Assembly: GCA_030262725.1 (NCBI GenBank)
Contig: JAJSZS010000001.1
Coordinates: forward strand, 186,001 to 250,000
DNA: 64,000 nucleotides
Direction of reading: 5' to 3'
Source: Candidatus Desulfofervidus auxilii
GTDB lineage: Bacteria; Desulfobacterota; Desulfofervidia; Desulfofervidales; Desulfofervidaceae
In this document: positions 1 through 64,000 of the stretch, in pieces
Layout: every line of letters starts with the position of its first letter
Numbering within the stretch: position 1 is the stretch's first letter
Translations under genes and position numbers: made by a program
The notes under the pieces: model-generated
What the model saw: only the letters and a program-made list of their open reading frames with translations
Databases searched by the model: none
What the model was told of the DNA's origin: nothing

Positions 1-1
1 T

Positions 2-166
2 ATTTGTTACAAATATTGTCCAATGGGAATTAAGATTTATGAAAAACCAAATCAATTAGATTGTTTGAGATGTCTTACTTGTTACAATGTTTGTCCTGAA
101 AAGGCTATTTCTTTAACTTTTGGAACTCATCACACCATGTTGTTAAAGGACAAACATCACATTTAG
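2..166 (+). CDS. 4Fe-4S ferredoxin-type protein, C-terminal fragment
   Basis: The reading frame is open from the left edge to a TAG at 164-166, so only the last 54 codons are in the window. The peptide has a CYKYCPMGI stretch followed by CLRCLTCYNVCP, a cysteine pattern typical of a bacterial 4Fe-4S ferredoxin fold such as the C-terminal part of NapH/NosR-type membrane electron carriers. Parent family and function cannot be fixed from the fragment. Its last 62 bases overlap the 3' end of the convergent nth gene. Confidence 0.65.
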   Translation: MCYKYCPMGIKIYEKPNQLDCLRCLTCYNVCPEKAISLTFGTHHTMLLKDKHHI

Positions 167-737
167 GTTGACGTGATTTACAGATTGTACGTCCATGCCA
201 AGTTAATTGCAAAGAGAATTTTGTCCATTTCTCCCTAGGTATGATTGCCATTAAATCTTGTTCTATTTTTAAAGGATCTCTTTGTTTTGTTAATCCTAAA
301 CGTTTAGCTAAACGGCGGACATGAGTATCTACTACAATGCCAGGTATATTAAAGGCATTACCCAACACTACATTTGCTGTTTTTCTTCCTACTCCTGGTA
401 AATTTGTAAGTTTTTCAAGATCAGGAGGGATTTCTCCATTGTATTTTTCCAATAATGCTTGACAACAGGCTTTTATATGTTTTGCTTTATTTTTATAAAA
501 TCCTGTAGGTTTAATATCTTCTTCTAAAGTCTTTAAATCTGCTTCAGCATAATCTTTGGCTGTTTGATACTTTTTAAAAAGATAAGCTGTTACTTGATTT
601 ACTCTTTCATCAGTACATTGTGCAGAAAGAATGGTTGCTATTAATAATTCTAATGGATTTGTATAGTTAAGAGCTACTTTTACATTAGGATAGTGCTTAT
701 CAAGTACTTCTAGTATGCCTTTAATTTTTTCTTGCAT
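105..737 (-). CDS. nth: endonuclease III
   Basis: DNA glycosylase/AP lyase of base excision repair that removes oxidised pyrimidines. The 210-residue length is normal for the family. The helix-hairpin-helix reads LPGVGRKTANVVLG and includes the catalytic lysine; the catalytic aspartate lies in VVDTHVRRLAKRLGL. The C-terminal 4Fe-4S loop shows the C-x6-C-x2-C-x5-C spacing. The gene is divergent from glgC. No Shine-Dalgarno precedes the ATG, and a promoter abuts it, so the mRNA may be leaderless. The 3' end overlaps the ferredoxin-type gene tail-to-tail. Confidence 0.95.
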   Translation of the reverse strand: MQEKIKGILEVLDKHYPNVKVALNYTNPLELLIATILSAQCTDERVNQVTAYLFKKYQTAKDYAEADLKTLEEDIKPTGFYKNKAKHIKACCQALLEKYNGEIPPDLEKLTNLPGVGRKTANVVLGNAFNIPGIVVDTHVRRLAKRLGLTKQRDPLKIEQDLMAIIPREKWTKFSLQLTWHGRTICKSRQPKCDVCPLTTWCDEFQKLKK

Positions 738-773
738 AAAAGCTTTTTAACAAAAAAAGCTTTATTTTGTCAA
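738..773 (-). promoter_or_regulatory. nth promoter, probably leaderless
   Basis: On the minus strand there is a perfect TTGACA (768-773), a 17-nt spacer and a weak TTAAAA -10 (745-750), only 7 nt before the nth ATG. It shares the 75-bp divergent spacer with the glgC promoter. The spacer also holds an inverted repeat of AAAGCTTTTT type (738-763) overlapping the nth -10. Confidence 0.45.
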
Positions 774-776
774 TTA

Positions 777-812
777 TTGCTTTATTATTAAAATTTTTGT
801 AAAGTAGATTAT
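777..812 (+). promoter_or_regulatory. glgC promoter, probably leaderless
   Basis: TTGCTT (777-782), a 17-nt spacer, then TAAAGT (800-805), which ends 7 nt before the glgC ATG at 813. No ribosome binding site is visible before the ATG, so transcription would start at or within a few bases of the start codon. Confidence 0.4.
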
Positions 813-2033
813 ATGTTAAAAATATTAGCTATGGTATTGGCTGGTGGGAAGGGAGAAAGACTTTATCCTCTTACTGCTCACCGTACCAAACCAGCTGTTC
901 ACTTTGGTGGTATTTATCGATTGATTGATTTTGTCTTAAGCAATCTTGTTAACTCCGGTATTTATTCTATATATGTTTTAACTCAATATAAAGCACAATC
1001 TCTTTTAAGACATCTTCAATTAGGTTGGGTAGGTGCTTATCCTATGGATAGTTTTTTTATCTTACCAGTGCCTGCACAAATGCGTTTAAGAGAAAGTTGG
1101 TATTTGGGTACTGCTGATGCTATTTATCAAAATACATATCTTATAAAACAATTTAAGCCAGATTTAGTCCTTATTTTTGGTGCTGATCATGTGTATTTTA
1201 TGGATGTTCGCCAAATGATAGATTATCATTTAGAAAAAAATGCTGAAGTAACTGTAGCTACAATTCCCTATCCTATTTCTGAATGTTATCAATTTGGTGT
1301 AGTAGTTGTTGACGAAAATTGGCAAATTAAAAAGTTTCAAGAAAAATCTTCTAATCCTATTGCTATGCCTGGAGATCCTAATAAAGGATTAGTTTCTATG
1401 GGTAATTATGTTTTTAATACAGATGTGCTTTTAGAAGAATTGGAAATTGATGCTGAGGATAAAGATAGTTCTCATGATTTTGGTAAAGATATTTTGCCAA
1501 GAATTTGTCAAACTAGACGTGTATTTGCTTATGATTTTTGCAAAAATAAAGTGCCTGGTTTAGAAAAACAACCTACTTATTGGAGAGATGTAGGTACTAT
1601 TATTTCTTATTATGAAGCTAATATGGATTTAAAAAATCCGTTACCTAAATTAAATCTTTATAATCCAAAATGGCCAGTGCGTTCAGTTAAATATCATGAT
1701 CCTCCAGCAAAGGTAGTAGTAGATGCCGAGGGTCGTATTGGGCATCTTGAGAATAGTCTTATTGCTGGTGGTTCTATTGTAAGTGGAGGTTGGGTAAGGG
1801 ATTCTGTTATTGGACGTAATGTATTTGTTGGTAGCCGTGCTTTAGTTGAAGAATCTGTTCTTATTGGAGATGTTATTGTAGAAGAAGGAGCTCAGATTAG
1901 AAGAACAATTGTGGATGAAGGTAATATCATCCGAAGGGGTGAAAGGATTGGTTATGATTTAGAAAAAGATGCTGAAAGATTTTATCTTGATCTTACATCG
2001 GGAATTGTTGTTGTTCCTAAAAAAACCGTTTAA
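813..2033 (+). CDS. glgC: glucose-1-phosphate adenylyltransferase (ADP-glucose pyrophosphorylase)
   Basis: Makes ADP-glucose from ATP and glucose-1-phosphate, the committed step of bacterial glycogen synthesis. The N-terminal nucleotidyltransferase signature LAGGKGERLYPLT is followed by KPAVHFGG and the GADHVYFMD active-site region; a left-handed beta-helix-like repeat region fills about residues 290-390. At 406 residues it is slightly short of the roughly 420-430 norm. The position of the E. coli fructose-bisphosphate-sensing lysine (GGKFR) is isoleucine here (GGIYR), so allosteric control may differ. It is divergent from nth and converges on the GH57 gene, the two sharing a TTAA at their stop codons. 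Confidence 0.95.
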   Translation: MLKILAMVLAGGKGERLYPLTAHRTKPAVHFGGIYRLIDFVLSNLVNSGIYSIYVLTQYKAQSLLRHLQLGWVGAYPMDSFFILPVPAQMRLRESWYLGTADAIYQNTYLIKQFKPDLVLIFGADHVYFMDVRQMIDYHLEKNAEVTVATIPYPISECYQFGVVVVDENWQIKKFQEKSSNPIAMPGDPNKGLVSMGNYVFNTDVLLEELEIDAEDKDSSHDFGKDILPRICQTRRVFAYDFCKNKVPGLEKQPTYWRDVGTIISYYEANMDLKNPLPKLNLYNPKWPVRSVKYHDPPAKVVVDAEGRIGHLENSLIAGGSIVSGGWVRDSVIGRNVFVGSRALVEESVLIGDVIVEEGAQIRRTIVDEGNIIRRGERIGYDLEKDAERFYLDLTSGIVVVPKKTV

Positions 2034-4108
2034 TTTGATAATTTTAATTGCCATTCTTGTATAAAAATTTTGTCTTTTTTAAAATTAAATTTGGTTATAA
2101 AAACAAAACAAGTGCCTTGATAAGTTTTTTCTGCACCAGATTCTGAAAGGTTTACTGTATAGATTGGGAAAATCCATAAATGAAATGGCTGTTTGGCAGA
2201 AATATGGATAGAATTATTATAATTAATCAAAGTAAATTTTGAAATTTTTTTAAATTCTCTTGCCTTTAAAATATTATATTTTTCCTCATTTATTATCAAA
2301 TCCCAATTTGGTAAGAAAAGATTAAGTTCAGTAGCAAATCGAAGATTGGAAGAAAATGTAGGAAATAGTTGATAATGTACAATAATTTCTCCTTCAGTAA
2401 GAATCTTAAATTGTTTTATTAATTCTAATGTTCCAAATCCATTTATATTTCCATTTCTTTTTAATATAAGAAAAGCTCCATTTTCTTCTTTTCCCCAATC
2501 AAAAATTTCATAAGGTTCAGTAGTAAAATCTCCCAAATCTTGATATTTTGACTGACTAAATGTAAACAAATTTATTTTGTTACTTAAAAAATGGTCTAAA
2601 AAATTAAAACGATAATGCCAGTCATAAACAAGATATTTATCCAAATTTGGTTGTTTCAATTTAAATTGTTCATGGATAGTTTTCACATCATCTGTTTTTT
2701 CTTTTTTTGGTTGATTAATTTTTTCTCTGATTTTAACATGATATGTTTCAGGACGACGAGTAAGAACATGAGTAAGATTTAGTTTTTTTTCTCGCCACTC
2801 TAGTAAAATTAAAGCCCCACCATAAGTTGGTTTGATATAGGCATTTATTTTAGGAGAGGAAAATAGCCATTCTTTTCTTCCATCACAGTCATAGTCTTTA
2901 AATATTATTTCAATATCTTTATTAGGTAAGGCATTTTCAGCAGCAATAAGATTTTGATAAACAGCTGAGCGTAAATGTCCTAAATATAATCCACCAAAGA
3001 TTCCATGCCAATAAGCACAATTGCACTGAGCTTTCCATAGATGTTTAATAGCTAAAGGAAGATTTGAAAGCTCATATTTTGGAAAATTTTTTGCCACTTT
3101 TTCACTTACAAGAATCATTTTTTTATGCATAAGATTACTCTCTTCATATTTTCGCAAAAAATTATCCCAATTACTACCTCGCACAAATGGCTGATATCTT
3201 TCCCATTTTTTTTCTGATTTTAAAAAATCAATAAATTCAAGATAGCGTGCACCAAATTCAGGTAAAAATGACCATTCCATCATTTCTTCATAAGAAGCAG
3301 GAGGAAGATAAATCCGAGCACGTGGAGGAAATTTTTCTAAAAATTCTTTTAAAGGAAGTATTTCAATTTTGTTTTCTTTTTCTAAAAAAGAAAGAAATTT
3401 TTCAAGCCATCTTTTTTTATAAACCAATTGCCAAGTATTAGGCCAAAGTCCAAATTTTTCTCCATCATCTCCATAAGTTAATGTATTTCCTTCTGTATTA
3501 GTAAAAAAACTTTCAAAATATTCAAAAATATCTTTTGGATCTTTGAAAGGAATAAGGTAGCGTAATTTTTTATCAATAGGGAAAATAAAGAGACAATAAC
3601 CTTCTTTTTCAGTAATGAAATAACCATGAATGTCTTTTTTGTTTAATCCAGCATTAAAAAAATGAGTGTCATCTACTAGTGTGTATTTTATACCTAAGGG
3701 TACTAAAAGCTTTGGCAATTCAGGGGTCCAAACTCTTTCAGTTAGCCATAAGCCTTCAGAAACTACACCAAAACGATTTTTTAAATAGTTAAGCATATAA
3801 GAAAGTTGCCCTTTAGCATCTCTTTCTGGAATAAAAGGCAATAATGGTTCATAAAAACCGCCAGCCATAAGTTCTATTTGTTTTCTTTCTACCAATCTAG
3901 CAATTAAATCTATAAGATGAGGAAAACGCACCTCGAACCACTCCCATAAAGGACCTGAAATATGAAGGCTAAAACGAAAGTTTGGAAATTTTTCTATAGT
4001 TTTAAGAAAAGGTGCATAACATTTATATACTGCTTTTTCTAAAATCTTTTCAAAGTTACCAACAGGCTGATGTAAATGAATAGCAAAAGGGAGATAATAT
4101 TTTGGCAT
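2030..4108 (-). CDS. GH57 glycoside hydrolase, 4-alpha-glucanotransferase / alpha-amylase type
   Basis: A 692-residue GH57 enzyme acting on alpha-1,4-glucans. The N-terminal (beta/alpha)7 domain has the HLHQP start motif. A nucleophile glutamate lies in GLWLTERVW (residue 124), and an acid/base aspartate lies in TYGDDGEKFG (residue 214). These match the E123 and D214 positions known for the Thermococcus litoralis glucanotransferase. The rest resembles the DUF1925 and DUF1926 beta-rich domains of that subgroup. There is no signal peptide, so it is cytosolic. It is the last gene after glgA and a second GH57 gene, consistent with glycogen remodelling or breakdown. Transferase versus amylase cannot be decided from sequence. 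Confidence 0.85.
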   Translation of the reverse strand: MPKYYLPFAIHLHQPVGNFEKILEKAVYKCYAPFLKTIEKFPNFRFSLHISGPLWEWFEVRFPHLIDLIARLVERKQIELMAGGFYEPLLPFIPERDAKGQLSYMLNYLKNRFGVVSEGLWLTERVWTPELPKLLVPLGIKYTLVDDTHFFNAGLNKKDIHGYFITEKEGYCLFIFPIDKKLRYLIPFKDPKDIFEYFESFFTNTEGNTLTYGDDGEKFGLWPNTWQLVYKKRWLEKFLSFLEKENKIEILPLKEFLEKFPPRARIYLPPASYEEMMEWSFLPEFGARYLEFIDFLKSEKKWERYQPFVRGSNWDNFLRKYEESNLMHKKMILVSEKVAKNFPKYELSNLPLAIKHLWKAQCNCAYWHGIFGGLYLGHLRSAVYQNLIAAENALPNKDIEIIFKDYDCDGRKEWLFSSPKINAYIKPTYGGALILLEWREKKLNLTHVLTRRPETYHVKIREKINQPKKEKTDDVKTIHEQFKLKQPNLDKYLVYDWHYRFNFLDHFLSNKINLFTFSQSKYQDLGDFTTEPYEIFDWGKEENGAFLILKRNGNINGFGTLELIKQFKILTEGEIIVHYQLFPTFSSNLRFATELNLFLPNWDLIINEEKYNILKAREFKKISKFTLINYNNSIHISAKQPFHLWIFPIYTVNLSESGAEKTYQGTCFVFITKFNFKKDKIFIQEWQLKLSN

Positions 4109-4109
4109 C

Positions 4110-6482
4110 TTATATTTCTAATCTAAATTTAAGTTTTTCCCCTAAAGAAATAATAGCTTTAGGCAAAATATTTAATTGTGCTTTAAGTGAAATAATAGTA
4201 TCCCAAAAATCGTTCTGAATATGACATAAATCCAATTGGGGGGAAAGACTTTGATAGAGATCCAAAGCATTTTGAATTTGTTTGATAACATTAAAATCAA
4301 ATGTTTCTTTAATTTTTTTAAGATTTGTTTTAATATAATCTTCTAAAAGATTTTTTATATCTAATGTATCTAATTTCAATCCTAATATTTTAGCCTCTTC
4401 AAGAACTTCTTTAAAATAATTTTTCTTTCCTAGAAGTTTTTTCTGACATTCTTTATAGGCTTCTTTACTCAACACAGTTTTAGCAATAGCTAAAAAGCCT
4501 TCTGGTAAAGGGATATGAAGTTGTTTTAAAGAAAGCATCAAACTTTTATTTTCTTGATAAAAACTAGCATAAGTATTTTCAAATGTTTCCAATTTATCTT
4601 TTAACAATTTAAGAGCAAGCTTTCTACGGTCGTCCAAAAAAATGTTTTGAATTTTATAACAATTTGAAAATTTTTCTAATTTAGCTTTAATTTGGTAAAA
4701 AGCTAATTCTTGGAAAAGCTTTTTATAATTTTCAACTATTGTTTCATTTAATGTTGAAAAGGCTGTTCCTATTAGGTCTAATCCACCAAGATGGAGTATA
4801 ACTGTTAGAAATTCTTTTTTTTCCTCTGTGCGTTGATGTGTGATTAAAAGATGTTCAAAAAGCAAAGAATTTCCACCTGCTTTATAAATCTCATGTTTTT
4901 TTACTTCTACATTTAAAGTATAAAAAGATGTTTTTGATAAAGGTTCTTTTAAAAGATGATTAAAGCTAAAATGAACAGCTATACGTTGAAAATCATAAAG
5001 ATGAGGGCGTATTTGTTTTTGATAAATCTGAGCACCATCACCATACTCTGGTAAATTGCTTTTTGCTTTTTTAAGTATTTTGAGAAATCCTTTTTCTAAG
5101 TCTAGATTAAAATCCTTCGCAAGTTGAATGGCTCTTGCTGCATAACGTAAGTTTTGTTTAGCTTCAAGTCCAGAAATATCATCAAAGAACCAACCACAAC
5201 TAGTAAACATTAATTGACTATAATATTGCATTTCAAGGAGTTTTAATGCTTTTATCTTTTCTTTTTGAGGAAGATAATTGCTATGTTTTTGCCAAAATTC
5301 TTCTTTTGTTTCAAAAGAGGGATTTAATACAATTTTAATATAATCATCACGAGCAGCCCAAGGGTCATAAAAATATTGACTACCTATCTCTTCAAAAAAA
5401 GAATGAATTTTGTCTCTTAACCAGTTAAGGGCATCTCTAAAAGGTCTACGCCACTTCTGATGCCACTCTGGATGAAAGCCTGTGCAACAACCACAATCTC
5501 TTTCCCATCGTCCCAATCCATGTGCACAACTCCAAGCAGTATTCTCTTTTATAACTACTTCATATTTTGGAGGAAATTGACTCAAAAAATAAGAAAAATT
5601 AGTCAATTTTATGTCAGAATGATGGGAAAAATGATAAATTGCATAAGCAAGTGCCATTTCTCCAAATTTCCAATGATGTCCAAATGTTTCTCCATCAGTG
5701 ACTATACTGATGAGACCTTCATCCTTTGAAAAAGCAGCTTCAATCTGTTTTGCAAGTATTTCTCCATTATGTAACAGATTGCCAAAAGCAATTCCATGTG
5801 AAAGTGGGCTATGATAAAAGAAAATGTCAATAGATGTATCTTTAGTCGGATAACAACGGTAAGGTTGAGCAATGTCTAAGGTATTTTCTTCCACTTGACA
5901 CCAAATTTTTTCATCTTTTGAGGAAAGTGGACGAATTTTTAATGCTTGTTTTGGTGCTAAAATAGTAAATTTAATACCCTCTTTTGCCATTAAGGCAAGT
6001 GTTTCATTATCTACTGCAGTTTCTGGAAGCCACATTCCTTCAGGTGAACGTCCAAAAAAGTATTTAAAGGCTTCAATTCCCCAACGTATTTGTGTAATTT
6101 TATCTTTAGTTGTGGCCAAAGGCATAATGATATGATTATATACTTGAGCAATAGCATTACCATGTCCATTATAATAAAGACAGCTTTTTTTATCTGCTTG
6201 AACAATCTTTTTTAAAATGTCTGGTTTATGTTTTTCAAACCAACGCAAAAGTGTAGGACCAAAATTAAAACTTATTTCTTCATAATTATTCAAAATTTCA
6301 ATGATAAAACCTTCACTATCCAAACGTCTTGCATATGCATTCGGCAAATAACATTCAGCTGTGATCCTTTCGTTCCAATCATGATAAGGTAAAGCTGTTT
6401 CTTGAAATTCAATCTGTTCTAACCAGGGGTCTTCTCGAGGAGGTTGATAAAAATGACCATGGAAACAGACAAACTTAGACAT
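4110..6482 (-). CDS. GH57 family glycosidase with DUF3536-type C-terminus
   Basis: A 790-residue GH57 protein of a second subgroup. The N-terminus has HGHFYQPPRE; GMWLPETAVD carries the predicted nucleophile (E154) and VTDGETFGHHW the acid/base aspartate (D263). The long C-terminal half resembles DUF3536, found in GH57 proteins annotated as alpha-amylase/alpha-mannosidase. A WERDCGCCTG cysteine cluster follows the catalytic domain. It sits 3 nt after glgA and one base before the other GH57 gene, so it is surely co-transcribed. The exact substrate is unproven; an alpha-glucan is likely from context. Confidence 0.8.
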   Translation of the reverse strand: MSKFVCFHGHFYQPPREDPWLEQIEFQETALPYHDWNERITAECYLPNAYARRLDSEGFIIEILNNYEEISFNFGPTLLRWFEKHKPDILKKIVQADKKSCLYYNGHGNAIAQVYNHIIMPLATTKDKITQIRWGIEAFKYFFGRSPEGMWLPETAVDNETLALMAKEGIKFTILAPKQALKIRPLSSKDEKIWCQVEENTLDIAQPYRCYPTKDTSIDIFFYHSPLSHGIAFGNLLHNGEILAKQIEAAFSKDEGLISIVTDGETFGHHWKFGEMALAYAIYHFSHHSDIKLTNFSYFLSQFPPKYEVVIKENTAWSCAHGLGRWERDCGCCTGFHPEWHQKWRRPFRDALNWLRDKIHSFFEEIGSQYFYDPWAARDDYIKIVLNPSFETKEEFWQKHSNYLPQKEKIKALKLLEMQYYSQLMFTSCGWFFDDISGLEAKQNLRYAARAIQLAKDFNLDLEKGFLKILKKAKSNLPEYGDGAQIYQKQIRPHLYDFQRIAVHFSFNHLLKEPLSKTSFYTLNVEVKKHEIYKAGGNSLLFEHLLITHQRTEEKKEFLTVILHLGGLDLIGTAFSTLNETIVENYKKLFQELAFYQIKAKLEKFSNCYKIQNIFLDDRRKLALKLLKDKLETFENTYASFYQENKSLMLSLKQLHIPLPEGFLAIAKTVLSKEAYKECQKKLLGKKNYFKEVLEEAKILGLKLDTLDIKNLLEDYIKTNLKKIKETFDFNVIKQIQNALDLYQSLSPQLDLCHIQNDFWDTIISLKAQLNILPKAIISLGEKLKFRLEI

Positions 6483-6485
6483 AAT

Positions 6486-7928
6486 TTATAATAATGATTG
6501 ATATAATAAAAGATATTCATGAGCAGATTTTTCCCAGGAAAAATCACACCTCATTGCTTCTTGCATAAGACTATACCACATTTCTTTTTTTTGTTCAAAA
6601 TAAAATAATGCACGTTCAATAGCTTCTAAAAAAGCCTTTGCTGTATAATCATAGAATTTAAATCCTGTACCTATCTTTTTTTCTGAGTTTACATCTATGA
6701 CAGTATCTGCTAAACCTCCGGTATGGTGCACAATAGGGATTGTACCATATTTCATAGCATACATTTGAGCAAGCCCACATGGTTCATAACGTGAGGGCAT
6801 GAGCAACATATCAGCTCCAGCTATAATTTTGTGTGAAAGGATATTATCAAATTTAATTTCTACCTTCATTTGATTAGGATAAGCTGCAGCTATGCTTTTT
6901 AAAGTATCTTCATAATATTTATTCCCCTGACCTAATATAATCAAACATACTCCTTTTTGCATAAGCTTTTCTAAGATTGGTAATAAAATATCTATCCCTT
7001 TTTGTTCTACTAATCTGCTTACCATAGCTAATAAAGGTCTTTCTTTTAAATCTACTGGTAAACCACATGTAGCTAATAAGTCCTCTTTACATATTTTTTT
7101 CCCTTCTAAATTTGAATTTGAATAATTAATCGCAATATAAGGGTCAATCTCAGGGTTCCATATAGTATAATCTACTCCATTTAGTATTCCCTTAAGTTTA
7201 TGTGCATATATTTTTAAAACTCCATCTAAACCAAAACCATAATGAGGTGTCTGAATTTCTTTTGCATAAGTAGGGCTGACAGTTGTTAAGAAGTCGGCAA
7301 AAATAATTCCTCCTTTTAAAAAATTTATTTGCCCAAAAAATTCTAATCCATTTATAGAAAATAAATCTGCAGGAAGATTAGTAAATGAAAAAGTTTCTGA
7401 TGGGAATATTCCCTGATAACCTAAGTTATGGATAGTAAGAACAGTTTTTATTGAATTTAATTGAGGATAGAAATTTTGTTTTAAGTAAACTGGTATTAAA
7501 GCTGTTTGCCAATCATGGCAATGAATAATATCCCAAGATTCATTATAATGTTCAATAAAATTTAAAACAGCTTTAGTGAAAAAAATAAATCTTTCTGCAT
7601 TATCAAAATATTCTTCTTTTTCAGTGCCGTAAAGAAAAGATCGATCAAAAAATTCATCTTTTTCAATAAGAAAAACACGTATATTTTCTTTTAAATAAGT
7701 TTGAAAAACAGAAAAATTAAGCCAACGCCAACCTAAACCAAGACGTAATTTTTCAATAACTAATTTTAAAGAATAACCACCTTCTTTTATACAACGATAA
7801 AAAGGAAGAATAATATCTGTATTTATACCTTGATTGGATAAATAAATTGGTAAACTACCACAAAATTCTGCTAACCCTCCAGTGCGAGCAAAAGGAGTTG
7901 CTTCAGAAGTGACAAAAAGGACTTTCAC
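6486..7928 (-). CDS. glgA: glycogen synthase, ADP-glucose dependent
   Basis: GT5 family retaining glycosyltransferase that extends alpha-1,4-glucan chains from ADP-glucose. The 480-residue length is normal. The N-terminal signature reads ARTGGLAE, so the usual K15 of KTGGL is arginine. The C-terminal Rossmann half has SRYEPCGLAQMYAMKYGT and HHTGGLADTV. The start is GTG, overlapping the stop of the upstream small gene by 4 nt (GTGA), which implies translational coupling. With glgC nearby it completes the ADP-glucose route; no GH13 branching enzyme is seen in the window, so the neighbouring GH57 enzymes may fill that role (inference). Confidence 0.94.
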   Translation of the reverse strand: MKVLFVTSEATPFARTGGLAEFCGSLPIYLSNQGINTDIILPFYRCIKEGGYSLKLVIEKLRLGLGWRWLNFSVFQTYLKENIRVFLIEKDEFFDRSFLYGTEKEEYFDNAERFIFFTKAVLNFIEHYNESWDIIHCHDWQTALIPVYLKQNFYPQLNSIKTVLTIHNLGYQGIFPSETFSFTNLPADLFSINGLEFFGQINFLKGGIIFADFLTTVSPTYAKEIQTPHYGFGLDGVLKIYAHKLKGILNGVDYTIWNPEIDPYIAINYSNSNLEGKKICKEDLLATCGLPVDLKERPLLAMVSRLVEQKGIDILLPILEKLMQKGVCLIILGQGNKYYEDTLKSIAAAYPNQMKVEIKFDNILSHKIIAGADMLLMPSRYEPCGLAQMYAMKYGTIPIVHHTGGLADTVIDVNSEKKIGTGFKFYDYTAKAFLEAIERALFYFEQKKEMWYSLMQEAMRCDFSWEKSAHEYLLLYQSLL

Positions 7929-8128
7929 TTTTTAGATTTTTTATTTTCTTTCAAACAATCCTCACGCCAAAGGCAATTTTCTTCTCCACATTCATAAACT
8001 CGATCTGTTGCAAAACAAGGAATATTACCTTCAGCTTTTTGAATACTTCTAATCAATTCCGCTTTTTTCATTCGTCCTATTCTTAATCCCATTTTTTTAG
8101 CAATTGCTTTTACTTCTTTTAGAGTCAT
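7925..8128 (-). CDS. small SAP / Rho-N-like domain protein
   Basis: 67 residues. The first 35 residues (MTLKEVKAIAKKMGLRIGRM and following) look like a SAP or Rho-N-terminal helix-extended-loop-helix module, which usually binds nucleic acid. The second half has four cysteines in a C-x8-C-x4-C-x5-C pattern that may bind metal. An AAGGA site precedes the ATG. It lies 17 nt after pycB and overlaps glgA, so it joins the carboxylase and glycogen parts of one transcription unit. Function is unknown; a regulatory role is only a guess. Confidence 0.6.
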   Translation of the reverse strand: MTLKEVKAIAKKMGLRIGRMKKAELIRSIQKAEGNIPCFATDRVYECGEENCLWREDCLKENKKSKK

Positions 8129-8145
8129 TTTTTATTCCTTTTTAT

Positions 8146-10035
8146 TTATTTTTTCCTAATTAAAACAAGGCGATCTCCCATTTTAACCTGATCACCTTCT
8201 TTAACAAAAATTTTTTCTACTGTCCCTTCTACTTCACTAATTAAAGGTGTTTGCATCTTCATAGCCTCAATTATAATAACAACATCTCCTGATTTAACAA
8301 TATCTCCAATTTTTACTTCAATTTTTTGTATACTAGCATTAAAAGGTGCCCGAATATCTCCTACTTGAGCAAGGGCATCTATTTCTTCTCGCGTAAGTGC
8401 TGTAACAGCTACTTTTTTCTCCTCTATTTCTGTAACCAATACTACTGGATGTAAATCAATGGTAAAATGTGTAACTTTTTTCCCATCAGTTTCATGAGTA
8501 GGTCCTACTTCAATAATATGTAATTTACCTTTGTAGTCAGTAAAAGTAATTTTTTCTCCTATCTTAAATCCACCTTGTCTAAACCAAATTTGTGGTGGAA
8601 GAACAAATGTTTTGCCAAATTGTTCTTCAAATTTAAAAAAAGCTATAGCATCAGTAGGATGTTGAAGATAAAGAACAAGCTCTTCTGTTGTAGCCTTTCT
8701 TCCAATCTTTTCTTCAAGGGTCTTTTTTTCTGCTTCTAAATCTACTGGTTTTATCTCTTCTAAACCCCATTGTTCATCAACTATTTTTTTCCAATCAGGT
8801 CCAAATACTTTTTTATAAATTTCATCACTAGGCCAATAAAAAGGAAATGGCCCATAACGACCTAAAAGCAGATTTTTTAAATCACCACTAGGGTTAGCAT
8901 AACGTTCACCAGAAAGTACATTATCTACAGCTGTTGTCCAAAGTATTTGTGAACCTGGTGTTACACTCCACCAATTTCCAAGTTCCCGATGTACACGAGG
9001 GAGTTCTTCTAATAAAATCTTTGGCATTAAATGAAGAAAACCACCCTTTTCTGCTTGTTCAAGGCTACTGCCCATTGCTCCACCTGGCAATTTATGTATC
9101 TGAACAGTTGGATCAAAGCCCTTATACTGAGATTCAAAACAAGCATAAGCTAATCTTTCTTTACGTAATACTTGTGAAGTGGCAATAACAGCATTTCTAT
9201 CAATACCTTCAGCTTTATATCCATAAGCTTCAAGAGTATCAATAACAGTTAATATAGGAGGAGGACCAAAAAATCCTGTTAAGGCATGATCGCCAGCATC
9301 AACAATTTTTGCTCCATTCATTACTGCTGCCACAATCCGACCAATGTCATTACCATCTGTATTATGACCGTGATAGTGAATAATAAGTTCAGGAAATGCC
9401 TGTTTAATTGCTTTAACTAATTGTCCAATTCTTTTAGGTGTGCCAAGACCACCATGATTTTTAATACATAAGATAATATCTTCACCTGTAACTTCAATAA
9501 TTTCTTTCACTTTTTTTACATAAAATTCATCTGTATGTTCAGGACCTGTAGAAAAACAAATACATGGTTCAAGAACCTTTCCAGCTTTTTTAACTTCTTC
9601 AAAGACAGGAATCATATTAGGGACATAGTTAAGAAAATCAAAAACTCTCCATACTTCTATATATTTAGCAAATTCCTTTACTGTTAACCTAATTACATTT
9701 TCTGGATAGGGTCTATAGCCAAAAAGATTAATACCACGGCAAAGTGTTTGAAACATAGTATTGGGCATTTCTTGCCGTAGTAATTCTAATTTTAAAAAAG
9801 GATTAACTTGTTTTCTAAGCATATCCACATGCACTGAAGCACCACCACTGATTTCCAAAGAAAAATAACCAGCTTGATCACGATAAGGGGCAGCTAAAAG
9901 GTCAGTATGAAGCAAAATTCTATTTTTAAAATCTGACTGAGATAAATCTCTTTGAGTGTTAGTGATATAATAACCTTTAGCTTTTCTTAATATTTCTAAA
10001 ATTTCTTTTACAGACATGTGTCGGGTAATTCTCAT
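8146..10035 (-). CDS. pycB: pyruvate carboxylase-like carboxyltransferase with C-terminal biotin domain (subunit B type)
   Basis: 629 residues: an N-terminal HMGL-like/TIM-barrel carboxyltransferase domain (about 1-300), a conserved carboxylase region (about 320-460), and a C-terminal biotinyl domain with the EAMKM biotin site. With the adjacent biotin carboxylase it would carboxylate pyruvate (or another 2-oxo acid) to feed the TCA/gluconeogenic pool. The barrel is divergent: usual RDAHQSL reads RDLSQSD, IKDMAG reads IKNHGG and PGGQYTNL reads PGGAMGSSL. The metal-binding H-x-H (YHGHN), the RD pair and the carboxylatable lysine remain. Substrate is therefore less certain than the architecture. 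The ATG has an AGAGGAAAAC leader. Confidence 0.75.
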   Translation of the reverse strand: MRITRHMSVKEILEILRKAKGYYITNTQRDLSQSDFKNRILLHTDLLAAPYRDQAGYFSLEISGGASVHVDMLRKQVNPFLKLELLRQEMPNTMFQTLCRGINLFGYRPYPENVIRLTVKEFAKYIEVWRVFDFLNYVPNMIPVFEEVKKAGKVLEPCICFSTGPEHTDEFYVKKVKEIIEVTGEDIILCIKNHGGLGTPKRIGQLVKAIKQAFPELIIHYHGHNTDGNDIGRIVAAVMNGAKIVDAGDHALTGFFGPPPILTVIDTLEAYGYKAEGIDRNAVIATSQVLRKERLAYACFESQYKGFDPTVQIHKLPGGAMGSSLEQAEKGGFLHLMPKILLEELPRVHRELGNWWSVTPGSQILWTTAVDNVLSGERYANPSGDLKNLLLGRYGPFPFYWPSDEIYKKVFGPDWKKIVDEQWGLEEIKPVDLEAEKKTLEEKIGRKATTEELVLYLQHPTDAIAFFKFEEQFGKTFVLPPQIWFRQGGFKIGEKITFTDYKGKLHIIEVGPTHETDGKKVTHFTIDLHPVVLVTEIEEKKVAVTALTREEIDALAQVGDIRAPFNASIQKIEVKIGDIVKSGDVVIIIEAMKMQTPLISEVEGTVEKIFVKEGDQVKMGDRLVLIRKK

Positions 10036-10044
10036 GTTTTCCTC

Positions 10045-11496
10045 TTAAATAGCATAGGGATTAAAACCACGATGATGAATTTCAGCAATTAATCTAGCAA
10101 TTTTTGAAACTTCTTGCTCCTCTTCTTTATAATTTAAAAGATGAGGATGTGTTTCCAAATAACCAGTATCAAAATTACCAGCACGAAAATCAGGGTCATC
10201 TACAATTTGTAGATAAAAAGGGATTGTTGTTTTTGGTCCAATAATAATAAAGCCATTTAATGCTCTTTTTAGCCTTTCTACAGCTTCTTCCCAAGTAAGA
10301 CCATAAACAGTTAATTTTACTAAAAGGGAATCATAGGCTTGAGGTACAACATAACCAGGATAAGCACATCCATCTAGTCTTACTCCAAAGCCTCCTGGAG
10401 AATAATAAACAAGTACTTTTTTTCCTGATTCAGGTAAAAAATTATTTTTTGGATCTTCAGCATTAATCCGCATTTCAATAGCATGTCCTCTTAATATGAC
10501 ATTTTCTTGAGTAATGGGTAAAGGATTACCAGCAGCAATTTCCAATTGAGCTCTAACAATATCTACACCTGTTATCATTTCAGTAACAGTATGTTCTACT
10601 TGCAAACGTGTATTAATTTCTAAAAAATAAAACTCCTTCCCTTTAACGAGAAATTCAACAGTGCCAGCATTGATATAACCTACTTTTTTTGCAGCTTTAA
10701 TTGCTGCTTCACAGATTTGAGAAGTAAGCTTTTTGTCATTAAGCATATCTGGGGCAATTTCTACTAATTTTTGATGGCGCCGTTGAATAGAACAATCTCT
10801 TGTGCCTAGATGAATAACATTACCATATTCATCACCTAGGATCTGTACTTCTATATGCTTGGGATTAGGTAAATATTTTTCTAAATAAACTCTGGGATCT
10901 CCAAATGCTGATTTAGCTTCAGCTTCAGCTAAAGGAATTTGATTAAGCAATTCTTCTTCATTATTTACTTGTCTAATTCCACGTCCTCCTCCACCACCTA
11001 CTGCTTTAATTAATAAAGGAAAACCATATTTTTTAGCAAAACTTAAAGCCATCTCTTTTCCTTCTTCTCCTGAAGGTAAAGGGTCTGTACCTGGTACTAC
11101 TGGAATACCTGCTTCTTCCATAAGTTTTCGAGCAATAACTTTATCTCCTAATGCTTTAATTACTTCTGTAGGAGGGCCAATAAATACTAATCCTGCTTCA
11201 CGGCACGCTTTAGCAAAATCAGGATTTTCTGCAAGGAAGCCATAACCTGGATGGATAGCTTCAGCTCCAGTCCTCTTAGCTGCAGCAATCATCTTTTCAA
11301 TACTCAAATAATCAAAACATGGCCCATCCCCTAACCAAACTGCTTCATCTGCTTGAATTACATGTCTTGCTTCTGCATCTGGTGTTTCATAAACAGCTAC
11401 TGCTGCACTTCCCCATTCTTTGATAGCTCTGATAATCCTTGAAGCAATTTCCCCTCTATTTGCTACCAAAATTTTTTTAAACCTTCTTTTCAACAT
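10045..11496 (-). CDS. pycA: biotin carboxylase subunit of pyruvate (acyl) carboxylase
   Basis: 483-residue ATP-grasp biotin carboxylase that carboxylates the biotin of its partner with bicarbonate and ATP. It begins with KKILVANRGEIASRIIRA, has the glycine loop GGGGRGIRQV, and the catalytic region EINTRLQVEHTVTEM. The length matches AccC/PycA. Pairing with a carboxyltransferase-biotin protein 9 nt downstream, and not with accB/accD, argues for a two-subunit pyruvate carboxylase over acetyl-CoA carboxylase. It is the first gene of a run extending through glgA to the GH57 genes. Confidence 0.88.
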   Translation of the reverse strand: MLKRRFKKILVANRGEIASRIIRAIKEWGSAAVAVYETPDAEARHVIQADEAVWLGDGPCFDYLSIEKMIAAAKRTGAEAIHPGYGFLAENPDFAKACREAGLVFIGPPTEVIKALGDKVIARKLMEEAGIPVVPGTDPLPSGEEGKEMALSFAKKYGFPLLIKAVGGGGGRGIRQVNNEEELLNQIPLAEAEAKSAFGDPRVYLEKYLPNPKHIEVQILGDEYGNVIHLGTRDCSIQRRHQKLVEIAPDMLNDKKLTSQICEAAIKAAKKVGYINAGTVEFLVKGKEFYFLEINTRLQVEHTVTEMITGVDIVRAQLEIAAGNPLPITQENVILRGHAIEMRINAEDPKNNFLPESGKKVLVYYSPGGFGVRLDGCAYPGYVVPQAYDSLLVKLTVYGLTWEEAVERLKRALNGFIIIGPKTTIPFYLQIVDDPDFRAGNFDTGYLETHPHLLNYKEEEQEVSKIARLIAEIHHRGFNPYAI

Positions 11497-11543
11497 AATC
11501 CCCTTTTTAATTGAAACACTACTTTATGTCAAGTTTATGTCAA
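11497..11543 (-). promoter_or_regulatory. pycA operon promoter with tandem TTGACATAAA repeat
   Basis: On the minus strand TTGACATAAA occurs twice with an 11-nt period (11534-11543 and 11523-11532). The nearer copy supplies a perfect -35 with a 17-nt spacer to TAAAAA (11504-11509), which ends 7 nt before the ATG. A GGGG lies just before the ATG, so both a leaderless and a short-leader reading are possible. The one-helical-turn repeat could also be an operator. Confidence 0.4.
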
Positions 11544-11550
11544 ATTTTAT

Positions 11551-12234
11551 TTAAATTACTTTAGGTTTTAAAGCATAAGGTAAAGGATCTTCTATACCAG
11601 CTAAGGCAAAGGCTCTAAGACGTAATAGACAAGAAGGGCATTTACCACAAGCAACAGTTTCATTTTGATAACATGACCAAGTAAGGTGAAAAGGAGCTTT
11701 AAGTTCAGCTCCTTTTTTCACTACTTCCCATTTCTTCATGTGAATAACAGGTGTTACAATCTCAATATGTGTTTCAGGTTTTGTTCCTAATTCTATCAAT
11801 CGATTATAAGCCTTAAAATATTCCTCACGACAATCTGGATATCCACTACTATCTTCTTCCATTGCTCCTATAAAAATCTTTTCTGCACCAATTACTTCTG
11901 CCCAAGAAACACCTATAGCAATAAGATGGGTATTGCGAAAAGGTACATAAGTAGTAAGGACTTCTTTATCTTCTAATACATACTCTGGTATTGGAATCTG
12001 CGTATCTGTAAGACTTGAACCTCCAATTTCTTTTAAAAAATTTAAAGAAACTACTAAACGATATTTTGCTTTATAATAATTGGCAATATCTTCAAAAGCC
12101 TTCAATTCTCTTTTTTCTGTGCGTTGACCATAATTCACATGTAATAAAGCAAGCTCATATTCTTGTGCAGCAATAGCTGTTGTTACACAACTATCTAATC
12201 CACCACTTACTAACACTACTGCTAATTTTTTCAT
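11551..12234 (-). CDS. queC: 7-cyano-7-deazaguanine synthase
   Basis: QueC makes preQ0 from 7-carboxy-7-deazaguanine, ATP and ammonia in the queuosine (or other deazaguanine) pathway. The PP-loop SGGLDSCVTT is at the N-terminus and a zinc site ends the protein (CYQNETVACGKCPSC). The 227-residue length is normal. It sits 9 nt after a small DNA-binding-like protein; no other queuosine gene is adjacent. Confidence 0.93.
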   Translation of the reverse strand: MKKLAVVLVSGGLDSCVTTAIAAQEYELALLHVNYGQRTEKRELKAFEDIANYYKAKYRLVVSLNFLKEIGGSSLTDTQIPIPEYVLEDKEVLTTYVPFRNTHLIAIGVSWAEVIGAEKIFIGAMEEDSSGYPDCREEYFKAYNRLIELGTKPETHIEIVTPVIHMKKWEVVKKGAELKAPFHLTWSCYQNETVACGKCPSCLLRLRAFALAGIEDPLPYALKPKVI

Positions 12235-12243
12235 GATTTGGGA

Positions 12244-12696
12244 CTATTTTGGTAGTTCTTCCTCTACAAACTTTTCGCCTAAAGGTGAAATGGTATAATA
12301 TCCTCTTTTTGAGCCCTTATTAAAATATTTATATCTACTTCTTACATCTCTAATTGCCTGTGTAAGTACTTTAGGAGGGGTGAGACCAAGGGCTTGATAA
12401 CATTGACGCAAATCTGTTTGTGAAAATTCTTCTTTCCCTTCAAAGTGTTTTAAATAATAAGCAAATACAGTAATTGTTTTTAAATGACTACGAGGATTTT
12501 TCTGCTGATAAAATTCATAAAGCTTTCTAGTATTGATAGCTACTAGTGTAGGAGTTGTTGATCTTAATTTTGCCTGTAAATATTCAAGTAAATAATCTTT
12601 AATTTTTCCCCATTCTTCTTTCACAAAAGCTTCTGTCCCTTCTATTTCCCAGCTTAAATCTTCTAATGTGAAACCAATGCGGGTTAAATTTTCCAT
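12244..12696 (-). CDS. hypothetical protein, winged-helix-like
   Basis: 150 residues, no family recognised with certainty. The C-terminal 80 residues (HLKTITVFAYYLKHF, then a TDLRQCYQALGL helix, then a basic segment ending in KRGYYTISPLGEKFVEE) look like a winged helix with a beta-wing, so nucleic-acid binding is possible. The N-terminal 40 residues may be a separate helical piece. Tightly packed between an MBL hydrolase (9-nt gap) and queC (9-nt gap), so co-transcribed with both. Confidence 0.55.
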   Translation of the reverse strand: MENLTRIGFTLEDLSWEIEGTEAFVKEEWGKIKDYLLEYLQAKLRSTTPTLVAINTRKLYEFYQQKNPRSHLKTITVFAYYLKHFEGKEEFSQTDLRQCYQALGLTPPKVLTQAIRDVRSRYKYFNKGSKRGYYTISPLGEKFVEEELPK

Positions 12697-12705
12697 TTTT
12701 ACCTC

Positions 12706-13398
12706 CTATTTTTCAATATTATATACTTCTCCAGGCTTTAAGACTACAATTTTTACCTCCGGTGCAATCTTTTGTGCAATTTCAACAAAAGAATTAGCAT
12801 CTGGAGCAATAATAGGGAAAGTACCATAATGCATGGGTATAGCTAATTTAGGTTTTAGAAGTTTTAAAGCTTTGGCTGCTTGATAAGCATCCATGGTGAA
12901 AACCCCTCCAATAGGAATTAATGCTACTGTTAAGGGATAAATTTCACTAATCAGTTGCATTTCACTAAAAATACCTGTATCTCCTGCATGATAAATATTT
13001 ATATCCTGAAAGCTAATAATATAACCTGTAGCAACCCCACTACTACTTGAATGGTAAGCCTGAACCATTGTTATAGTTATGTTATTTATGTTAAAAGAAC
13101 CTCCAATATTTAAACCATATCCATTATTTGCAATATTTTTTTCAGACAATCCAGCTTCAGCAAATTTTCTAGCTGTTTCTACATTAGCAACAAGAATACC
13201 ATTACTTTGTTTAACAATCTCAATTGCTTGACCAGTATGGTCAAAATGATCATGAGTAACAAGTACGATTTCAGCATCTTTTATTTCTTGCCATTTAACA
13301 GGAGATTGAGGGTTTTCTAACCAAGGATCAATATAGATTTTCTTTCCATTAATCTCTATTTTAAAAGCAGCATGTCCTAACCACACAATTTTTATCAT
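12706..13398 (-). CDS. metal-dependent hydrolase, UPF0173 MBL-fold
   Basis: 230-residue metallo-beta-lactamase-fold protein. The N-terminus WLGHAAFKIE and the dinuclear-metal motif THDHFDH are followed by further ligands in AYHSSSSG, HAGDTG and PMHYGTF. This is the UPF0173 (YtkL-like) pattern; the substrate is not known for the family. The ATG has a GAGAGGTG site. First of the MBL / winged-helix / queC group. Confidence 0.82.
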   Translation of the reverse strand: MIKIVWLGHAAFKIEINGKKIYIDPWLENPQSPVKWQEIKDAEIVLVTHDHFDHTGQAIEIVKQSNGILVANVETARKFAEAGLSEKNIANNGYGLNIGGSFNINNITITMVQAYHSSSSGVATGYIISFQDINIYHAGDTGIFSEMQLISEIYPLTVALIPIGGVFTMDAYQAAKALKLLKPKLAIPMHYGTFPIIAPDANSFVEIAQKIAPEVKIVVLKPGEVYNIEK

Positions 13399-13445
13399 AA
13401 TACACCTCTCTATGTTTCCAAAAATAACTTACATTTTTCGAAAAA

Positions 13446-14135
13446 TCAAGACAAAGATTTAATAGCTGTATAAAGACTTACTATTCCATTAGTAAGATAA
13501 CGATGCTTTATATTATGAAAACCTGCTTTTTTCATTAAATTCATCCATTCATTTGGTTGATAGAATAAAGCAATAGAATTAGAAAGATATTGATAAGCTT
13601 CACATTCTCCACTTATTATTCCTCCTATTTTTGGCAAGAGATGCTTTAGATAAGCAAAGTAAAATGCCTTAAAATAAGGATGTAGAGGATGAGAAAATTC
13701 AAGAATAACTAATTTCCCTTTAATTTTTAAAACACGTTTCATCTCTTTTAATCCTGCTAGTTGGTCAGTAAAGTTTCTTACTCCAAAAGCAACCATTACA
13801 GCATCTATACTTTCATTTTTTAATGGTAAAGAAAGTGCATCACCAGCTATTGGGAAAATTCTCTTTTCTTTTTTATAACCATAAAAAAGCATAGATGGAC
13901 AAAAATCTAGAGCAATAATTTTTCCTTTAAAATCAATCCATCTTAATAAAGCTTTACTTAATGGAAGAGTACCTGCACATAAATCCAATACTACTCCTTT
14001 TATTCCTTTAAGACATTTTACTGTTTGCCAACGCCAATAATGGTCAAGCCCAAGACTTAATAAAGAATTTAAAAAATCATACCATCTTGTTATTCGCTTA
14101 AATTTTTGCTGAACAAAAGATTTATCTGGTTGCAT
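13446..14135 (-). CDS. menG: demethylmenaquinone methyltransferase, UbiE/MenG family
   Basis: SAM-dependent methyltransferase for the last step of menaquinone synthesis. The N-terminal family signature YDFLNSLLSLGLDHYWR is clear, motif I is VLDLCAGT, and the downstream ILEFSHP and a tyrosine-rich C-terminal helix fit UbiE/MenG. 229 residues is normal. An anaerobe would use menaquinone. Divergent from rnc; the promoter lies within 10 nt of the ATG and no Shine-Dalgarno is seen. Confidence 0.87.
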   Translation of the reverse strand: MQPDKSFVQQKFKRITRWYDFLNSLLSLGLDHYWRWQTVKCLKGIKGVVLDLCAGTLPLSKALLRWIDFKGKIIALDFCPSMLFYGYKKEKRIFPIAGDALSLPLKNESIDAVMVAFGVRNFTDQLAGLKEMKRVLKIKGKLVILEFSHPLHPYFKAFYFAYLKHLLPKIGGIISGECEAYQYLSNSIALFYQPNEWMNLMKKAGFHNIKHRYLTNGIVSLYTAIKSLS

Positions 14136-14173
14136 TTTATAAGCTTATTACAACATACTTATTTTCTTTGCAA
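14136..14173 (-). promoter_or_regulatory. menG promoter, probably leaderless
   Basis: Minus-strand TTGCAA (14168-14173), 17-nt spacer, TAATAA (14145-14150), then 9 nt to the ATG. No ribosome binding site fits in the gap. Confidence 0.4.
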
Positions 14174-14181
14174 GGAGTGTC

Positions 14182-14214
14182 TTGACAGTCTAAAAAAGCA
14201 TGTACAAAAATGAA
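14182..14214 (+). promoter_or_regulatory. rnc promoter, possibly leaderless
   Basis: Perfect TTGACA (14182-14187) followed by a TACAAA -10 (14203-14208). The spacer is short (15 nt). Six bases separate the -10 from the ATG at 14215, which is a better RNase III start than the in-frame ATG at 14200 lying inside the promoter. Confidence 0.35.
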
Positions 14215-14880
14215 ATGATGAAAAACTTAGAAATTTTAGAAAAAAGGCTTGGCTATTTTTTTAAAAATATTAAATTATTACAACAAGCTTTAATTCATCG
14301 CTCTTATGCTCATGAAGCAGGAGTTATAAGTAATGAAAGGTTGGAGTTTCTTGGCGATGCAGTACTTGAATTAGCTATTCGTACTTTTTTATTTGAAAAA
14401 GAGCCAAAATTGACAGAAGGTGAATTAAGCAGACTTAAGGCTTTTCTTGTTGAAGAAACTACTTTGGCTGAAGTGGCATGTTCACTTGGTCTTTCTGAAT
14501 TTTTATGGTTAGGTAAAGGAGAAAAAGGGACTGAATCTATACTAGCAGATACTTTAGAAGCAGTTATAGCTGCAATTTATTTAGATAGCGATTTTACTAC
14601 AGTAAAGAAGCTTATAAAAAAATTATTTAATCCTTGGTTTATTAAGGTTTATCAAGGTGATTATCGAGATTATAAAACAGAATTGCAAAATATTCTTCAA
14701 TCTCGCTATAAACTTTTGCCAACTTACCGTATTCTTAAAATAAATGGGCCTGATCATGATCGAATATTTCAAGTAGGTGTATTTATTAAAAATGAGTTAT
14801 GGGGAAAGGGTAAAGGAAAATCACGTAAAAAAGCAGAGCAAAATGCAGCAAAACAAGCATTACAACGGTTAAAAATATGA
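14215..14880 (+). CDS. rnc: ribonuclease III
   Basis: Double-stranded-RNA endonuclease for rRNA and mRNA processing. The RNase III signature ERLEFLGDAVLELAI is near residue 45; the Mg-binding residues recur in DTLEAVIAAIY; a dsRNA-binding domain closes the protein (GKGKSRKKAEQNAAKQAL). The start was set at 14215 because the upstream in-frame ATG at 14200 lies in the promoter; ATG 14218 is equally possible. The stop overlaps the next start by ATGA. Confidence 0.93.
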   Translation: MMKNLEILEKRLGYFFKNIKLLQQALIHRSYAHEAGVISNERLEFLGDAVLELAIRTFLFEKEPKLTEGELSRLKAFLVEETTLAEVACSLGLSEFLWLGKGEKGTESILADTLEAVIAAIYLDSDFTTVKKLIKKLFNPWFIKVYQGDYRDYKTELQNILQSRYKLLPTYRILKINGPDHDRIFQVGVFIKNELWGKGKGKSRKKAEQNAAKQALQRLKI

Positions 14881-15896
14881 AGCCATATATTATTCCTATA
14901 TTTATTCCACATATGGGTTGTCCACATCGTTGTATTTATTGTAATCAATCTAAAATTACTGGAATAAGAAGTTTTTCTTTAAATAAAATTAAAGAAACCA
15001 TTGATTTTTTTCTAACTAGGAAAATTCATACTAAAAGAAATAAGCCACAAATTGCCTTTTATGGAGGAAGTTTTACTGCTTTAGAGCCTTTTCAAAGAAA
15101 AGCATTACTTTCACTTGCTTTTCATTATATACAAAAACAAAAAGTAGAAAGTATTAGACTATCTACAAGACCTGATGCTATAAATGAAGAAATATTAAAT
15201 GAATTAAAATCTTATAGTGTGAAAACAATTGAATTAGGTGTGCAATCACTTGATGAAAATGTTTTAAATATTGCCAAAAGAGGGCATAGTGTAAAAGATG
15301 TTTTTAAAGCTACAACTATGATAAAAGAAGCTGGTTTTTCTATAGGTTGGCAACTTATGATAGGTCTTCCAAGTGAGACTGAGAAAACTTGGCAAATGAT
15401 GATTAATGAAGTACTTAGTTGGCATCCAGATTTTGTACGTATTTATCCTACAATTGTTCTTAAAAACACTGTGCTTGCTCGCTGGTGGAAAGAGGGAAGG
15501 TATAAACCTCTTACACTTAAAAAAGCAGTAGAAATTTGTAAAAAATTGGTTATGGCATTTGAAGATGCAGGTATTTCAGTAATTCGTTTGGGATTGCAGC
15601 CTACTTCAAGTCTTATTAAAAATATTATAGCAGGTCCTTGGCATCCGTCATTTGGTGAGATGGTTAGAGCAGCTATTTTTAGAGAAAAAATTATAACTAT
15701 TTTAAAAAAACAATTTAAAAATAATACAAAAATAAATATTTTTGTCTCACCTAAAATAATTTCTCAATGTTTAGGTCAAAAGAAGGAAAATTATTATTAT
15801 CTTAAGCAAATTTTTCCTGAAAAAAGGATTGCCATTTTACCTGATTTGAGTTTAAAAAAAGAAGAAATAAAAATAGTTGCTTATAACAGGGGGTGA
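14877..15896 (+). CDS. radical SAM protein, Elp3-like
   Basis: 339 residues with the radical-SAM cluster motif at the N-terminus (C15-x3-C19-x2-C22 in GCPHRCIYCNQ) and Elp3-like features: FYGGSFTALEP, STRPDAIN, ELGVQSLDENVL. It lacks the acetyltransferase domain of true Elp3. Proteins of this type commonly follow rnc in other bacterial genomes; the reaction is not established. Start codon overlaps the rnc stop (ATGA), implying coupling. Confidence 0.78.
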   Translation: MKPYIIPIFIPHMGCPHRCIYCNQSKITGIRSFSLNKIKETIDFFLTRKIHTKRNKPQIAFYGGSFTALEPFQRKALLSLAFHYIQKQKVESIRLSTRPDAINEEILNELKSYSVKTIELGVQSLDENVLNIAKRGHSVKDVFKATTMIKEAGFSIGWQLMIGLPSETEKTWQMMINEVLSWHPDFVRIYPTIVLKNTVLARWWKEGRYKPLTLKKAVEICKKLVMAFEDAGISVIRLGLQPTSSLIKNIIAGPWHPSFGEMVRAAIFREKIITILKKQFKNNTKINIFVSPKIISQCLGQKKENYYYLKQIFPEKRIAILPDLSLKKEEIKIVAYNRG

Positions 15897-15900
15897 AGCG

Positions 15901-16557
15901 GTGTTAATTGTCGCCTTTGGTGATATTCATGGACGTCTAAGTTATATTGATCAAATTAAAGAATTATCTCAAGCAGATTGGGTTATTATCACTGGTGATT
16001 TAAGTAATGGAGGAGGGAAAAAAATCGGAGAAGAAGTGATAAATCGAGTTAAAAAATATAATAAAAATATTTTAGCTCAAATAGGAAATATGGATACACT
16101 TGAAATGGATGCTTATTTTAGTGATTTGAATATAAATTTACATGGTCATGGTTACAAACTTAGCGAAGAAATAGCTATTTTTGGTGTAGGTGGTTCTTCT
16201 CCTACTCCTTTTGGAACTCCTACTGAATACTCAGAAGAAGAATTGGCTGCATTTCTTTTTGCAGCTTATGAAGAAATTAAAGATATACCGCATAAAATTC
16301 TTGTTTCTCATACACCACCTTATGGAACAAAGGTAGATATTGTAGGAAGGGGTGAACATGTAGGTAGTCGAATAATAAGAGAATTTATAGAAAAATATCA
16401 ACCTGACTTATGTTTAACAGGGCATATTCACGAATCTCGCAATATTGATAAAATAGGAAATACTCTTATTATTAATCCTGGTACTATTGACCAAGGATAT
16501 ATTCTAATTCAATGGAAAGAAGGAGAGTTTATAACTAAGTTAAATTCTTATTTATAA
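15901..16557 (+). CDS. metallophosphoesterase, YfcE/MJ0936-like
   Basis: Calcineurin-like phosphoesterase of about 218 residues. Metal ligands appear in order: GDIHG, GDLSNGG, GNMD, SHTPPYG and TGHIHE. The start was taken as GTG 15901, preceded by a GGGGGTG-like site, because the annotated fold begins immediately after it and the longer frame would extend into the upstream gene. In the rnc operon, followed closely by inositol-phosphate synthase; a link to inositol phosphate metabolism is possible but unproven. Confidence 0.8.
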   Translation: MLIVAFGDIHGRLSYIDQIKELSQADWVIITGDLSNGGGKKIGEEVINRVKKYNKNILAQIGNMDTLEMDAYFSDLNINLHGHGYKLSEEIAIFGVGGSSPTPFGTPTEYSEEELAAFLFAAYEEIKDIPHKILVSHTPPYGTKVDIVGRGEHVGSRIIREFIEKYQPDLCLTGHIHESRNIDKIGNTLIINPGTIDQGYILIQWKEGEFITKLNSYL

Positions 16558-16576
16558 AAGAAAGGAGGGAAGGGCA

Positions 16577-17911
16577 TTGAAGGAGGAAAAAATTCGTAAG
16601 AAGGACAAGATCTTACCAGCAAAAGGGCGTTTGGGAGTATTATTACCTGGCTTAGCCGGGGCAGTAAGTACTACTTTTATTGCCGGGGTGGAAGCTGTAA
16701 GAAGAGGAATGGCTTTACCAATTGGTTCTCTGGCTGAGATGGGCACTATCCGTTTGGGAAGAAGAGATGAGCATCGAGTGCCTAAAATAAAAGAATTTAT
16801 TCCCTTAGCCCGTCTTGAAGACCTTGTATTTGGTGGTTGGGATATTTTTGAAGATAATCTTTATGATGCTTGCTTAAAAGCAAAGGTTTTAGAAAGGCAG
16901 CTTGTAGAAGATTTAAAAGATTTTCTGATTAATATTAAGCCCTATCCAGCAGTTTTTAAACAAGAATTTGTGCATAATTTAAAAGGTGAATATGTAAAAA
17001 AAGAAAAAAATTATATGGATTTAATTGAAGCCTTAAAAGCAGATATTGAAGATTTTAAACAAAAACATCAGTTGGATCGTTGTGTAATGGTGTGGTGTGG
17101 GAGTACAGAAGCTTATTTAAAACCACAAGAGGTTCACCAATCTCTTAAAGAATTTGAAGAAGGTTTAAAACGCAATGATGTCAATATTGCACCAAGTATG
17201 CTTTATGCTTATGCAGCTATTACTAGTGGTATTCCATTCATTAATGGTGCACCTAATCTAACAGTAGATATTCCAGCTATGATAGAATTGGCAGAAAAAT
17301 ATGAAGTGCCTATTGCTGGTAAAGATTTTAAAACAGGTCAGACTCTACTTAAAACCATTATTGCACCAGGTCTAAAAGCTAGATTATTAGGTCTTACAGG
17401 TTGGTTTTCAACAAATATTTTAGGTAATCGTGATGGTCTGGTTTTGGATGATGAGGCATCATATAAGACTAAAGCTGTTAGTAAACTTTCTCCTCTAGAA
17501 TATATTTTACAACCTCATATTTATCCTGAACTTTATGGTAATATTTATCATAAAGTACGTATTAATTTCTATCCACCTCGGGGAGATAATAAAGAAGCAT
17601 GGGATTGTATAGATATTTTTGGCTGGTTAGGCTATGAAATGCAAATTAAAATTAATTTCTTATGTCGAGATAGTATCCTTGCTGCCCCGGTGGTATTAGA
17701 TCTCGCTTTATTTACTGATTTTGCTCAACGTGCAGGTCTTTATGGTATTCAAGAATGGCTTTCCTTTTACTTTAAAAGTCCTATGTATAAAAAAGGACTT
17801 TATCCTGAACATGATCTTTTCATTCAATTAATGAAATTAAAAAATACTCTACGTTTCTTAATGGAAGAAGAACAAATTACACATTTAGGACTTGACTATT
17901 ACATTGAATAA
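16577..17911 (+). CDS. ino1: myo-inositol-1-phosphate synthase
   Basis: NAD-dependent isomerisation of glucose-6-phosphate to inositol-3-phosphate. 444 residues, with the glycine-rich NAD loop LLPGLAGAVSTTFIAG and the family signature NGAPNLTVDIP, then AGKDFKTGQT and TGWFSTNILGNRDG. The start is TTG, preceded by GGAGGG. In thermophiles the product often feeds di-myo-inositol phosphate or phosphatidylinositol; neither downstream gene is in the window. Ends in a strong bidirectional terminator. Confidence 0.9.
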   Translation: MKEEKIRKKDKILPAKGRLGVLLPGLAGAVSTTFIAGVEAVRRGMALPIGSLAEMGTIRLGRRDEHRVPKIKEFIPLARLEDLVFGGWDIFEDNLYDACLKAKVLERQLVEDLKDFLINIKPYPAVFKQEFVHNLKGEYVKKEKNYMDLIEALKADIEDFKQKHQLDRCVMVWCGSTEAYLKPQEVHQSLKEFEEGLKRNDVNIAPSMLYAYAAITSGIPFINGAPNLTVDIPAMIELAEKYEVPIAGKDFKTGQTLLKTIIAPGLKARLLGLTGWFSTNILGNRDGLVLDDEASYKTKAVSKLSPLEYILQPHIYPELYGNIYHKVRINFYPPRGDNKEAWDCIDIFGWLGYEMQIKINFLCRDSILAAPVVLDLALFTDFAQRAGLYGIQEWLSFYFKSPMYKKGLYPEHDLFIQLMKLKNTLRFLMEEEQITHLGLDYYIE

Positions 17912-17950
17912 AAAGTCCTGCACCTTTTTAGGTGCAGGACAAAATTTTTA
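17911..17950. terminator. bidirectional Rho-independent terminator
   Basis: Perfect 10-bp stem GTCCTGCACC (17915-17924) / GGTGCAGGAC (17931-17940) with a 6-nt loop, A-rich before it and T-rich after it on each strand. It sits between two convergent genes. Confidence 0.9.
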
Positions 17951-17951
17951 T

Positions 17952-18197
17952 TTATGTACTAATTGATACATTAACCCAGTAAGAATCTATATCTATTGCT
18001 TTTCCGTCTTCATCCATTACATCCCAATCAATATCTGCTTCTTTCTTTTCTCTTTCTCTCCCACATTTTTCACATAAAATCATTTTCATCATTCCTCTTA
18101 AAGAATGCACAGGTTTTTTTGTCTTAGCAAATCTCTGTCCAGGTCTAATTACATCTCCACACCACTGGCATCTAATTTCTAAAGGTTCTTTCACCAT
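17952..18197 (-). CDS. small zinc-ribbon protein
   Basis: 81 residues. CQWCGDVI and CEKCGRE give two CxxC knuckles about 30 residues apart, a zinc-ribbon pattern; the tail is acidic (DIDWDVMDEDGKAIDIDSYW). The start was moved to the internal ATG at 18197 because a near-perfect AAAGGAGGTG precedes it by a few bases. Function unknown. Stand-alone gene ending at the shared terminator. Confidence 0.65.
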   Translation of the reverse strand: MVKEPLEIRCQWCGDVIRPGQRFAKTKKPVHSLRGMMKMILCEKCGREREKKEADIDWDVMDEDGKAIDIDSYWVNVSIST

Positions 18198-18263
18198 TTT
18201 CACCTCCTTTAACAATTTTCTTAATTTATCTAACCATTTCTTCTTTAATCGTCAAGTTGAATA

Positions 18264-18298
18264 TTGTCAACATTTATTTTTGGACTTAATTTAAATTT
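18264..18298 (+). promoter_or_regulatory. rsmB operon promoter, possibly leaderless
   Basis: TTGTCA (18264-18269), 17-nt spacer, weak TAATTT (18287-18292), then 6 nt to the ATG at 18299. No ribosome binding site is present in the gap. Confidence 0.33.
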
Positions 18299-19642
18299 AT
18301 GAATGTGCGTCTTGTTGCTTTTAAACTTCTTGTTGATTGGGAAAGGAAGAAAAAGCAAGCAGATGCTTTATTAGAACAAACTCTTTTATATCGCTATAAA
18401 AATATATCTCAACATGAAAGGGCATTTCTTACTGAATTGTTCTATGGAGTATTGCGTTGGTTAAATCAATTAGATTATATTATTGACCAATTTTCACATG
18501 TTAAACCTAAGAAGATAAGCATTAAAGTGCGATCTCTTTTGCGACTTGGTATTTATCAATTGTATTATCTTGATGGAATTCCTCCATGGGTAGCTGTTTA
18601 TGAAACAGTAGAAATAGCAAAAAAAGAACTTCCTCCTTGGGTAATAGGATTTATTAATGCTATTTTAAGAAGGGTAGTTAGGGAAAAAGATAAAATAAAA
18701 TTTCCAGATGATAAAGTTTCTTTTATTTCATTAAAATATGCACATCCTGAATGGATGGTTAAATATTGGCTTAAACACTTTGGAGAGGAAAATACTATCT
18801 CTATATGTAAATTCAACAATATGACTTCTCCTATTGTTATTCGCACAAATACATTAAAGATTACAAGAGAAGAATTAAAGAAAAAATTTTTGTCTATAAA
18901 TTTAAAAGCAAATGAAACTCGTTTTACTCCCGAAGGACTGATTTTAGGGAAATTACCTTGTTCTTTATCAGAATTGCCAGGTTTTAAAGAAGGATTGTTT
19001 TTTCCACAATCAGAAGTATCTCAGATTATCACTCATCTTCTTTCTCCTAAGTCTGATGAGATAATATTAGATGGTTGTGCTGGAGTAGGTGGAAAAACTA
19101 CTCATATTGCACAATTGATGCAAAATAAAGGGAGAATTTATGCCATTGAACCAAATAAGGAAAGAGTACAACGTCTCTATCAAAATTTAAAAAAATTTGA
19201 AATAAAAAATACTATAGTAAAACCAGGATTTTTAGAAAAAAATATTACTTCATTTCCCAAAAACTATTTTGACCGTATTCTTATAGATGCACCCTGTTCT
19301 GGATTAGGGGTCTTAAGAAAAAATGTAGATTTAAAATGGAGAAAAAAAGAAGAAGATATTAAAAGACTTTCTCAATTACAACTTCTTCTTTTAAAAAGCA
19401 TTCCATTTTATTTGAAAAAAAATGGTATACTTCTTTATGTTACTTGCACTTTAACTAAAGAAGAAAATGAAGATGTAATAAAAGCATTTTTAAAAATGTT
19501 TCCTAATTTTTGTTTAGAAGATATTGCATTTTTATTCCCTCAATATGCCCAATTTTGTAAAAATTGTTTTTTTCAAACTTTACCTCATCTTCATAATCTT
19601 GAAGGTTTTTTTGCTGCCCGTTTGCGGAAGGTTGACGATTGA
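18299..19642 (+). CDS. rsmB: 16S rRNA (cytosine-967-C5)-methyltransferase
   Basis: RsmB/Sun family, 447 residues. An N-terminal NusB-like RNA-binding domain (about 1-130) precedes the SAM domain. Motif I reads [16 protein letters not shown], motif [15 protein letters not shown], and motif [13 protein letters not shown], with the two conserved cysteines present. First gene of a long plus-strand run with rpe, feoA and feoB. The start ATG lacks a Shine-Dalgarno and abuts a promoter. Confidence 0.92.
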
Positions 19643-19680
19643 AAAAATCCCTTATAAAAAAGAGCATTCAAGGGGGGAAT

Positions 19681-20355
19681 ATGTCTAAAAAATTTAAAAT
19701 TGCTCCATCTATTCTTTCAGCAGACTTTGCTAATTTAGCAGTAGAGATAAAGGCAGTAGAAAAAGCGGGAGCAGATTGGATTCACATAGATGTAATGGAT
19801 GGGCATTTTGTACCTAATTTAACTATTGGCCCACCTGTAATAGCTTGCTTACGTCAAGTTACGAAGTTACCTTTAGATGTTCACTTAATGATAGAAAAGC
19901 CAGAAAGATATATAGAAGAATTTGTTAAAGCAGGAGCTGATATTCTTACTGTTCATGTAGAAACATGTATTCATTTACATCGCACCTTGCAATTTATTCG
20001 CTATTTTGGGAAAAAAGCTGGTGTGGCTTTAAATCCTGCTACACCTCTTTGTTTTTTAGAACCTATATTAAAAGAAGTGGATTTAGTGCTTATTATGAGT
20101 GTTAATCCAGGATTTGGTGGACAAGAATTTATATCTCAAGCCTTAGATCGTATACAAACAGTGCGAAGGTGGATTGAGGAAAATCAACTAAAAATAGATT
20201 TAGAAGTAGATGGTGGGATTAATGAAAAAACCATTTCAGCTGTAGCTAAAGCAGGAGCAAATGTCTTTGTAGCTGGTTCAGCTATCTTTGGTAAAGGAAA
20301 TTATAAAGAAATAATACAGAGTTTTAGAAAAAAGATTAAAATGGTCTCTGGTTAA
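19681..20355 (+). CDS. rpe: ribulose-phosphate 3-epimerase
   Basis: Pentose-phosphate/TIM-barrel enzyme interconverting ribulose-5-phosphate and xylulose-5-phosphate. 224 residues. It begins [14 protein letters not shown] and has the metal/catalytic signatures [33 protein letters not shown] and EVDGGINE. The start is ATG 19681 with an AAGGGGGG site; an in-frame start 42 nt upstream overlaps rsmB and adds a basic tail foreign to the family. Confidence 0.95.
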
Positions 20356-20364
20356 GGAGGTAGT

Positions 20365-20598
20365 ATGCCTATTACATTAAATATGGTTCTTCCTGGTAAG
20401 AAAGTGCGAATAATAATGGTAGAAGGTGGCGTAAGATGTCGTCAATGCTTAGCAGAGTTAGGAGTGTATCCTGGAGATGTAATAAAGGTAATAAGAAGTG
20501 CCCCATTTGCAGGGCCTATACTTGTAGAGGTCAATGGTGCAAGAGTTATGCTTGGTAGGGGAATGGCAAGTAAAATTATAGTGGAGGAGGTAACTTGA
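20365..20598 (+). CDS. feoA: ferrous iron transport protein A
   Basis: 77-residue SH3-like protein that modulates FeoB. The pattern GKKVRI..GG..CRQCLAELGVYPGD and the C-terminal GRGMASKIIVEE fit FeoA. A TAAGGAGG site precedes the ATG. The stop overlaps the feoB start (TTGA). Confidence 0.85.
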   Translation: MPITLNMVLPGKKVRIIMVEGGVRCRQCLAELGVYPGDVIKVIRSAPFAGPILVEVNGARVMLGRGMASKIIVEEVT

Positions 20599-22514
20599 GA
20601 ATAGTATTAGTAGGTCAGCCAAATTGTGGTAAAAGCACTATCTTTAATTATATAAGTGGTTACAAAGCCGTTACTGCTAATTTTCCTGGAACTACTGTTA
20701 AATACACAGTTAGTAAACTTTATATTAATGGTTATCTTTGTGAATGTGTAGATTTACCAGGTACTTATTCTCTTATTTCTACTGATGCTGCTGAACAAGA
20801 GGCCAGGCGTTATCTTTTAACACAAAAAGTAGATGTTATTGTTAATGTTTTAGATGCTTCAATCCTTGGTCGGAGTTTGGAGCTTACATTAGAATTATTA
20901 GAGTTATGTAAACCAATGGTAATAGCCTTGAATATGATTGATGAGGCAGAACGTAAAGGTATCCATATAGATGAAAAACAATTAGCCAATATTTTAGGAG
21001 TGCCTGTTATAAAAACAATTGCTTATACAGGTCAAGGTTTAACAGAACTTTTGCGAATAGCAATTAAAGCCTATGAAAGGAATATTGTTGGTTCTCCTCC
21101 TATTTTAAGTAAAGATGTGGAAAAAGTGGTAGTAGCATTTATGAAAAAAGTAAGAGATATAGCTAAAAAAATGCACATTCCTCCTCGTTTTTTAGCTTTA
21201 AAACTTTTAGAAAAAGATCCTGAACTTGAAAAGATAGTTTTAAATTTTCATTTATCTCTTTCTTCTTATTTAAAACAAGCCCAAAAGCAACTTGAAGAGA
21301 CACATGGTCGTCCATCAGATGTAGTCATATCTTCTGAACGTCATGGTTTAGCTATGCATATTTATGAAAAAGTAGCTAAGATCCTTCGTACTCCAAAACC
21401 AGATATTCGGGATAAGATAGATGATGTACTTATGCATCGTATATGGGGTTATGTATTTTTAGTAGCAATTTTTTATGGTTTTTTTAATCTTGTTTTTAAA
21501 ATTGGTAGTTATATTGAAGAACCTTTGATGAAAATATTTGATTCTCTTCTTATTAAAATGCAATCTTTTTTTAATTCTTCTTTCTCTTATGTTGTTATAG
21601 AAGGTGCAATACAAGGAATTGCTGGAGGGGTCGCTATTGTTTTGCCTTATTTAGTGCCATTTTTCATTGGTTTAGCATTACTTGAAGATTCTGGATATTT
21701 GCCTAGAGTAGCTTTTCTTCTTGATTCTTTTATGCACCGTATTGGGCTTCATGGGAAATCAATAATTCCTCTTCTTTTAGGTTATGGTTGTAGTGTGCCA
21801 GCAGTTATGGCTACACGTGTGCTTGAATCAGAAAGAGATAGATTCATTACTGCTATTCTTTCTACTTTCATTCCTTGCTCTGCCCGTACAGTAATTATTC
21901 TTGGTCTTGTATCTTATTATCTTGGTCCAAATTATGCTTTTGGAATTTATATTTTAAATATACTTATTGTTGGTCTTAGTGGTAAAATTTTAACTCATCT
22001 TTATCCTGAAGTTACACCAGGTTTACTTCTTGAAGTACCAAAATATCATATTCCTTCTTTCAAATCCATTGCAATAAAGTCTTGGTATAGATTAAAAGAA
22101 TTTATTGTTATTGCCTGGCCTATACTTGTTGTTGGTAGTGTTATTTTAAGTATTTTACAATTTTTTCATTTAGATAAAATTATAAATACTTTTTGTCTTC
22201 CTATTACTTTAATTTTAGGTTTGCCAGAGGTTATAGGTACAACCTTAATCTTTGGAATATTGAGAAAAGAACTTTCATTAATTATGCTTTTACAGGCACT
22301 TGGTACACAAGAATTATTAACTGTTATGACAAAAGGACAAATATTAACTTTTACTATCTTTGTTGTTTTTTATATACCTTGTTTAGCTACAATAGCTGCA
22401 TTATGGCAGGAAATCGGAGCAAAAAAAACAATTTTTGCTTTAATTTTCACTACTCTTATTGCCTTTTTCTTTGGTGTTTTGACCAGAGGCTTAGTTTATA
22501 TTTTAGGAGTATAA
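20595..22514 (+). CDS. feoB: ferrous iron transport protein B
   Basis: Fe(II) transporter with an N-terminal G domain and membrane core. G1 is GQPNCGKST, the G2 region is NFPGTTVKY, G3 is DLPGTYSL and G4 is NMIDEAE. Gate-like transmembrane segments fill the C-terminal 350 residues, including LLLGYGCSVPAVMATR and a STFIPCSARTVII segment. 639 residues is a little short of many FeoB proteins (700-770). TTG start overlapping feoA. Expected to be used under anoxic, Fe(II)-rich conditions. Confidence 0.95.
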   Translation: MRIVLVGQPNCGKSTIFNYISGYKAVTANFPGTTVKYTVSKLYINGYLCECVDLPGTYSLISTDAAEQEARRYLLTQKVDVIVNVLDASILGRSLELTLELLELCKPMVIALNMIDEAERKGIHIDEKQLANILGVPVIKTIAYTGQGLTELLRIAIKAYERNIVGSPPILSKDVEKVVVAFMKKVRDIAKKMHIPPRFLALKLLEKDPELEKIVLNFHLSLSSYLKQAQKQLEETHGRPSDVVISSERHGLAMHIYEKVAKILRTPKPDIRDKIDDVLMHRIWGYVFLVAIFYGFFNLVFKIGSYIEEPLMKIFDSLLIKMQSFFNSSFSYVVIEGAIQGIAGGVAIVLPYLVPFFIGLALLEDSGYLPRVAFLLDSFMHRIGLHGKSIIPLLLGYGCSVPAVMATRVLESERDRFITAILSTFIPCSARTVIILGLVSYYLGPNYAFGIYILNILIVGLSGKILTHLYPEVTPGLLLEVPKYHIPSFKSIAIKSWYRLKEFIVIAWPILVVGSVILSILQFFHLDKIINTFCLPITLILGLPEVIGTTLIFGILRKELSLIMLLQALGTQELLTVMTKGQILTFTIFVVFYIPCLATIAALWQEIGAKKTIFALIFTTLIAFFFGVLTRGLVYILGV

Positions 22515-22515
22515 A

Positions 22516-23937
22516 ATGAGTGTCTATCCAATTATCTTAGGTCAAAAAACTGTTTATACAGAAAAAAGACTTACTGTATATTCTCCTTATACTCATCAAC
22601 CTGTAAGTGAAGTATGTTTAGCTACTGAAAAAGAAATAGAAGAAGCAATTTTAGCCGCACAAAAGGCTTTTTCTATATTAAAACATATGCCTGCTTATAT
22701 CAAAGCAAATGCTCTTTTTCAAATTAGTGAAGGAGTAAAAGAAAAAGCAGAGGAATTAGCACAAACTATAACTAAAGAAGCAGGTAAGCCCATTTCATTA
22801 GCAAGGATTGAAGTAAATCGATGTATTGATTTGTTCAAATATGCTGCAGAAGAAGCAAAGCGTTTTGGTGGTGAGATTGTCCCTTTAGATTTAGATAAAT
22901 TGGGAGAAAATCGATTGGGTATTTATAGGCGATTTCCCATTGGGCCTATGCTTGGTATTACTCCTTTCAATTTCCCTTTAAATCTCGTTGCTCATAAAGT
23001 AGCACCTGCTTTAGCAGTAGGTAATCCTATTATTATTAAACCTTCTTCTGCCACTCCTACTGCTGCTTTAATTTTGGGAGAAATAATAGCTAAAACAGAT
23101 TTACCAGAAGGAACAATAAGTATTTTACCTTGCTCAACAGATATAGCTGAAAAGATGGTAAAAGATGATCGCCTTGTTATGTTGACTTTTACAGGTAGTC
23201 CTGAAGTAGGATGGTATTTAAAAAACATAGCAGGGAGAAAACGTGTAGTGTTAGAACTTGGTGGTAATGCTGCTTTAGTTATATCATCTTTACGTTTAAA
23301 GGAATTTTTATTAGAAAGAGCTATTTTTGGAGCATTTTATCAAGCAGGTCAGGTATGTATTTCTATTCAACGTATATTTGTTAGAAAAGATTTGTATAAA
23401 GAATTTCTTAATGATTTTCTGAAAAAAGTAGAAGATGTCAAAACTGGGGATCCATTTGATGAAGATGTATTAGTAGGACCTCTTATTAATAAATCAGCAG
23501 CTGATAGGGTAGAGTCATGGATAAAAGAAGCAATAGAAGGTGGTGCAAAATTATTAATAGGAGGTGAAAGAAAAGATAATCTTATTTATCCAACAGTTTT
23601 AACTAATACACGTCCAGAAATGAAGGTAAATGCTAAAGAAATCTTTGGCCCAGTAGTAACTGTAGAGTCATTTGAAAAATTTAATGATGCTGTTGCTATG
23701 GTAAACAATTCTGTTTATGGTCTTCAAACAGGCATTTTTACTGATAAATTAGAAGAGGTTTTTTATGCTTATAATCATTTAGATGTAGGTGGTGTTATTA
23801 TTAACGATATACCTACTTATCGAAGTGATCCTATGCCATATGGAGGAGTTAAACTTTCTGGTTTGGGAAGAGAAGGTATACGTTATGCTATGGAAGAAAT
23901 GAGTGAAGGTAAACTTTTAGCTATTAAATATGTCTAA
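22516..23937 (+). CDS. aldehyde dehydrogenase, lactaldehyde-dehydrogenase-like
   Basis: 473-residue NAD(P)-dependent ALDH. The catalytic cysteine is in AGQVCISIQRIFV and the general-base glutamate in LELGGNAA; the substrate channel motif ITPFNFPLNL and the C-terminal GLGREGIRYAMEEMS resemble the archaeal lactaldehyde dehydrogenase subgroup. Substrate is not determined by sequence. The ATG follows AGGAG two codons after the feoB stop, so it is co-transcribed; its last bases overlap the next gene by 8 nt. Confidence 0.82.
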   Translation: MSVYPIILGQKTVYTEKRLTVYSPYTHQPVSEVCLATEKEIEEAILAAQKAFSILKHMPAYIKANALFQISEGVKEKAEELAQTITKEAGKPISLARIEVNRCIDLFKYAAEEAKRFGGEIVPLDLDKLGENRLGIYRRFPIGPMLGITPFNFPLNLVAHKVAPALAVGNPIIIKPSSATPTAALILGEIIAKTDLPEGTISILPCSTDIAEKMVKDDRLVMLTFTGSPEVGWYLKNIAGRKRVVLELGGNAALVISSLRLKEFLLERAIFGAFYQAGQVCISIQRIFVRKDLYKEFLNDFLKKVEDVKTGDPFDEDVLVGPLINKSAADRVESWIKEAIEGGAKLLIGGERKDNLIYPTVLTNTRPEMKVNAKEIFGPVVTVESFEKFNDAVAMVNNSVYGLQTGIFTDKLEEVFYAYNHLDVGGVIINDIPTYRSDPMPYGGVKLSGLGREGIRYAMEEMSEGKLLAIKYV

Positions 23938-24562
23938 TGATTTCTTAAAAGATTTAGATCTCAAAATTTATAATCAGAAACAAAGTGAGTTTTTTAATAA
24001 TGTAATGGAATTTTTTACCCAACCTTTACCTTTAGAAATTAAAAAAAATCTTGAAAAAATTGTTGCCTTTGCTAATATTGTTCAGGATGAAGTTATTTTA
24101 GATGTAGGTGCAGGTACTGGTGTTTTAATTCCATATTTTTTGAAATATAAACCTAAAAAAATTATTGCCTGTGATCTTTCTAAACGTATGTTGAATTATT
24201 TAAAGCAGCAGTTTCCTGAAGTAGAAACATATCTTATGGATATCAGAGACTTACATTTACCTAATGCATATATTGATGTTGCTTTTTTAAATGCTGTTTG
24301 GCCAAATATTGGTGATAAACCAGGTGCTTTGAAAAACTTATATCGTATATTAAAAGACAATGGTCGTATAATTATTAGCCATCCAGAGGGGAAAGCATTT
24401 GTGAATAATTTGAAGAAGATTCTTCCTTTTCCTATCAATTCTTTACCAGAAAAAGAAGAATTGAGAAAATTTCTTAAAAAATTCGGTTTTTCTCTTAAAA
24501 ATTTTATAGATGAACATCGTTTTTATTTTGCATTAGCCTTTAAAGTAAAAAAGGAGGATTAG
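23930..24562 (+). CDS. class I SAM-dependent methyltransferase
   Basis: 210 residues with Rossmann motif I ILDVGAGTGVLIPYF (as VILDVGAGTG), an acidic motif II (ACDLSKRML) and motif IV LPNAYIDVAFLNAVW, all of the Methyltransf_11 type. Substrate unknown. It overlaps the aldehyde dehydrogenase by 8 nt and is followed without a gap by an exported protein. Confidence 0.78.
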   Translation: MSNDFLKDLDLKIYNQKQSEFFNNVMEFFTQPLPLEIKKNLEKIVAFANIVQDEVILDVGAGTGVLIPYFLKYKPKKIIACDLSKRMLNYLKQQFPEVETYLMDIRDLHLPNAYIDVAFLNAVWPNIGDKPGALKNLYRILKDNGRIIISHPEGKAFVNNLKKILPFPINSLPEKEELRKFLKKFGFSLKNFIDEHRFYFALAFKVKKED

Positions 24563-26134
24563 ATGAGAAAACTTTTATTTATTTTGATATTTTTTATTTT
24601 TTTACCTTTATTTGCTATTGCTGCTCCTCAAAAAATAGCTATTGCACCTTTTGCTATTTATGCTCCTCTTGAATTTCATTATTTAAAAGATGGCATATAT
24701 ACAATGTTTTTTACTCGTCTTTTCTGGGAAAATAAAGTGGAAGTATTAGAAAGAGAAATAATAGAAAATACTATGCAACAACTTAATATAAAAAATGTCT
24801 CTAATATTGAAAAAGCAAAACAATTAGGGGATGCGCTTAATGTAGATTATGTTCTTTATGGAAGCATAACAATATTTGGAAAGGGAGCAAGCATAGACTT
24901 AAACTTTTTAGACCTTGCTACAAAAAAGGTTTATCCATTTTTTGCGCAATGTGATAACTTAAGTGATTTAATTTCTAAAATAGATTCCCTGGCAGCAAGA
25001 ATTAACAATGCTATTTTTGGTCGAAAAGTAGTTACAACTAAACAACCTATTCAGTCTCAATCTACACCTGTTAAAGAAACAAAGATTTTATCTAAAAAAA
25101 TAAAATTGAAGAAATGGTATAGTTATCCCATGCCTTTAGAAGCAAAAGGATTGGCTGTTGGTGATGTAAATGGTGATGGTTACAATGAGGTAATTTTAAT
25201 TGATGATAATGATATTTGGATCTACCAATTTAAAGATGAAAGGCTTTTGCTTATTAAGAAAAAAGAAGGATCTCCACATATCTTTTTTGTAAATGTAGAT
25301 TTATATGACCTTAATAATGATGGTAAAGAAGAATTATTAATTAGTAATGTGATAAGAAAGAGAGTAATGTCAATTATTTATAGCTGGCAAAATGGTAAAC
25401 TTGAGCCATTAGCAAAAGACATTCCTTGGTATCTTCGTGTGCAAACATACCCAGATGGTAAAAAAGCAATTTTGGGACAAAAAGGAGGTATTGAAGTTCC
25501 ATTTAAAGAGGGTATCTTCCGTTTAACTTGGAATGGCAATGGATTTGATGTTAAAGAGAGAGTATCTTCCTTAAAAGATGTTCAAATTTATAATTGTATT
25601 TTTGCGGATTTAACTGGTGATGAAGTTGAGGATATTTTGATGCTTGATGAAGAGGATTATCTTGTTTTGCTTACAAAAACAGGAAACAAAGAATGGAAAA
25701 GTGGTGAGCATTATAATGGCTCTTTTTATTACTTAGAAGGCAAGCCTATAGATGAGGATGCGTTTAATCCTCGATTAGAAAGGATATATATTCCAGGTCG
25801 GATGCTTATTACAGAACTTGATCAAAAACCACCCTATGAAATAATTTTTTATCAAAATCATTCACGGTTTGGTCGAATTGTAAAAAATTATAAAAGTTTT
25901 AAGAGTGGAGAATTAAGAGTACTTGTTTGGGATGGATTAGGAATGAAAATAAAATGGCGTTCTCCAGAAATTGATGGTTGCATTACTGATTGTACTTTAG
26001 CTGATTTTGATAATGATGGTGAGACTGAATTAATTTTTACAGTTGTAAAACATAGAAAAACTACTTTATTTTCTAAAGCAAGAACAATTATTATAGCCTA
26101 TAATTTAAAGGCTATTAAGTTAAAAGAAGAATAA
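24563..26134 (+). CDS. exported TolB-N-like / FG-GAP (VCBS) repeat protein
   Basis: 523 residues with an N-terminal signal peptide (RKLLFILIFFIFLPLFAIAA). Residues about 25-155 look like the alpha/beta domain of TolB/CsgG-type proteins (KIAIAPFAIYAP, VDYVLYGSI). The remainder contains FG-GAP/VCBS-like calcium loops: VGDVNGDGYNEVIL, LYDLNNDGKEELLI, FADLTGDEVEDILM and LADFDNDGETELIF. Probably a periplasmic or outer-membrane-facing beta-propeller; ligand unknown. Last gene of the rsmB run, ending in a hairpin terminator. Confidence 0.75.
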   Translation: MRKLLFILIFFIFLPLFAIAAPQKIAIAPFAIYAPLEFHYLKDGIYTMFFTRLFWENKVEVLEREIIENTMQQLNIKNVSNIEKAKQLGDALNVDYVLYGSITIFGKGASIDLNFLDLATKKVYPFFAQCDNLSDLISKIDSLAARINNAIFGRKVVTTKQPIQSQSTPVKETKILSKKIKLKKWYSYPMPLEAKGLAVGDVNGDGYNEVILIDDNDIWIYQFKDERLLLIKKKEGSPHIFFVNVDLYDLNNDGKEELLISNVIRKRVMSIIYSWQNGKLEPLAKDIPWYLRVQTYPDGKKAILGQKGGIEVPFKEGIFRLTWNGNGFDVKERVSSLKDVQIYNCIFADLTGDEVEDILMLDEEDYLVLLTKTGNKEWKSGEHYNGSFYYLEGKPIDEDAFNPRLERIYIPGRMLITELDQKPPYEIIFYQNHSRFGRIVKNYKSFKSGELRVLVWDGLGMKIKWRSPEIDGCITDCTLADFDNDGETELIFTVVKHRKTTLFSKARTIIIAYNLKAIKLKEE

Positions 26135-26160
26135 GACGGGGAGGTAAAAACCTCCCCGTA
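26135..26160. terminator. hairpin terminator between convergent genes
   Basis: Perfect 10-bp stem ACGGGGAGGT (26136-26145) / ACCTCCCCGT (26150-26159) with an AAAA loop. The T-rich side favours the minus strand (cytochrome gene), but it can serve both. Confidence 0.85.
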
Positions 26161-26169
26161 TCTACAAAA

Positions 26170-26622
26170 TTAGTGTTTTTTAGGATGACATTTGCTACAG
26201 CTTGTAGGTGGTTTTTTTCCAGCTTTCTTTTCTGCTTTATGACAGCCAACACAATTCATATGATAAGCACACTTGAGACCAGGCGCCTTACCTTTAGGAT
26301 AAGTCTTTTTACAGAAACTAAGAGCATCTTTTTCTGCTGCAGCTGGCTTATGGCATTCTGAACACTTCTTTACCGGATCACCCTCTTTCCATACATTCTT
26401 CCCTTCTTTGTAAACATGATGACACTCAGTACAGGCGATTTTGTGTTCTTTAAAATGTTTTTCATGTGTAAATTCCACAGCTGCTTTCTTAAGCTTACCA
26501 AAAGCCTCATCTTTAATAGTGATTGTAGCAGGAACATCACCACTAATCGCTACTTTATAAATTGCTCCCAAAAACATTACCATTAAAACAACTGCTATTA
26601 CCTTTACATAGCGCATTATCAT
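26170..26622 (-). CDS. tetraheme cytochrome c3, periplasmic
   Basis: Class III cytochrome c of 150 residues with a signal peptide (YVKVIAVVLMVMFLGAIY). Four CxxCH heme sites are present (CTECH, CSECH, CVGCH, CSKCH), and upstream histidines in EFTHEKHFKEHK are expected axial ligands. This is the sulfate-reducer type of periplasmic electron carrier between hydrogenases/formate dehydrogenases and membrane complexes. The start at 26622 has a perfect AGGAGGTG 5 nt upstream; a longer in-frame start has none. Confidence 0.9.
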   Translation of the reverse strand: MIMRYVKVIAVVLMVMFLGAIYKVAISGDVPATITIKDEAFGKLKKAAVEFTHEKHFKEHKIACTECHHVYKEGKNVWKEGDPVKKCSECHKPAAAEKDALSFCKKTYPKGKAPGLKCAYHMNCVGCHKAEKKAGKKPPTSCSKCHPKKH

Positions 26623-26649
26623 TTCACCTCCTTTCTTTTTTTGAGATAA

Positions 26650-26678
26650 ATAATAAAAATGACTAGACATTTTGTCAA
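26650..26678 (-). promoter_or_regulatory. cytochrome c3 promoter
   Basis: Minus-strand TTGACA (26673-26678), 17-nt spacer, TATTAT (26650-26655): one of the best sigma70 consensus matches in the window. The leader is about 20 nt and carries the ribosome binding site. Confidence 0.65.
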
Positions 26679-26697
26679 GAAATTTTTTGCAATTTAG

Positions 26698-26726
26698 TTG
26701 ACAGTTTATAGGGTTAGTGATAGCAT
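26698..26726 (+). promoter_or_regulatory. universal stress protein gene promoter
   Basis: TTGACA (26698-26703), 17-nt spacer, TAGCAT (26721-26726). About 24 nt downstream is the GTG start, with GGAGGA between. It diverges from the cytochrome c3 promoter. Confidence 0.5.
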
Positions 26727-26749
26727 CAAAAAAGATGGAGGAGATAAGA

Positions 26750-27202
26750 GTGAAAGAATTTAAAAAAATGTTAGTACCTATTGACTTTTCTGAAGTAAGT
26801 ATAGTGCTTGTTCCTTATGCTAAATATTTTGCTGAGAAACTTCAAGTTAAGGTTCATCTCCTCTATGTTGTAAGAAGCCTTGATTATTTTGGCGGTTTTT
26901 ATGTACCTCATACTTCTATTAAAAAGTTTGAAGAAGAGATTATTAAAGGCGCAGAAAAAAGAATGAAAGATTTTGTTGAAGAACATTTTAAAGATTTTCA
27001 AGTTAAATTCCATGTTTTGATTGGTGATGCTGCTACAGAAATTTTAAATTTTGCTGAAAAAGAAAATATTGATTTAATTTTAATGGGTACTCATGGTCGT
27101 AAAGGTTTAGATAAAATTATTTTTGGTAGTGTAGCTGAAAGGGTAGTAAAAGGAGCATCTTGTCCAGTACTTACAATCAATCCCTATCGGTCTAAATTGT
27201 AA
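26750..27202 (+). CDS. universal stress protein, UspA family
   Basis: 150-residue UspA domain. The N-terminus MLVPIDFSEVS and the ATP-binding loop GTHGRKGLDKIIFGS are typical of ATP-binding Usp. The start was taken as GTG 26750 because GGAGGA lies just upstream; in-frame starts further up fall inside the promoter. It ends with an 11-nt convergent overlap with the FAD-oxidase gene. Role in stress or energy-status sensing is family knowledge, not seen here. Confidence 0.85.
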   Translation: MKEFKKMLVPIDFSEVSIVLVPYAKYFAEKLQVKVHLLYVVRSLDYFGGFYVPHTSIKKFEEEIIKGAEKRMKDFVEEHFKDFQVKFHVLIGDAATEILNFAEKENIDLILMGTHGRKGLDKIIFGSVAERVVKGASCPVLTINPYRSKL

Positions 27203-28553
27203 AAATTTTTCCTGGGTTAAGAATATTATTTGGATCTAAGGTATGCTTTAATCGTTTCATTAAATGAAGAGTATTTGGTTCTATTTCCCAAGGTAGGAAT
27301 GCTGCTTTTTTATAGCCAATACCATGTTCTCCGGTAATAGTACCACCAAAATTTAAAGTATTTTTTATAATCTCTTTAGCTATAGTTTCTGCTTTATTTT
27401 TTTCTTTAGAAGAATATAAAATATTTACATGGAGATTGCCATCACCAATATGACCAAAACACAAAATATGTATTTTATATTCTTTTCGTAACATCTTAAT
27501 TTTCTTTATCATAGAAAAAATATGGCTATATGGTACAACAATATCATAACTTGCTTTTTTTTCTCCAAGTTGAAATAAAATTGGTGAAATAGCTCGTCTT
27601 ATTTCCCATAATTCACTTTTTTCTTTTTTTTCTTTTTTAATCACTTCCACTTTTAATTCATTTGCTATGGTAATAATGTTTTCTAACATAATATTGACAA
27701 CTTTTTCACTTCCATCTACTTCTAAAAGCAATAAACCCTCTCCTGGTGGTAAATCAAAAGGAAATTTATCTTTTATACATTCTCGGCATAAATCATCCAT
27801 AAACTCTATAGCTGTGAGACGTTCTGGTAAATGTAAAAGCCTCATCAATAAATGAGGTAAGACTTTAAGTTTTTCTAAATTTAACAATATTGTGCCTTTT
27901 GCAGGAGGAAATGGTAGTAAACGCAACAAAATTTTAGTAAAGATTCCAAGTGTGCCTTCTGAGCCAACAAAAAAAGATGTAATATCATATCCACTTACTC
28001 CCTTGATAGTTTTGCGTCCTGTATGAATAATTTCACCTGTAGGTAATACAATCTCCAAAGCTAAAACATAGTCTCGAGTTACACCATATTTTACTGCCCT
28101 TGCTCCTCCAGCACAGGTAGCTATATTTCCTCCGATAGTAGAAAAAGAAAGACTAGCAGGATCAGGAGGATAAAAAAGCCCTTTTTCAGCTACTGCTTGT
28201 TGTAATTCTCCTGTAATGACACCTGGTTCTACCCATACATAAAAATTTTTTTCATCAATTTTTAAAATACGATTTAAACGGCTTAAAACAATTACTACCC
28301 CTCCTTTTAAAGGTACTGCTCCTCCAGCCATTCCTGTTCCAGCTCCTCTAGGGATTACAGGAAAATGATATTTATTGGCTAATTTAATAATAGCTGAAAT
28401 TTCTTCAGCTGATCCAGGAAAAACTACTGCTTCTGGCATTTTTTTCTCTTGTGTAGCATCATATGCATAAGATAAAAGATCTTCTTTTTCATCAGAAAAA
28501 AAATCTCTACCTACAATATTTATAAGGGCTTTAGTTACTTTAGAGGAAAGCAT
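27192..28553 (-). CDS. FAD-linked oxidase, GlcD / D-lactate dehydrogenase type
   Basis: 453-residue flavoprotein oxidising a 2-hydroxy acid (glycolate or D-lactate class). The PCMH-type FAD domain shows PRGAGTGMAGGAVP and PASLSFSTIGGNIA; the C-terminal domain has FGHIGDGNLHVNI and GEHGIGYKKAAFL. No Fe-S partner subunit (GlcF) is adjacent, so the electron acceptor is unclear. No Shine-Dalgarno precedes the ATG; a promoter abuts it. Confidence 0.87.
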   Translation of the reverse strand: MLSSKVTKALINIVGRDFFSDEKEDLLSYAYDATQEKKMPEAVVFPGSAEEISAIIKLANKYHFPVIPRGAGTGMAGGAVPLKGGVVIVLSRLNRILKIDEKNFYVWVEPGVITGELQQAVAEKGLFYPPDPASLSFSTIGGNIATCAGGARAVKYGVTRDYVLALEIVLPTGEIIHTGRKTIKGVSGYDITSFFVGSEGTLGIFTKILLRLLPFPPAKGTILLNLEKLKVLPHLLMRLLHLPERLTAIEFMDDLCRECIKDKFPFDLPPGEGLLLLEVDGSEKVVNIMLENIITIANELKVEVIKKEKKEKSELWEIRRAISPILFQLGEKKASYDIVVPYSHIFSMIKKIKMLRKEYKIHILCFGHIGDGNLHVNILYSSKEKNKAETIAKEIIKNTLNFGGTITGEHGIGYKKAAFLPWEIEPNTLHLMKRLKHTLDPNNILNPGKIFTI

Positions 28554-28587
28554 ATTAACTTATACACATAATGTTTCTTTTCTGCAA
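28554..28587 (-). promoter_or_regulatory. GlcD-like gene promoter, probably leaderless
   Basis: Minus-strand TTGCAG (28582-28587), 17-nt spacer, TATAAG (28559-28564) preceded by TGTG, then only 5 nt to the ATG. This leaves no room for a ribosome binding site. Confidence 0.5.
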
Positions 28588-28628
28588 GAAAATAGTTGCT
28601 TTTTAAAAAGATTTTTGCTAATAAAAAT

Positions 28629-28664
28629 TTTACATGATTTTCAGATATTAGCTATATTATTTTG
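28629..28664 (+). promoter_or_regulatory. hybrid histidine kinase promoter, probably leaderless
   Basis: TTTACA (28629-28634), 18-nt spacer, TATATT (28653-28658), 6 nt to the ATG at 28665. No ribosome binding site. Divergent from the GlcD-like promoter within a 111-bp spacer. Confidence 0.5.
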
Positions 28665-31583
28665 ATGAAAAAAATTTCTAATATTAATATTTCAGTTTGG
28701 ATTTATATCTTTATTTTATTAAGCTTAATTTTGTTTATTTTAAGCCAATTTTATTATTATCAAAAAGGTTTAAAAGAAGTAGAGTATCAATTAGATTTAC
28801 AATTTAATTATGAATTGGAAAAATTACAGGCTTTTCTCTATGAAGAAATAAATAGCGCTATCCTTTTTTTTGAAAATTATTTTGGCTCTTTACCTTCTAC
28901 ATACTCACCTTTTGAATACTTTGACTTTATTGCCCAAAGACATTTGTCTGCTTTACCTTTAAAAGTTGCCTTTTTCTTTAATAAAAAAAACATACTTAAA
29001 TTTTATGGGCAATATAATTTTACCTTACCTTTAAAAGAGCTATCTCAAACAGAGAAATTTATAACCTATGTTCAAAATGCTTATAAAACTAAAAAGGTGA
29101 CATTTTACTTAAGTAATTTTTTATTTTTTTCAAAAGATATTTCCTTTTTAAATACCCCTTTTTTTGTTATTATTGCACCTGTTTTTTGGCCTACATTAAA
29201 TAATTATATTGGGGCTTTTGTTGGATTCATTGATATAAAAAATATTTTAGAAAAATATTTAAGTTATTTGAAAAACTTTATACCTGCTTCCTTTTTCATT
29301 ATAGATGAAAAAGGGATCATTATTTATCACACAGATTCTTCTTTTTGCCATCAACCGTTCAAAAAAATATTTAAAGATATTCCATCAGCACATCAAGACA
29401 AAATAAATATTGTTATTGAGCAGATATTAAAAGAAGAAAAGGGAAGTTGTGATGGTTATGATTCTCGATTAGTTTATACAGCTTTTTATTTTCCAGATAA
29501 AACACGATGGGTTTTTGTTTATTCTTATCCTAAAAATTTAAGAAAAACTTATCTTTATCCTTTGATTAAAGGTGGTATGATTTCTGCTTTTCTTATAATT
29601 ACCTTTTTAGCTTTATTATTGTTTACCATTAATCGATTTTATACTTCTACTATAAAATTTGTTTCTCCTTATTATCAAGCTATTAAAAGCCTTATAGATC
29701 CTTTTGTTATTACCGATTTAAATGGTCGGATTATTTATGCTAATCCTGCATTTAAGCGTTATTTAAGTAATAAAGTAAAAGAAGGAGAAAAGCTTTGTGC
29801 TATTTCGCCTGATTTTCACCGAGGAGAAATGCCTCTTTGGCATAGAGAAATGTTGAATAGTATAAAGAAAGGGAAAGATTATGAACTCCCTCGTTATTGT
29901 TTTGAGACAGCCCAAGGAGAAACTTTTTGGACCCGGGTGGTTTTTTCTGTGCTTAAAGATGCTAAAGGAAATCCTACTTATGTAGCCATAGATTTTAATG
30001 ATATCACACGTCAAGTTAAATTAGAAAAGACTTTAGAAGAATACACAGAACAATTAGAAGAATTGGTGATAAAACGTACACAGGATTTAATAGAAAGTGA
30101 AGAACAATATCGCCAAATTTTTGAAACACAATTAATGGGCATTTTTATCATCCAGCCAACAGGAGAATTTTTGATGTTTAATGAAAAATTTAAAGAAATT
30201 AGTGGTTATAGTGAAGAAGAACTTTTAAAACTTAATTTTAAATCAATGTGTTCTCCAACCGAACGTGCGGCTTTGCAAAAATTGTTTCAAGATTGTCTTA
30301 ATCAACAAAGTGTTTTTTACCGAGAAATGAGATTTTTTCCTAAAGAAAAGCATACTATTTTTGTTGATCTTTTTCTTCAAGCAACAAGATTTAAAAGAGA
30401 AACAGCTATTCTTGGGTTTATCTATGATATTACTCAAAGAAAGGCTCTAGAAGAAAAATTGCGTGAACAGGATAGAATTGCTGTTTTAGGTGAAATGGCT
30501 GCTGGGGTTGCGCATGATATAAACAATCTATTAATGATGATTATGGGTAATTTAGAATTAGTAAATTTCTTTTTAGAAAAAAATTCAATTAAAGCTAAAA
30601 GCTATTTGGAAAAAGCATTGAATGTGGCAGAGGAAGGGGAAGGTATTGTAAGGCGACTTTATGCATATGCTCATAAAAGATTACAAACAGCAGAAGTCAT
30701 TTCTGATTTAAATAAGCTTTTAAAAGAAACAGTGCTTTTAACTAAACCTTTCTGGCGTACACAAGCTCGAAGAGAGGGAAGGGAGATTAATGTTATTGAA
30801 GAATATGGTAATGTAGGACCAATAGCAGGTACTCCGGTGGAATTAAAAGAAGTTTTTATAAATTTAATCAAAAATGCTGTTGAAGCTATTCCAGAGAAAG
30901 GAGAAATTTTTATCAAAACTTGGCAAGAAAATAAAATGAATTGTGTAATGATCAAAGACAATGGGCAAGGTATTCCTGAAACTATTATGCCAAAAATTTT
31001 TGAACCATTTTTCAGTACAAAAGGTGAGAAAGGAAGTGGTTTAGGATTAGCAGTAAGTTTAGGAATTGTTCGAGCTCATGGTGGTGATATTAAAGTGGAA
31101 AGTAAGGAAGGAAAAGGAGCAACTTTTTATGTTTATTTACCTATTATTGATCCTAATCTTATTGTTAGTTTGAAGAAAAAAGAAGAGGTTATCAAATCTT
31201 CTTCTCTACGGAAGAAAAAGGTTTTAGTAGTAGATGATGAAGTAGAAATTCTCACAATCTTACGTGAAATTTTAACAAATCTTGGTATAGAAAATTTTGG
31301 TGTTGAAATACCATATAAAGCAATTGAATTAATGAAAAAATTTAAAGATGAAATAGGGTTGGTTATTACCGACTTAGGTATGCCTGAAATGAGTGGTTTT
31401 GAACTTGCAGAGAAAATAAAAGAAATTACTCCTGAAATACCTATAATCCTTCTTACAGGTTGGGGAGCAGCTGTGTCTTTAGAAGAAATTCAAGCACATA
31501 AAATTGATGATGTTTTAAGTAAACCTCTTGGTCTTGATAAATTGAAAGAATTATTAAAAAAATATGGTTTTGAAGTAAAATGA
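28665..31583 (+). CDS. hybrid sensor histidine kinase (Cache-like, PAS, PAS, HisKA, HATPase, REC)
   Basis: 972-residue membrane kinase. Transmembrane helices lie at about 10-30 and 304-326, flanking a periplasmic Cache-like sensor. Two PAS modules follow (VITDLNGRIIYANPAFKRYL; EEQYRQIFETQLMGIF). The H-box is AAGVAHDINNLL (H617), followed by N- and G-boxes (INLIKNAVEAIPE; EKGSGLGLAV). A C-terminal receiver (VLVVDDEVE) has its phospho-acceptor in ITDLGMPEMSG (D903). No output domain or partner regulator is adjacent. The annotated TTG one codon upstream is rejected for the ATG. The signal sensed is unknown. Confidence 0.9.
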   Translation: MKKISNINISVWIYIFILLSLILFILSQFYYYQKGLKEVEYQLDLQFNYELEKLQAFLYEEINSAILFFENYFGSLPSTYSPFEYFDFIAQRHLSALPLKVAFFFNKKNILKFYGQYNFTLPLKELSQTEKFITYVQNAYKTKKVTFYLSNFLFFSKDISFLNTPFFVIIAPVFWPTLNNYIGAFVGFIDIKNILEKYLSYLKNFIPASFFIIDEKGIIIYHTDSSFCHQPFKKIFKDIPSAHQDKINIVIEQILKEEKGSCDGYDSRLVYTAFYFPDKTRWVFVYSYPKNLRKTYLYPLIKGGMISAFLIITFLALLLFTINRFYTSTIKFVSPYYQAIKSLIDPFVITDLNGRIIYANPAFKRYLSNKVKEGEKLCAISPDFHRGEMPLWHREMLNSIKKGKDYELPRYCFETAQGETFWTRVVFSVLKDAKGNPTYVAIDFNDITRQVKLEKTLEEYTEQLEELVIKRTQDLIESEEQYRQIFETQLMGIFIIQPTGEFLMFNEKFKEISGYSEEELLKLNFKSMCSPTERAALQKLFQDCLNQQSVFYREMRFFPKEKHTIFVDLFLQATRFKRETAILGFIYDITQRKALEEKLREQDRIAVLGEMAAGVAHDINNLLMMIMGNLELVNFFLEKNSIKAKSYLEKALNVAEEGEGIVRRLYAYAHKRLQTAEVISDLNKLLKETVLLTKPFWRTQARREGREINVIEEYGNVGPIAGTPVELKEVFINLIKNAVEAIPEKGEIFIKTWQENKMNCVMIKDNGQGIPETIMPKIFEPFFSTKGEKGSGLGLAVSLGIVRAHGGDIKVESKEGKGATFYVYLPIIDPNLIVSLKKKEEVIKSSSLRKKKVLVVDDEVEILTILREILTNLGIENFGVEIPYKAIELMKKFKDEIGLVITDLGMPEMSGFELAEKIKEITPEIPIILLTGWGAAVSLEEIQAHKIDDVLSKPLGLDKLKELLKKYGFEVK

Positions 31584-31855
31584 AATTGCATTTAAGAAAG
31601 TTTAATCAATTTTTGGAAAAAACAAAACAAAATTTAAGAAAAGATGAAAAGGAAAAAATAGAATTTTATCTAAATAAAATAGCTACTCAAAAAGTTTTTA
31701 GTTTTGATGAATGTAAGGAATTTAAAATTTTAGTTGAAAAAATAAGACAAGCTTTATCAGAAAAGGAAAAGGAAGAATTTGACTGGATTGCTCCTACTCT
31801 TTTAAGTTTTGCTTTAGCAATGATAGTAGATGAATTAGGACCATTATCTAAATAA
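31580..31855 (+). CDS. hypothetical helical protein
   Basis: 91 residues, highly charged and predicted helical, ending in a more hydrophobic helix (APTLLSFALAMIVDEL). The ATG overlaps the kinase stop (ATGA), so it is translationally coupled to the kinase and may serve that signalling system. No family recognised. It ends one base from the convergent purL stop. Confidence 0.55.
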   Translation: MKLHLRKFNQFLEKTKQNLRKDEKEKIEFYLNKIATQKVFSFDECKEFKILVEKIRQALSEKEKEEFDWIAPTLLSFALAMIVDELGPLSK

Positions 31856-31856
31856 A

Positions 31857-34838
31857 TTAACCAATTTCTTTTAATGTATTTTTCCAAGCTTCTTTTAAAA
31901 CATAAATATCTGTTTTTATTATTGTTTCTCCATTAATTCCCTTAACAATAAATTGTTCATCATCACGTACTTGTCCAATTTGTGCAAAAACACAATCTGT
32001 CATAAAACTTTCAAATGCTTCTTTATATTCTGGATGAATAGTTACAATAAATCTGCTTTGGGATTCAGAAAAAAGAATATAATCGTTTCTTTTTTCTCCT
32101 TCATAAGGCACATTTCTTAAATCTATTTCCATACCTAAACCACCTGCAAAGGCACTTTCAGCTAAAGCAACACCTAAACCACCATCTGAACAATCATGGC
32201 AACTGGCAATAATTTTTTCCATAATAGCATCATGTAAATTCAAATAAAGTCTTTTTGCTGTTTTAGCATTTACTTTAGGAACATTATTACCAATAAAACC
32301 ATGTTCAGCAAAATATTCACTGCCTCCTAATTCATCATATGTCATACCTAAAATATAGATTAAGTCTCCTGGTCTTTTTACATCCATACTTACTACTTTA
32401 CGTACATCTTCTATACGTGCAATAACAGAGAACAAAATAGTTGGAGGAATAGAGATTTTTATATCTCCAATACGATAATCATTTTTCATACTATCCTTAC
32501 CAGAAATGCATGGTACACCATAAGCAGTAGTATAATCATAAAGGGCTTGATTAGCTCTAACAAGTTGAGCAAGTTTATAATCTCCATCAGGCGTTTTTTC
32601 TGACAAAATTGGATCACACCAACAGAAATTATCTAAAGTAGCCATGTGATTCAAATCACCACCAACACAGATGGCATTACGGATGGCTTCATCTAAAGCG
32701 CAAGCAGTCATATGGTAAGTATCTATATCACTATAACGTGGACATATACCATTTGATATTACTATTCCTTCATAGCTTTCTAATAGTGGTCTAATAACAG
32801 CAGCATCTGATGGGCCATCATTATATTTTCCAACAAGAGGTTTTAAAACACTACCACCTTGGACTTCATGGTCATATTGTCTTACAACACCTTCTTTACT
32901 GCAAATATTTAATCGACCAAGCATAACTTTTAGAGTTTCTGTTAAATCTTTTGGGCAAGGAAAATCTGGTTCAGGATGTTTAGGTGGTTTCCAACGAGCA
33001 ACCATCTCTTTTTTAGGAACACCATTATGGAAAAAATGCATATCTAAATAAAGTACAGTTTTTCCTTTATAAAGAACATGAAATTTACCTGTATCAGTGA
33101 ATTTTCCAAGAACAGTTGCTTCTACATCCATTTTTTTTGCTAAAGTAAGAAACTCTTCAATATGTTCAGGTGGTACTGCAAGTGTCATTCTTTCTTGAGA
33201 TTCTGAAACAAAAATCTCCCAAGGGTCAAGTCCTGCATATTTTAATGGGGCTTTATCTAAATATAATTCAGCTCCTCCTGATTCTTTTGCCATTTCACCT
33301 ACAGAGCAAGAAAGCCCACCTGCTCCATTATCTGTAATAGAATTATACCAACCTCTATCACGTGCAATAAGGAGGAAATCAAACATCTTTTTCTGAGTTA
33401 TTGGATCACCAATTTGTACTGCAGTTACTGGCGATCCTTCATGTAATTCTTCTGAAGAAAATGTTGCTCCATGAATACCATCTTTGCCAATACGACCACC
33501 TACCATAACAATTAAATCACCAGGTTTTGCCTGTTTCATATAGCTTGGCTCATTATTAATTTTAGCAGGCATAATCCCACCTGTACCACAATAGACAAGG
33601 GGTTTACCAAGATAACGATTGTCAAATACAATACAGCCATTAACAGTAGGAATCCCACTTTTATTTCCACCATGCTCTACTCCCTCTCTTACTCCCTCAA
33701 AAATTCTACGTGGATGAAGGATGCGCGGTGGTAATGGCTTATCATAAAATGGAGAGGCAAAACAAAAAACATCAGTATTAAAAATTAATTTTGCTCCTTT
33801 ACCAGTCCCAAATGGATCCCTGTTTACTCCAACAATTCCAGTTAATGCACCGCCATATGGATCAAGGGCTGAAGGTGAATTATGGGTTTCTACTTTAAAT
33901 ACTAAATTCCATTCATCATTAAATTTGATTACCCCAGCATTGTCTTTAAAAACAGAAAGGCAAAAATCTTTTTCTCCTTTAGCCTTCCTAATTTCTTCTG
34001 TAGACCGGCGAATATAAGTATCAAAAAGACTATCAATAATTATAGTTTTGCCATTTTCATCAGTATAATGAATAATTCCATTAAAAATCTTATGTTTGCA
34101 ATGTTCTGACCAAGTTTGTGCAATGGATTCCAATTCTACATCAGTTATCCGTTCATCTAACCCAACCTTTTTTCTTTCAGCAATTACTTCAGTTTGAGCA
34201 AAATATTCACTTATGGTTTTCATTTCTTTTAAATCTAATGCTAAAAGTCGATTTTTACTTAAGGCTATTAATTCTTCATCAGACATAAGATTTAAATTAT
34301 ATTTTTTTACTTCTGGTTCTTTAGGTAAAATAACTTTAGGTATATATAACCATACACTACCATCCCATTTTTCTCTAGAAACAATACGATAACGATGTAT
34401 TAAGGTATTAGCCAAAAGTTCAACAGCTATTCTCTCTGTATCTTTTTCAGTTAAATTTCCTTTTAAAAGATAAAGTGTAGAAGTGTATACTCCTTCTTCA
34501 GGCTTTAAAGAACGAGAAAGACGCCATTCAATTGCCTCCTTTGCTGTTTTTCCTACATTATCTGTGACACCAGGTTTAAACCCTATTTCTATCATCCAAT
34601 CGAAATCTGTTATTAAAGGTCGGTCAATAGAATAATTTTGAATAATAGGATCAGAAAATGGACCATTAGCTATAATTTCTATTTCTTCTCTTGTTAAATC
34701 TGCATCTACTGTATAAACAAATACTGTTTTTACTTCCTCAACAGGAATACCAAGAAAATTACGAATTTTCTTAGTTATTTTTTCTCCTAAAGCATCTTTA
34801 ATACCAGGCTTAAAACCTACTTCTACTCTAAAAGGCAT
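31857..34838 (-). CDS. purL: phosphoribosylformylglycinamidine synthase with two fused PurS-like domains
   Basis: 993-residue FGAM synthase of purine synthesis (FGAR + Gln + ATP to FGAM). Residues about 1-160 hold two PurS-like repeats (RVEVGFKPGIKDALG and MIEIGFKPGVTDNVG); the rest is PurL with AQTWSEHCKHKIF, VETHNSPSALDPYGGA, GGRIGKDGIHGAT and a second AIRS-like half. The glutaminase PurQ is not fused and not in the window. Start moved to ATG 34838: GGAG lies 7 nt upstream, while the longer frame begins at a TTG. It starts 2 nt after the previous gene. Confidence 0.92.
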   Translation of the reverse strand: MPFRVEVGFKPGIKDALGEKITKKIRNFLGIPVEEVKTVFVYTVDADLTREEIEIIANGPFSDPIIQNYSIDRPLITDFDWMIEIGFKPGVTDNVGKTAKEAIEWRLSRSLKPEEGVYTSTLYLLKGNLTEKDTERIAVELLANTLIHRYRIVSREKWDGSVWLYIPKVILPKEPEVKKYNLNLMSDEELIALSKNRLLALDLKEMKTISEYFAQTEVIAERKKVGLDERITDVELESIAQTWSEHCKHKIFNGIIHYTDENGKTIIIDSLFDTYIRRSTEEIRKAKGEKDFCLSVFKDNAGVIKFNDEWNLVFKVETHNSPSALDPYGGALTGIVGVNRDPFGTGKGAKLIFNTDVFCFASPFYDKPLPPRILHPRRIFEGVREGVEHGGNKSGIPTVNGCIVFDNRYLGKPLVYCGTGGIMPAKINNEPSYMKQAKPGDLIVMVGGRIGKDGIHGATFSSEELHEGSPVTAVQIGDPITQKKMFDFLLIARDRGWYNSITDNGAGGLSCSVGEMAKESGGAELYLDKAPLKYAGLDPWEIFVSESQERMTLAVPPEHIEEFLTLAKKMDVEATVLGKFTDTGKFHVLYKGKTVLYLDMHFFHNGVPKKEMVARWKPPKHPEPDFPCPKDLTETLKVMLGRLNICSKEGVVRQYDHEVQGGSVLKPLVGKYNDGPSDAAVIRPLLESYEGIVISNGICPRYSDIDTYHMTACALDEAIRNAICVGGDLNHMATLDNFCWCDPILSEKTPDGDYKLAQLVRANQALYDYTTAYGVPCISGKDSMKNDYRIGDIKISIPPTILFSVIARIEDVRKVVSMDVKRPGDLIYILGMTYDELGGSEYFAEHGFIGNNVPKVNAKTAKRLYLNLHDAIMEKIIASCHDCSDGGLGVALAESAFAGGLGMEIDLRNVPYEGEKRNDYILFSESQSRFIVTIHPEYKEAFESFMTDCVFAQIGQVRDDEQFIVKGINGETIIKTDIYVLKEAWKNTLKEIG

Positions 34839-34840
34839 AA

Positions 34841-35761
34841 TTATCTCCAATAGGCAAAAATGGCATTTTTATTTTTTGTTTTTAATTCAATCTTTGTCAA
34901 TACTTTTAAGAAAATCTCCTTTGCAGAAAAGGAAGGAAAAAAGAGAATTTCAATAGAAAATGAGTCATTTGAAGGTTTTTGATATAGAGCAAGTAAATTA
35001 TTAAGATGTGAGGAAATATTTTCTTTAGGAAGTTCTATTAATTTTGGCCATAAATCAGCCATTTTTTTTGAAGGATCAAAATATAAAGTGTAAGAAAAAA
35101 ATGGTAATTCTTTTAATTTTTCTTTTACATATTGGTGGACTACTTCATCATCTGTAACAAAAATAGGAAATTCCTTTTCAGGTAATAAGTAAGAAAAAGC
35201 TTTTAAAATTTTATCTAAAAATTCATTTAATCCTTCATCAGGATGAGTGTAATCAAGACGTGGATTAATAAAATCAGGTATTTTTATCTCTTCTTTAGCA
35301 TCAAAAATTTCTTTTAAAGCCTCTTCTTGAATTATAATACGTTTTATTCTTTGATAAATTTCAAAAATATTTTGACGATATTGTTCAGCTAAATATAGAA
35401 AAAGAGCACTAATAACTTCCTTTGGTATTTCTGATATTTTTTTAATATCTTTTCCTTTTAAAAGATTGATAAGAACAGATGTTTTTTCCTCATCATCTGA
35501 TTGAGGGGGTACAAATTTTAAATATTCAAGAAAGCTTCTATCTGTATAGATTTGTGTAAATAAACGATATTGATATAAAAGTGATCTAAAAGATTCCTTC
35601 CAATCTGTGGGAAGAGGATCAAGAAATTTTTGGGCAGGTATAGAAAAATGAGGGCGCAAAGCAAGTGGAGTTAATGAATAAAGCTTACCAAAACAGGCAG
35701 CTATAGCATAAGCAGTTTTTTCTTTTGGATATAGATAGGGGTAATATAATGTCTCCATCAT
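34841..35761 (-). CDS. hypothetical protein
   Basis: 306 residues, no recognised family. It is mostly helical, rich in aromatic and charged residues, with no signal peptide, transmembrane helix or cysteine motif. Its N-terminus (METLYYPYLYPKEKTAYAIA) and C-terminus are compact. It overlaps the zinc-ribbon gene by 4 nt and nearly touches purL, so it is part of the ClpX-like / zinc-ribbon / purL transcription unit. A partner or substrate of the ClpX-like ATPase is a reasonable but unproven guess. Confidence 0.6.
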   Translation of the reverse strand: MMETLYYPYLYPKEKTAYAIAACFGKLYSLTPLALRPHFSIPAQKFLDPLPTDWKESFRSLLYQYRLFTQIYTDRSFLEYLKFVPPQSDDEEKTSVLINLLKGKDIKKISEIPKEVISALFLYLAEQYRQNIFEIYQRIKRIIIQEEALKEIFDAKEEIKIPDFINPRLDYTHPDEGLNEFLDKILKAFSYLLPEKEFPIFVTDDEVVHQYVKEKLKELPFFSYTLYFDPSKKMADLWPKLIELPKENISSHLNNLLALYQKPSNDSFSIEILFFPSFSAKEIFLKVLTKIELKTKNKNAIFAYWR

Positions 35762-35961
35762 TTGAAGAAAATTTGGCGTTTGCTATTAATTTTTGATCCA
35801 ATAGGCTTTCCACAGCGTGAGCAGCAATAATCATATTTCTCCCCTTCAGGAAGAATAAGAAGCAGTTTTTTCCTTACAGGCACTGTTTGCCTGCAATAAG
35901 GACAATAAAGTGTGGCAGCTTCAAATTCCTGATAGCCTTCTTCTTTAGGAATATCCTTCAT
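35758..35961 (-). CDS. small zinc-ribbon protein
   Basis: 67 residues with CPYC and CSRC knuckles about 25 residues apart (LYCPYCRQTVPV; CCSRCGKPIG), a zinc ribbon. Its ATG lies 17 nt inside the end of the ClpX-like gene and has no good ribosome binding site, so translation is probably coupled. The ClpX-like protein just upstream lacks the zinc domain of true ClpX, which makes this small ribbon interesting as a separate module. Function unproven. Confidence 0.6.
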   Translation of the reverse strand: MKDIPKEEGYQEFEAATLYCPYCRQTVPVRKKLLLILPEGEKYDYCCSRCGKPIGSKINSKRQIFFK

Positions 35962-37699
35962 AGGATCTTCGAATAAGTTGACGAATATAACCTTCTGGAT
36001 CTTTTAATGATTGGGCAGTAAGCTCAAAAATTGATTGCCCTGTTTTTTCTTTTACAAGTTTTAAACCAAATTCCAAATTTTGTGCAATTTCTCGGCAAAT
36101 ATTAACAATATCTTTTTCTTGAATAATTACATGAGAAAGAAGCTCATCTATTGCTTCTTCAGAAAGATGGCATTTAAGACCAGTTTCTTCATAAAATGTT
36201 TCAAAAAATGTGGTTACTTCTTTTATCCATCTGGCCATCTCTTGAAAACCATAGGTAAGATCATAATCAAATTTATCATAAGCATTAACAATGAGTTCAA
36301 TTCTTTTAGGTGTTAAATGAAGATCATATTGTTTAGCTAAAGCCTTTCCTTTATTTATGACAATTTCTCTAAGATATTTTTTTTCTTCTTTTAAAGCTTT
36401 TTCAAATCGTTTTTCACTTACTAGATCAATACTACCTTCTAGAATTTTCTTTAATGTTTCTTTTGGATTTAAAACCAATTCTTTTGTTACTACTAACCTT
36501 TTAATATCAGTAGAAGGTAAAGTTTTTTCAAAAGGTAAAAGGGTTTTTTCTAACACACTTACTAATCCTCTTGCACCTGTTCCTTCTTCTGAAGCCTTTT
36601 CTGCCAAAATGTGTAAAGCATCATCTTCAAACACAAGATCAATGCCATAAGCTCTAAAATCCTGTTTTTTAGCATTAATTACTACACTATTTGGATTCTT
36701 TAAAATTTGATAAAGGTCTTCTGTATTTAAATCTTCAAATACAGCAATTACTGGTAGGCGACCAATAAATTCAGATTCAAATCCATATTTAATTAAATCT
36801 TCTGGCTTTACATAGGGAAGATAACTATGTATTTCTTTTTTTGTAGTAATTTTTGCACCAAATCCCATCCCCTGCTGATGGAGACGCTGTTTAATAATCT
36901 CTTCTAAGTTATTAAAGGCACCACTCATTATAAAAAGAATATGTCTTGTATTTATTATACGTCGCTCTTTTTTCCCAGTGCGACGATAATGTTCTATTGC
37001 CTCTAATTGGGCAATTGGGTCAAATGGAGTTTTTAAATCAACCTCAGTTTCTTCCATGGGTTTTAAAAGGGCACGTTGGACACCAGTACGAGAGACATCT
37101 GGCCCAACAATCTCACCACTTGAAGCAATCTTATCTATTTCATCAATATAAATGATGCCAAATTGAGCAATTTCAATGTCATCATCTGCTTGATGAACAA
37201 GTTCTCTTACCAAATCTTCTACGTCTCCACCAACATAGCCTGTTTCACTAAATTTGGTTGCATCTCCTTTAACAAAAGGTACTCCAAGTTTTTGAGCAAT
37301 AAGTTTAATCATAAATGTTTTTCCTACCCCAGTAGGTCCAATCATCAAGATATTATTTTTTATATAATGAATCTTTTGCCAAGCATTTTCCCGATGTGTC
37401 AGCCAATATTTAATACGATTAAAATGAGTACAAATCTTTGTGGCAAGGATAGCTTTTGCTTCATCTTGTTTTACTACATATTGATCTAAATATGCAATAA
37501 GTTCTTCAGGCTTTAAATCAAAATTAATTTTAGAAAGGATACGTTTAGCAGAAGATTTTTCTTCTTTTCTTTCTGGCTTAGGCTGAAAAAAGGGGGCAGA
37601 AATAACCCTTACTCTATGTCCATATTTGCGAGCAAGATACTCATTAAGTTCCTTTTCCAATTCTTTTTGAGATGGTAATTCACTATCTTTAAATTCCAT
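35945..37699 (-). CDS. ClpX-like AAA+ ATPase lacking the N-terminal zinc domain
   Basis: 584 residues. The AAA+ core is clearly ClpX-like: Walker A GPTGVGKT, Walker B IIYIDEIDKI, pore loop ETGYVGGDVEDLV, a ClpP-loop-like MGFGA, EFIGRLPVIA and sensor-2 GARGL. It differs from ClpX in three ways: no CxxC zinc-binding N-terminus, a different N-terminal 75 residues, and about 150 extra C-terminal residues of helical sequence. Start set at 37699 (GGAGG upstream). Likely a protein unfoldase; whether it docks on ClpP is suggested only by the MGFGA loop. Confidence 0.82.
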   Translation of the reverse strand: MEFKDSELPSQKELEKELNEYLARKYGHRVRVISAPFFQPKPERKEEKSSAKRILSKINFDLKPEELIAYLDQYVVKQDEAKAILATKICTHFNRIKYWLTHRENAWQKIHYIKNNILMIGPTGVGKTFMIKLIAQKLGVPFVKGDATKFSETGYVGGDVEDLVRELVHQADDDIEIAQFGIIYIDEIDKIASSGEIVGPDVSRTGVQRALLKPMEETEVDLKTPFDPIAQLEAIEHYRRTGKKERRIINTRHILFIMSGAFNNLEEIIKQRLHQQGMGFGAKITTKKEIHSYLPYVKPEDLIKYGFESEFIGRLPVIAVFEDLNTEDLYQILKNPNSVVINAKKQDFRAYGIDLVFEDDALHILAEKASEEGTGARGLVSVLEKTLLPFEKTLPSTDIKRLVVTKELVLNPKETLKKILEGSIDLVSEKRFEKALKEEKKYLREIVINKGKALAKQYDLHLTPKRIELIVNAYDKFDYDLTYGFQEMARWIKEVTTFFETFYEETGLKCHLSEEAIDELLSHVIIQEKDIVNICREIAQNLEFGLKLVKEKTGQSIFELTAQSLKDPEGYIRQLIRRSYEGYS

Positions 37700-37761
37700 A
37701 ATAATTACCTCCATCATTATAATAATCCTGTTATCCTTTTCTGGCAAGTGGAAATTGCTTG

Positions 37762-37839
37762 TTGACAAAATATTATAGCCATGCTAGAGAAGGGAAGCTA
37801 GTAAATAGCTGATTTTTTATTTTTTAGGAGGTTTTTTAA
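37762..37839 (+). promoter_or_regulatory. cold-shock gene promoter and 5' leader
   Basis: TTGACA (37762-37767) with a weak TAGAGA 17 nt downstream. The roughly 50-nt leader contains a small hairpin AGCTA (37796-37800) / TAGCT (37806-37810) followed by a T-rich run and then TTAGGAGG before the ATG. A structured leader is usual for cspA-type genes. Confidence 0.4.
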
Positions 37840-38043
37840 ATGAAGTTTAGAGGTAAGGTTAAGTGGTTTAATGACAGTAAGGGTTATGGTTTTATTCAAC
37901 GGGAAGATGGATCAGATGTATTTGTACATTTTTCTGCTATTGTAGGGGAAGGTTATAAGACATTAAAAGAAGGTCAAGAAGTTGAATTTGAAGTAGTGGA
38001 AACAGCTAAAGGATTACAAGCTTCAAAAGTAGTGCGGCTTTAA
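37840..38043 (+). CDS. cold shock protein, CspA family
   Basis: 67-residue OB-fold RNA/DNA-binding protein. RNP1 reads KGYGFIQ and RNP2 DVFVHFSAI, after the family start GKVKWFND. The ATG is preceded by TTAGGAGG. A single gene with its own promoter and a strong terminator. Family members act as RNA chaperones in cold or growth adaptation. Confidence 0.95.
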
Positions 38044-38060
38044 AGTCAAACTATGCCTAA

Positions 38061-38088
38061 AAGGCCTGCTTTTAGCAGGCCTTTTTTA
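38061..38088. terminator. Rho-independent terminator
   Basis: Stem AAGGCCTGC (38061-38069) / GCAGGCCTT (38075-38083) followed by a T run on the plus strand; A-rich on the other side, so it also serves the convergent prfB gene. Confidence 0.9.
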
Positions 38089-39187
38089 TTTTCTCTTAGT
38101 ATATAAAATATATGCTTCAATAAATTTATCTATTTCTCCATCTAAAACAATATCAGCTTGAGGAATTTCTAATTGAGTGCGATGGTCTTTGACCAAGCGA
38201 TGTGGGTGAAGAATATAGGTGCGAATTTGATTACCCCATGCAATTTCTTTTTGTTGAGCATAAATTTCTTTTTTCTTTTCTTCCCTTTTGCGACGCTCCA
38301 AATCATAAAGGCGAGATCTTAATATCATTAAAGCAATTTCTTTATTGCGATATTGAGATCTTTCATCTTGGCACTGTACTACTATACCTGTAGGTATGTG
38401 TGTGATTCTTACACCTGTTTCTACTTTATTAACATGTTGACCACCTGCTCCACTTGAACGAAAGGTTTCAATTTTTAAATCATTTTCTTTAATTTCTATA
38501 TGGATTTCCTCATCTACTTGAGGATAAATTGAAACAGCAGCAAAGGACGTATGTCTACGACCACTAGCATCAAAAGGGGAAATGCGAATAAGACGATGTA
38601 TGCCTGTTTCTCCTTTTAAAAGACCATAAGCATAAGAGCCTTCAATAAGAAAAGTAACACTTTTTATTCCTGCTTCTTCGCCTCTAGTAATATCTAAAAT
38701 TTTTGTTTTAAATCCCGATTTTTCTGCCCAACGAACATACATACGTAATAACATTTCTGCCCAATCTTGAGCATCAGTGCCACCTGCACCTGCATGAATT
38801 TCTATTATAGCATTAAGCTTATCACTAGGATCATCCAAAAGCCATTGAAGTTCTAATCTTTTTATTTTCCTTTCCCATTTAGCAATTTCATTAGCAATTT
38901 CCTTAAATGTATCTATATCATTTTCTTCACAAGCTAATTCATAAAGGATATTTAAGTCTTCTATAGCCTTTTTATATTCCTGCCATTGTCTTATTAGTTC
39001 CTCAAGTTGGCTTTTCTCTTTTAATAAAGGCTTTATTTTTTCAATACACTGCCAATCTTGATATTCAAGAAGTGTCTTTTCTAACTCTTTAAGACGGGAT
39101 ATTTTGATAGGGATGTCAAAGACACTCCCCTAATTTTATAAAACGAGTTTGAAGATTTTTTAAAGTTTCTCTAATTTCTTCCATCAT
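38086..39187 (-). CDS. prfB: peptide chain release factor 2, with programmed +1 frameshift
   Basis: Terminates translation at UGA/UAA. GGQ is in SSGAGGQHVNKVE and the RF2-specific tripeptide in ISPFDASG. The coding sequence is in two frames. The first 23 codons (MMEEIRETLKNL and on, starting at 39187) run to CTT-TGA-C at 39121-39115. A +1 shift skipping T39118 continues in the main frame to 38086, giving about 366 residues, the normal RF2 length. An AGGGGAG sequence just before CTTTGAC mimics the stimulatory Shine-Dalgarno known in E. coli. ATG 39184 is an alternative start. Follows lnt by 22 nt. Confidence 0.93.
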
Positions 39188-39209
39188 TAGCCTTTTTTAT
39201 TAAAATAAT

Positions 39210-40679
39210 CTATTTTAAGGAAAAGGCAAGGGTAAAAGTAATCAAAATTAAAAGAGAAATAAAACATAAAATATCACCATGGCGAACATAAAATGTCTGA
39301 TAACGTATAATTGGTATTTTATCAATAAGATAATCTCTTTTAAAAAGTTTTGTTTTTTTCAAAATATGACCAGTAGGTTCAATGAAGGCTGTGAAACCAG
39401 TATTTGCAACCCGTGGAATAGCCCGACGTGTTTCTATTGCTCTTAAAGTAAGCATAAAAAGGTGTTGATAGGGAGCACTTGTATAACCAAACCAGGCATC
39501 ATTAGTAATATTAACAAGGAATTCTGCTCCTTTTCTTACAGCTTCTCGACTCAATTCAGGAAAAATACTTTCAAAACAAATAAGCACACTAAACAAATAG
39601 TTATCAATTTTTAATACAGTCATTTCTTTTCCTGGTGTAAAATCACCAATATTACTAGCAATAGCTGAAAGAAAAGGAAATAATTTTCTACATGGTATAT
39701 ATTCGCCAAAAGGTACTAAATGTACTTTATCATAATATCCTTTAATTTTCCCATTTTTATCAATAAGATAAGCTCTATTAAAATAAACAATTTTTTTGCC
39801 TTTCCATTCATAAGCAGGACTACCTGTAAGAATAGGGGTATTTATTGTGCGAGCTAAATTTAAAATTTCTTCTCTAAAAGGAGATAATTCTTGTAAGTAA
39901 AAAGGTAAAGCAGTTTCAGGCCAAATTATTAAATCGATAGATTTTTGTGTCACTTTTTTTGTTAATTTTTTGTATATTTTTATTGTCTCTGTTTGAAATT
40001 TTGGATCCCATTTTTGAGCTTGATTTATATTGCCCTGAATAAGGGCAAGTTTTAGATGAGGTTTTTTAAAAGAAATTTTTTGCCAAAAAATAAGGCGATT
40101 ATGACCATAAAAAAGAGCAAGGACAAAAACTATAATAAAAAAGATAAAATTTGCTTTTTTATCCTTTTTGAGGATGAAATAAAAAATAGAGGCATTTCCC
40201 CACATGATTAAGAAAGAGATTAAATAAACTCCACCAATTTCAGCTATTTGAATAAAAGTTAACCAGCGATATTGAGAATCACCTAATAACATCCAGGGAA
40301 AACCAGTAAAGAGATGTCCTCTAATATATTCTAAACCTACCCAAATAGCTGCTATTAATGGGGGATGTTCCCAAGGTAAGATACGTAAAATATAGCAAAA
40401 AATAGCAAAATAAAGAGAAAGATAAAAAATAAGTAAAAAAAGTAAAAAAATAGCCAAAAAAATAGAAATATTACCATAACATACTACTGCATAAACAATC
40501 CAATATAAGATTCCTAAAAAAAATATACTACCTGTTATAAATCCTTTTAAAAAAGCTCTATTTGGTGTTGTTTCTCTTATAGAAAAAAATAAAGGTAGAA
40601 AACCCACCCAGGCCAAGGGATAAATCCCAAAAGGAGGATGGGCAAGGATTAATAGTAAACTTGAGAAAAAGGGAAACAT
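39210..40679 (-). CDS. lnt: apolipoprotein N-acyltransferase
   Basis: Adds the third acyl chain to outer-membrane lipoproteins, a Gram-negative trait. 489 residues with N-terminal membrane segments and a C-terminal nitrilase domain. The catalytic triad is visible: Glu in LIWPETALPF, Lys in YDKVHLVPFGEY, Cys in VLICFESIFPE. One further transmembrane helix ends the protein. It lies upstream of prfB in the same direction. Confidence 0.92.
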   Translation of the reverse strand: MFPFFSSLLLILAHPPFGIYPLAWVGFLPLFFSIRETTPNRAFLKGFITGSIFFLGILYWIVYAVVCYGNISIFLAIFLLFLLIFYLSLYFAIFCYILRILPWEHPPLIAAIWVGLEYIRGHLFTGFPWMLLGDSQYRWLTFIQIAEIGGVYLISFLIMWGNASIFYFILKKDKKANFIFFIIVFVLALFYGHNRLIFWQKISFKKPHLKLALIQGNINQAQKWDPKFQTETIKIYKKLTKKVTQKSIDLIIWPETALPFYLQELSPFREEILNLARTINTPILTGSPAYEWKGKKIVYFNRAYLIDKNGKIKGYYDKVHLVPFGEYIPCRKLFPFLSAIASNIGDFTPGKEMTVLKIDNYLFSVLICFESIFPELSREAVRKGAEFLVNITNDAWFGYTSAPYQHLFMLTLRAIETRRAIPRVANTGFTAFIEPTGHILKKTKLFKRDYLIDKIPIIRYQTFYVRHGDILCFISLLILITFTLAFSLK

Positions 40680-40716
40680 ACATTAAAAGTGCCCTATAAT
40701 AGAGGCTTTGTCAATG

Positions 40717-41655
40717 TTATCCCATTACCAAAGCCTCCTTAGGCACACCAAAAACCTGGGCGAGTTTTTCTATATTTTTCCCTTTAGGGATAGATTTCCC
40801 TTTTTCCCACATGTTTACAGTAATACGTGCACAACTTAATTTTTTTGCCAATTGTTCTTGTGTCCATCCATGTAATCGTCTTAACATTCTAATCTTTTTG
40901 CCAATCTCTCCCTGCCGGCATGCACGCCGATATTGTGCATCAAATGCCCTTTTCACCATTTTCTCCAGCAATTTCCGTCCAATTCTAACTATTTTGGCTA
41001 TTTCAGTATTCTTATCACTAAAATAAAGTTGTTCAAACAGAATAAAAGTGGCACATGCTACTGGTAAGGCATTTCCAAACTCTGTTTGCAAACGTTTAAT
41101 TATTTCTTCCCTAGCTAATATTTTACCTTTTTCATCTTTAAACAATGGAATAATATGCTTTTCCAAATATTGATTAACTAATTTTTCCCAATTAGGTGTC
41201 TGTAAGCTCTTTTTTGCCTTTAACAATTTTTGTCTTACTGCTTCACGAGTTAGTCCATAATCTTTACCAATTTCGCTCAGCGTTTCTCCATAAAAATAAC
41301 GGCGGATAAAGAAAACCCTTTCTTTTTCAGGAACAAAACGTGCCATTTTCTGTAAGATCTCTGTAAAAGGAGTTTTTAAGAAATCCGCCTCCACATCGTG
41401 CCAATTTGACACAAATTGTGCCAATTTGGACATTAAACTTTCTACTGAACGATACCAAAGATTACGAAGTGTCAATGCTTTATTTACAGGTGTTTCTGCT
41501 AAGTGACCAATAGTCTTAATGTTCAAAGCGGCACACAATTTTGCTTCTCTCTCATTAAGAACAAGACATTCTACAGGATGATTTTTAAAAGGTCGTAATT
41601 GATTTAAATTAATTTTTTCACCAAAAGTTGTCACTTTTTTAGCTACAGCTCTCAT
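40717..41655 (-). CDS. regulator fusing alphaCTD-like, sigma70 region 4-like and XRE helix-turn-helix domains
   Basis: 312 residues. About 30-80 resembles the RNA polymerase alpha C-terminal domain (LNEREAKLCAALNIKTIGHL, then LTLRNLWYRSVESL). About 101-151 matches sigma70 region 4 (VPEKERVFFIRRYFYGETLS, then EIGKDYGLTREAVRQKLLKA). About 251-310 is an XRE/Cro helix-turn-helix (MLRRLHGWTQEQLAKKLSCA, then ITVNMWEKGKSIP). A basic helical linker of about 100 residues lies between. Start at ATG 41655 with AAGGAGGG. It looks like a transcription factor with a polymerase-interaction module; targets unknown. Lies between a radical SAM gene and lnt. Confidence 0.72.
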   Translation of the reverse strand: MRAVAKKVTTFGEKINLNQLRPFKNHPVECLVLNEREAKLCAALNIKTIGHLAETPVNKALTLRNLWYRSVESLMSKLAQFVSNWHDVEADFLKTPFTEILQKMARFVPEKERVFFIRRYFYGETLSEIGKDYGLTREAVRQKLLKAKKSLQTPNWEKLVNQYLEKHIIPLFKDEKGKILAREEIIKRLQTEFGNALPVACATFILFEQLYFSDKNTEIAKIVRIGRKLLEKMVKRAFDAQYRRACRQGEIGKKIRMLRRLHGWTQEQLAKKLSCARITVNMWEKGKSIPKGKNIEKLAQVFGVPKEALVMG

Positions 41656-41697
41656 AACTCCCTCCTTTTTATTTATAGGTAGCACATTTTTTGCTTA

Positions 41698-43047
41698 TTA
41701 GCAAGAGTCATGCCAGATTTTTCTTTTTAAATCTCTTACATCCTCCCAAGATAAGGTGAAATGAGCACAGGGAAGGAGGGAGTTATTGTGCGTAATGGGC
41801 TCATTTACAAGATCATAAGGACTTTCTGTCACAGCCTTTTTCCAAAGAGGTGTGCCAGGAATGGGTGAATATTCTGCTAACCTAGGAGTAATACCAAGAT
41901 TTTTAACAAAAAAAATACTTTCTTCTACTTCTGTGCGGGTTTGACCCGGTAAACCGATTAAAAGATATGCACCAATTTGTTGTGGAGAGAAATCAGCTTC
42001 ATAAAGATAACGAACAGCTTTTATAAATTCTTCTTTAGTTATTTTTTTATCTAATCGATTTTTGCTACTTGTTTCAAGTCCTAATCTTATTGTCTTTACT
42101 CCAGCCAATTTCATTAATTTAGCTATTTTAGGAGTGATAAATCGAGCATGTAGACCATTTGGGGTATGAAATTCAACATTTATTTTACTCTTTATAATCA
42201 TTTCAAAAAGTGGAATTATATGTTTTTCAGCATTTATTAATAAGGCATCATCATAAAAAGCAAATATTTTTACTCCATATTGCTTATGCCAAAAAATTAT
42301 TTCTTTAAATACATCTTCAGGAGGACGTTGATAAAAATTGGGGAAAAGCAGAGAAGAAGCACAATAAGGACAGCTGAAAGGACATCCCCTAGATGTTAAA
42401 AGACAAACATAATCAATACTATTAAGTAAATCAAAAGCTGGATAAGGTAATTCTGGATCATATCCTAATTTTGGAACATATTCTAATTTGGAAGAAGTAA
42501 TTTCTTCTAAAAGAGTGGGTAAATTGATTTCAGCAGGTCCCTTTAATACAAAATCTGCTCCACTAAATTTAATAGCATGTTCATAACAAAGAGTAGCATA
42601 AATACCACCTAAAATTATAGGTACTTGAGGCCACTTTTTTTTGCATATATTAATCACAGAAAATACACCAGGATACCAATAAGTCATACCTGATGTAATA
42701 AGGATAATATCTGGTTGTGGTATTTTGTTTAATTCTTCCCAAAAAATACGTGGTGTTAAACCAAAACGATAATAATATCTAGGGATATGGGCTAGAAAAA
42801 TAGGTTTAGGAATATTTTGACGAAAAAATTTACCTGTACCATCAGATCTTCTTTTAGCAGGTTTTACATAAGGCTCAGAGATCATTTTTGGATGATGAAC
42901 ATTTAAACAATCAATAAAATACACTTTCCATCCATTTCTTCTTAACCAACTAGCTATATAAAGCAGTCCTAAAGGTTTTGCCCAATAGTCATGAGCAGCA
43001 AAATCATAAATCCAGGGATTAATAAGTAAACAACATAGTTTACTCAT
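41698..43047 (-). CDS. B12-binding-type radical SAM protein
   Basis: 449 residues. The N-terminal Rossmann-like half resembles B12-binding domains (LLINPWIYDFAAHDYWAKPLG) but no D-x-H-x-x-G cobalamin motif is seen. The radical SAM cluster is SRGCPFSCPYCASS (C-x3-C-x2-C), followed by AFYDDALL and ETSSKNRLDKKI. Substrate unknown; such proteins are common in anaerobes. The ATG at 43047 overlaps the rlmB stop by 8 nt; the longer frame reads back into rlmB and is rejected. Confidence 0.77.
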   Translation of the reverse strand: MSKLCCLLINPWIYDFAAHDYWAKPLGLLYIASWLRRNGWKVYFIDCLNVHHPKMISEPYVKPAKRRSDGTGKFFRQNIPKPIFLAHIPRYYYRFGLTPRIFWEELNKIPQPDIILITSGMTYWYPGVFSVINICKKKWPQVPIILGGIYATLCYEHAIKFSGADFVLKGPAEINLPTLLEEITSSKLEYVPKLGYDPELPYPAFDLLNSIDYVCLLTSRGCPFSCPYCASSLLFPNFYQRPPEDVFKEIIFWHKQYGVKIFAFYDDALLINAEKHIIPLFEMIIKSKINVEFHTPNGLHARFITPKIAKLMKLAGVKTIRLGLETSSKNRLDKKITKEEFIKAVRYLYEADFSPQQIGAYLLIGLPGQTRTEVEESIFFVKNLGITPRLAEYSPIPGTPLWKKAVTESPYDLVNEPITHNNSLLPCAHFTLSWEDVRDLKRKIWHDSC

Positions 43048-43768
43048 GACGTTTACGAAAAATTTCATAAAGACAAATAGCTGCTGCTGTTGCAACATTT
43101 AGAGAATTAACATCTTTCATCATAGGGATAGTAATAAGAAAATCACATTTTTGTCTGATAAGTCGACTTATACCTTTATGTTCATGACCAATAACAAGTC
43201 CTAAACGTAAATCTGTCTTTAATTCCCAAATAGGTTTTCCTCCTTTAACTACAGTGCCAGCAATCCAAAAACCGGCAGATTTAAGTTTATCTATAGTTTG
43301 CGCTAAATTTGTAACCTGAACAATTTTTATTTTAAATACTGTACCTGCTGATACTTTAATGACTGTAGGTGTAATATTAGCTGCCCGATCTTTAGGTAAA
43401 ATAATACCTTTAACACCAAAGGCACAAGCACTGCGAATAATATTTCCAAGATTTTGTGGATCTTGAATATGGTCAAGAATAAGGAGAAAATTAGTAGTTA
43501 TTATTTCTTCTAATTCAGCATAATAAAATGTTTTTAATCTTGCTACCACTCCTTGATGAACAGGTTTTGGAGTAATATTTTTTAAAAGATAATCTAAATT
43601 TATTCGTGGATATATTTTTATATTTATCCCTTTATCTCTTGCTATAGAAATTAATTGTTGTTTCTTTCTGTTAGTTAAACCTTCAGCTATAAATATTATA
43701 TCAATTTTTTTTGGACAGCGCTTTAAAATTTCTAAGACTGGCTGAAATCCGTATATATAATTTACCAT
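43040..43768 (-). CDS. rlmB: 23S rRNA (guanosine-2251-2'-O)-methyltransferase, TrmH/SpoU family
   Basis: 242-residue SPOUT methyltransferase. The N-terminal L30e-like substrate domain carries YGFQPVLEIL. The SAM knot shows DPQNLGNIIRSACAFG, GHEHKGISRL and IPMMKDVNSLNVATAAAI. RlmB is the most likely member; another TrmH-family rRNA/tRNA methylase cannot be excluded. First of the rlmB to prfB run. Confidence 0.87.
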   Translation of the reverse strand: MVNYIYGFQPVLEILKRCPKKIDIIFIAEGLTNRKKQQLISIARDKGINIKIYPRINLDYLLKNITPKPVHQGVVARLKTFYYAELEEIITTNFLLILDHIQDPQNLGNIIRSACAFGVKGIILPKDRAANITPTVIKVSAGTVFKIKIVQVTNLAQTIDKLKSAGFWIAGTVVKGGKPIWELKTDLRLGLVIGHEHKGISRLIRQKCDFLITIPMMKDVNSLNVATAAAICLYEIFRKRHE

Positions 43769-43788
43769 TTTAATATATTGCTAAAATT

Positions 43789-43923
43789 ATGTTTTTAAGA
43801 TATAAAGTGTTTATGTCTTGGTGGCAAGCCTTATGGCAAAAGATAAAATCAAAATGGAATAAAAAGAAATCAAAACGTCTTTTAGTTTCCCCATCTCCTA
43901 AACCCTCCTTTAAACACTGTTGA
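43789..43923 (+). CDS. possible small basic peptide
   Basis: 44-codon frame encoding a tryptophan- and lysine-rich peptide (MSWWQALWQKIKSKWNKKKS in its middle). It starts at ATG 43789 or 43813; no convincing ribosome binding site or promoter is seen, so it may be chance. It fills much of the 260-bp divergent spacer between rlmB and the DksA-like gene. Confidence 0.2.
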   Translation: MFLRYKVFMSWWQALWQKIKSKWNKKKSKRLLVSPSPKPSFKHC

Positions 43924-43934
43924 GGACCAAAACG

Positions 43935-43953
43935 TTGAACCTGTTAGGTTCAA
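43935..43953. repeat. short perfect inverted repeat
   Basis: TTGAACCT / AGGTTCAA with a GTT loop, about 20 nt upstream of the -35 of the DksA-like gene. No T tract follows, so an operator or a processed hairpin is more likely than a terminator. Confidence 0.5.
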
Positions 43954-43973
43954 TAAATTGGCAAAATGTTGAT

Positions 43974-44001
43974 TGACAAAAATAAAAAAACAGTGTAAAA
44001 G
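43974..44001 (+). promoter_or_regulatory. DksA-like gene promoter
   Basis: TTGACA (43974-43979), 16-nt spacer, TAAAAG (43996-44001). The leader is about 20 nt with GGAAAGG before ATG 44028. Confidence 0.4.
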
Positions 44002-44027
44002 CCCTAAAACTTTTTGTGGGAAAGGTT

Positions 44028-44393
44028 ATGGATAAAGAAAAATTGGAGTTTTTTAAACAACTTCTATTAAAACAGCGGGAGGAGTTGTTACAACATGCTC
44101 GTCAAACAATGGATAGTTTAAGTGCAGAAGGGGAGGAAGTACCTGCAGATTTAGCTGATCGAGCTAGTCTTGAAACAGAAAGAAATTTTCTTTTACGCAT
44201 TCGGGATAGGGAAAGAAAACTTATTGCTAAAATAGATGAAGCACTCAAAAAAATAGAAAATGGTACTTATGGTATTTGTGAGTTGTGTGGTCGAGAGATA
44301 GAAGAAGAGCGGCTTAAAGCTCGCCCTGTTGCTTCTTATTGTATTGAATGTAAAAGAAAATTAGAAGCAATGGAAAAATTGCAAAGACGTTAA
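44028..44393 (+). CDS. DksA/TraR-type zinc-finger protein
   Basis: 121 residues. An N-terminal coiled coil precedes the acidic DLADRASLETERN segment and a C4 zinc finger (CELCGREI, then CIECKRK). This is the DksA/TraR family that binds RNA polymerase in the secondary channel and modulates initiation. The start was set at ATG 44028 because of GGAAAGG just before it; an in-frame GTG 12 nt upstream overlaps that site. It converges with mltG, sharing a TTAA at the stops. Confidence 0.87.
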   Translation: MDKEKLEFFKQLLLKQREELLQHARQTMDSLSAEGEEVPADLADRASLETERNFLLRIRDRERKLIAKIDEALKKIENGTYGICELCGREIEEERLKARPVASYCIECKRKLEAMEKLQRR

Positions 44394-45379
44394 TTATTTT
44401 TTCGATATTTATTTATAGCCATAATATGTTCTTTTAATGTGCGAGAAAAATGATGTCTACCATTTCCTTTAGCTACAAAATAAAGATAAGATGTTTTTGG
44501 AGCATTTATTACTGCTTTAATAGCTTCTTCTCCAGGACTACAAATAGGTGTTGGAGGTAAACCTTTTATAAGATAGGTATTATAAGGAGATGGGTATTTT
44601 AAATCTTCTTTTTTTAACTTACCATTAAATTTAGGTAAAGCATAAATAACCGTTGGATCTGCTTGAAGAGGCATATTTAAATGTAATCTATTTAAAAATA
44701 CAGAAGCAATTAATGGTTTTTCTTCAGATATAGAAGTTTCCTTCTCCACAATGGAAGCAAGAGTAACTACTTCATGGCAAGACAAATTTTTTTGCTTTGC
44801 TTTTTTATCATATTTTTTATAAATTTTCTTAAATTCTTTTACCATTATTTCAATAATCTTTTTTTCTGAAAGCCCTTTTGCGAAAAAATAAGTAGTAGGG
44901 AATAAATAACCTTCTATACTTTCACTTTTTATACCAAGATTTTGTACAAAATTAGGATTATAAGCTAGTTTCAAAAATTTATCTTCATCAATAAGACCTT
45001 TTTTAGCAAGTATTTTAGCTATTTGTTTAATAGTAGCTCCTTCAGGGGTTACTATTTTGTATTTTATAACACATTTGCCATTTACAAAATTTTCAAGTAA
45101 TTCAAGAGGAGTAATATTAGGTTTAATTAAGTATTCTCCAGGTTTTATTTTAGTAGTAACTCCTTTAATTATACCCCATGTCCAAAAAAATAAAGGACAG
45201 TGCAAAATTTTTCGTTGTTTAAGTTCATTTACTACTTTTTTAAAACTCCATCCTGGCTTAATAAAGATAATCTCATTACAATTTAATGGTGAAGTAAGAT
45301 AATCCCAAAAAATAAAGAGAAAATTGGTTAAAATTAATAAAAAGAAACAAAATAATAAAAAATATCTATTTTTTTTCAT
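44390..45379 (-). CDS. mltG: endolytic murein transglycosylase
   Basis: 329 residues with one N-terminal membrane anchor (YFLLFCFFLLILTNFLFIFW) and a YceG domain. The catalytic glutamate lies in TLASIVEKETS; LQADPTVIYALP and YNTYLIKGLPPTPICSPG are conserved. It cleaves nascent peptidoglycan and may set glycan chain length. Overlaps ruvX by 14 nt. Confidence 0.92.
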   Translation of the reverse strand: MKKNRYFLLFCFFLLILTNFLFIFWDYLTSPLNCNEIIFIKPGWSFKKVVNELKQRKILHCPLFFWTWGIIKGVTTKIKPGEYLIKPNITPLELLENFVNGKCVIKYKIVTPEGATIKQIAKILAKKGLIDEDKFLKLAYNPNFVQNLGIKSESIEGYLFPTTYFFAKGLSEKKIIEIMVKEFKKIYKKYDKKAKQKNLSCHEVVTLASIVEKETSISEEKPLIASVFLNRLHLNMPLQADPTVIYALPKFNGKLKKEDLKYPSPYNTYLIKGLPPTPICSPGEEAIKAVINAPKTSYLYFVAKGNGRHHFSRTLKEHIMAINKYRKNN

Positions 45380-45794
45380 CTCTTGCTTTTAAAAAGCTAT
45401 CTAATATCAAAGCAGCTGCTAATTTATCTATCACTTTTTTACGCCGTTTTCTGCTTATATCTGATTCAATCAAAAACCTCTCTGCTTCAATGGTTGTTAA
45501 ACTTTCATCCCAAAAAATTATAGGAACATTAATAAACATTTTCAATTTTTTTACAAAATCAAGTATCATTTTTGCCATTTTTCCTATTTTATAATGAGAA
45601 TAAAAAGGTATACCTACTACAATTTCACTTACTTGATAGTCAGAAACAATTTTTTTTATAGTATTAAAAACATAATTATCTTCTTTTCTTTCAATAACAA
45701 TAAAAGGTTGAGCAATCAATTGCATTTCATCACTTAGAGCTATTCCGATTCTTTTTGTGCCTATGTCTAAAGCCATTATTCTGCCTTTTTTCAC
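45366..45794 (-). CDS. ruvX: YqgF/RuvX RNase H-fold nuclease
   Basis: 142-residue RNase H-like protein annotated as putative Holliday-junction resolvase or 16S pre-rRNA nuclease. The first active-site aspartate is in ALDIGTKRIGIALSD, then VGIPF and FWDESLTTIEAE, ending DKLAAALILDSFL. Start codon is GTG 45794 or ATG 45776; the GTG has a GGAG 9 nt upstream. The 5' end overlaps yihY by up to 65 nt, an unusually long same-strand overlap. Confidence 0.87.
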   Translation of the reverse strand: MKKGRIMALDIGTKRIGIALSDEMQLIAQPFIVIERKEDNYVFNTIKKIVSDYQVSEIVVGIPFYSHYKIGKMAKMILDFVKKLKMFINVPIIFWDESLTTIEAERFLIESDISRKRRKKVIDKLAAALILDSFLKARDEKK

Positions 45795-46911
45795 TTATTA
45801 ATTCTCCTAAGGTAATATTTTTCCATGTTTTTTGCAAACATTCTTTAATAGTTTCCCATATTTTGTTTATTTTGTTCTCTTGGTCAATATTTATGATTTC
45901 TATAAGCCGCAACTCTTCTAAAGGGCAATTTGGAAGCCAACAACCATTTTCTGTATATGCTATCCAACCTTTTTTAAAAAAATCATTGACAATAATATTT
46001 ACTACTTCTACTGGTAAATTTAATCTTTGAGCAAGATCATGAGCAGTAAGACGTTTTTTCTTTTCTTGGAAATTTTTAAGGATTTCTAATAATACTAAAA
46101 CAGGAGAAAATAAATGATAATGATAACTAGTCTTTAAAGGAATAGAAGGATGATCAAAAATGAAACTGCTTTCAGCTCCTAATAATACAATTGTCCAACT
46201 CCAAAAAAGCCAAACAAAAAATACAGGTATAACAGATAAAGCTCCATATATTTTATCAAAAGTAGCATAATAAGAAATATAATATTTAAAAGCCCATTTA
46301 GCTATTTCAAAAAATAGGCTAGCAATAAAACTACCAAATAAAGCAGCTTTTAAACTTACTTTAGTAGCAGGAAATAACCAATAAAGAAAAAATAAAGCTA
46401 TAAAACTTAAACTTAAAGAGATAAGAAATGGAGAGAGAGAAAAATGTTCTAATCTTCCAACAACTCCTACAGATATTCCTAATAATACTGGAGTTAAAGT
46501 AAGCATAGTCCAAAAAGTAATAAATTTATGAAATAAAGAACGTCCTTTTTCCACCCGCCAAATACGATTAAATGCTTTCTCTACCATTCCTAAAAGAGCA
46601 ATAGAGATTAAAAATAAAGCAATAAGACTAACAATACTTAAGGTAGCTGTATTTTTAATAAATTTTTCTATATTATTTTCAATAATGTCAATAAGATTTG
46701 ATTCAGGTAAAAAATATTTTAATAAAAATGCTCTGATTTCTACTTCTGAAAGCTTAAATCTGCCTACCACAGAAAAAGAAATAGTAACAATGGGTACTAG
46801 AGATAAAATAGTTGCATAAGTAAGAGCAGCAGCTTGTTCTAAGCATCGGTCATACCAAAACTTTTTGAGAGATTTTTGTAAAAGTTTAAAAAAATTGGAT
46901 ACTTTTTTCAT
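45730..46911 (-). CDS. YihY/BrkB-type inner membrane protein
   Basis: 393 residues with six or so transmembrane segments: a QAAALTYATILSLVPIVTIS start, WRVEKGRSLFHKFITFWTML, and a segment ending FFVWLFWSWTIVLLGAESSF are typical of the YihY (UPF0761) family. The C-terminal 130 residues include a winged-helix-like cytosolic part (LTAHDLAQRLNLPVEVVNII). The last 20 residues (EKRQNNGFRHRHKKNRNSSK) are coded inside ruvX. Function not established. Also overlaps bamD by 26 nt. Confidence 0.83.
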   Translation of the reverse strand: MKKVSNFFKLLQKSLKKFWYDRCLEQAAALTYATILSLVPIVTISFSVVGRFKLSEVEIRAFLLKYFLPESNLIDIIENNIEKFIKNTATLSIVSLIALFLISIALLGMVEKAFNRIWRVEKGRSLFHKFITFWTMLTLTPVLLGISVGVVGRLEHFSLSPFLISLSLSFIALFFLYWLFPATKVSLKAALFGSFIASLFFEIAKWAFKYYISYYATFDKIYGALSVIPVFFVWLFWSWTIVLLGAESSFIFDHPSIPLKTSYHYHLFSPVLVLLEILKNFQEKKKRLTAHDLAQRLNLPVEVVNIIVNDFFKKGWIAYTENGCWLPNCPLEELRLIEIINIDQENKINKIWETIKECLQKTWKNITLGELISEKRQNNGFRHRHKKNRNSSK

Positions 46912-47608
46912 TTTTTAACTTTTTTTTGCACAATTCTAAATAATATTGAGCTTTACGTGCGATAGGTAAATCAGCATAATTGTCCAAAATATATCTAAAA
47001 CGTAATAAAGCTGATTTGTATTTTTTTGTACGATAATAAAATCTGCCTACATAAAATTCATGTAATGCTAATTTTTCGCGACATACTTTAATTTTAATAG
47101 TAGCTCTTTGAGCATATCGTGTTTCAGGGTATTCTCTGACTACTTGTTTAAAAGTTTCAAGGGCTTTTTTTGTAACAGTTTGATCACGATCAATGCTAGG
47201 AATTTGGTGATAATAACAAAGTCCAATCTGATAAATAGCATAAGGAACCTTTTTATGTTTAGGATGAAGGCTGATAAAATCTTGATAGCTCAAAATAGCA
47301 TTTTCAAAATTATGCTTATAATAATAAGCATCAGCCAATTTTAGACGAGCAATAACAGCTTCAGAACTAAAAGGATGGGCATCTTTAATATATTGAAAAA
47401 TTTCTATAGCACGATCAAAATTTCCTTTTTGAAAGGCATTTAAACCCATCTGTATAAGCTGTTTTACTGATAATCCTTCTAAAGAAGAGGGAGGGAAAAA
47501 ATATTCTTTTATTTGACCACAATTAACTAAAAATAATAAACACAAAAAAAAACAGTATTTTTTAAAGAAAATCTCATTAGGCAAGCATCTTTTCAATAAT
47601 CTGTTCAA
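46886..47608 (-). CDS. bamD: BamD-like outer membrane assembly lipoprotein
   Basis: TPR-type lipoprotein of the BAM complex, up to 240 residues. A lipobox (LVNC, C30) ends a hydrophobic signal, and TPR-like repeats follow (QMGLNAFQKGNFDRAIEIFQ; ARLKLADAYYYKHNFENAI). The start is uncertain: only TTG codons are available in frame and no site is obvious, so coupling to trxA (32-nt overlap) is likely. Supports a diderm host. Confidence 0.82.
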   Translation of the reverse strand: MNRLLKRCLPNEIFFKKYCFFLCLLFLVNCGQIKEYFFPPSSLEGLSVKQLIQMGLNAFQKGNFDRAIEIFQYIKDAHPFSSEAVIARLKLADAYYYKHNFENAILSYQDFISLHPKHKKVPYAIYQIGLCYYHQIPSIDRDQTVTKKALETFKQVVREYPETRYAQRATIKIKVCREKLALHEFYVGRFYYRTKKYKSALLRFRYILDNYADLPIARKAQYYLELCKKKLKNEKSIQFF

Positions 47609-47900
47609 TCATGCTCTTAGGTACTACACCGACAATTTGGTCATATACCTTTCCATTTTTAAAAAAAATAATTGTAGGGATTGCTTTAATTTCAAAACGA
47701 CCTGGAGTTATAGGATTTTCATCTACATTGATTTTACATATCTTTACTTTATTCTCATATTGAGTAGCAAGTTCTTCCATAATTGGAGCTATCATTCGAC
47801 AAGGTGCACACCAAGGTGCCCAAAAATCTACAATAACAGGTAAATTAGAATTTAATACCTCATCATTGAAATTAGCATCAGTTAGCACAATAATCGCCAT
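47577..47900 (-). CDS. trxA: thioredoxin
   Basis: 107-residue thioredoxin with the redox motif FWAPWCAPCRMIAP and cis-proline region IKAIPTIIFFKNGK. An AAAGGAGG site precedes the ATG. First gene of the trxA-bamD-yihY-ruvX-mltG run. Confidence 0.95.
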   Translation of the reverse strand: MAIIVLTDANFNDEVLNSNLPVIVDFWAPWCAPCRMIAPIMEELATQYENKVKICKINVDENPITPGRFEIKAIPTIIFFKNGKVYDQIVGVVPKSMIEQIIEKMLA

Positions 47901-47929
47901 CTACTACCTCCTTTAAAATCTAGCAAGGC

Positions 47930-47958
47930 ATTAAAACACGTCATTGTTTTATTGTCAA
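47930..47958 (-). promoter_or_regulatory. trxA operon promoter
   Basis: Minus-strand TTGACA (47953-47958), 17-nt spacer, TTTAAT (47930-47935), with a leader of about 25 nt holding the AAAGGAGG site. Confidence 0.6.
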
Positions 47959-47975
47959 CTTTTTAAAATATAAAA

Positions 47976-47998
47976 TAAGAAGGCCGCTTGAAGCGGCC
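47976..47998 (-). terminator. carAB terminator
   Basis: GC-rich hairpin GGCCGC / GCGGCC (47982-47998, loop TTGAA) followed on the minus strand by a T-rich tract. It lies downstream of carB and just upstream of the trxA promoter. Confidence 0.7.
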
Positions 47999-48030
47999 AC
48001 TGAAACGGTGAAGAGGTGAAGCGGTGATGC
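47999..48030 (+). repeat. tandem octamer GGTGAAGn repeat
   Basis: Three consecutive octamers GGTGAAGA, GGTGAAGC and GGTGATGC (48007-48030), preceded by a degenerate ACTGAAAC and followed by TAATTAAC. Related two-unit versions occur at 15892-15907 and 63576-63591, each also near a TTAA. Confidence 0.5.
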
Positions 48031-48067
48031 TAATTAACAAAGCAAAATTAGTGCCAATTTAAATTAT

Positions 48068-51000
48068 TTATTTTTTTGCATATTTTAAATGAATTTCATG
48101 GGCGAAAACGCCCATTGGGCGAAATTGATACAATTTATGATGATATTCCTGTAGGCATTTTACTTCAAATTCACCTTTCAGCAAAGCTTCAATACCATCT
48201 ACTATAGCCTTTGCTCCACTGAGAGTGGTAGTGTAGGGAATTCCATACAGAAGAGCTGTTTTTCTAATCAAAGGTGCATCTTCACTAGCTTCTTTTCCAA
48301 AACGAGCATTAATAACAAGACAATATTCATGATTTTTAATGTGATCAACTACGTGTGGGCGTTTTTCTCTAATCTTACGAACTGTTTCTACAGGCAGTCC
48401 TTCTTTTTTTAAATAAGCAGCGGTACCAGCAGTGGCAGCCAATTTAAAATTTAAATCATACAATCTTTTAGCAATAGGTGTAACTGCTGGTTTATATTTA
48501 TCAGCTACAGTAATTAATACCTTACCTGTTTTTGGCAAAATTTGTCCAGCAGCAATCTGAGCTTTTGCATAAGCCAATCCATAATTATCAGCAATTCCCA
48601 TAACTTCACCTGTAGAACGCATTTCTGGTCCTAAAATTGGATCAACACCTGGAAAACGTACAAAAGGAAAAACTGATTCTTTAACAGCTACATGTTCTAT
48701 TTCAAGCTCGCTAGTTATACCTAATTCCTTTAATTTTTTTCCTAACATAATTTTAGTAGCTATTTTTGCCCAAGGGATGCCTGTAGCCTTACTTACAAAT
48801 GGTACAGTACGTGATGCCCTAGGATTCACTTCTAGTACATAGACTTCATTATCTTTTACTGCATATTGAACATTCATAAGCCCAATAACATTTAATTCCC
48901 TTGCAAGCTCCTTTGTTTGTGTTTTAATTTTTTCTATAATTTCTTTTGACAATGTATGAGGAGGAAGAACACAAGCACTATCACCAGAATGTACTCCTGC
49001 TTCCTCAATATGCTCCATAATACCAGCAACAATACATAATTCTCCATCTGCTACGGCATCTACATCTACTTCAATAGCATCTTCTAAAAATTTATCGATA
49101 AGAATAGGATGTCCAGGAGCAGCTTCTACTGCAATCTGCACAAATTGACGTAGATCTTCAGCATCATAAACAATTTCCATTGCACGTCCTCCTAATACAT
49201 AAGAAGGTCTTACTAATACAGGAAATCCAATTTTTTTAGCGATTTTAACTGCCTCTGTAGGAGTTGAAGCAGTACCATTAGGTGGTTGCTTCAATCCTAA
49301 TTTTTGCAATAATTCTTTAAATCTTTCTCTATCTTCTGCCCTATCTATACTATCTGGAGTAGTACCAATGATTGGGGCACCTTTTTTATAAAGAGGCACA
49401 GAAAGATTAAGTGGAGTTTGTCCTCCAAATTGGACAATTAAACCCCATGGTTTTTCTTCTCGAATGATATGCAAAACATCTTCTTCAGTAAGTGGTTCAA
49501 AATAAAGTCTATCAGATGTATCATAATCTGTACTTACTGTTTCAGGATTACTATTGACCATAATACTTTCTATACCCTCTTCCTTTAGTGCAAAGGAGGC
49601 ATGAACACAACAATAATCAAACTCAATACCCTGACCAATCCGATTTGGTCCGCCTCCTAAAATCATTACTTTTTTTCTATCTGAAACTCTTGCTTCATCT
49701 TCTTCTTCATAAGTGGAATAATAATAAGGAGTATAGGCCTCAAATTCAGCAGCACATGTATCCACAAGTTTATAAACAGGAAATAAACCTCGCTTTTCTC
49801 GCTCCTTCCGTATACTTTCTTCATCCATTTGCCAAAGATAGGCAAGCTGTTTATCAGAAAATCCATAAGCCTTAGCCTTATAAAAAATTTCTTGAGGTAT
49901 ACTTGAAAGTGATTTATCTCGATATGTTTTTAGTTCTTCTTCTAGTTCTACAATTTGTTTAATATTATTTAAAAACCAAGGGTCAATAGAAGTAAGTTCA
50001 TAGATTTCTTCAACAGAAAAACCATTTTGAAATGCGTATTTAATATAAAAAATACGCTGTGAATTAGGATGAATAAGTTTTTGTTTGATCTCTTCCTTAC
50101 TAAGTTTTTTCCCTTTATCCCAAGGATCCTTTCCATCTGCTCCAAGACCATAACGTCCAATTTCTAACGAGCGTAATCCCTTTTGTAGTGCTTCCTTAAA
50201 TGTACGACCAATAGCCATAATTTCACCTACAGAACGCATAGAAGTAGTTAATTCATCTTTAGCTCCTGGAAACTTTTCGAAAGCCCAACGTGGTATTTTA
50301 ACAACACAATAATCAATTGTTGGCTCAAAAGAAGCCAAAGTTTCTTTGGTAATATCATTTGGTATTTCATCCAATGTATAGCCAATAGCTAATTTAGCTG
50401 CGATTTTAGCAATAGGAAAACCTGTTGCTTTTGAAGCTAGAGCAGAACTTCTAGAAACCCTTGGATTCATTTCAATGACTACCATCTCTCCAGTTTTAGG
50501 ATTTATAGCAAACTGAATATTACTTCCTCCTGTTTCCACTCCAATTTCACGGATGATTGCAATAGCTGCATCTCTCATAGTTTGATATTCTTTATCAGTA
50601 AGGGTTTGAGCTGGAGCTACAGTAATACTATCACCAGTGTGTATTCCCATAGGGTCAAAATTTTCAATACTACAAACAATCACAACATTATCATTTTTAT
50701 CCCTCATTACCTCAAGTTCATATTCTTTCCAACCTAAAACAGATTCTTCTAGCATAATTTCATGAATCATACTGGCAGAAAGACCTGCTTCTGCAAGTAC
50801 TTCTAAATCTTCTTTATTGTAAGCAACACCTCCTCCTGTACCACCTAAAGTAAAACTTGGTCTAACAATAATAGGAAAACCAATTTCTTGAGCAATTTTT
50901 CTTACTTCTTCCATATTGCGAGCAATTCCACTCTTTGGCACCTTTAAACCTATTCTTTTCATAGCTTCTCGAAATAGTTCTCTATCTTCTGCCTTTTTAA

Positions 51001-51367
51001 TTACCTCTACAGAGGCACCAATCATTTCAACACCATATTTTTCCAATACACCTGCTTCAGCCACTTCAACTGCAACATTTAAGGCTGTTTGTCCACCTAA
51101 AGTAGGCAAAATGGCATCAGGTCGTTCTTTAGCAATGATTTTTTCTACTACTTCAGGTATGATGGGTTCAATATAGGTTCTATCTGACATTTCTGGATCA
51201 GTCATAATAGTAGCTGGATTACTGTTTACTAAAATGACTTCATATCCTTCACCTTTTAAAGCTTTACAAGCCTGTGTGCCAGAATAATCAAATTCACAAG
51301 CTTGACTGATAATAATGGGGCCAGAGCCAATGATAAGTATCTTTTTTATGTCTGTGCGTTTTGGCAT
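48068..51367 (-). CDS. carB: carbamoyl-phosphate synthase, large subunit
   Basis: 1099 residues of duplicated ATP-grasp synthetase making carbamoyl phosphate for arginine and pyrimidines. The first half has [19 protein letters not shown] and [14 protein letters not shown]; the second repeats the pattern with [17 protein letters not shown] and [19 protein letters not shown]-like allosteric domain ends the protein. The start overlaps the carA stop by 1 nt (TAATG). Ends at the GC-rich hairpin upstream of trxA. Confidence 0.97.
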
Positions 51368-52488
51368 TATTTCATCATCTGAATAAATTCATCAAAAAGA
51401 TAACTTGCATCATGTGGGCCTGGACTGGCTTCAGGGTGATATTGGACAGAAAAAAGAGGAAGATAGCGATGGCGCATTCCTTCAAGGGTATTATCATTTA
51501 AATTAATATGTGTAATTTCCATGCCCTTACCTGTTAGGGAATCAATATCTACACAAAAACCATGATTTTGAGAAGTAATTTCTACCCTTCCAGTAGCCAA
51601 ATTTTTAACAGGATGATTAATGCCTCTATGACCAAATTTAAGCTTAAATGTCTTTCCACCTAAAGCAAGCCCTAAGATTTGATGCCCAAGACAGATACCA
51701 AAAATAGGTTTTTTACCAATTAATTCTTTTACTTGTTTGATGACATGCACTACTGCTGCTGGATCACCAGGTCCATTGGAAAGAAAGATTCCATCTGGTT
51801 TTGTTTCAAGGATCTCTTTAGCTGTCACTTTAGCTGGTACCACTAACATCTCACATCCACGTTTTTCCAACTCTCTCAATATATTGAATTTAATCCCACA
51901 ATCAATAGCTACAACTTTGTAAGGTCTTTTACTGTCTTGCCATACAGAAGGAGAAAGATATTTTACTTTAACTTTTTTCCCTCCCTGCCATAAAAATGGA
52001 TGTTTACAAGAAACAGGTGTGGCTAAATCTCGACCAATAAGACCTGGAAAGGCTTTTAATTTATTTGATAAAGACTCTATATCAAAATCTTTAGTTGAAA
52101 TAATACCATTCATTGCTCCTTGTAAACGAATATGTCTAGTAAGTGCCCTTGTATCTATTCCCTCAATACCTAAAACACCTGCTTCTTTTAAATAATCAGC
52201 CAAAGTTTTTTTTGACCGCCAGTTACTAGGAAATGGGCAATATTCTTTAACAATAAATCCCTCCACATGAATCCTATTTGATTCTATATCCTCTTCATTT
52301 ATTCCATAATTGCCTATTAAAGGATAAGTCATGGTTACGATTTGACCTTTATAAGATGGATCAGTAAGAATTTCTTGATAACCAGTCATTCCTGTGTTAA
52401 ATACTACTTCTCCTACTACTTCACCTTCTCCAGTAAAAGAATTTCCATAAAATGTAGTTCCATCTTCTAAAACTAAAATAGCCTTCAT
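51367..52488 (-). CDS. carA: carbamoyl-phosphate synthase, small (glutaminase) subunit
   Basis: 373 residues. The CPSase N-terminal domain ([12 protein letters not shown]) and a class I glutamine amidotransferase domain with nucleophile elbow [11 protein letters not shown] and the HPEA histidine/glutamate ([13 protein letters not shown]). Supplies ammonia to CarB. The ATG has no Shine-Dalgarno and lies 8 nt after a -10 box. Confidence 0.97.
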
Positions 52489-52524
52489 TGGGGCTTATAA
52501 TAGCAAGTTTATTTTAAAGAGCAA
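52489..52524 (-). promoter_or_regulatory. carAB promoter, probably leaderless
   Basis: Minus-strand TTGCTC (52519-52524), 16-nt spacer, TATTAT (52497-52502), then 8 nt (AAGCCCCA) to the carA ATG with no ribosome binding site. The -35 overlaps the end of the sirtuin gene. Confidence 0.45.
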
Positions 52525-53245
52525 GAGCAATAGCCAACTCTTGCAATATTCTTCCAGCTTTTCCTTTTAAAAATATATCTGTGATCTGGTATGTTAAATG
52601 CGTTGGTTCAATGTTTATTTCAATAATTTTTGCCCCATGATTCTTAGCTTCAAATGGAAGATAATTCGCTGGAGCTACCTCAGCAGATGTACCAATAACT
52701 AATAACACATCACAGGCATCAATAACCATTTGAGCCTTAATCAATGCTTCTTTAGGAATAGCTTCTCCAAAAAAGACTACATCTGGTTTAAGCAAACCAC
52801 CACAAAAACAATATGGGACTTCTTCAAAAGAAATAGTATCTTTGTCATAAACCTTTCCACAACTTAAACATCTTAACCGCATAGCATTGCCATGAAACTC
52901 AATTACATGTTGACTGCCAGCTATTTGATGGAGATTATCTACATTTTGAGTAATTATAGCATGCAAATAACCTACTTTTTCCATCTTTGCTAACACAAAA
53001 TGGGCAGGGTTAGGTTTTACTTTATACATGATGTTTTCAAGCTCTTTTAACATGCGCCATACTTTTGCAGGATTTTTTAAAAAGGCATCAATATGGGCAT
53101 ATTCCAGCGGATCATATTTTTGCCATAATCCCTGTTTTCCTCTAAAAGTAGGAATGCCACTTTCAGCAGAGATACCTGCGCCAGTAAGGGCTACAACATA
53201 ATGAGCAGATTGAATAATCTTTGCTACTTCTTTTATTTTTCCCAT
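52514..53245 (-). CDS. cobB: NAD-dependent protein deacylase (sirtuin)
   Basis: About 243 residues of Sir2 fold. NAD-binding GAGISAESGIPTFRG, catalytic QNVDNLHQIAG with FHGN, and a zinc site CLSCGKVY...YCFCGG. Removes acetyl (or other acyl) groups from lysines, releasing nicotinamide. The start was placed at ATG 53245, whose A is shared with the upstream stop (TAATG); ATG 53251 is an alternative. Confidence 0.9.
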   Translation of the reverse strand: MGKIKEVAKIIQSAHYVVALTGAGISAESGIPTFRGKQGLWQKYDPLEYAHIDAFLKNPAKVWRMLKELENIMYKVKPNPAHFVLAKMEKVGYLHAIITQNVDNLHQIAGSQHVIEFHGNAMRLRCLSCGKVYDKDTISFEEVPYCFCGGLLKPDVVFFGEAIPKEALIKAQMVIDACDVLLVIGTSAEVAPANYLPFEAKNHGAKIIEINIEPTHLTYQITDIFLKGKAGRILQELAIALAL

Positions 53246-54027
53246 TACCATTGCCAAAGATAAGAAATACCAGTACTTATGCCCCAATCTTCACTTTCTT
53301 CAGTAAGACCAAAATGTAAGCCAGCATCTATACGCCATGAACTATTTAACAAATACTGTCCCCCCAATGTTAATACAGTATAATTGTTATGCTTATGACT
53401 GAATGCCCAACCACTTATTTCTCCTAACACTTTTAAACTAGGTCGCATTTTATAACTTATTCCAAAACCATAAACCATTATATCATCTTGAGCATTATAC
53501 ATTTTTGGATTTCCAAGGATACCAATTCCTATATTAAAAAAAATCTTACATTCACTCAATTTTTTTGTTAATAAAATCTTTGCAAAAAAATCTGTTTCAT
53601 CAGTACCTAAACGTTTTTCATAATCTGCATTAGGCAATTTAGTACTTATATCCAAAGAAAAAGCAGGTATATAAATATCTTCTCTTAATAAATTAATTTT
53701 TATTCCTACATTTAAATCCCCAGAGCCCCACTTACTACCAGTATTTTTGCTATCCTGATAAAGATAAAAGTAGCTAAGATGTATTTCTACATTATGAACA
53801 ATCCCTATATTTAAATCTATTTGAGGCAATTGCAATTCACGTCGATCAGTATCTTTTCTTTCAAAAGGAAACCAACGGTCATGAAGATATTTTACACCTA
53901 AACGCAATTCCCATTTTCCTTTTGACAAAGGATAGGCATCAAGACTAGCTAAAGGGTAAAGCACTTCTGCTTTGATGGTTAAAGGGAAAAAGAGAAAAAG
54001 GAAAAATATTATCTTTCTTTTAAACAT
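53245..54027 (-). CDS. outer-membrane beta-barrel protein (MetA-type transporter-like)
   Basis: 260 residues with a signal peptide (RKIIFFLFLFFPLTIKAEV) and alternating amphipathic beta-strands throughout, ending in an aromatic residue (ISYLWQW), as expected for an outer-membrane barrel. The pattern GSGDLNVGIKINL resembles the phenol-MetA-degradation family of small barrels. Cargo unknown. It overlaps the Fur-family gene by 19 nt and cobB by 1 nt, so the three are one unit. Confidence 0.68.
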   Translation of the reverse strand: MFKRKIIFFLFLFFPLTIKAEVLYPLASLDAYPLSKGKWELRLGVKYLHDRWFPFERKDTDRRELQLPQIDLNIGIVHNVEIHLSYFYLYQDSKNTGSKWGSGDLNVGIKINLLREDIYIPAFSLDISTKLPNADYEKRLGTDETDFFAKILLTKKLSECKIFFNIGIGILGNPKMYNAQDDIMVYGFGISYKMRPSLKVLGEISGWAFSHKHNNYTVLTLGGQYLLNSSWRIDAGLHFGLTEESEDWGISTGISYLWQW

Positions 54028-54431
54028 CTTTGGCAGATACCATAGAAATAAAGCTGAGCCATTAATATTTTATGTCCTTCTAATTCCTCATAATTAGGCA
54101 AAGGAATATTAAATAAATCATATATTTGACCACAGCGTAAACATTTAAAATGAGCATGCGGGTTAGTATTAATGTCATAACGAGCTTTATCTTTATCTAT
54201 AGCAAACTCTACCACAATACCTAATTGAGTAAAAAGCTTTAATGTATTATAAATAGAAGCTAAAGATAAAGATGGAAAACGTTTTTTTAAAGCCTGATAT
54301 ATTTCTTCTGCTGTAGGGTGAATCCTATGCTCTAAAAGATATTCTAAGATAATGAGACGTGGAGTAGTAAGTACTATACCCTTTTCTTTTAATAAAGCCC
54401 TTTTTTCTTCTAACTCCCTTTCTAAATCCAT
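54009..54431 (-). CDS. Fur-family metalloregulator (Fur/PerR type)
   Basis: 140 residues. The N-terminal winged helix has TTPRLIILEYLLEHRIHPTA and SLASIYNTLKLF; the C-terminal dimerisation/metal domain has NPHAHFKCLRCGQIYDL and a second C-x2-C (CQRC), the structural zinc pair. Could be Fur or PerR; HxHxK region and context cannot decide. Probably autoregulated; the OMP gene it overlaps may be a target. Confidence 0.85.
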   Translation of the reverse strand: MDLERELEEKRALLKEKGIVLTTPRLIILEYLLEHRIHPTAEEIYQALKKRFPSLSLASIYNTLKLFTQLGIVVEFAIDKDKARYDINTNPHAHFKCLRCGQIYDLFNIPLPNYEELEGHKILMAQLYFYGICQRCLKER

Positions 54432-54493
54432 ATTAATTTCACCAAATATACTATCATTTTCTACAAGTCAAGTCTATTTAAAACCCTTTATTA

Positions 54494-54522
54494 TTGACAA
54501 TTGAGAGTTTAACAGGTATTGT
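54494..54522 (+). promoter_or_regulatory. promoter for the 82-residue protein gene
   Basis: TTGACA (54494-54499), 17-nt spacer, TATTGT (54517-54522). The -35 lies in the divergent spacer to the Fur-family gene, so the regulator could act here. Confidence 0.55.
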
Positions 54523-54525
54523 AGT

Positions 54526-54554
54526 AAAAGGTCAATGTGTCAATTGTGACCTTT
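54526..54554 (+). promoter_or_regulatory. leader hairpin just after the promoter
   Basis: AAAGGTCA (54527-54534) and TGACCTTT (54547-54554) form a perfect 8-bp inverted repeat around a CAATTG palindrome, at the expected transcription start. It could be an operator half-site pair or a leader structure. Confidence 0.4.
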
Positions 54555-54626
54555 GGCTTTCCCAAGAATAAGCAGAGGTGCTATTCTAAAGGGATTTTTA
54601 AAAAATAATTTTAAAAGGAGGATATT

Positions 54627-54875
54627 GTGAATTACACAAAAGAAATTTTAGCGGAAAAAATTTTAGAAATTTATCCAGAACTTAATCAATATGGCTGCTC
54701 TATAGATCTTGATTTTGATCAAGAAAAAAATGCTTGGATACTTCATATAAAAAAAGATGATAAAGAGATAAGAACACATCTTGAAGAAAATGATGCAGCA
54801 GAATGTATTAAAGGAAATAAGTGTGTATATTTAGGGGTTCAAATCGGACAATTTATAGACTACTGTAAAAAGTAG
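54627..54875 (+). CDS. hypothetical small protein
   Basis: 82 residues, no recognised family. An alpha-helical N-terminus (YTKEILAEKILEIYPEL) precedes an alpha/beta body with two cysteines (CIKGNKC) and a GVQIGQFIDYC end. GTG start with a strong AAAAGGAGG. It has its own promoter and an approximately 100-nt leader. Soluble; function unknown. Confidence 0.6.
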   Translation: MNYTKEILAEKILEIYPELNQYGCSIDLDFDQEKNAWILHIKKDDKEIRTHLEENDAAECIKGNKCVYLGVQIGQFIDYCKK

Positions 54876-54879
54876 AGAC

Positions 54880-54950
54880 AAACCGAGCAAGAAATTGCTT
54901 GATACCATGCTTGGTTTTGCTGCCTGGGCAAGACCGCAAGGAAATTTGCG
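54880..54950 (+). other. structured intergenic element
   Basis: AAACCGAGCA (54880-54889) pairs with TGCTTGGTTT (54908-54917) as a 10-bp stem with one G-T pair, and a second small stem CGCAA / TTGCG (54935-54950) follows. No long T tract is present, so this is a weak terminator or an uncharacterised RNA element. Confidence 0.35.
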
Positions 54951-55017
54951 TATTTATATTAAAAATCTTTTTGACTTTTCTTTTTATCTAAGGTATTTTA
55001 AAAAAGGAGTGTAAAAA

Positions 55018-55575
55018 ATGGGTATTTTACAAAAAGAGCTTTTGCCACATTATACTTATGAAGATTACAAACAATGGGAAGGAAGATGGGAACTTATTGA
55101 AGGTATTCCTTATGCTATGACACCACTGCCAAGACCAAAGCATCAGCGAATTAGTAATAAAATAGCTACCCAATTAGAATTACTGCTTGAAAATTGTCCA
55201 AAATGTGTTGCTTTATTGCCTGTGGATTGGAAAGTAGCAGAAGATATAGTGATTCAACCAGATAATTTAGTAGTTTGTTCAGAAAGAATAGAAAAAATAT
55301 TTGAAAAACCTTATTTAGATATACCTCCAACTCTTATATTTGAAATTATTTCTCAAGCTACGGAAAAAAAAGATAGATATATAAAGCCCAAAATCTATGC
55401 TAAGGAAGCTGTCAAATATTATGTTCTTATAAATCCTGAAACAGAAGAGGTTGAGGTTTATGAACTTGAGAAAAATAATTTTAAGTTAAAATCTAAGTTT
55501 AAAAGAGATGGTAAATTTAGTTTTGATTTAAACTATTGTATAATAAATTTTAATTTTACTCAAATTTTTTTATGA
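55018..55575 (+). CDS. Uma2-family protein (DUF820, PD-(D/E)XK-like)
   Basis: 185 residues. YEDYKQWEGRWELIEGIPYAM and the PD-(D/E)XK-like core (IQPDNLVVC and PPTLIFEIIS, then PKIYAKEAVKYYVLINPETE) are typical of Uma2/DUF820 proteins, widespread but functionally undefined. AGGAG precedes the ATG. It converges on the next gene with a 2-nt gap. Confidence 0.82.
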   Translation: MGILQKELLPHYTYEDYKQWEGRWELIEGIPYAMTPLPRPKHQRISNKIATQLELLLENCPKCVALLPVDWKVAEDIVIQPDNLVVCSERIEKIFEKPYLDIPPTLIFEIISQATEKKDRYIKPKIYAKEAVKYYVLINPETEEVEVYELEKNNFKLKSKFKRDGKFSFDLNYCIINFNFTQIFL

Positions 55576-55577
55576 AA

Positions 55578-56231
55578 TTAGCGTGGCCAAATCCTTTTTC
55601 CTTGATACCAAATTTCACCTTTATTTCTTTGGCTAAAAGCGGAAAGGCTAAAACCTTTAGCTTTACCATTAATGATTAACTTTCCTCCTTCCATAAAATA
55701 ACCAATCCAATAACCTACATCTCCCATAACTCTTAAACAAGACTTTTCTTGATTTTCATAACCAAGTAAAGAAAGAGGATGTTTTAAATTTTTTGCATCT
55801 AAAGTGACATTTAAAGGTTTAATTTCTTCTAATTTCTTTCCTTTTTCAATTTCTTCTTTAACATATTGATTAACAGTTCGGTTAAAAAGAAGAGAAATAA
55901 GAAGACCTAACGTAATAGGAGAATATCTTTTGTCTTCATACCTTTCAATTAATTGATTTAAAACTTTTTCCACATCTTCAGCTTTAATATCTTTTATTTT
56001 GGGGAGAAATCCCTGAGAAAATAAATCAGCAATATCTTTAGGGAAACGCCTTACTTTATCTTTCCATCTATCGTACAATTTTTCAATTTGATCGACAATT
56101 TCTTCAATTTCTTTTTCTTTTTTCTTAATTTTATCAAATTTCTTTCTATATTCTGCTTTCTTTTTTATTCTTTCTTTTATTTTTGCTTCTTTAAACTTTA
56201 AAATTTTTTCTGCTAATTTTTGAATTGACAT
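55578..56231 (-). CDS. coiled-coil protein with GXGXG-like C-terminus
   Basis: 217 residues. Residues 1-70 are almost wholly charged heptads (FKEAKIKERIKKKAEYRKKF and on), a long coiled coil. The middle (FPKDIADLFSQGFLPKIKDI; RYSPITLGLLISLLF) is helical. The last 50 residues contain LRVMGDVGYWIGYFMEGGKL and IINGKA, resembling one turn of the GXGXG beta-helix of glutamate synthase / FwdC proteins. No enzyme is implied by this arrangement; function unknown. Confidence 0.55.
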   Translation of the reverse strand: MSIQKLAEKILKFKEAKIKERIKKKAEYRKKFDKIKKKEKEIEEIVDQIEKLYDRWKDKVRRFPKDIADLFSQGFLPKIKDIKAEDVEKVLNQLIERYEDKRYSPITLGLLISLLFNRTVNQYVKEEIEKGKKLEEIKPLNVTLDAKNLKHPLSLLGYENQEKSCLRVMGDVGYWIGYFMEGGKLIINGKAKGFSLSAFSQRNKGEIWYQGKRIWPR

Positions 56232-56244
56232 AATCTAATTGCAA

Positions 56245-57054
56245 TCAAGGTAAAATAGCAAATACACGAGCAGGAAATCCAGAGCCTCTTTCTGGTTTTG
56301 GAAAACTTACAATGACTATAGCTCCCTTTTCAGGTACTTTATCTAGATTTGTTAAAAGCTCAACTTGATAGTGATCTTTAGATAAAATATATGCTTCACA
56401 TTCATAAATGCCTTTAGATGTTTTAATTCCTGGGTCAGTATCTAAGGTTTCATGCCCAATAGCACAAATTTTCCTTTTCTCACAAAGATATTTTAAGACT
56501 TCTAAACTCCAACCCGGATAATGAGCTATTCCATTTTCATCCTCATTTCTCATAGCCCTCATATCAGGCCACCTTTTTGACCAATCTGTTCTCATTGCTA
56601 CAAATGCCCCTTCTGGAATCATACCATATTTTTTCTCCCATGCCTTTATATCTCTGAGACTAATTATATAATCTGGATTTTTCTTTACCTTTTCATGTAC
56701 ATCAATTACCACTAGAGGCATGATCATTTCCTTGACACTAATCTCATCCAATGTTCTTTTTCCAGGAGAAAAATGGACAGGAGCATCTACATGAGTACCC
56801 CATTGCCCTACAAGACAGTATCTTCTAGTAAAAAAACCACTTCCCATACTTCCTACTCCTTTTTCATACCAATAAAGAGTCTCTATTTTTTCATCAGGGA
56901 AACCTGGCCAATGCGGAATACCAGGGTGAAATGTATGAGTTAAATCAATAAACCTTTTTGTTTTTAAATACTGACAAATCTTCCACAAATCTTTTTGTTC
57001 TGCTAAACAAAAGAGAGGGAAAAAAATTAACACCACTAATAACAGCTTTTTCAT
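56245..57054 (-). CDS. exported cyclase-family (kynurenine-formamidase-like) hydrolase
   Basis: 269 residues with a signal peptide (KKLLLVVLIFFPLFCLAEQ), so probably periplasmic. The cyclase-family metal motif is QWGTHVDAPVHF, with TFHPGIPHWPG upstream and GHETLDTDPG downstream. Family members hydrolyse small amides such as N-formylkynurenine; the substrate here is unknown. An AAAGGGG site precedes the ATG. Confidence 0.82.
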   Translation of the reverse strand: MKKLLLVVLIFFPLFCLAEQKDLWKICQYLKTKRFIDLTHTFHPGIPHWPGFPDEKIETLYWYEKGVGSMGSGFFTRRYCLVGQWGTHVDAPVHFSPGKRTLDEISVKEMIMPLVVIDVHEKVKKNPDYIISLRDIKAWEKKYGMIPEGAFVAMRTDWSKRWPDMRAMRNEDENGIAHYPGWSLEVLKYLCEKRKICAIGHETLDTDPGIKTSKGIYECEAYILSKDHYQVELLTNLDKVPEKGAIVIVSFPKPERGSGFPARVFAILP

Positions 57055-57080
57055 TAATTACCCCTTTATTTTTTACTAAA

Positions 57081-57110
57081 AAAATATCAATGAGACTTGC
57101 TTTTTGTCAA
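57081..57110 (-). promoter_or_regulatory. cyclase gene promoter
   Basis: Minus-strand TTGACA (57105-57110), 18-nt spacer, TATTTT (57081-57086), with a short leader carrying AAAGGGG. It overlaps the divergent promoter for the 109-residue protein. Confidence 0.45.
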
Positions 57111-57131
57111 TTAAAAATTTATAATAAAATT
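57097..57131 (+). promoter_or_regulatory. promoter, probably leaderless
   Basis: TTGCTT (57097-57102), 17-nt spacer, perfect TATAAT (57120-57125), then 6 nt to ATG 57132. No ribosome binding site. Confidence 0.55.
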
Positions 57132-57461
57132 ATGGAGCAATTTCAAAAATATATTGATAAGGATATTAATCTAGATAATATTAAAAATTCTGAACAATTG
57201 GAAAAATTTGGTATTTCTTGCGAATATCTTCCAGATCCACCAGAAGATTTTGATGAATTTGAATTTGTGACTGATTTTAAAGGTAAAAATGTAAGTATTG
57301 GAATAACAATAGAATTAGGAAAGATAAAAAAAATTATGTTTGGTCTTATTGATCCTGAAAAACCAGATGTTATAAAGGCTTTTAATGAACCTGAAATGGA
57401 AGAATTTTTACGTCAAAAAGGTGATAAATTAATTCAATTTTTTGATTATATTACACAATAA
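57132..57461 (+). CDS. hypothetical acidic protein
   Basis: 109 residues, no recognised family; acidic (DPPEDFDEFEFVTDFKG), with an alpha/beta look (VSIGITIELGKIKKIMFGLI). The start at 57132 is dictated by the adjoining promoter; the longer open frame upstream lies in the promoter and in the opposite cyclase gene. Followed directly, without a gap, by the next gene, so the pair is a small operon. Confidence 0.58.
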   Translation: MEQFQKYIDKDINLDNIKNSEQLEKFGISCEYLPDPPEDFDEFEFVTDFKGKNVSIGITIELGKIKKIMFGLIDPEKPDVIKAFNEPEMEEFLRQKGDKLIQFFDYITQ

Positions 57462-57716
57462 ATGGCAGAGCAAAAAAATCCTACTAAAGAGGAAATTGAG
57501 CAAGAAGATCGCAAACTTAGATATTTAAGATTATTAGTTCAGTTTTCCCTTAATGTGATTGCTCAGACTGAACTGACGTTAGAAGAGGCTTTGGATATTG
57601 TAGAAAATGTAAAACAGCAGGCATGTCGTCTCTTTCCTGGAAAAGAAGAAGCTTTTGAAATCATATACCGACCACGATTTAATCGTCTTATAAAACAGAA
57701 ATTTAGCCTTCATTAA
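57462..57716 (+). CDS. hypothetical helical protein
   Basis: 84 residues starting immediately after the previous stop (TAA ATG). Largely helical, with a hydrophobic segment VQFSLNVIAQTELTLEEALD and a basic C-terminus (KQKFSLH). No family or motif is recognised; co-transcription with the acidic protein is likely. Confidence 0.55.
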   Translation: MAEQKNPTKEEIEQEDRKLRYLRLLVQFSLNVIAQTELTLEEALDIVENVKQQACRLFPGKEEAFEIIYRPRFNRLIKQKFSLH

Positions 57717-57729
57717 TAATTTGCCCTCA

Positions 57730-58098
57730 TTATTTTTCTGCTAAATAATATTTCCCTATGGCTTTTGCTATTAGTTGGTTTTTTGTCCCTTTTACTTCTG
57801 CTTTAGCTATACAAAAATTCATTTTTTTCTTAATAATGCAGGCATCAACATATATATTTTCTTTTGCTGGAGTATAAAATTCTATTTCAAACGACTTTGT
57901 ATAACAAAGGCCATAATTTATCGTAATAATTACTGCCATAGCTGTATCTGCCAATGAGGCAATAGCCCCACCATGCACAATTCCATGTGGGTTTGTAAGT
58001 TCTTTTTTATAAGGCAAAAACATTGAGATAGACTTTTCCTTTATTTGAATATCCTGTAATCCTAAAAGTTTTTCAAATTCTGCTTTTAATCTATCCAA
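57730..58098 (-). CDS. PaaI-family thioesterase (hotdog fold)
   Basis: 122 residues. The hotdog signature NPHGIVHGGAIASLADTAMA is clear, with the catalytic-type aspartate in the helix, and FYTPAKENIYVDACII beyond. Family members hydrolyse acyl-CoAs such as phenylacetyl-CoA-type substrates. It ends 14 nt from the convergent hypothetical gene. Confidence 0.82.
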   Translation of the reverse strand: MDRLKAEFEKLLGLQDIQIKEKSISMFLPYKKELTNPHGIVHGGAIASLADTAMAVIITINYGLCYTKSFEIEFYTPAKENIYVDACIIKKKMNFCIAKAEVKGTKNQLIAKAIGKYYLAEK

Positions 58099-58142
58099 AG
58101 TAAACAGATTTTATTAAAAATCTCCATGAAATGCAAGGGAGA

Positions 58143-58177
58143 TGGTGCCTGGGGCGGGAATCGAACCCGCACGGGAG
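58143..58177 (-). other. tRNA-Leu 3' fragment, probable attachment site
   Basis: Minus-strand sequence gives variable-arm remnant TCCCGT, a complete T-arm GCGGGTTCGATTCCCGC, acceptor strand CCCAGGC, discriminator A and encoded CCA. No matching 5' half (GCCTGGG) or anticodon arm follows upstream, so this is not a whole tRNA. The type II variable-arm end and discriminator A point to tRNA-Leu. Such displaced 3' ends are what tRNA-directed integrases leave at one end of an island. Confidence 0.75.
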
Positions 58178-58264
58178 GCAGTAGGCAAGGCTATATCTCC
58201 TTTTTAAGCATTTATGGGCAAAATTGCTAACTTAATAGACTACTACAATATACCTGAATATACT

Positions 58265-58390
58265 TTAAAATACCCCTCTGGAAACATTTATCTGCTCCCA
58301 TTGTGCTCCCAAATTTTTGAGATAACATTCGCTTATGTTCAAACTTTTTATTCTAACTTTAACCCGGTTGCTCTCTTTGATTTTTAGCCT
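58265..58390 (-). pseudogene. possible integrase C-terminal remnant
   Basis: A 41-codon minus-strand frame ending ...KNLGAQWEQINVSRGVF reads towards the tRNA fragment, about 90 bp away, where an integrase gene would normally end. It has no start codon context and a stop just upstream (58391-58393), so it is a remnant at best. The rest of this 400-bp gap (58391-58538) shows nothing I can support. Confidence 0.3.
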
Positions 58391-58538
58391 TTAAGGGCTC
58401 TTAGTGTGATTAGGGGACCGCTATCAAATAGTTAATGTGTGCAAGTGGCACGGATAAATGAATGGTCCAAAAATTTTTGATTTTGATATAAAAAAGGGTT
58501 GCACAACTTTTTCATAGATAAATTTTCTTGCCATTTCA

Positions 58539-58576
58539 TTGACATAGAAAATCTAACTATGTTATATGATTTCAAA
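58539..58576 (+). promoter_or_regulatory. SNase-like gene promoter, probably leaderless
   Basis: TTGACA (58539-58544), 17-nt spacer, TTATAT (58562-58567), 9 nt to ATG 58577. No ribosome binding site is seen in this gap. Confidence 0.45.
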
Positions 58577-59464
58577 ATGTCTCAAGTAAAAATATTTTGG
58601 GATCCTAAAGGTTTTGAACTTGATGCCTTAGGCAAAAAGAAATGCCTAAGGTGCACAGATGGTGACACACCTTATATTTCCACCTCCATCCGTATGTTAA
58701 GCATTGATACACCAGAGGTGCATTATCCAGGCAATCAGAAACCATCAAGATATAATGGAAAACTGGCTCAGCTTGCTGAATGGATCAGGCAGGGAAAAGC
58801 ACCAATAAATGATGGTTTGGCAAGATATATCCACCCAAAACTTGCCACAGGAAAGGCAGGCAGTTTGCAGGAAGAGCAGGGCAGAAAGGCTACAGAAAAA
58901 TTTAGGCAGCTCCTTAAAGAAAAATTAACTTTGTCCAGTGGCAAAAAGAGAAAGGTATTTTTATGGGCTGCTGACAAGCATTTTGACAAATATGGTCGAC
59001 TCCTGGCATATATAGCTCCCTATTATAACAGTAAGGAGCGAGCCAAAATGTCAAGGAAAGAGCGGGCTACATTTAATCTGCTTATGGTTGAATCTGGATG
59101 GGCAGCTCCTTTTCTCATTTATCCAAGTTTGCCAAGATATGAGGATCTGGTGCTGTTCTGGGAGGCTGCAAAAAAGGCATATGAAAATAAAAAAGGTGCA
59201 TGGGCAGATCCGATGATGCTTACAGGATATGAGTTTCGGATGTGCGTGAGGCTTTATGAAGTGACAAGAAAATTAGCAAAGGGTAAAAGGCTTTCTTCAA
59301 GAGAAAGATATGGCTGGATTACACGATTTTGTGTTGATATGACCACAAGAGAAATCTTTGAACCACATGATTACTATAAAGTTTTGCCTTATAATCGGAT
59401 TTTCATCTGGCCAGAGGATGTGACTGAAGCAGTGGGAAAAATGAATTTGGTGCCAGGAAGATGA
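58577..59464 (+). CDS. staphylococcal nuclease-like (SNase) domain protein
   Basis: 295 residues. The SNase fold shows CTDGDTPYISTSIRMLSIDT followed by PE (metal aspartate and catalytic arginine), then DKYGRLLAYIA and LLMVESGWAAP. An extra 80 or so C-terminal residues are not part of the core. No signal peptide is seen, unlike secreted thermonucleases. The start was set at 58577 from the promoter position; frames from 58499 or 58559 would begin inside the promoter. Base composition differs from the backbone. A role as an island nuclease is inference. Confidence 0.72.
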   Translation: MSQVKIFWDPKGFELDALGKKKCLRCTDGDTPYISTSIRMLSIDTPEVHYPGNQKPSRYNGKLAQLAEWIRQGKAPINDGLARYIHPKLATGKAGSLQEEQGRKATEKFRQLLKEKLTLSSGKKRKVFLWAADKHFDKYGRLLAYIAPYYNSKERAKMSRKERATFNLLMVESGWAAPFLIYPSLPRYEDLVLFWEAAKKAYENKKGAWADPMMLTGYEFRMCVRLYEVTRKLAKGKRLSSRERYGWITRFCVDMTTREIFEPHDYYKVLPYNRIFIWPEDVTEAVGKMNLVPGR

Positions 59465-59509
59465 TATTAAAACTTTTTGAAAAGAGTAAGCATTTTAAAG
59501 AGGTAAGAC

Positions 59510-59758
59510 ATGTTTACAATAAAGATTACAAAAAAAGGTTAAATAACTATACCAGCTAAATTTAGGAAAAAGCTTAAAACTAATATTGTAAAGATAAAAA
59601 TGGAAGAAGGTAAAGTAATTATAGAGCCATATAGAAAACTTGGAGGTATTTTCCACAAATATGCCATAAAGGGCAAGCCCATAGAAGAAATAATGGAAAT
59701 GGAAAAGGAAACTTTTGTCAATGCAATCAAAGAAAAATACAATAGCAATAGATGCTAA
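59510..59758 (+). pseudogene. AbrB-type antitoxin gene with premature stop
   Basis: The frame reads MFTIKITKKG, then TAA at 59540-59542, then ITIPAKFRKKL and 60 more residues. In AbrB/MazE-like antitoxins this position is the glutamine of KKGQITIPAKFR, so a single C-to-T change (CAA to TAA) explains it. The rest is intact to 59758 and overlaps the PIN toxin gene. Either a broken antitoxin or one expressed by reinitiation at an internal ATG (about codon 31). Confidence 0.7.
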
Positions 59759-60119
59759 TATAATTCTGAGATACCTGCTAAAAGATAACGAAGAGCTTTA
59801 TTCTCTTGCAAACAACTTTTTTGAAGCTGTTTTTTCTGGTGAGAAAATAGCCTACATCCTCCAATCCGTTTTAGCAGAGGTAATTTATGTTCTTATAAAA
59901 CTCTATAAAATAGAAAAAGAACAGGTTATAGAAGTTTTAGAAAAATTCTTAAGTAATAAAAATATAAAGGTACAGGACAAAAATGTAACTATAACTGCTA
60001 TTCATCTATTCAAAACCAGCAATATTGATTTTGTGAACTGTTTATTGTGTGCTTACAGTAAAAAGATGGAAATATTTTCCTTTGATAAAAAGCTGGGTGT
60101 ATCCTCCTTTCTTCAATAA
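59721..60119 (+). CDS. PIN-domain ribonuclease toxin, VapC-like
   Basis: 132 residues. PIN acidic residues appear as IAIDANIILRYLLKD, AEVIYVLIKLY, NIDFVNCLLCA and FSFDKKLG. Usually an RNase held in check by its cognate antitoxin, here the damaged AbrB gene just upstream with which it overlaps. The ATG at 59721 has an AAGGAA about 10 nt before it; the TTG two codons earlier is an alternative. Confidence 0.75.
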   Translation: MQSKKNTIAIDANIILRYLLKDNEELYSLANNFFEAVFSGEKIAYILQSVLAEVIYVLIKLYKIEKEQVIEVLEKFLSNKNIKVQDKNVTITAIHLFKTSNIDFVNCLLCAYSKKMEIFSFDKKLGVSSFLQ

Positions 60120-60192
60120 TTTCCCCTTGGGAGGATATACCCTATTTTTTCTTTTTGCAAATTACACACTTTTTATTTTACACTGCCGGTTC

Positions 60193-60221
60193 TTGAGTAG
60201 ATTTTTAAATTCCGATAAAAT
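60193..60221 (+). promoter_or_regulatory. helicase gene promoter
   Basis: TTGAGT (60193-60198), 17-nt spacer, TAAAAT (60216-60221). The leader of about 45 nt ends with GAGGATATAC before the ATG. Nothing else is evident in the 150-bp gap after the PIN gene. Confidence 0.5.
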
Positions 60222-60270
60222 GTTTTAGAATGTTAAGGTAGCAAAAGGACTTCTCAAACAGAGGATATAC

Positions 60271-63200
60271 ATGAATAAAACTATCACTCAAGGCTGCATA
60301 CTTGAAGGACCTTTCTGGCAGGAAAGAATTAAAGTTCTTTCTATAAAATCTATTGGAGTAGATAAAACAAAAATAGAAGCAGTGGGCATTTCAACTAACA
60401 CATTTTATCCATGTATTCTTTCACAAGCAGACTTAGAAAAAATAAAAATTTTACCAGAACAGACTATCCAATTTAGCGGAAATTCTATAGGTTTTTTTCT
60501 TTTTACTGAAGCCCACCGCATGCGTAATGCCTTTCAATTTGACCCTCTTTATGCAGTAAATGTTTCTCAAGTTGATCCTTTACCACATCAAATTGAGGCA
60601 GTTTATCATTACATTTTGCGAAATCCACGTATTCGTTTTCTCTTAGCAGATGACCCTGGAGCAGGCAAAACCATTATGGCTGGTTTGTTACTAAAGGAAT
60701 TAAAGTACAGAGGGCTTGTAGAAAGAGTGCTTATTGTTGCACCAGGTCACTTAAAAGACCAGTGGTTGCGAGAAATGCATGAGAAATTCCAAGAAAACTT
60801 TTTTATTGTTGATCGTAGTGCTATTAATGCTGCCTGGGGACAAAACATTTGGCAGGAGAGAAATCAGGTAATTACCTCTATTGATTTTGCTAAACAAGAC
60901 GATGTCTTATTTTCCCTTAAAGATGTGCGCTGGGACTTAGTTATTGTAGATGAAGCTCATAAGATGTCTGCTTATAAGTATGGTGATAAAATAAGTAAAA
61001 CAGGGCGGTATAAATTAGGAGAAGTACTTTCTTCTACAACTAATTTCCTTTTACTCCTAACAGCCACTCCTCATAGGGGAGACCCTGAAAACTTTAGGCT
61101 TTTTTTAGACTTGCTAGAGCCTGGATTTTTTGCTGATACTAGTATGTTAACAGAATCTATTCAAAATAAAGACAATCCCCTTTTCTTACGCAGATTAAAA
61201 GAGGATTTAAAAAATTTTGATAGTGTGCCCCTTTTTCCTCCGCGGAAGGTTGAAACCATTAAGTATTATCTTAGTGATGATGAATGGCAGCTTTATAAAG
61301 CAGTAACAGAATATGTAGAAAAACATTACAATAAAGCCTTACAGCAAGAAAAACGCAATGTTGCCTTTGCAATGGTAATTCTTCAAAGGCGTTTAGCTTC
61401 TAGTGTTAGAGCAGTGCGTAAGTCATTAGAAAGAAGGAAAAAACGACTGCAAGAATTGTATGAAAAGGGACAATTGCTTCAAGAAGGAATCAGCTATACT
61501 GAAGAATATCTGGAAGACCTTACTGAAAAAGAACGGTGGCAAAAAGAAGAAGAACTTTTAGAAAAACTTACCTCTGCTGAAACCTTAGAAGAGCTTAAAG
61601 AGGAGATAAACAAGATTGATGAGCTTATTCTTTTAGCTAAAGAAGTAGAAAAGAAAGAGAGCGAAACAAAATTAAATGAGTTGAAAAAGGTAATATTTTT
61701 AGAAGGCTTAAAAGGAACTGAGACTAAGCTTTTAATTTTCACTGAATCTAGAGATACCTTGGAATATTTGGTAGAGAAACTGCGAAAATGGCATTACAGC
61801 GTAGCATTTATTCATGGTGGAATGAATTTAGATGAGAGGATAAGGGCAGAAAATGAATTTCGCCATCATGCTCAAATTATGGTAGCAACTGAAGCAGCAG
61901 GTGAAGGTATAAATCTACAATTTTGTTGGCTTATGGTAAATTACGATATCCCCTGGAATCCAAATCGTCTTGAGCAGAGAATGGGAAGGATTCACCGTTA
62001 TGGTCAACAGCATGAAGTGCACATTTACAATTTGGTTGCTGTAAATACCCGTGAAGGAGCAATTTTAGAACGCCTTTTTGAAAAGTTAAATCGCATGAAA
62101 GAACATTTAGGCAGTGACAGAGTGTTTGATGTTATTGGCGATATTTTACCAGGTAAAAGTCTTAAAGATTTAATTTTAGAAGCCATTTCTAATAAGCGCA
62201 CCTTAGATGACATCCTTGATGACTTTGAGCGTATTCCTGATGAAGAGGCTATAAAAAAGATAAAAGAAGCGACAATGGAAGCGCTAGCCACACGTCACAT
62301 AGACTTAACTAGGGTATTAGGAGAACAACGTAAAGCCAAAGAAAACCGCTTAGTACCTGAATATGTGGAGGCTTTTTTTAAAAGAGCAGCAGAAATTTTA
62401 GACATTAAGATGGAAAAAAGACAAGATGGTTTTTGGCGAATTTCTAAAGTACCTTTATCTCTTCGCAATCAAACTTATGAATTTAAAACTCGCTTTGGAG
62501 AAGTAAACAGGGAATATAATAAACTTTCTTTTGATAAAGAAAAGGCATTTAAAGGACAGGCAGAGTTTATTGCTCTAGGACACCCCTTGCTAGAGGCAGT
62601 TATTGAGAAAATATTTAAAGAATTTGCCTTAGATGCTGAAAAAGGAGCTTTATTTTTTGATCCTGAAGGAAAAAGAGATGGTGTTATCTGGTTTTTAGAA
62701 GCAGGAATAAAAGATGGGAATAATCAACCTGTAGGCAAAAGACTTTTTGCTGTTTATCAAACAAAAGACAATAGAATGGAGCTAATTAATCCAGGTATTC
62801 TTTGGGATTTAAGACCAGCAAATGAGGTTGTAGAAAATATAGAAAACATAGAGCTTGATGAAGATAAAGTAATTGCCTTTATTATTGAAACAGGACTTGA
62901 GGCATATCGGCAAGAATTGCTTGTAAGTCGTAAGCGTGATGCTCAGATAAAACAAAAATATGGTATTCGTTCTTTAGATGCCCTTATTCTTAAATCAGAA
63001 GAAAAATTAGCAGAATATGAAATTCGGCGGGCAAAAGGAGAAAACATTCCAGAAGGCGTTATCACTAGGGAGTTGCATAAGAAAGAAGATTTAGAGCGTA
63101 AAAAACAAAGACTTCTAAAGGAAATCACTGCTGAGACTCATCTTTTACCTGAAACACCAAAAATTTTGGGAGTAGCAAGAGTTATACCTGAATCGGTCAT

Positions 63201-63588
63201 AAAAGATGAATTAAAAATAGATGAAGAGATTGAAAAAATTGGTATGGACTTAGCGATGTCTTATGAAAAATCACAAGGCAGAATGCCAGAAGATGTATCT
63301 TCTTTAAATCTAGGCTATGATATTCGATCAAAAGATATGCAAGAAAACTATCGCTATATTGAGGTAAAAGCTAGGGCTAAAGAAGGAGCAATTGCCTTAA
63401 CCCCTAATGAATGGATAATGGCACAAAGATTAGGCGATGAATACTGGCTCTATGTGATAACAAATGCCGCTTCTTCACCAGAACTTTACCTTATTCAAAA
63501 CCCTGCCAAGCATTTAAAGCCTGATGAAGAAATAGACATTGTGCGGTATATTGTGAGAGACTGGAAGGAAAAGGCGGTGAAGGGGTAA
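60271..63588 (+). CDS. SNF2-family helicase with DUF3883-like nuclease domain
   Basis: 1105 residues. Superfamily 2/SNF2 motor: Walker A DDPGAGKTIM, DEAH box VIVDEAHKMS, motif III TATPHRG and motif VI QRMGRIHRYGQ. A long helical insert (about 380-480) separates the two lobes. The C-terminus has YRYIEVKARAKEG, the E-x-K signature of DUF3883 / PD-(D/E)XK-like domains. Such helicases are recurrent members of phage-defence islands (DISARM DrmD-type, or clusters with DUF1156 methylases). No methylase is in view; it may lie beyond 64000. Confidence 0.82.
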   Translation: MNKTITQGCILEGPFWQERIKVLSIKSIGVDKTKIEAVGISTNTFYPCILSQADLEKIKILPEQTIQFSGNSIGFFLFTEAHRMRNAFQFDPLYAVNVSQVDPLPHQIEAVYHYILRNPRIRFLLADDPGAGKTIMAGLLLKELKYRGLVERVLIVAPGHLKDQWLREMHEKFQENFFIVDRSAINAAWGQNIWQERNQVITSIDFAKQDDVLFSLKDVRWDLVIVDEAHKMSAYKYGDKISKTGRYKLGEVLSSTTNFLLLLTATPHRGDPENFRLFLDLLEPGFFADTSMLTESIQNKDNPLFLRRLKEDLKNFDSVPLFPPRKVETIKYYLSDDEWQLYKAVTEYVEKHYNKALQQEKRNVAFAMVILQRRLASSVRAVRKSLERRKKRLQELYEKGQLLQEGISYTEEYLEDLTEKERWQKEEELLEKLTSAETLEELKEEINKIDELILLAKEVEKKESETKLNELKKVIFLEGLKGTETKLLIFTESRDTLEYLVEKLRKWHYSVAFIHGGMNLDERIRAENEFRHHAQIMVATEAAGEGINLQFCWLMVNYDIPWNPNRLEQRMGRIHRYGQQHEVHIYNLVAVNTREGAILERLFEKLNRMKEHLGSDRVFDVIGDILPGKSLKDLILEAISNKRTLDDILDDFERIPDEEAIKKIKEATMEALATRHIDLTRVLGEQRKAKENRLVPEYVEAFFKRAAEILDIKMEKRQDGFWRISKVPLSLRNQTYEFKTRFGEVNREYNKLSFDKEKAFKGQAEFIALGHPLLEAVIEKIFKEFALDAEKGALFFDPEGKRDGVIWFLEAGIKDGNNQPVGKRLFAVYQTKDNRMELINPGILWDLRPANEVVENIENIELDEDKVIAFIIETGLEAYRQELLVSRKRDAQIKQKYGIRSLDALILKSEEKLAEYEIRRAKGENIPEGVITRELHKKEDLERKKQRLLKEITAETHLLPETPKILGVARVIPESVIKDELKIDEEIEKIGMDLAMSYEKSQGRMPEDVSSLNLGYDIRSKDMQENYRYIEVKARAKEGAIALTPNEWIMAQRLGDEYWLYVITNAASSPELYLIQNPAKHLKPDEEIDIVRYIVRDWKEKAVKG

Positions 63589-63611
63589 AATTAACTTAAG
63601 GAGGAAAACTC

Positions 63612-63833
63612 ATGATAAGAAGATTTATTGGAAAAGTTTTAGAAGATGGGCATCTTTCTTTACCAGAAGATATAGCTAAAGAAAAGGGAAAAACCTTTGA
63701 AGTAATTTTATTACCTGTAGAAGGACCTGATATATTTTCTTATATCGAGACTTTAGCTAAAGAAAAAGGATTTAGCCATTTAACAGAAAAAGACATTGAA
63801 AAAATCATTCATGAAATAAGAGGAATTGCTTGA
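63612..63833 (+). CDS. AbrB-like antitoxin
   Basis: 73 residues. GKVLEDGHLSLPEDIAKEKG looks like a swapped-hairpin DNA-binding N-terminus followed by a helical tail that would bind the toxin. TAAGGAGG lies before the ATG. It overlaps the next gene by TTGA, the usual antitoxin-first layout. The tandem position after the helicase, 23 nt away, suggests shared transcription. Confidence 0.65.
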   Translation: MIRRFIGKVLEDGHLSLPEDIAKEKGKTFEVILLPVEGPDIFSYIETLAKEKGFSHLTEKDIEKIIHEIRGIA

Positions 63834-64000
63834 AACGCTTAGTTCTGGATACTAATGTGCTTATTTCTGCTCTTTTTTGGAAAGGAGCACCAAGAAAGCT
63901 TTATGAGTATATAAGAGCAGAAAATATATTATGCTTTTTACAGATGATATGAGTAAAGAATTGATAAGAGTATTAAGCCACAAAAAATTTGGCTTAACTG
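63830..64000 (+). pseudogene. PIN-domain toxin gene, frameshifted and cut by the window edge
   Basis: Starts at TTG 63830, overlapping the antitoxin stop. LVLDTNVLISALFWKGAPRK is a clear PIN N-terminus. The frame then ends at TGA 63950-63952, but the -1 frame from about 63940 continues as TDDMSKELIRVLSHKKFGLT, the expected PIN sequence. A one-base deletion near CTTTTTA, a sequencing error or programmed slippage would explain this. The 3' end is outside the window. Confidence 0.65.

Follow-up and report, generated by a model that had tools for sequence, protein, structure and literature searches.

Within the 64,000-nucleotide stretch of Candidatus Desulfofervidus auxilii DNA that was analyzed (the window), one gene encodes a small protein in which a domain like the C-terminal domain of the RNA polymerase alpha subunit (alpha-CTD), a sigma70 region 4 and a Cro/C1-type (XRE) helix-turn-helix (HTH) are joined. 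The question raised by this locus is what such a protein, hereafter the regulator, does with three DNA-reading modules. The first-pass annotation of the window had suggested that it might bind -35-like DNA and recruit or redirect polymerase. Comparison among relatives suggests something narrower than polymerase recruitment, a putative autoregulator with a single strong site in each genome. The features on which the analysis is based are listed in Table 1.

Table 1. Coordinates of the regulator gene, its domains, its neighbors and the upstream dyad in the window
Feature	Position	Strand	Remarks
Regulator gene	40717..41655	-	312 aa: alpha-CTD-like, sigma region 4, helical segment, XRE HTH
Alpha-CTD-like domain, residues 28-80	41416..41574	-	Profile, profile-profile, segment Pfam and fold evidence
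RpoD-type sigma region 4 and C-terminal helix, residues 98-172	41140..41364	-	Pfam core 109-151; profile-profile
Sigma 4 recognition helix TREAVRQ, residues 136-142	41230..41250	-	Invariant in 5 orthologs
Helical segment, residues 155-248	40912..41193	-	No known family found
Cro/C1-type (XRE) HTH, residues 251-312	40720..40905	-	Pfam HTH_3; fold match to P22 c2
rlmB-type 23S rRNA methyltransferase gene	43040..43768	-	First gene of apparent operon
B12-binding radical SAM protein gene	41698..43053	-	Directly upstream of regulator
lnt apolipoprotein N-acyltransferase gene	39210..40679	-	Directly downstream of regulator
Conserved 34-bp dyad, GGCATGACTCTTGC-TAATAA-GCAAAAAATGTGCT	41681..41714	-	Proposed operator or mRNA hairpin

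The ATG at 41655 opens a frame of 312 codons plus the stop. A GTG-started extension reaching 41685 is possible; a Shine-Dalgarno-like AGGAGGGAG and the aligned starts of the orthologs favour the ATG as the probable start. The identities and the order of the three domains, as read by eye in the first-pass annotation, were borne out by profile and fold tests, to which the analysis adds the helical segment of about 90 residues between sigma 4 and XRE, and the upstream dyad. Neither sigma region 2 nor the N-terminal assembly domain of the polymerase alpha subunit was detected in the regulator (Pfam, E<=1), and sigma region 3 was not found in it. The earlier statement that a protein lacking region 2 is no normal sigma factor also held, all four region 2 domains of the genome lying in ORFs that carry region 4. 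The protein is an XRE-type regulator with added polymerase-derived modules, and the joining of XRE to the alpha-CTD/sigma 4 pair is what sets it apart.

The alpha-CTD-like domain was the weakest of these calls by eye. PF03118 was unlisted when the full-length protein was searched by hmmscan; the isolated N-terminal segment matched it in all five orthologs (E 1.1e-4 to 0.055), each time below the curated Pfam cut-off. When a five-ortholog profile of residues 11-97 was compared with 177,635 PDB sequences, all 13 matches at E<=10 were RNA polymerase alpha-CTDs (best E 0.019). Profile-profile comparison with 26 RpoA CTDs gave a score of 29.3 (E 7e-5), the best of 100 column shuffles reaching 17.3 and RpoD region 3 reaching 12.6; the alternative that residues 25-80 are a remnant of sigma region 3 was rejected on this difference (12.6 vs 29.3). 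Modeled by itself with AF2 (mean pLDDT 67), the segment superimposed on the E. coli alpha-CTD (1lb2) with a Z of 7.8 and 1.4 A over 61 residues, and in the fold search rows 1-24 were all alpha-CTDs, followed by N-terminal domains of RAD51. A Z of 7.8 would be indecisive on its own for a small helical domain; the assignment of residues ~28-80 as an alpha-CTD-like domain, predicted from sequence and model, is convincing because the PDB profile and the profile-profile comparison agree with it. Residues 30-80 had been named in advance as the place where the three-domain reading could fail, and it withstood the sequence-profile, profile-profile and structural comparisons made there.

The regulator has the CTD fold and much of the sequence pattern of the alpha subunit, from which it differs in lacking the assembly domain and at several functional positions. 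According to a gapless alignment made by us, through which the E. coli numbering was assigned, R265 and S299 correspond to the invariant R36 and S70, and K298 to R69 (K in one ortholog), whereas the DNA-contact positions N268, G296 and E302 are replaced by K39, W67 and S73. Positions D259 and E261, which contact sigma 4 in E. coli, are C30 and V32 in the regulator.

The two HTH modules were recognized far over the Pfam cut-offs, Sigma70_r4 (PF04545) at residues 109-151 with an E of 2.4e-13 and HTH_3 (PF01381) at residues 255-307 with an E of 2.1e-15. By profile-profile comparison, sigma 4 resembles RpoD along 72 columns, the last helix among them (probability 97%, E 1.2e-11), and the residues R584, E585, R588 and Q589 of sigma70 are matched by R137, E138, R141 and Q142, invariant in the five orthologs. 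The regulator thus keeps the -35-reading residues and the C-terminal helix of an RpoD-type sigma factor without its region 2. The earlier suggestion that it could bind -35-like DNA is plausible from this conservation. The XRE domain matched the fold of P22 c2 with a Z of 12.1 and 1.2 A over 66 residues; fold searches with the full-length model were filled with XRE matches and were uninformative for the other parts. The segment between sigma 4 and XRE was predicted to form long helices and matched nothing over cut-off in Pfam and nothing in PDB by profile. A match of phrog_351 over residues 99-244 was not confirmed beyond sigma 4.

The regulator was found in five of the six genomes of the class (G000 and G002-G005), once in each; the lineage of Candidatus Desulfofervidus comprises heat-loving sulfate-reducing bacteria. 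The other four orthologs are 64-78% identical to the window protein. The sixth genome (G001) has neither the regulator nor the radical SAM gene, nor a good match to rlmB. No other full-length relative was detected among 395 genomes of the phylum, and no relative in viral contigs. Beyond the class, one protein in these 395 genomes was clearly matched across alpha-CTD and sigma 4, a protein of 1048 aa from genome G334 with two copies of PF03118 (E 7e-21) followed by sigma 4. It adjoins homologs of PbeC (E 8e-267) and PbeA (E 4e-206) and a DNA methylase; its gene (L138 6172-9318, G334:C2) is also close to an integrase. Additionally, a relative with both domains is encoded on an Aurantiacibacter plasmid (WP_063612567), near a gene annotated as 'DNA modification system-associated'; the plasmid copy (NZ_CP015441, L136 3079-4392) is apparently interrupted by an IS3 transposase. 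PbeA-D have been described (PMC10853773), and the accessible part of that description does not include an alpha-CTD/sigma-4 component of Pbe/CxC-DndE-type systems. Weak tblastn matches over both N-terminal domains in plasmid and phage records (Cupriavidus, gut phages) came from ordinary RpoD-type sigma factors that carry regions 2-4, and in a Sphingosinicella match the alpha-CTD was not evident by eye.

Both larger proteins carry the name 'sigma factor-like helix-turn-helix DNA-binding protein' and place alpha-CTD before sigma 4 as the regulator does, with similar spacing in that of G334. Unlike the regulator, neither was found to contain XRE and both have Pbe/Dnd-type defence genes as neighbors, and they have a long C-terminal part, in G334 without Pfam matches over cut-off, that the regulator lacks. 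The first-pass annotation did not recognize the combination of domains as a characterized family. Neither this combination nor an alpha-CTD/sigma-4 fusion was found described in the literature searched; the pair itself is not unique, because the same order recurs in these two proteins.

In the window the regulator belongs to a same-strand run, rlmB - B12-radical SAM - regulator - lnt - prfB. This is a housekeeping neighborhood (rlmB, lnt and prfB), not one of defence or DNA modification genes, and it is partly conserved within the class. Of the five genomes with the regulator, four (G000, G002, G003 and G004) have the radical SAM gene directly upstream of it; this gene was rejected as an obligate neighbor since it is not adjacent in G005, where lnt and then prfB come after the regulator, the same order as in the window. 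The radical SAM protein of the window gave no NCBIfam equivalog over cut-off. Two other observations were made in this run and nearby: prfB (38086-39209, minus strand) is read in two frames, LGECL-stop and then FDIPIK, matching the programmed frameshift usual in release factor 2, and the frame at 35945-37768 (minus strand) encodes a 607-aa AAA+ protein, ClpX/HslU-like by eye and longer than usual.

The chief new finding falls outside the regulator gene itself: the dyad, which spans the radical SAM stop codon and ends 25 bp before the regulator ATG. Alignment of the upstream regions of G000, G002, G003 and G004, which represent three genera, yields CTCTTGC-N4-AAGCAAAAARTGTGCTA, with the symmetric form RGCACNNYTYTTGC-N6-GCAARARNNGTGCY; the upstream region of the most distant ortholog, in G005, is cut by a contig end. 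In the right arm, 16 of 17 columns are identical in the four genomes. This arm is essentially non-coding in three of them and coding in G004, in which the stop codon of the relatives is missing and the radical SAM frame (L006 3496-5004) continues across the dyad to a 4-base overlap with the start of the regulator. The left arm falls within the final codons of the radical SAM gene, which encode W-H-x-S-C, and its conservation is thus partly coding; in its last three codons the third positions are invariant as well. Close kinship does not account for the conservation of the dyad, because the flanking fourfold sites are saturated, only 8 of 166 being identical in all four genomes (5/65 in the regulator and 3/101 in the radical SAM gene).

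The dyad accompanies the regulator. The 15-mer AGCAAAAARTGTGCT has one exact copy in each of the four genomes, always upstream of the regulator gene. When up to 3 mismatches are allowed, the six genomes of the class contain no further site of the full symmetric pattern. With up to 2 mismatches this pattern occurred in 4 of 297 genomes, once in each and beside the regulator gene; since the pattern was derived from these four sites, their presence is by construction and the result is its absence elsewhere, the reversed control pattern being matched in two genomes. No dyad was found in G001, which lacks the regulator, and none at the radical SAM gene of G005, after which the regulator is not the next gene; the element thus tracks the regulator rather than the radical SAM gene. 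Across the relatives, no shared word of at least 11 bases was detected upstream of rlmB or of the radical SAM gene.

The usual signature of an autoregulator is a conserved symmetric element next to the gene of an HTH protein, with no other copy of the full pattern, and for this reason we lean modestly toward a sequence-specific DNA-binding regulator that would control its own expression through the single dyad upstream of its start codon. In this respect it resembles the XRE (Cro/C1) autoregulators P22 c2, SinR and DicA, with which it shares the HTH_3 fold and a symmetric element beside its own gene. It differs from them in that its XRE domain is C-terminal, after the alpha-CTD and sigma 4 modules, and in that their sites are simple and of ~14-17 bp, whereas the dyad has 34 bp and four boxes. 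A dimer of the regulator would bind two symmetric half-sites, RGCAC-NN-YTYTTGC, each with two conserved boxes ~9 bp, or about one helical turn, apart; this spacing would suit a protomer with two HTH modules, XRE and sigma 4, and the alpha-CTD-like domain might add a contact to nearby DNA. The bound protein could then occlude a promoter within the dyad or stop RNA polymerase that comes from the rlmB and radical SAM genes, and negative feedback would limit the regulator and, where linked, lnt. The scan tool found no consensus sigma-70 promoter at the dyad in the window; in the relatives the sequence can be read as a promoter, TTGCnn-17-TATTTT/TATTAA, whose spacer is covered by the dyad, below the thresholds of the scan. 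As a promoter there would be weak, and none was scored, repression by occlusion appears the likeliest effect. The sequences themselves show the domains with their conservation and a dyad that is constrained and unique; binding, dimerization, the assignment of domains to boxes, the promoter at the dyad and repression we infer.

A single site fits autoregulation, but would equally be expected of a cis-acting RNA element. The chief rival is accordingly that the dyad is an mRNA hairpin serving attenuation, processing or translational control, the DNA targets of the regulator lying elsewhere. This we hold to be unlikely, while keeping it as the main alternative, since the observed changes do not separate DNA from RNA. 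The dyad lies between two co-directional genes, all four sequences fold to the same stable stem-loop (z -2.8, -3.9, -2.9 and -5.2), and most of the changes in the left arm leave G-U pairs. However, where pairing is kept the change is a transition on one side, which yields G-U in any case, and no two-sided compensation was seen; one pair is lost (A-A in the window). Moreover, no Rfam family was matched over its gathering score, and a conserved U-tract, as for a terminator, is absent in the window.

A second alternative returns to the polymerase. At the beta flap and at the -35 element, sigma 4 of the regulator might take the place of RpoD region 4 or compete with it, and XRE would give promoter specificity, as in sigma appropriation or recruitment. 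The RpoD-like region 4, with its C-terminal helix and -35 residues, agrees with this, as does the side-by-side position of alpha-CTD and sigma 4 on natural promoters (PDB 3n97, matched in the fold search). We nevertheless regard it as improbable: regions 2 and 3 were not detected, the positions by which the E. coli alpha-CTD contacts sigma 4 are C and V here, and a single strong site in each genome offers little ground for supposing a general modifier of polymerase. Little probability is likewise given to a polymerase-mimicking form of autoregulation, in which the three modules would align on one promoter in the manner of the holoenzyme's upstream contacts: alpha-CTD would contact the AT-rich flank upstream, the TTGC box would serve as a -35 for sigma 4 and XRE would occupy the spacer, so that the protein might use its fused polymerase modules to compete with promoter recognition or to rebuild it.

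The larger alpha-CTD/sigma-4 proteins appear to be defence-related, the one in G334 lying beside PbeA/PbeC homologs and a DNA methylase and the plasmid one near the modification-associated gene, and the regulator could be a defence-related DNA-binding factor of the same sort; with rlmB, lnt and prfB as its neighbors, and with XRE instead of the long C-terminal part, this is very improbable. Finally, since region 4 occurs here without region 2 in one protein, as in SigO/RsoA, the two-part sigma of Bacillus subtilis, the regulator might be half of a split sigma factor, but this is scarcely credible, the partner with region 2 only not having been found among the four Sigma70_r2 ORFs of the genome (within the sensitivity of Pfam). 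The regulator also differs from that system in its additional alpha-CTD and XRE domains.

The autoregulator reading is directly testable, as the protein is a small natural fusion of two polymerase-derived DNA-reading modules and a repressor-type HTH with a specific predicted site. It would show how alpha-CTD and sigma region 4, which contact adjacent DNA on ordinary promoters, can be reused as free-standing operator readers, and whether such a fusion merely occludes a promoter or speaks to the polymerase.
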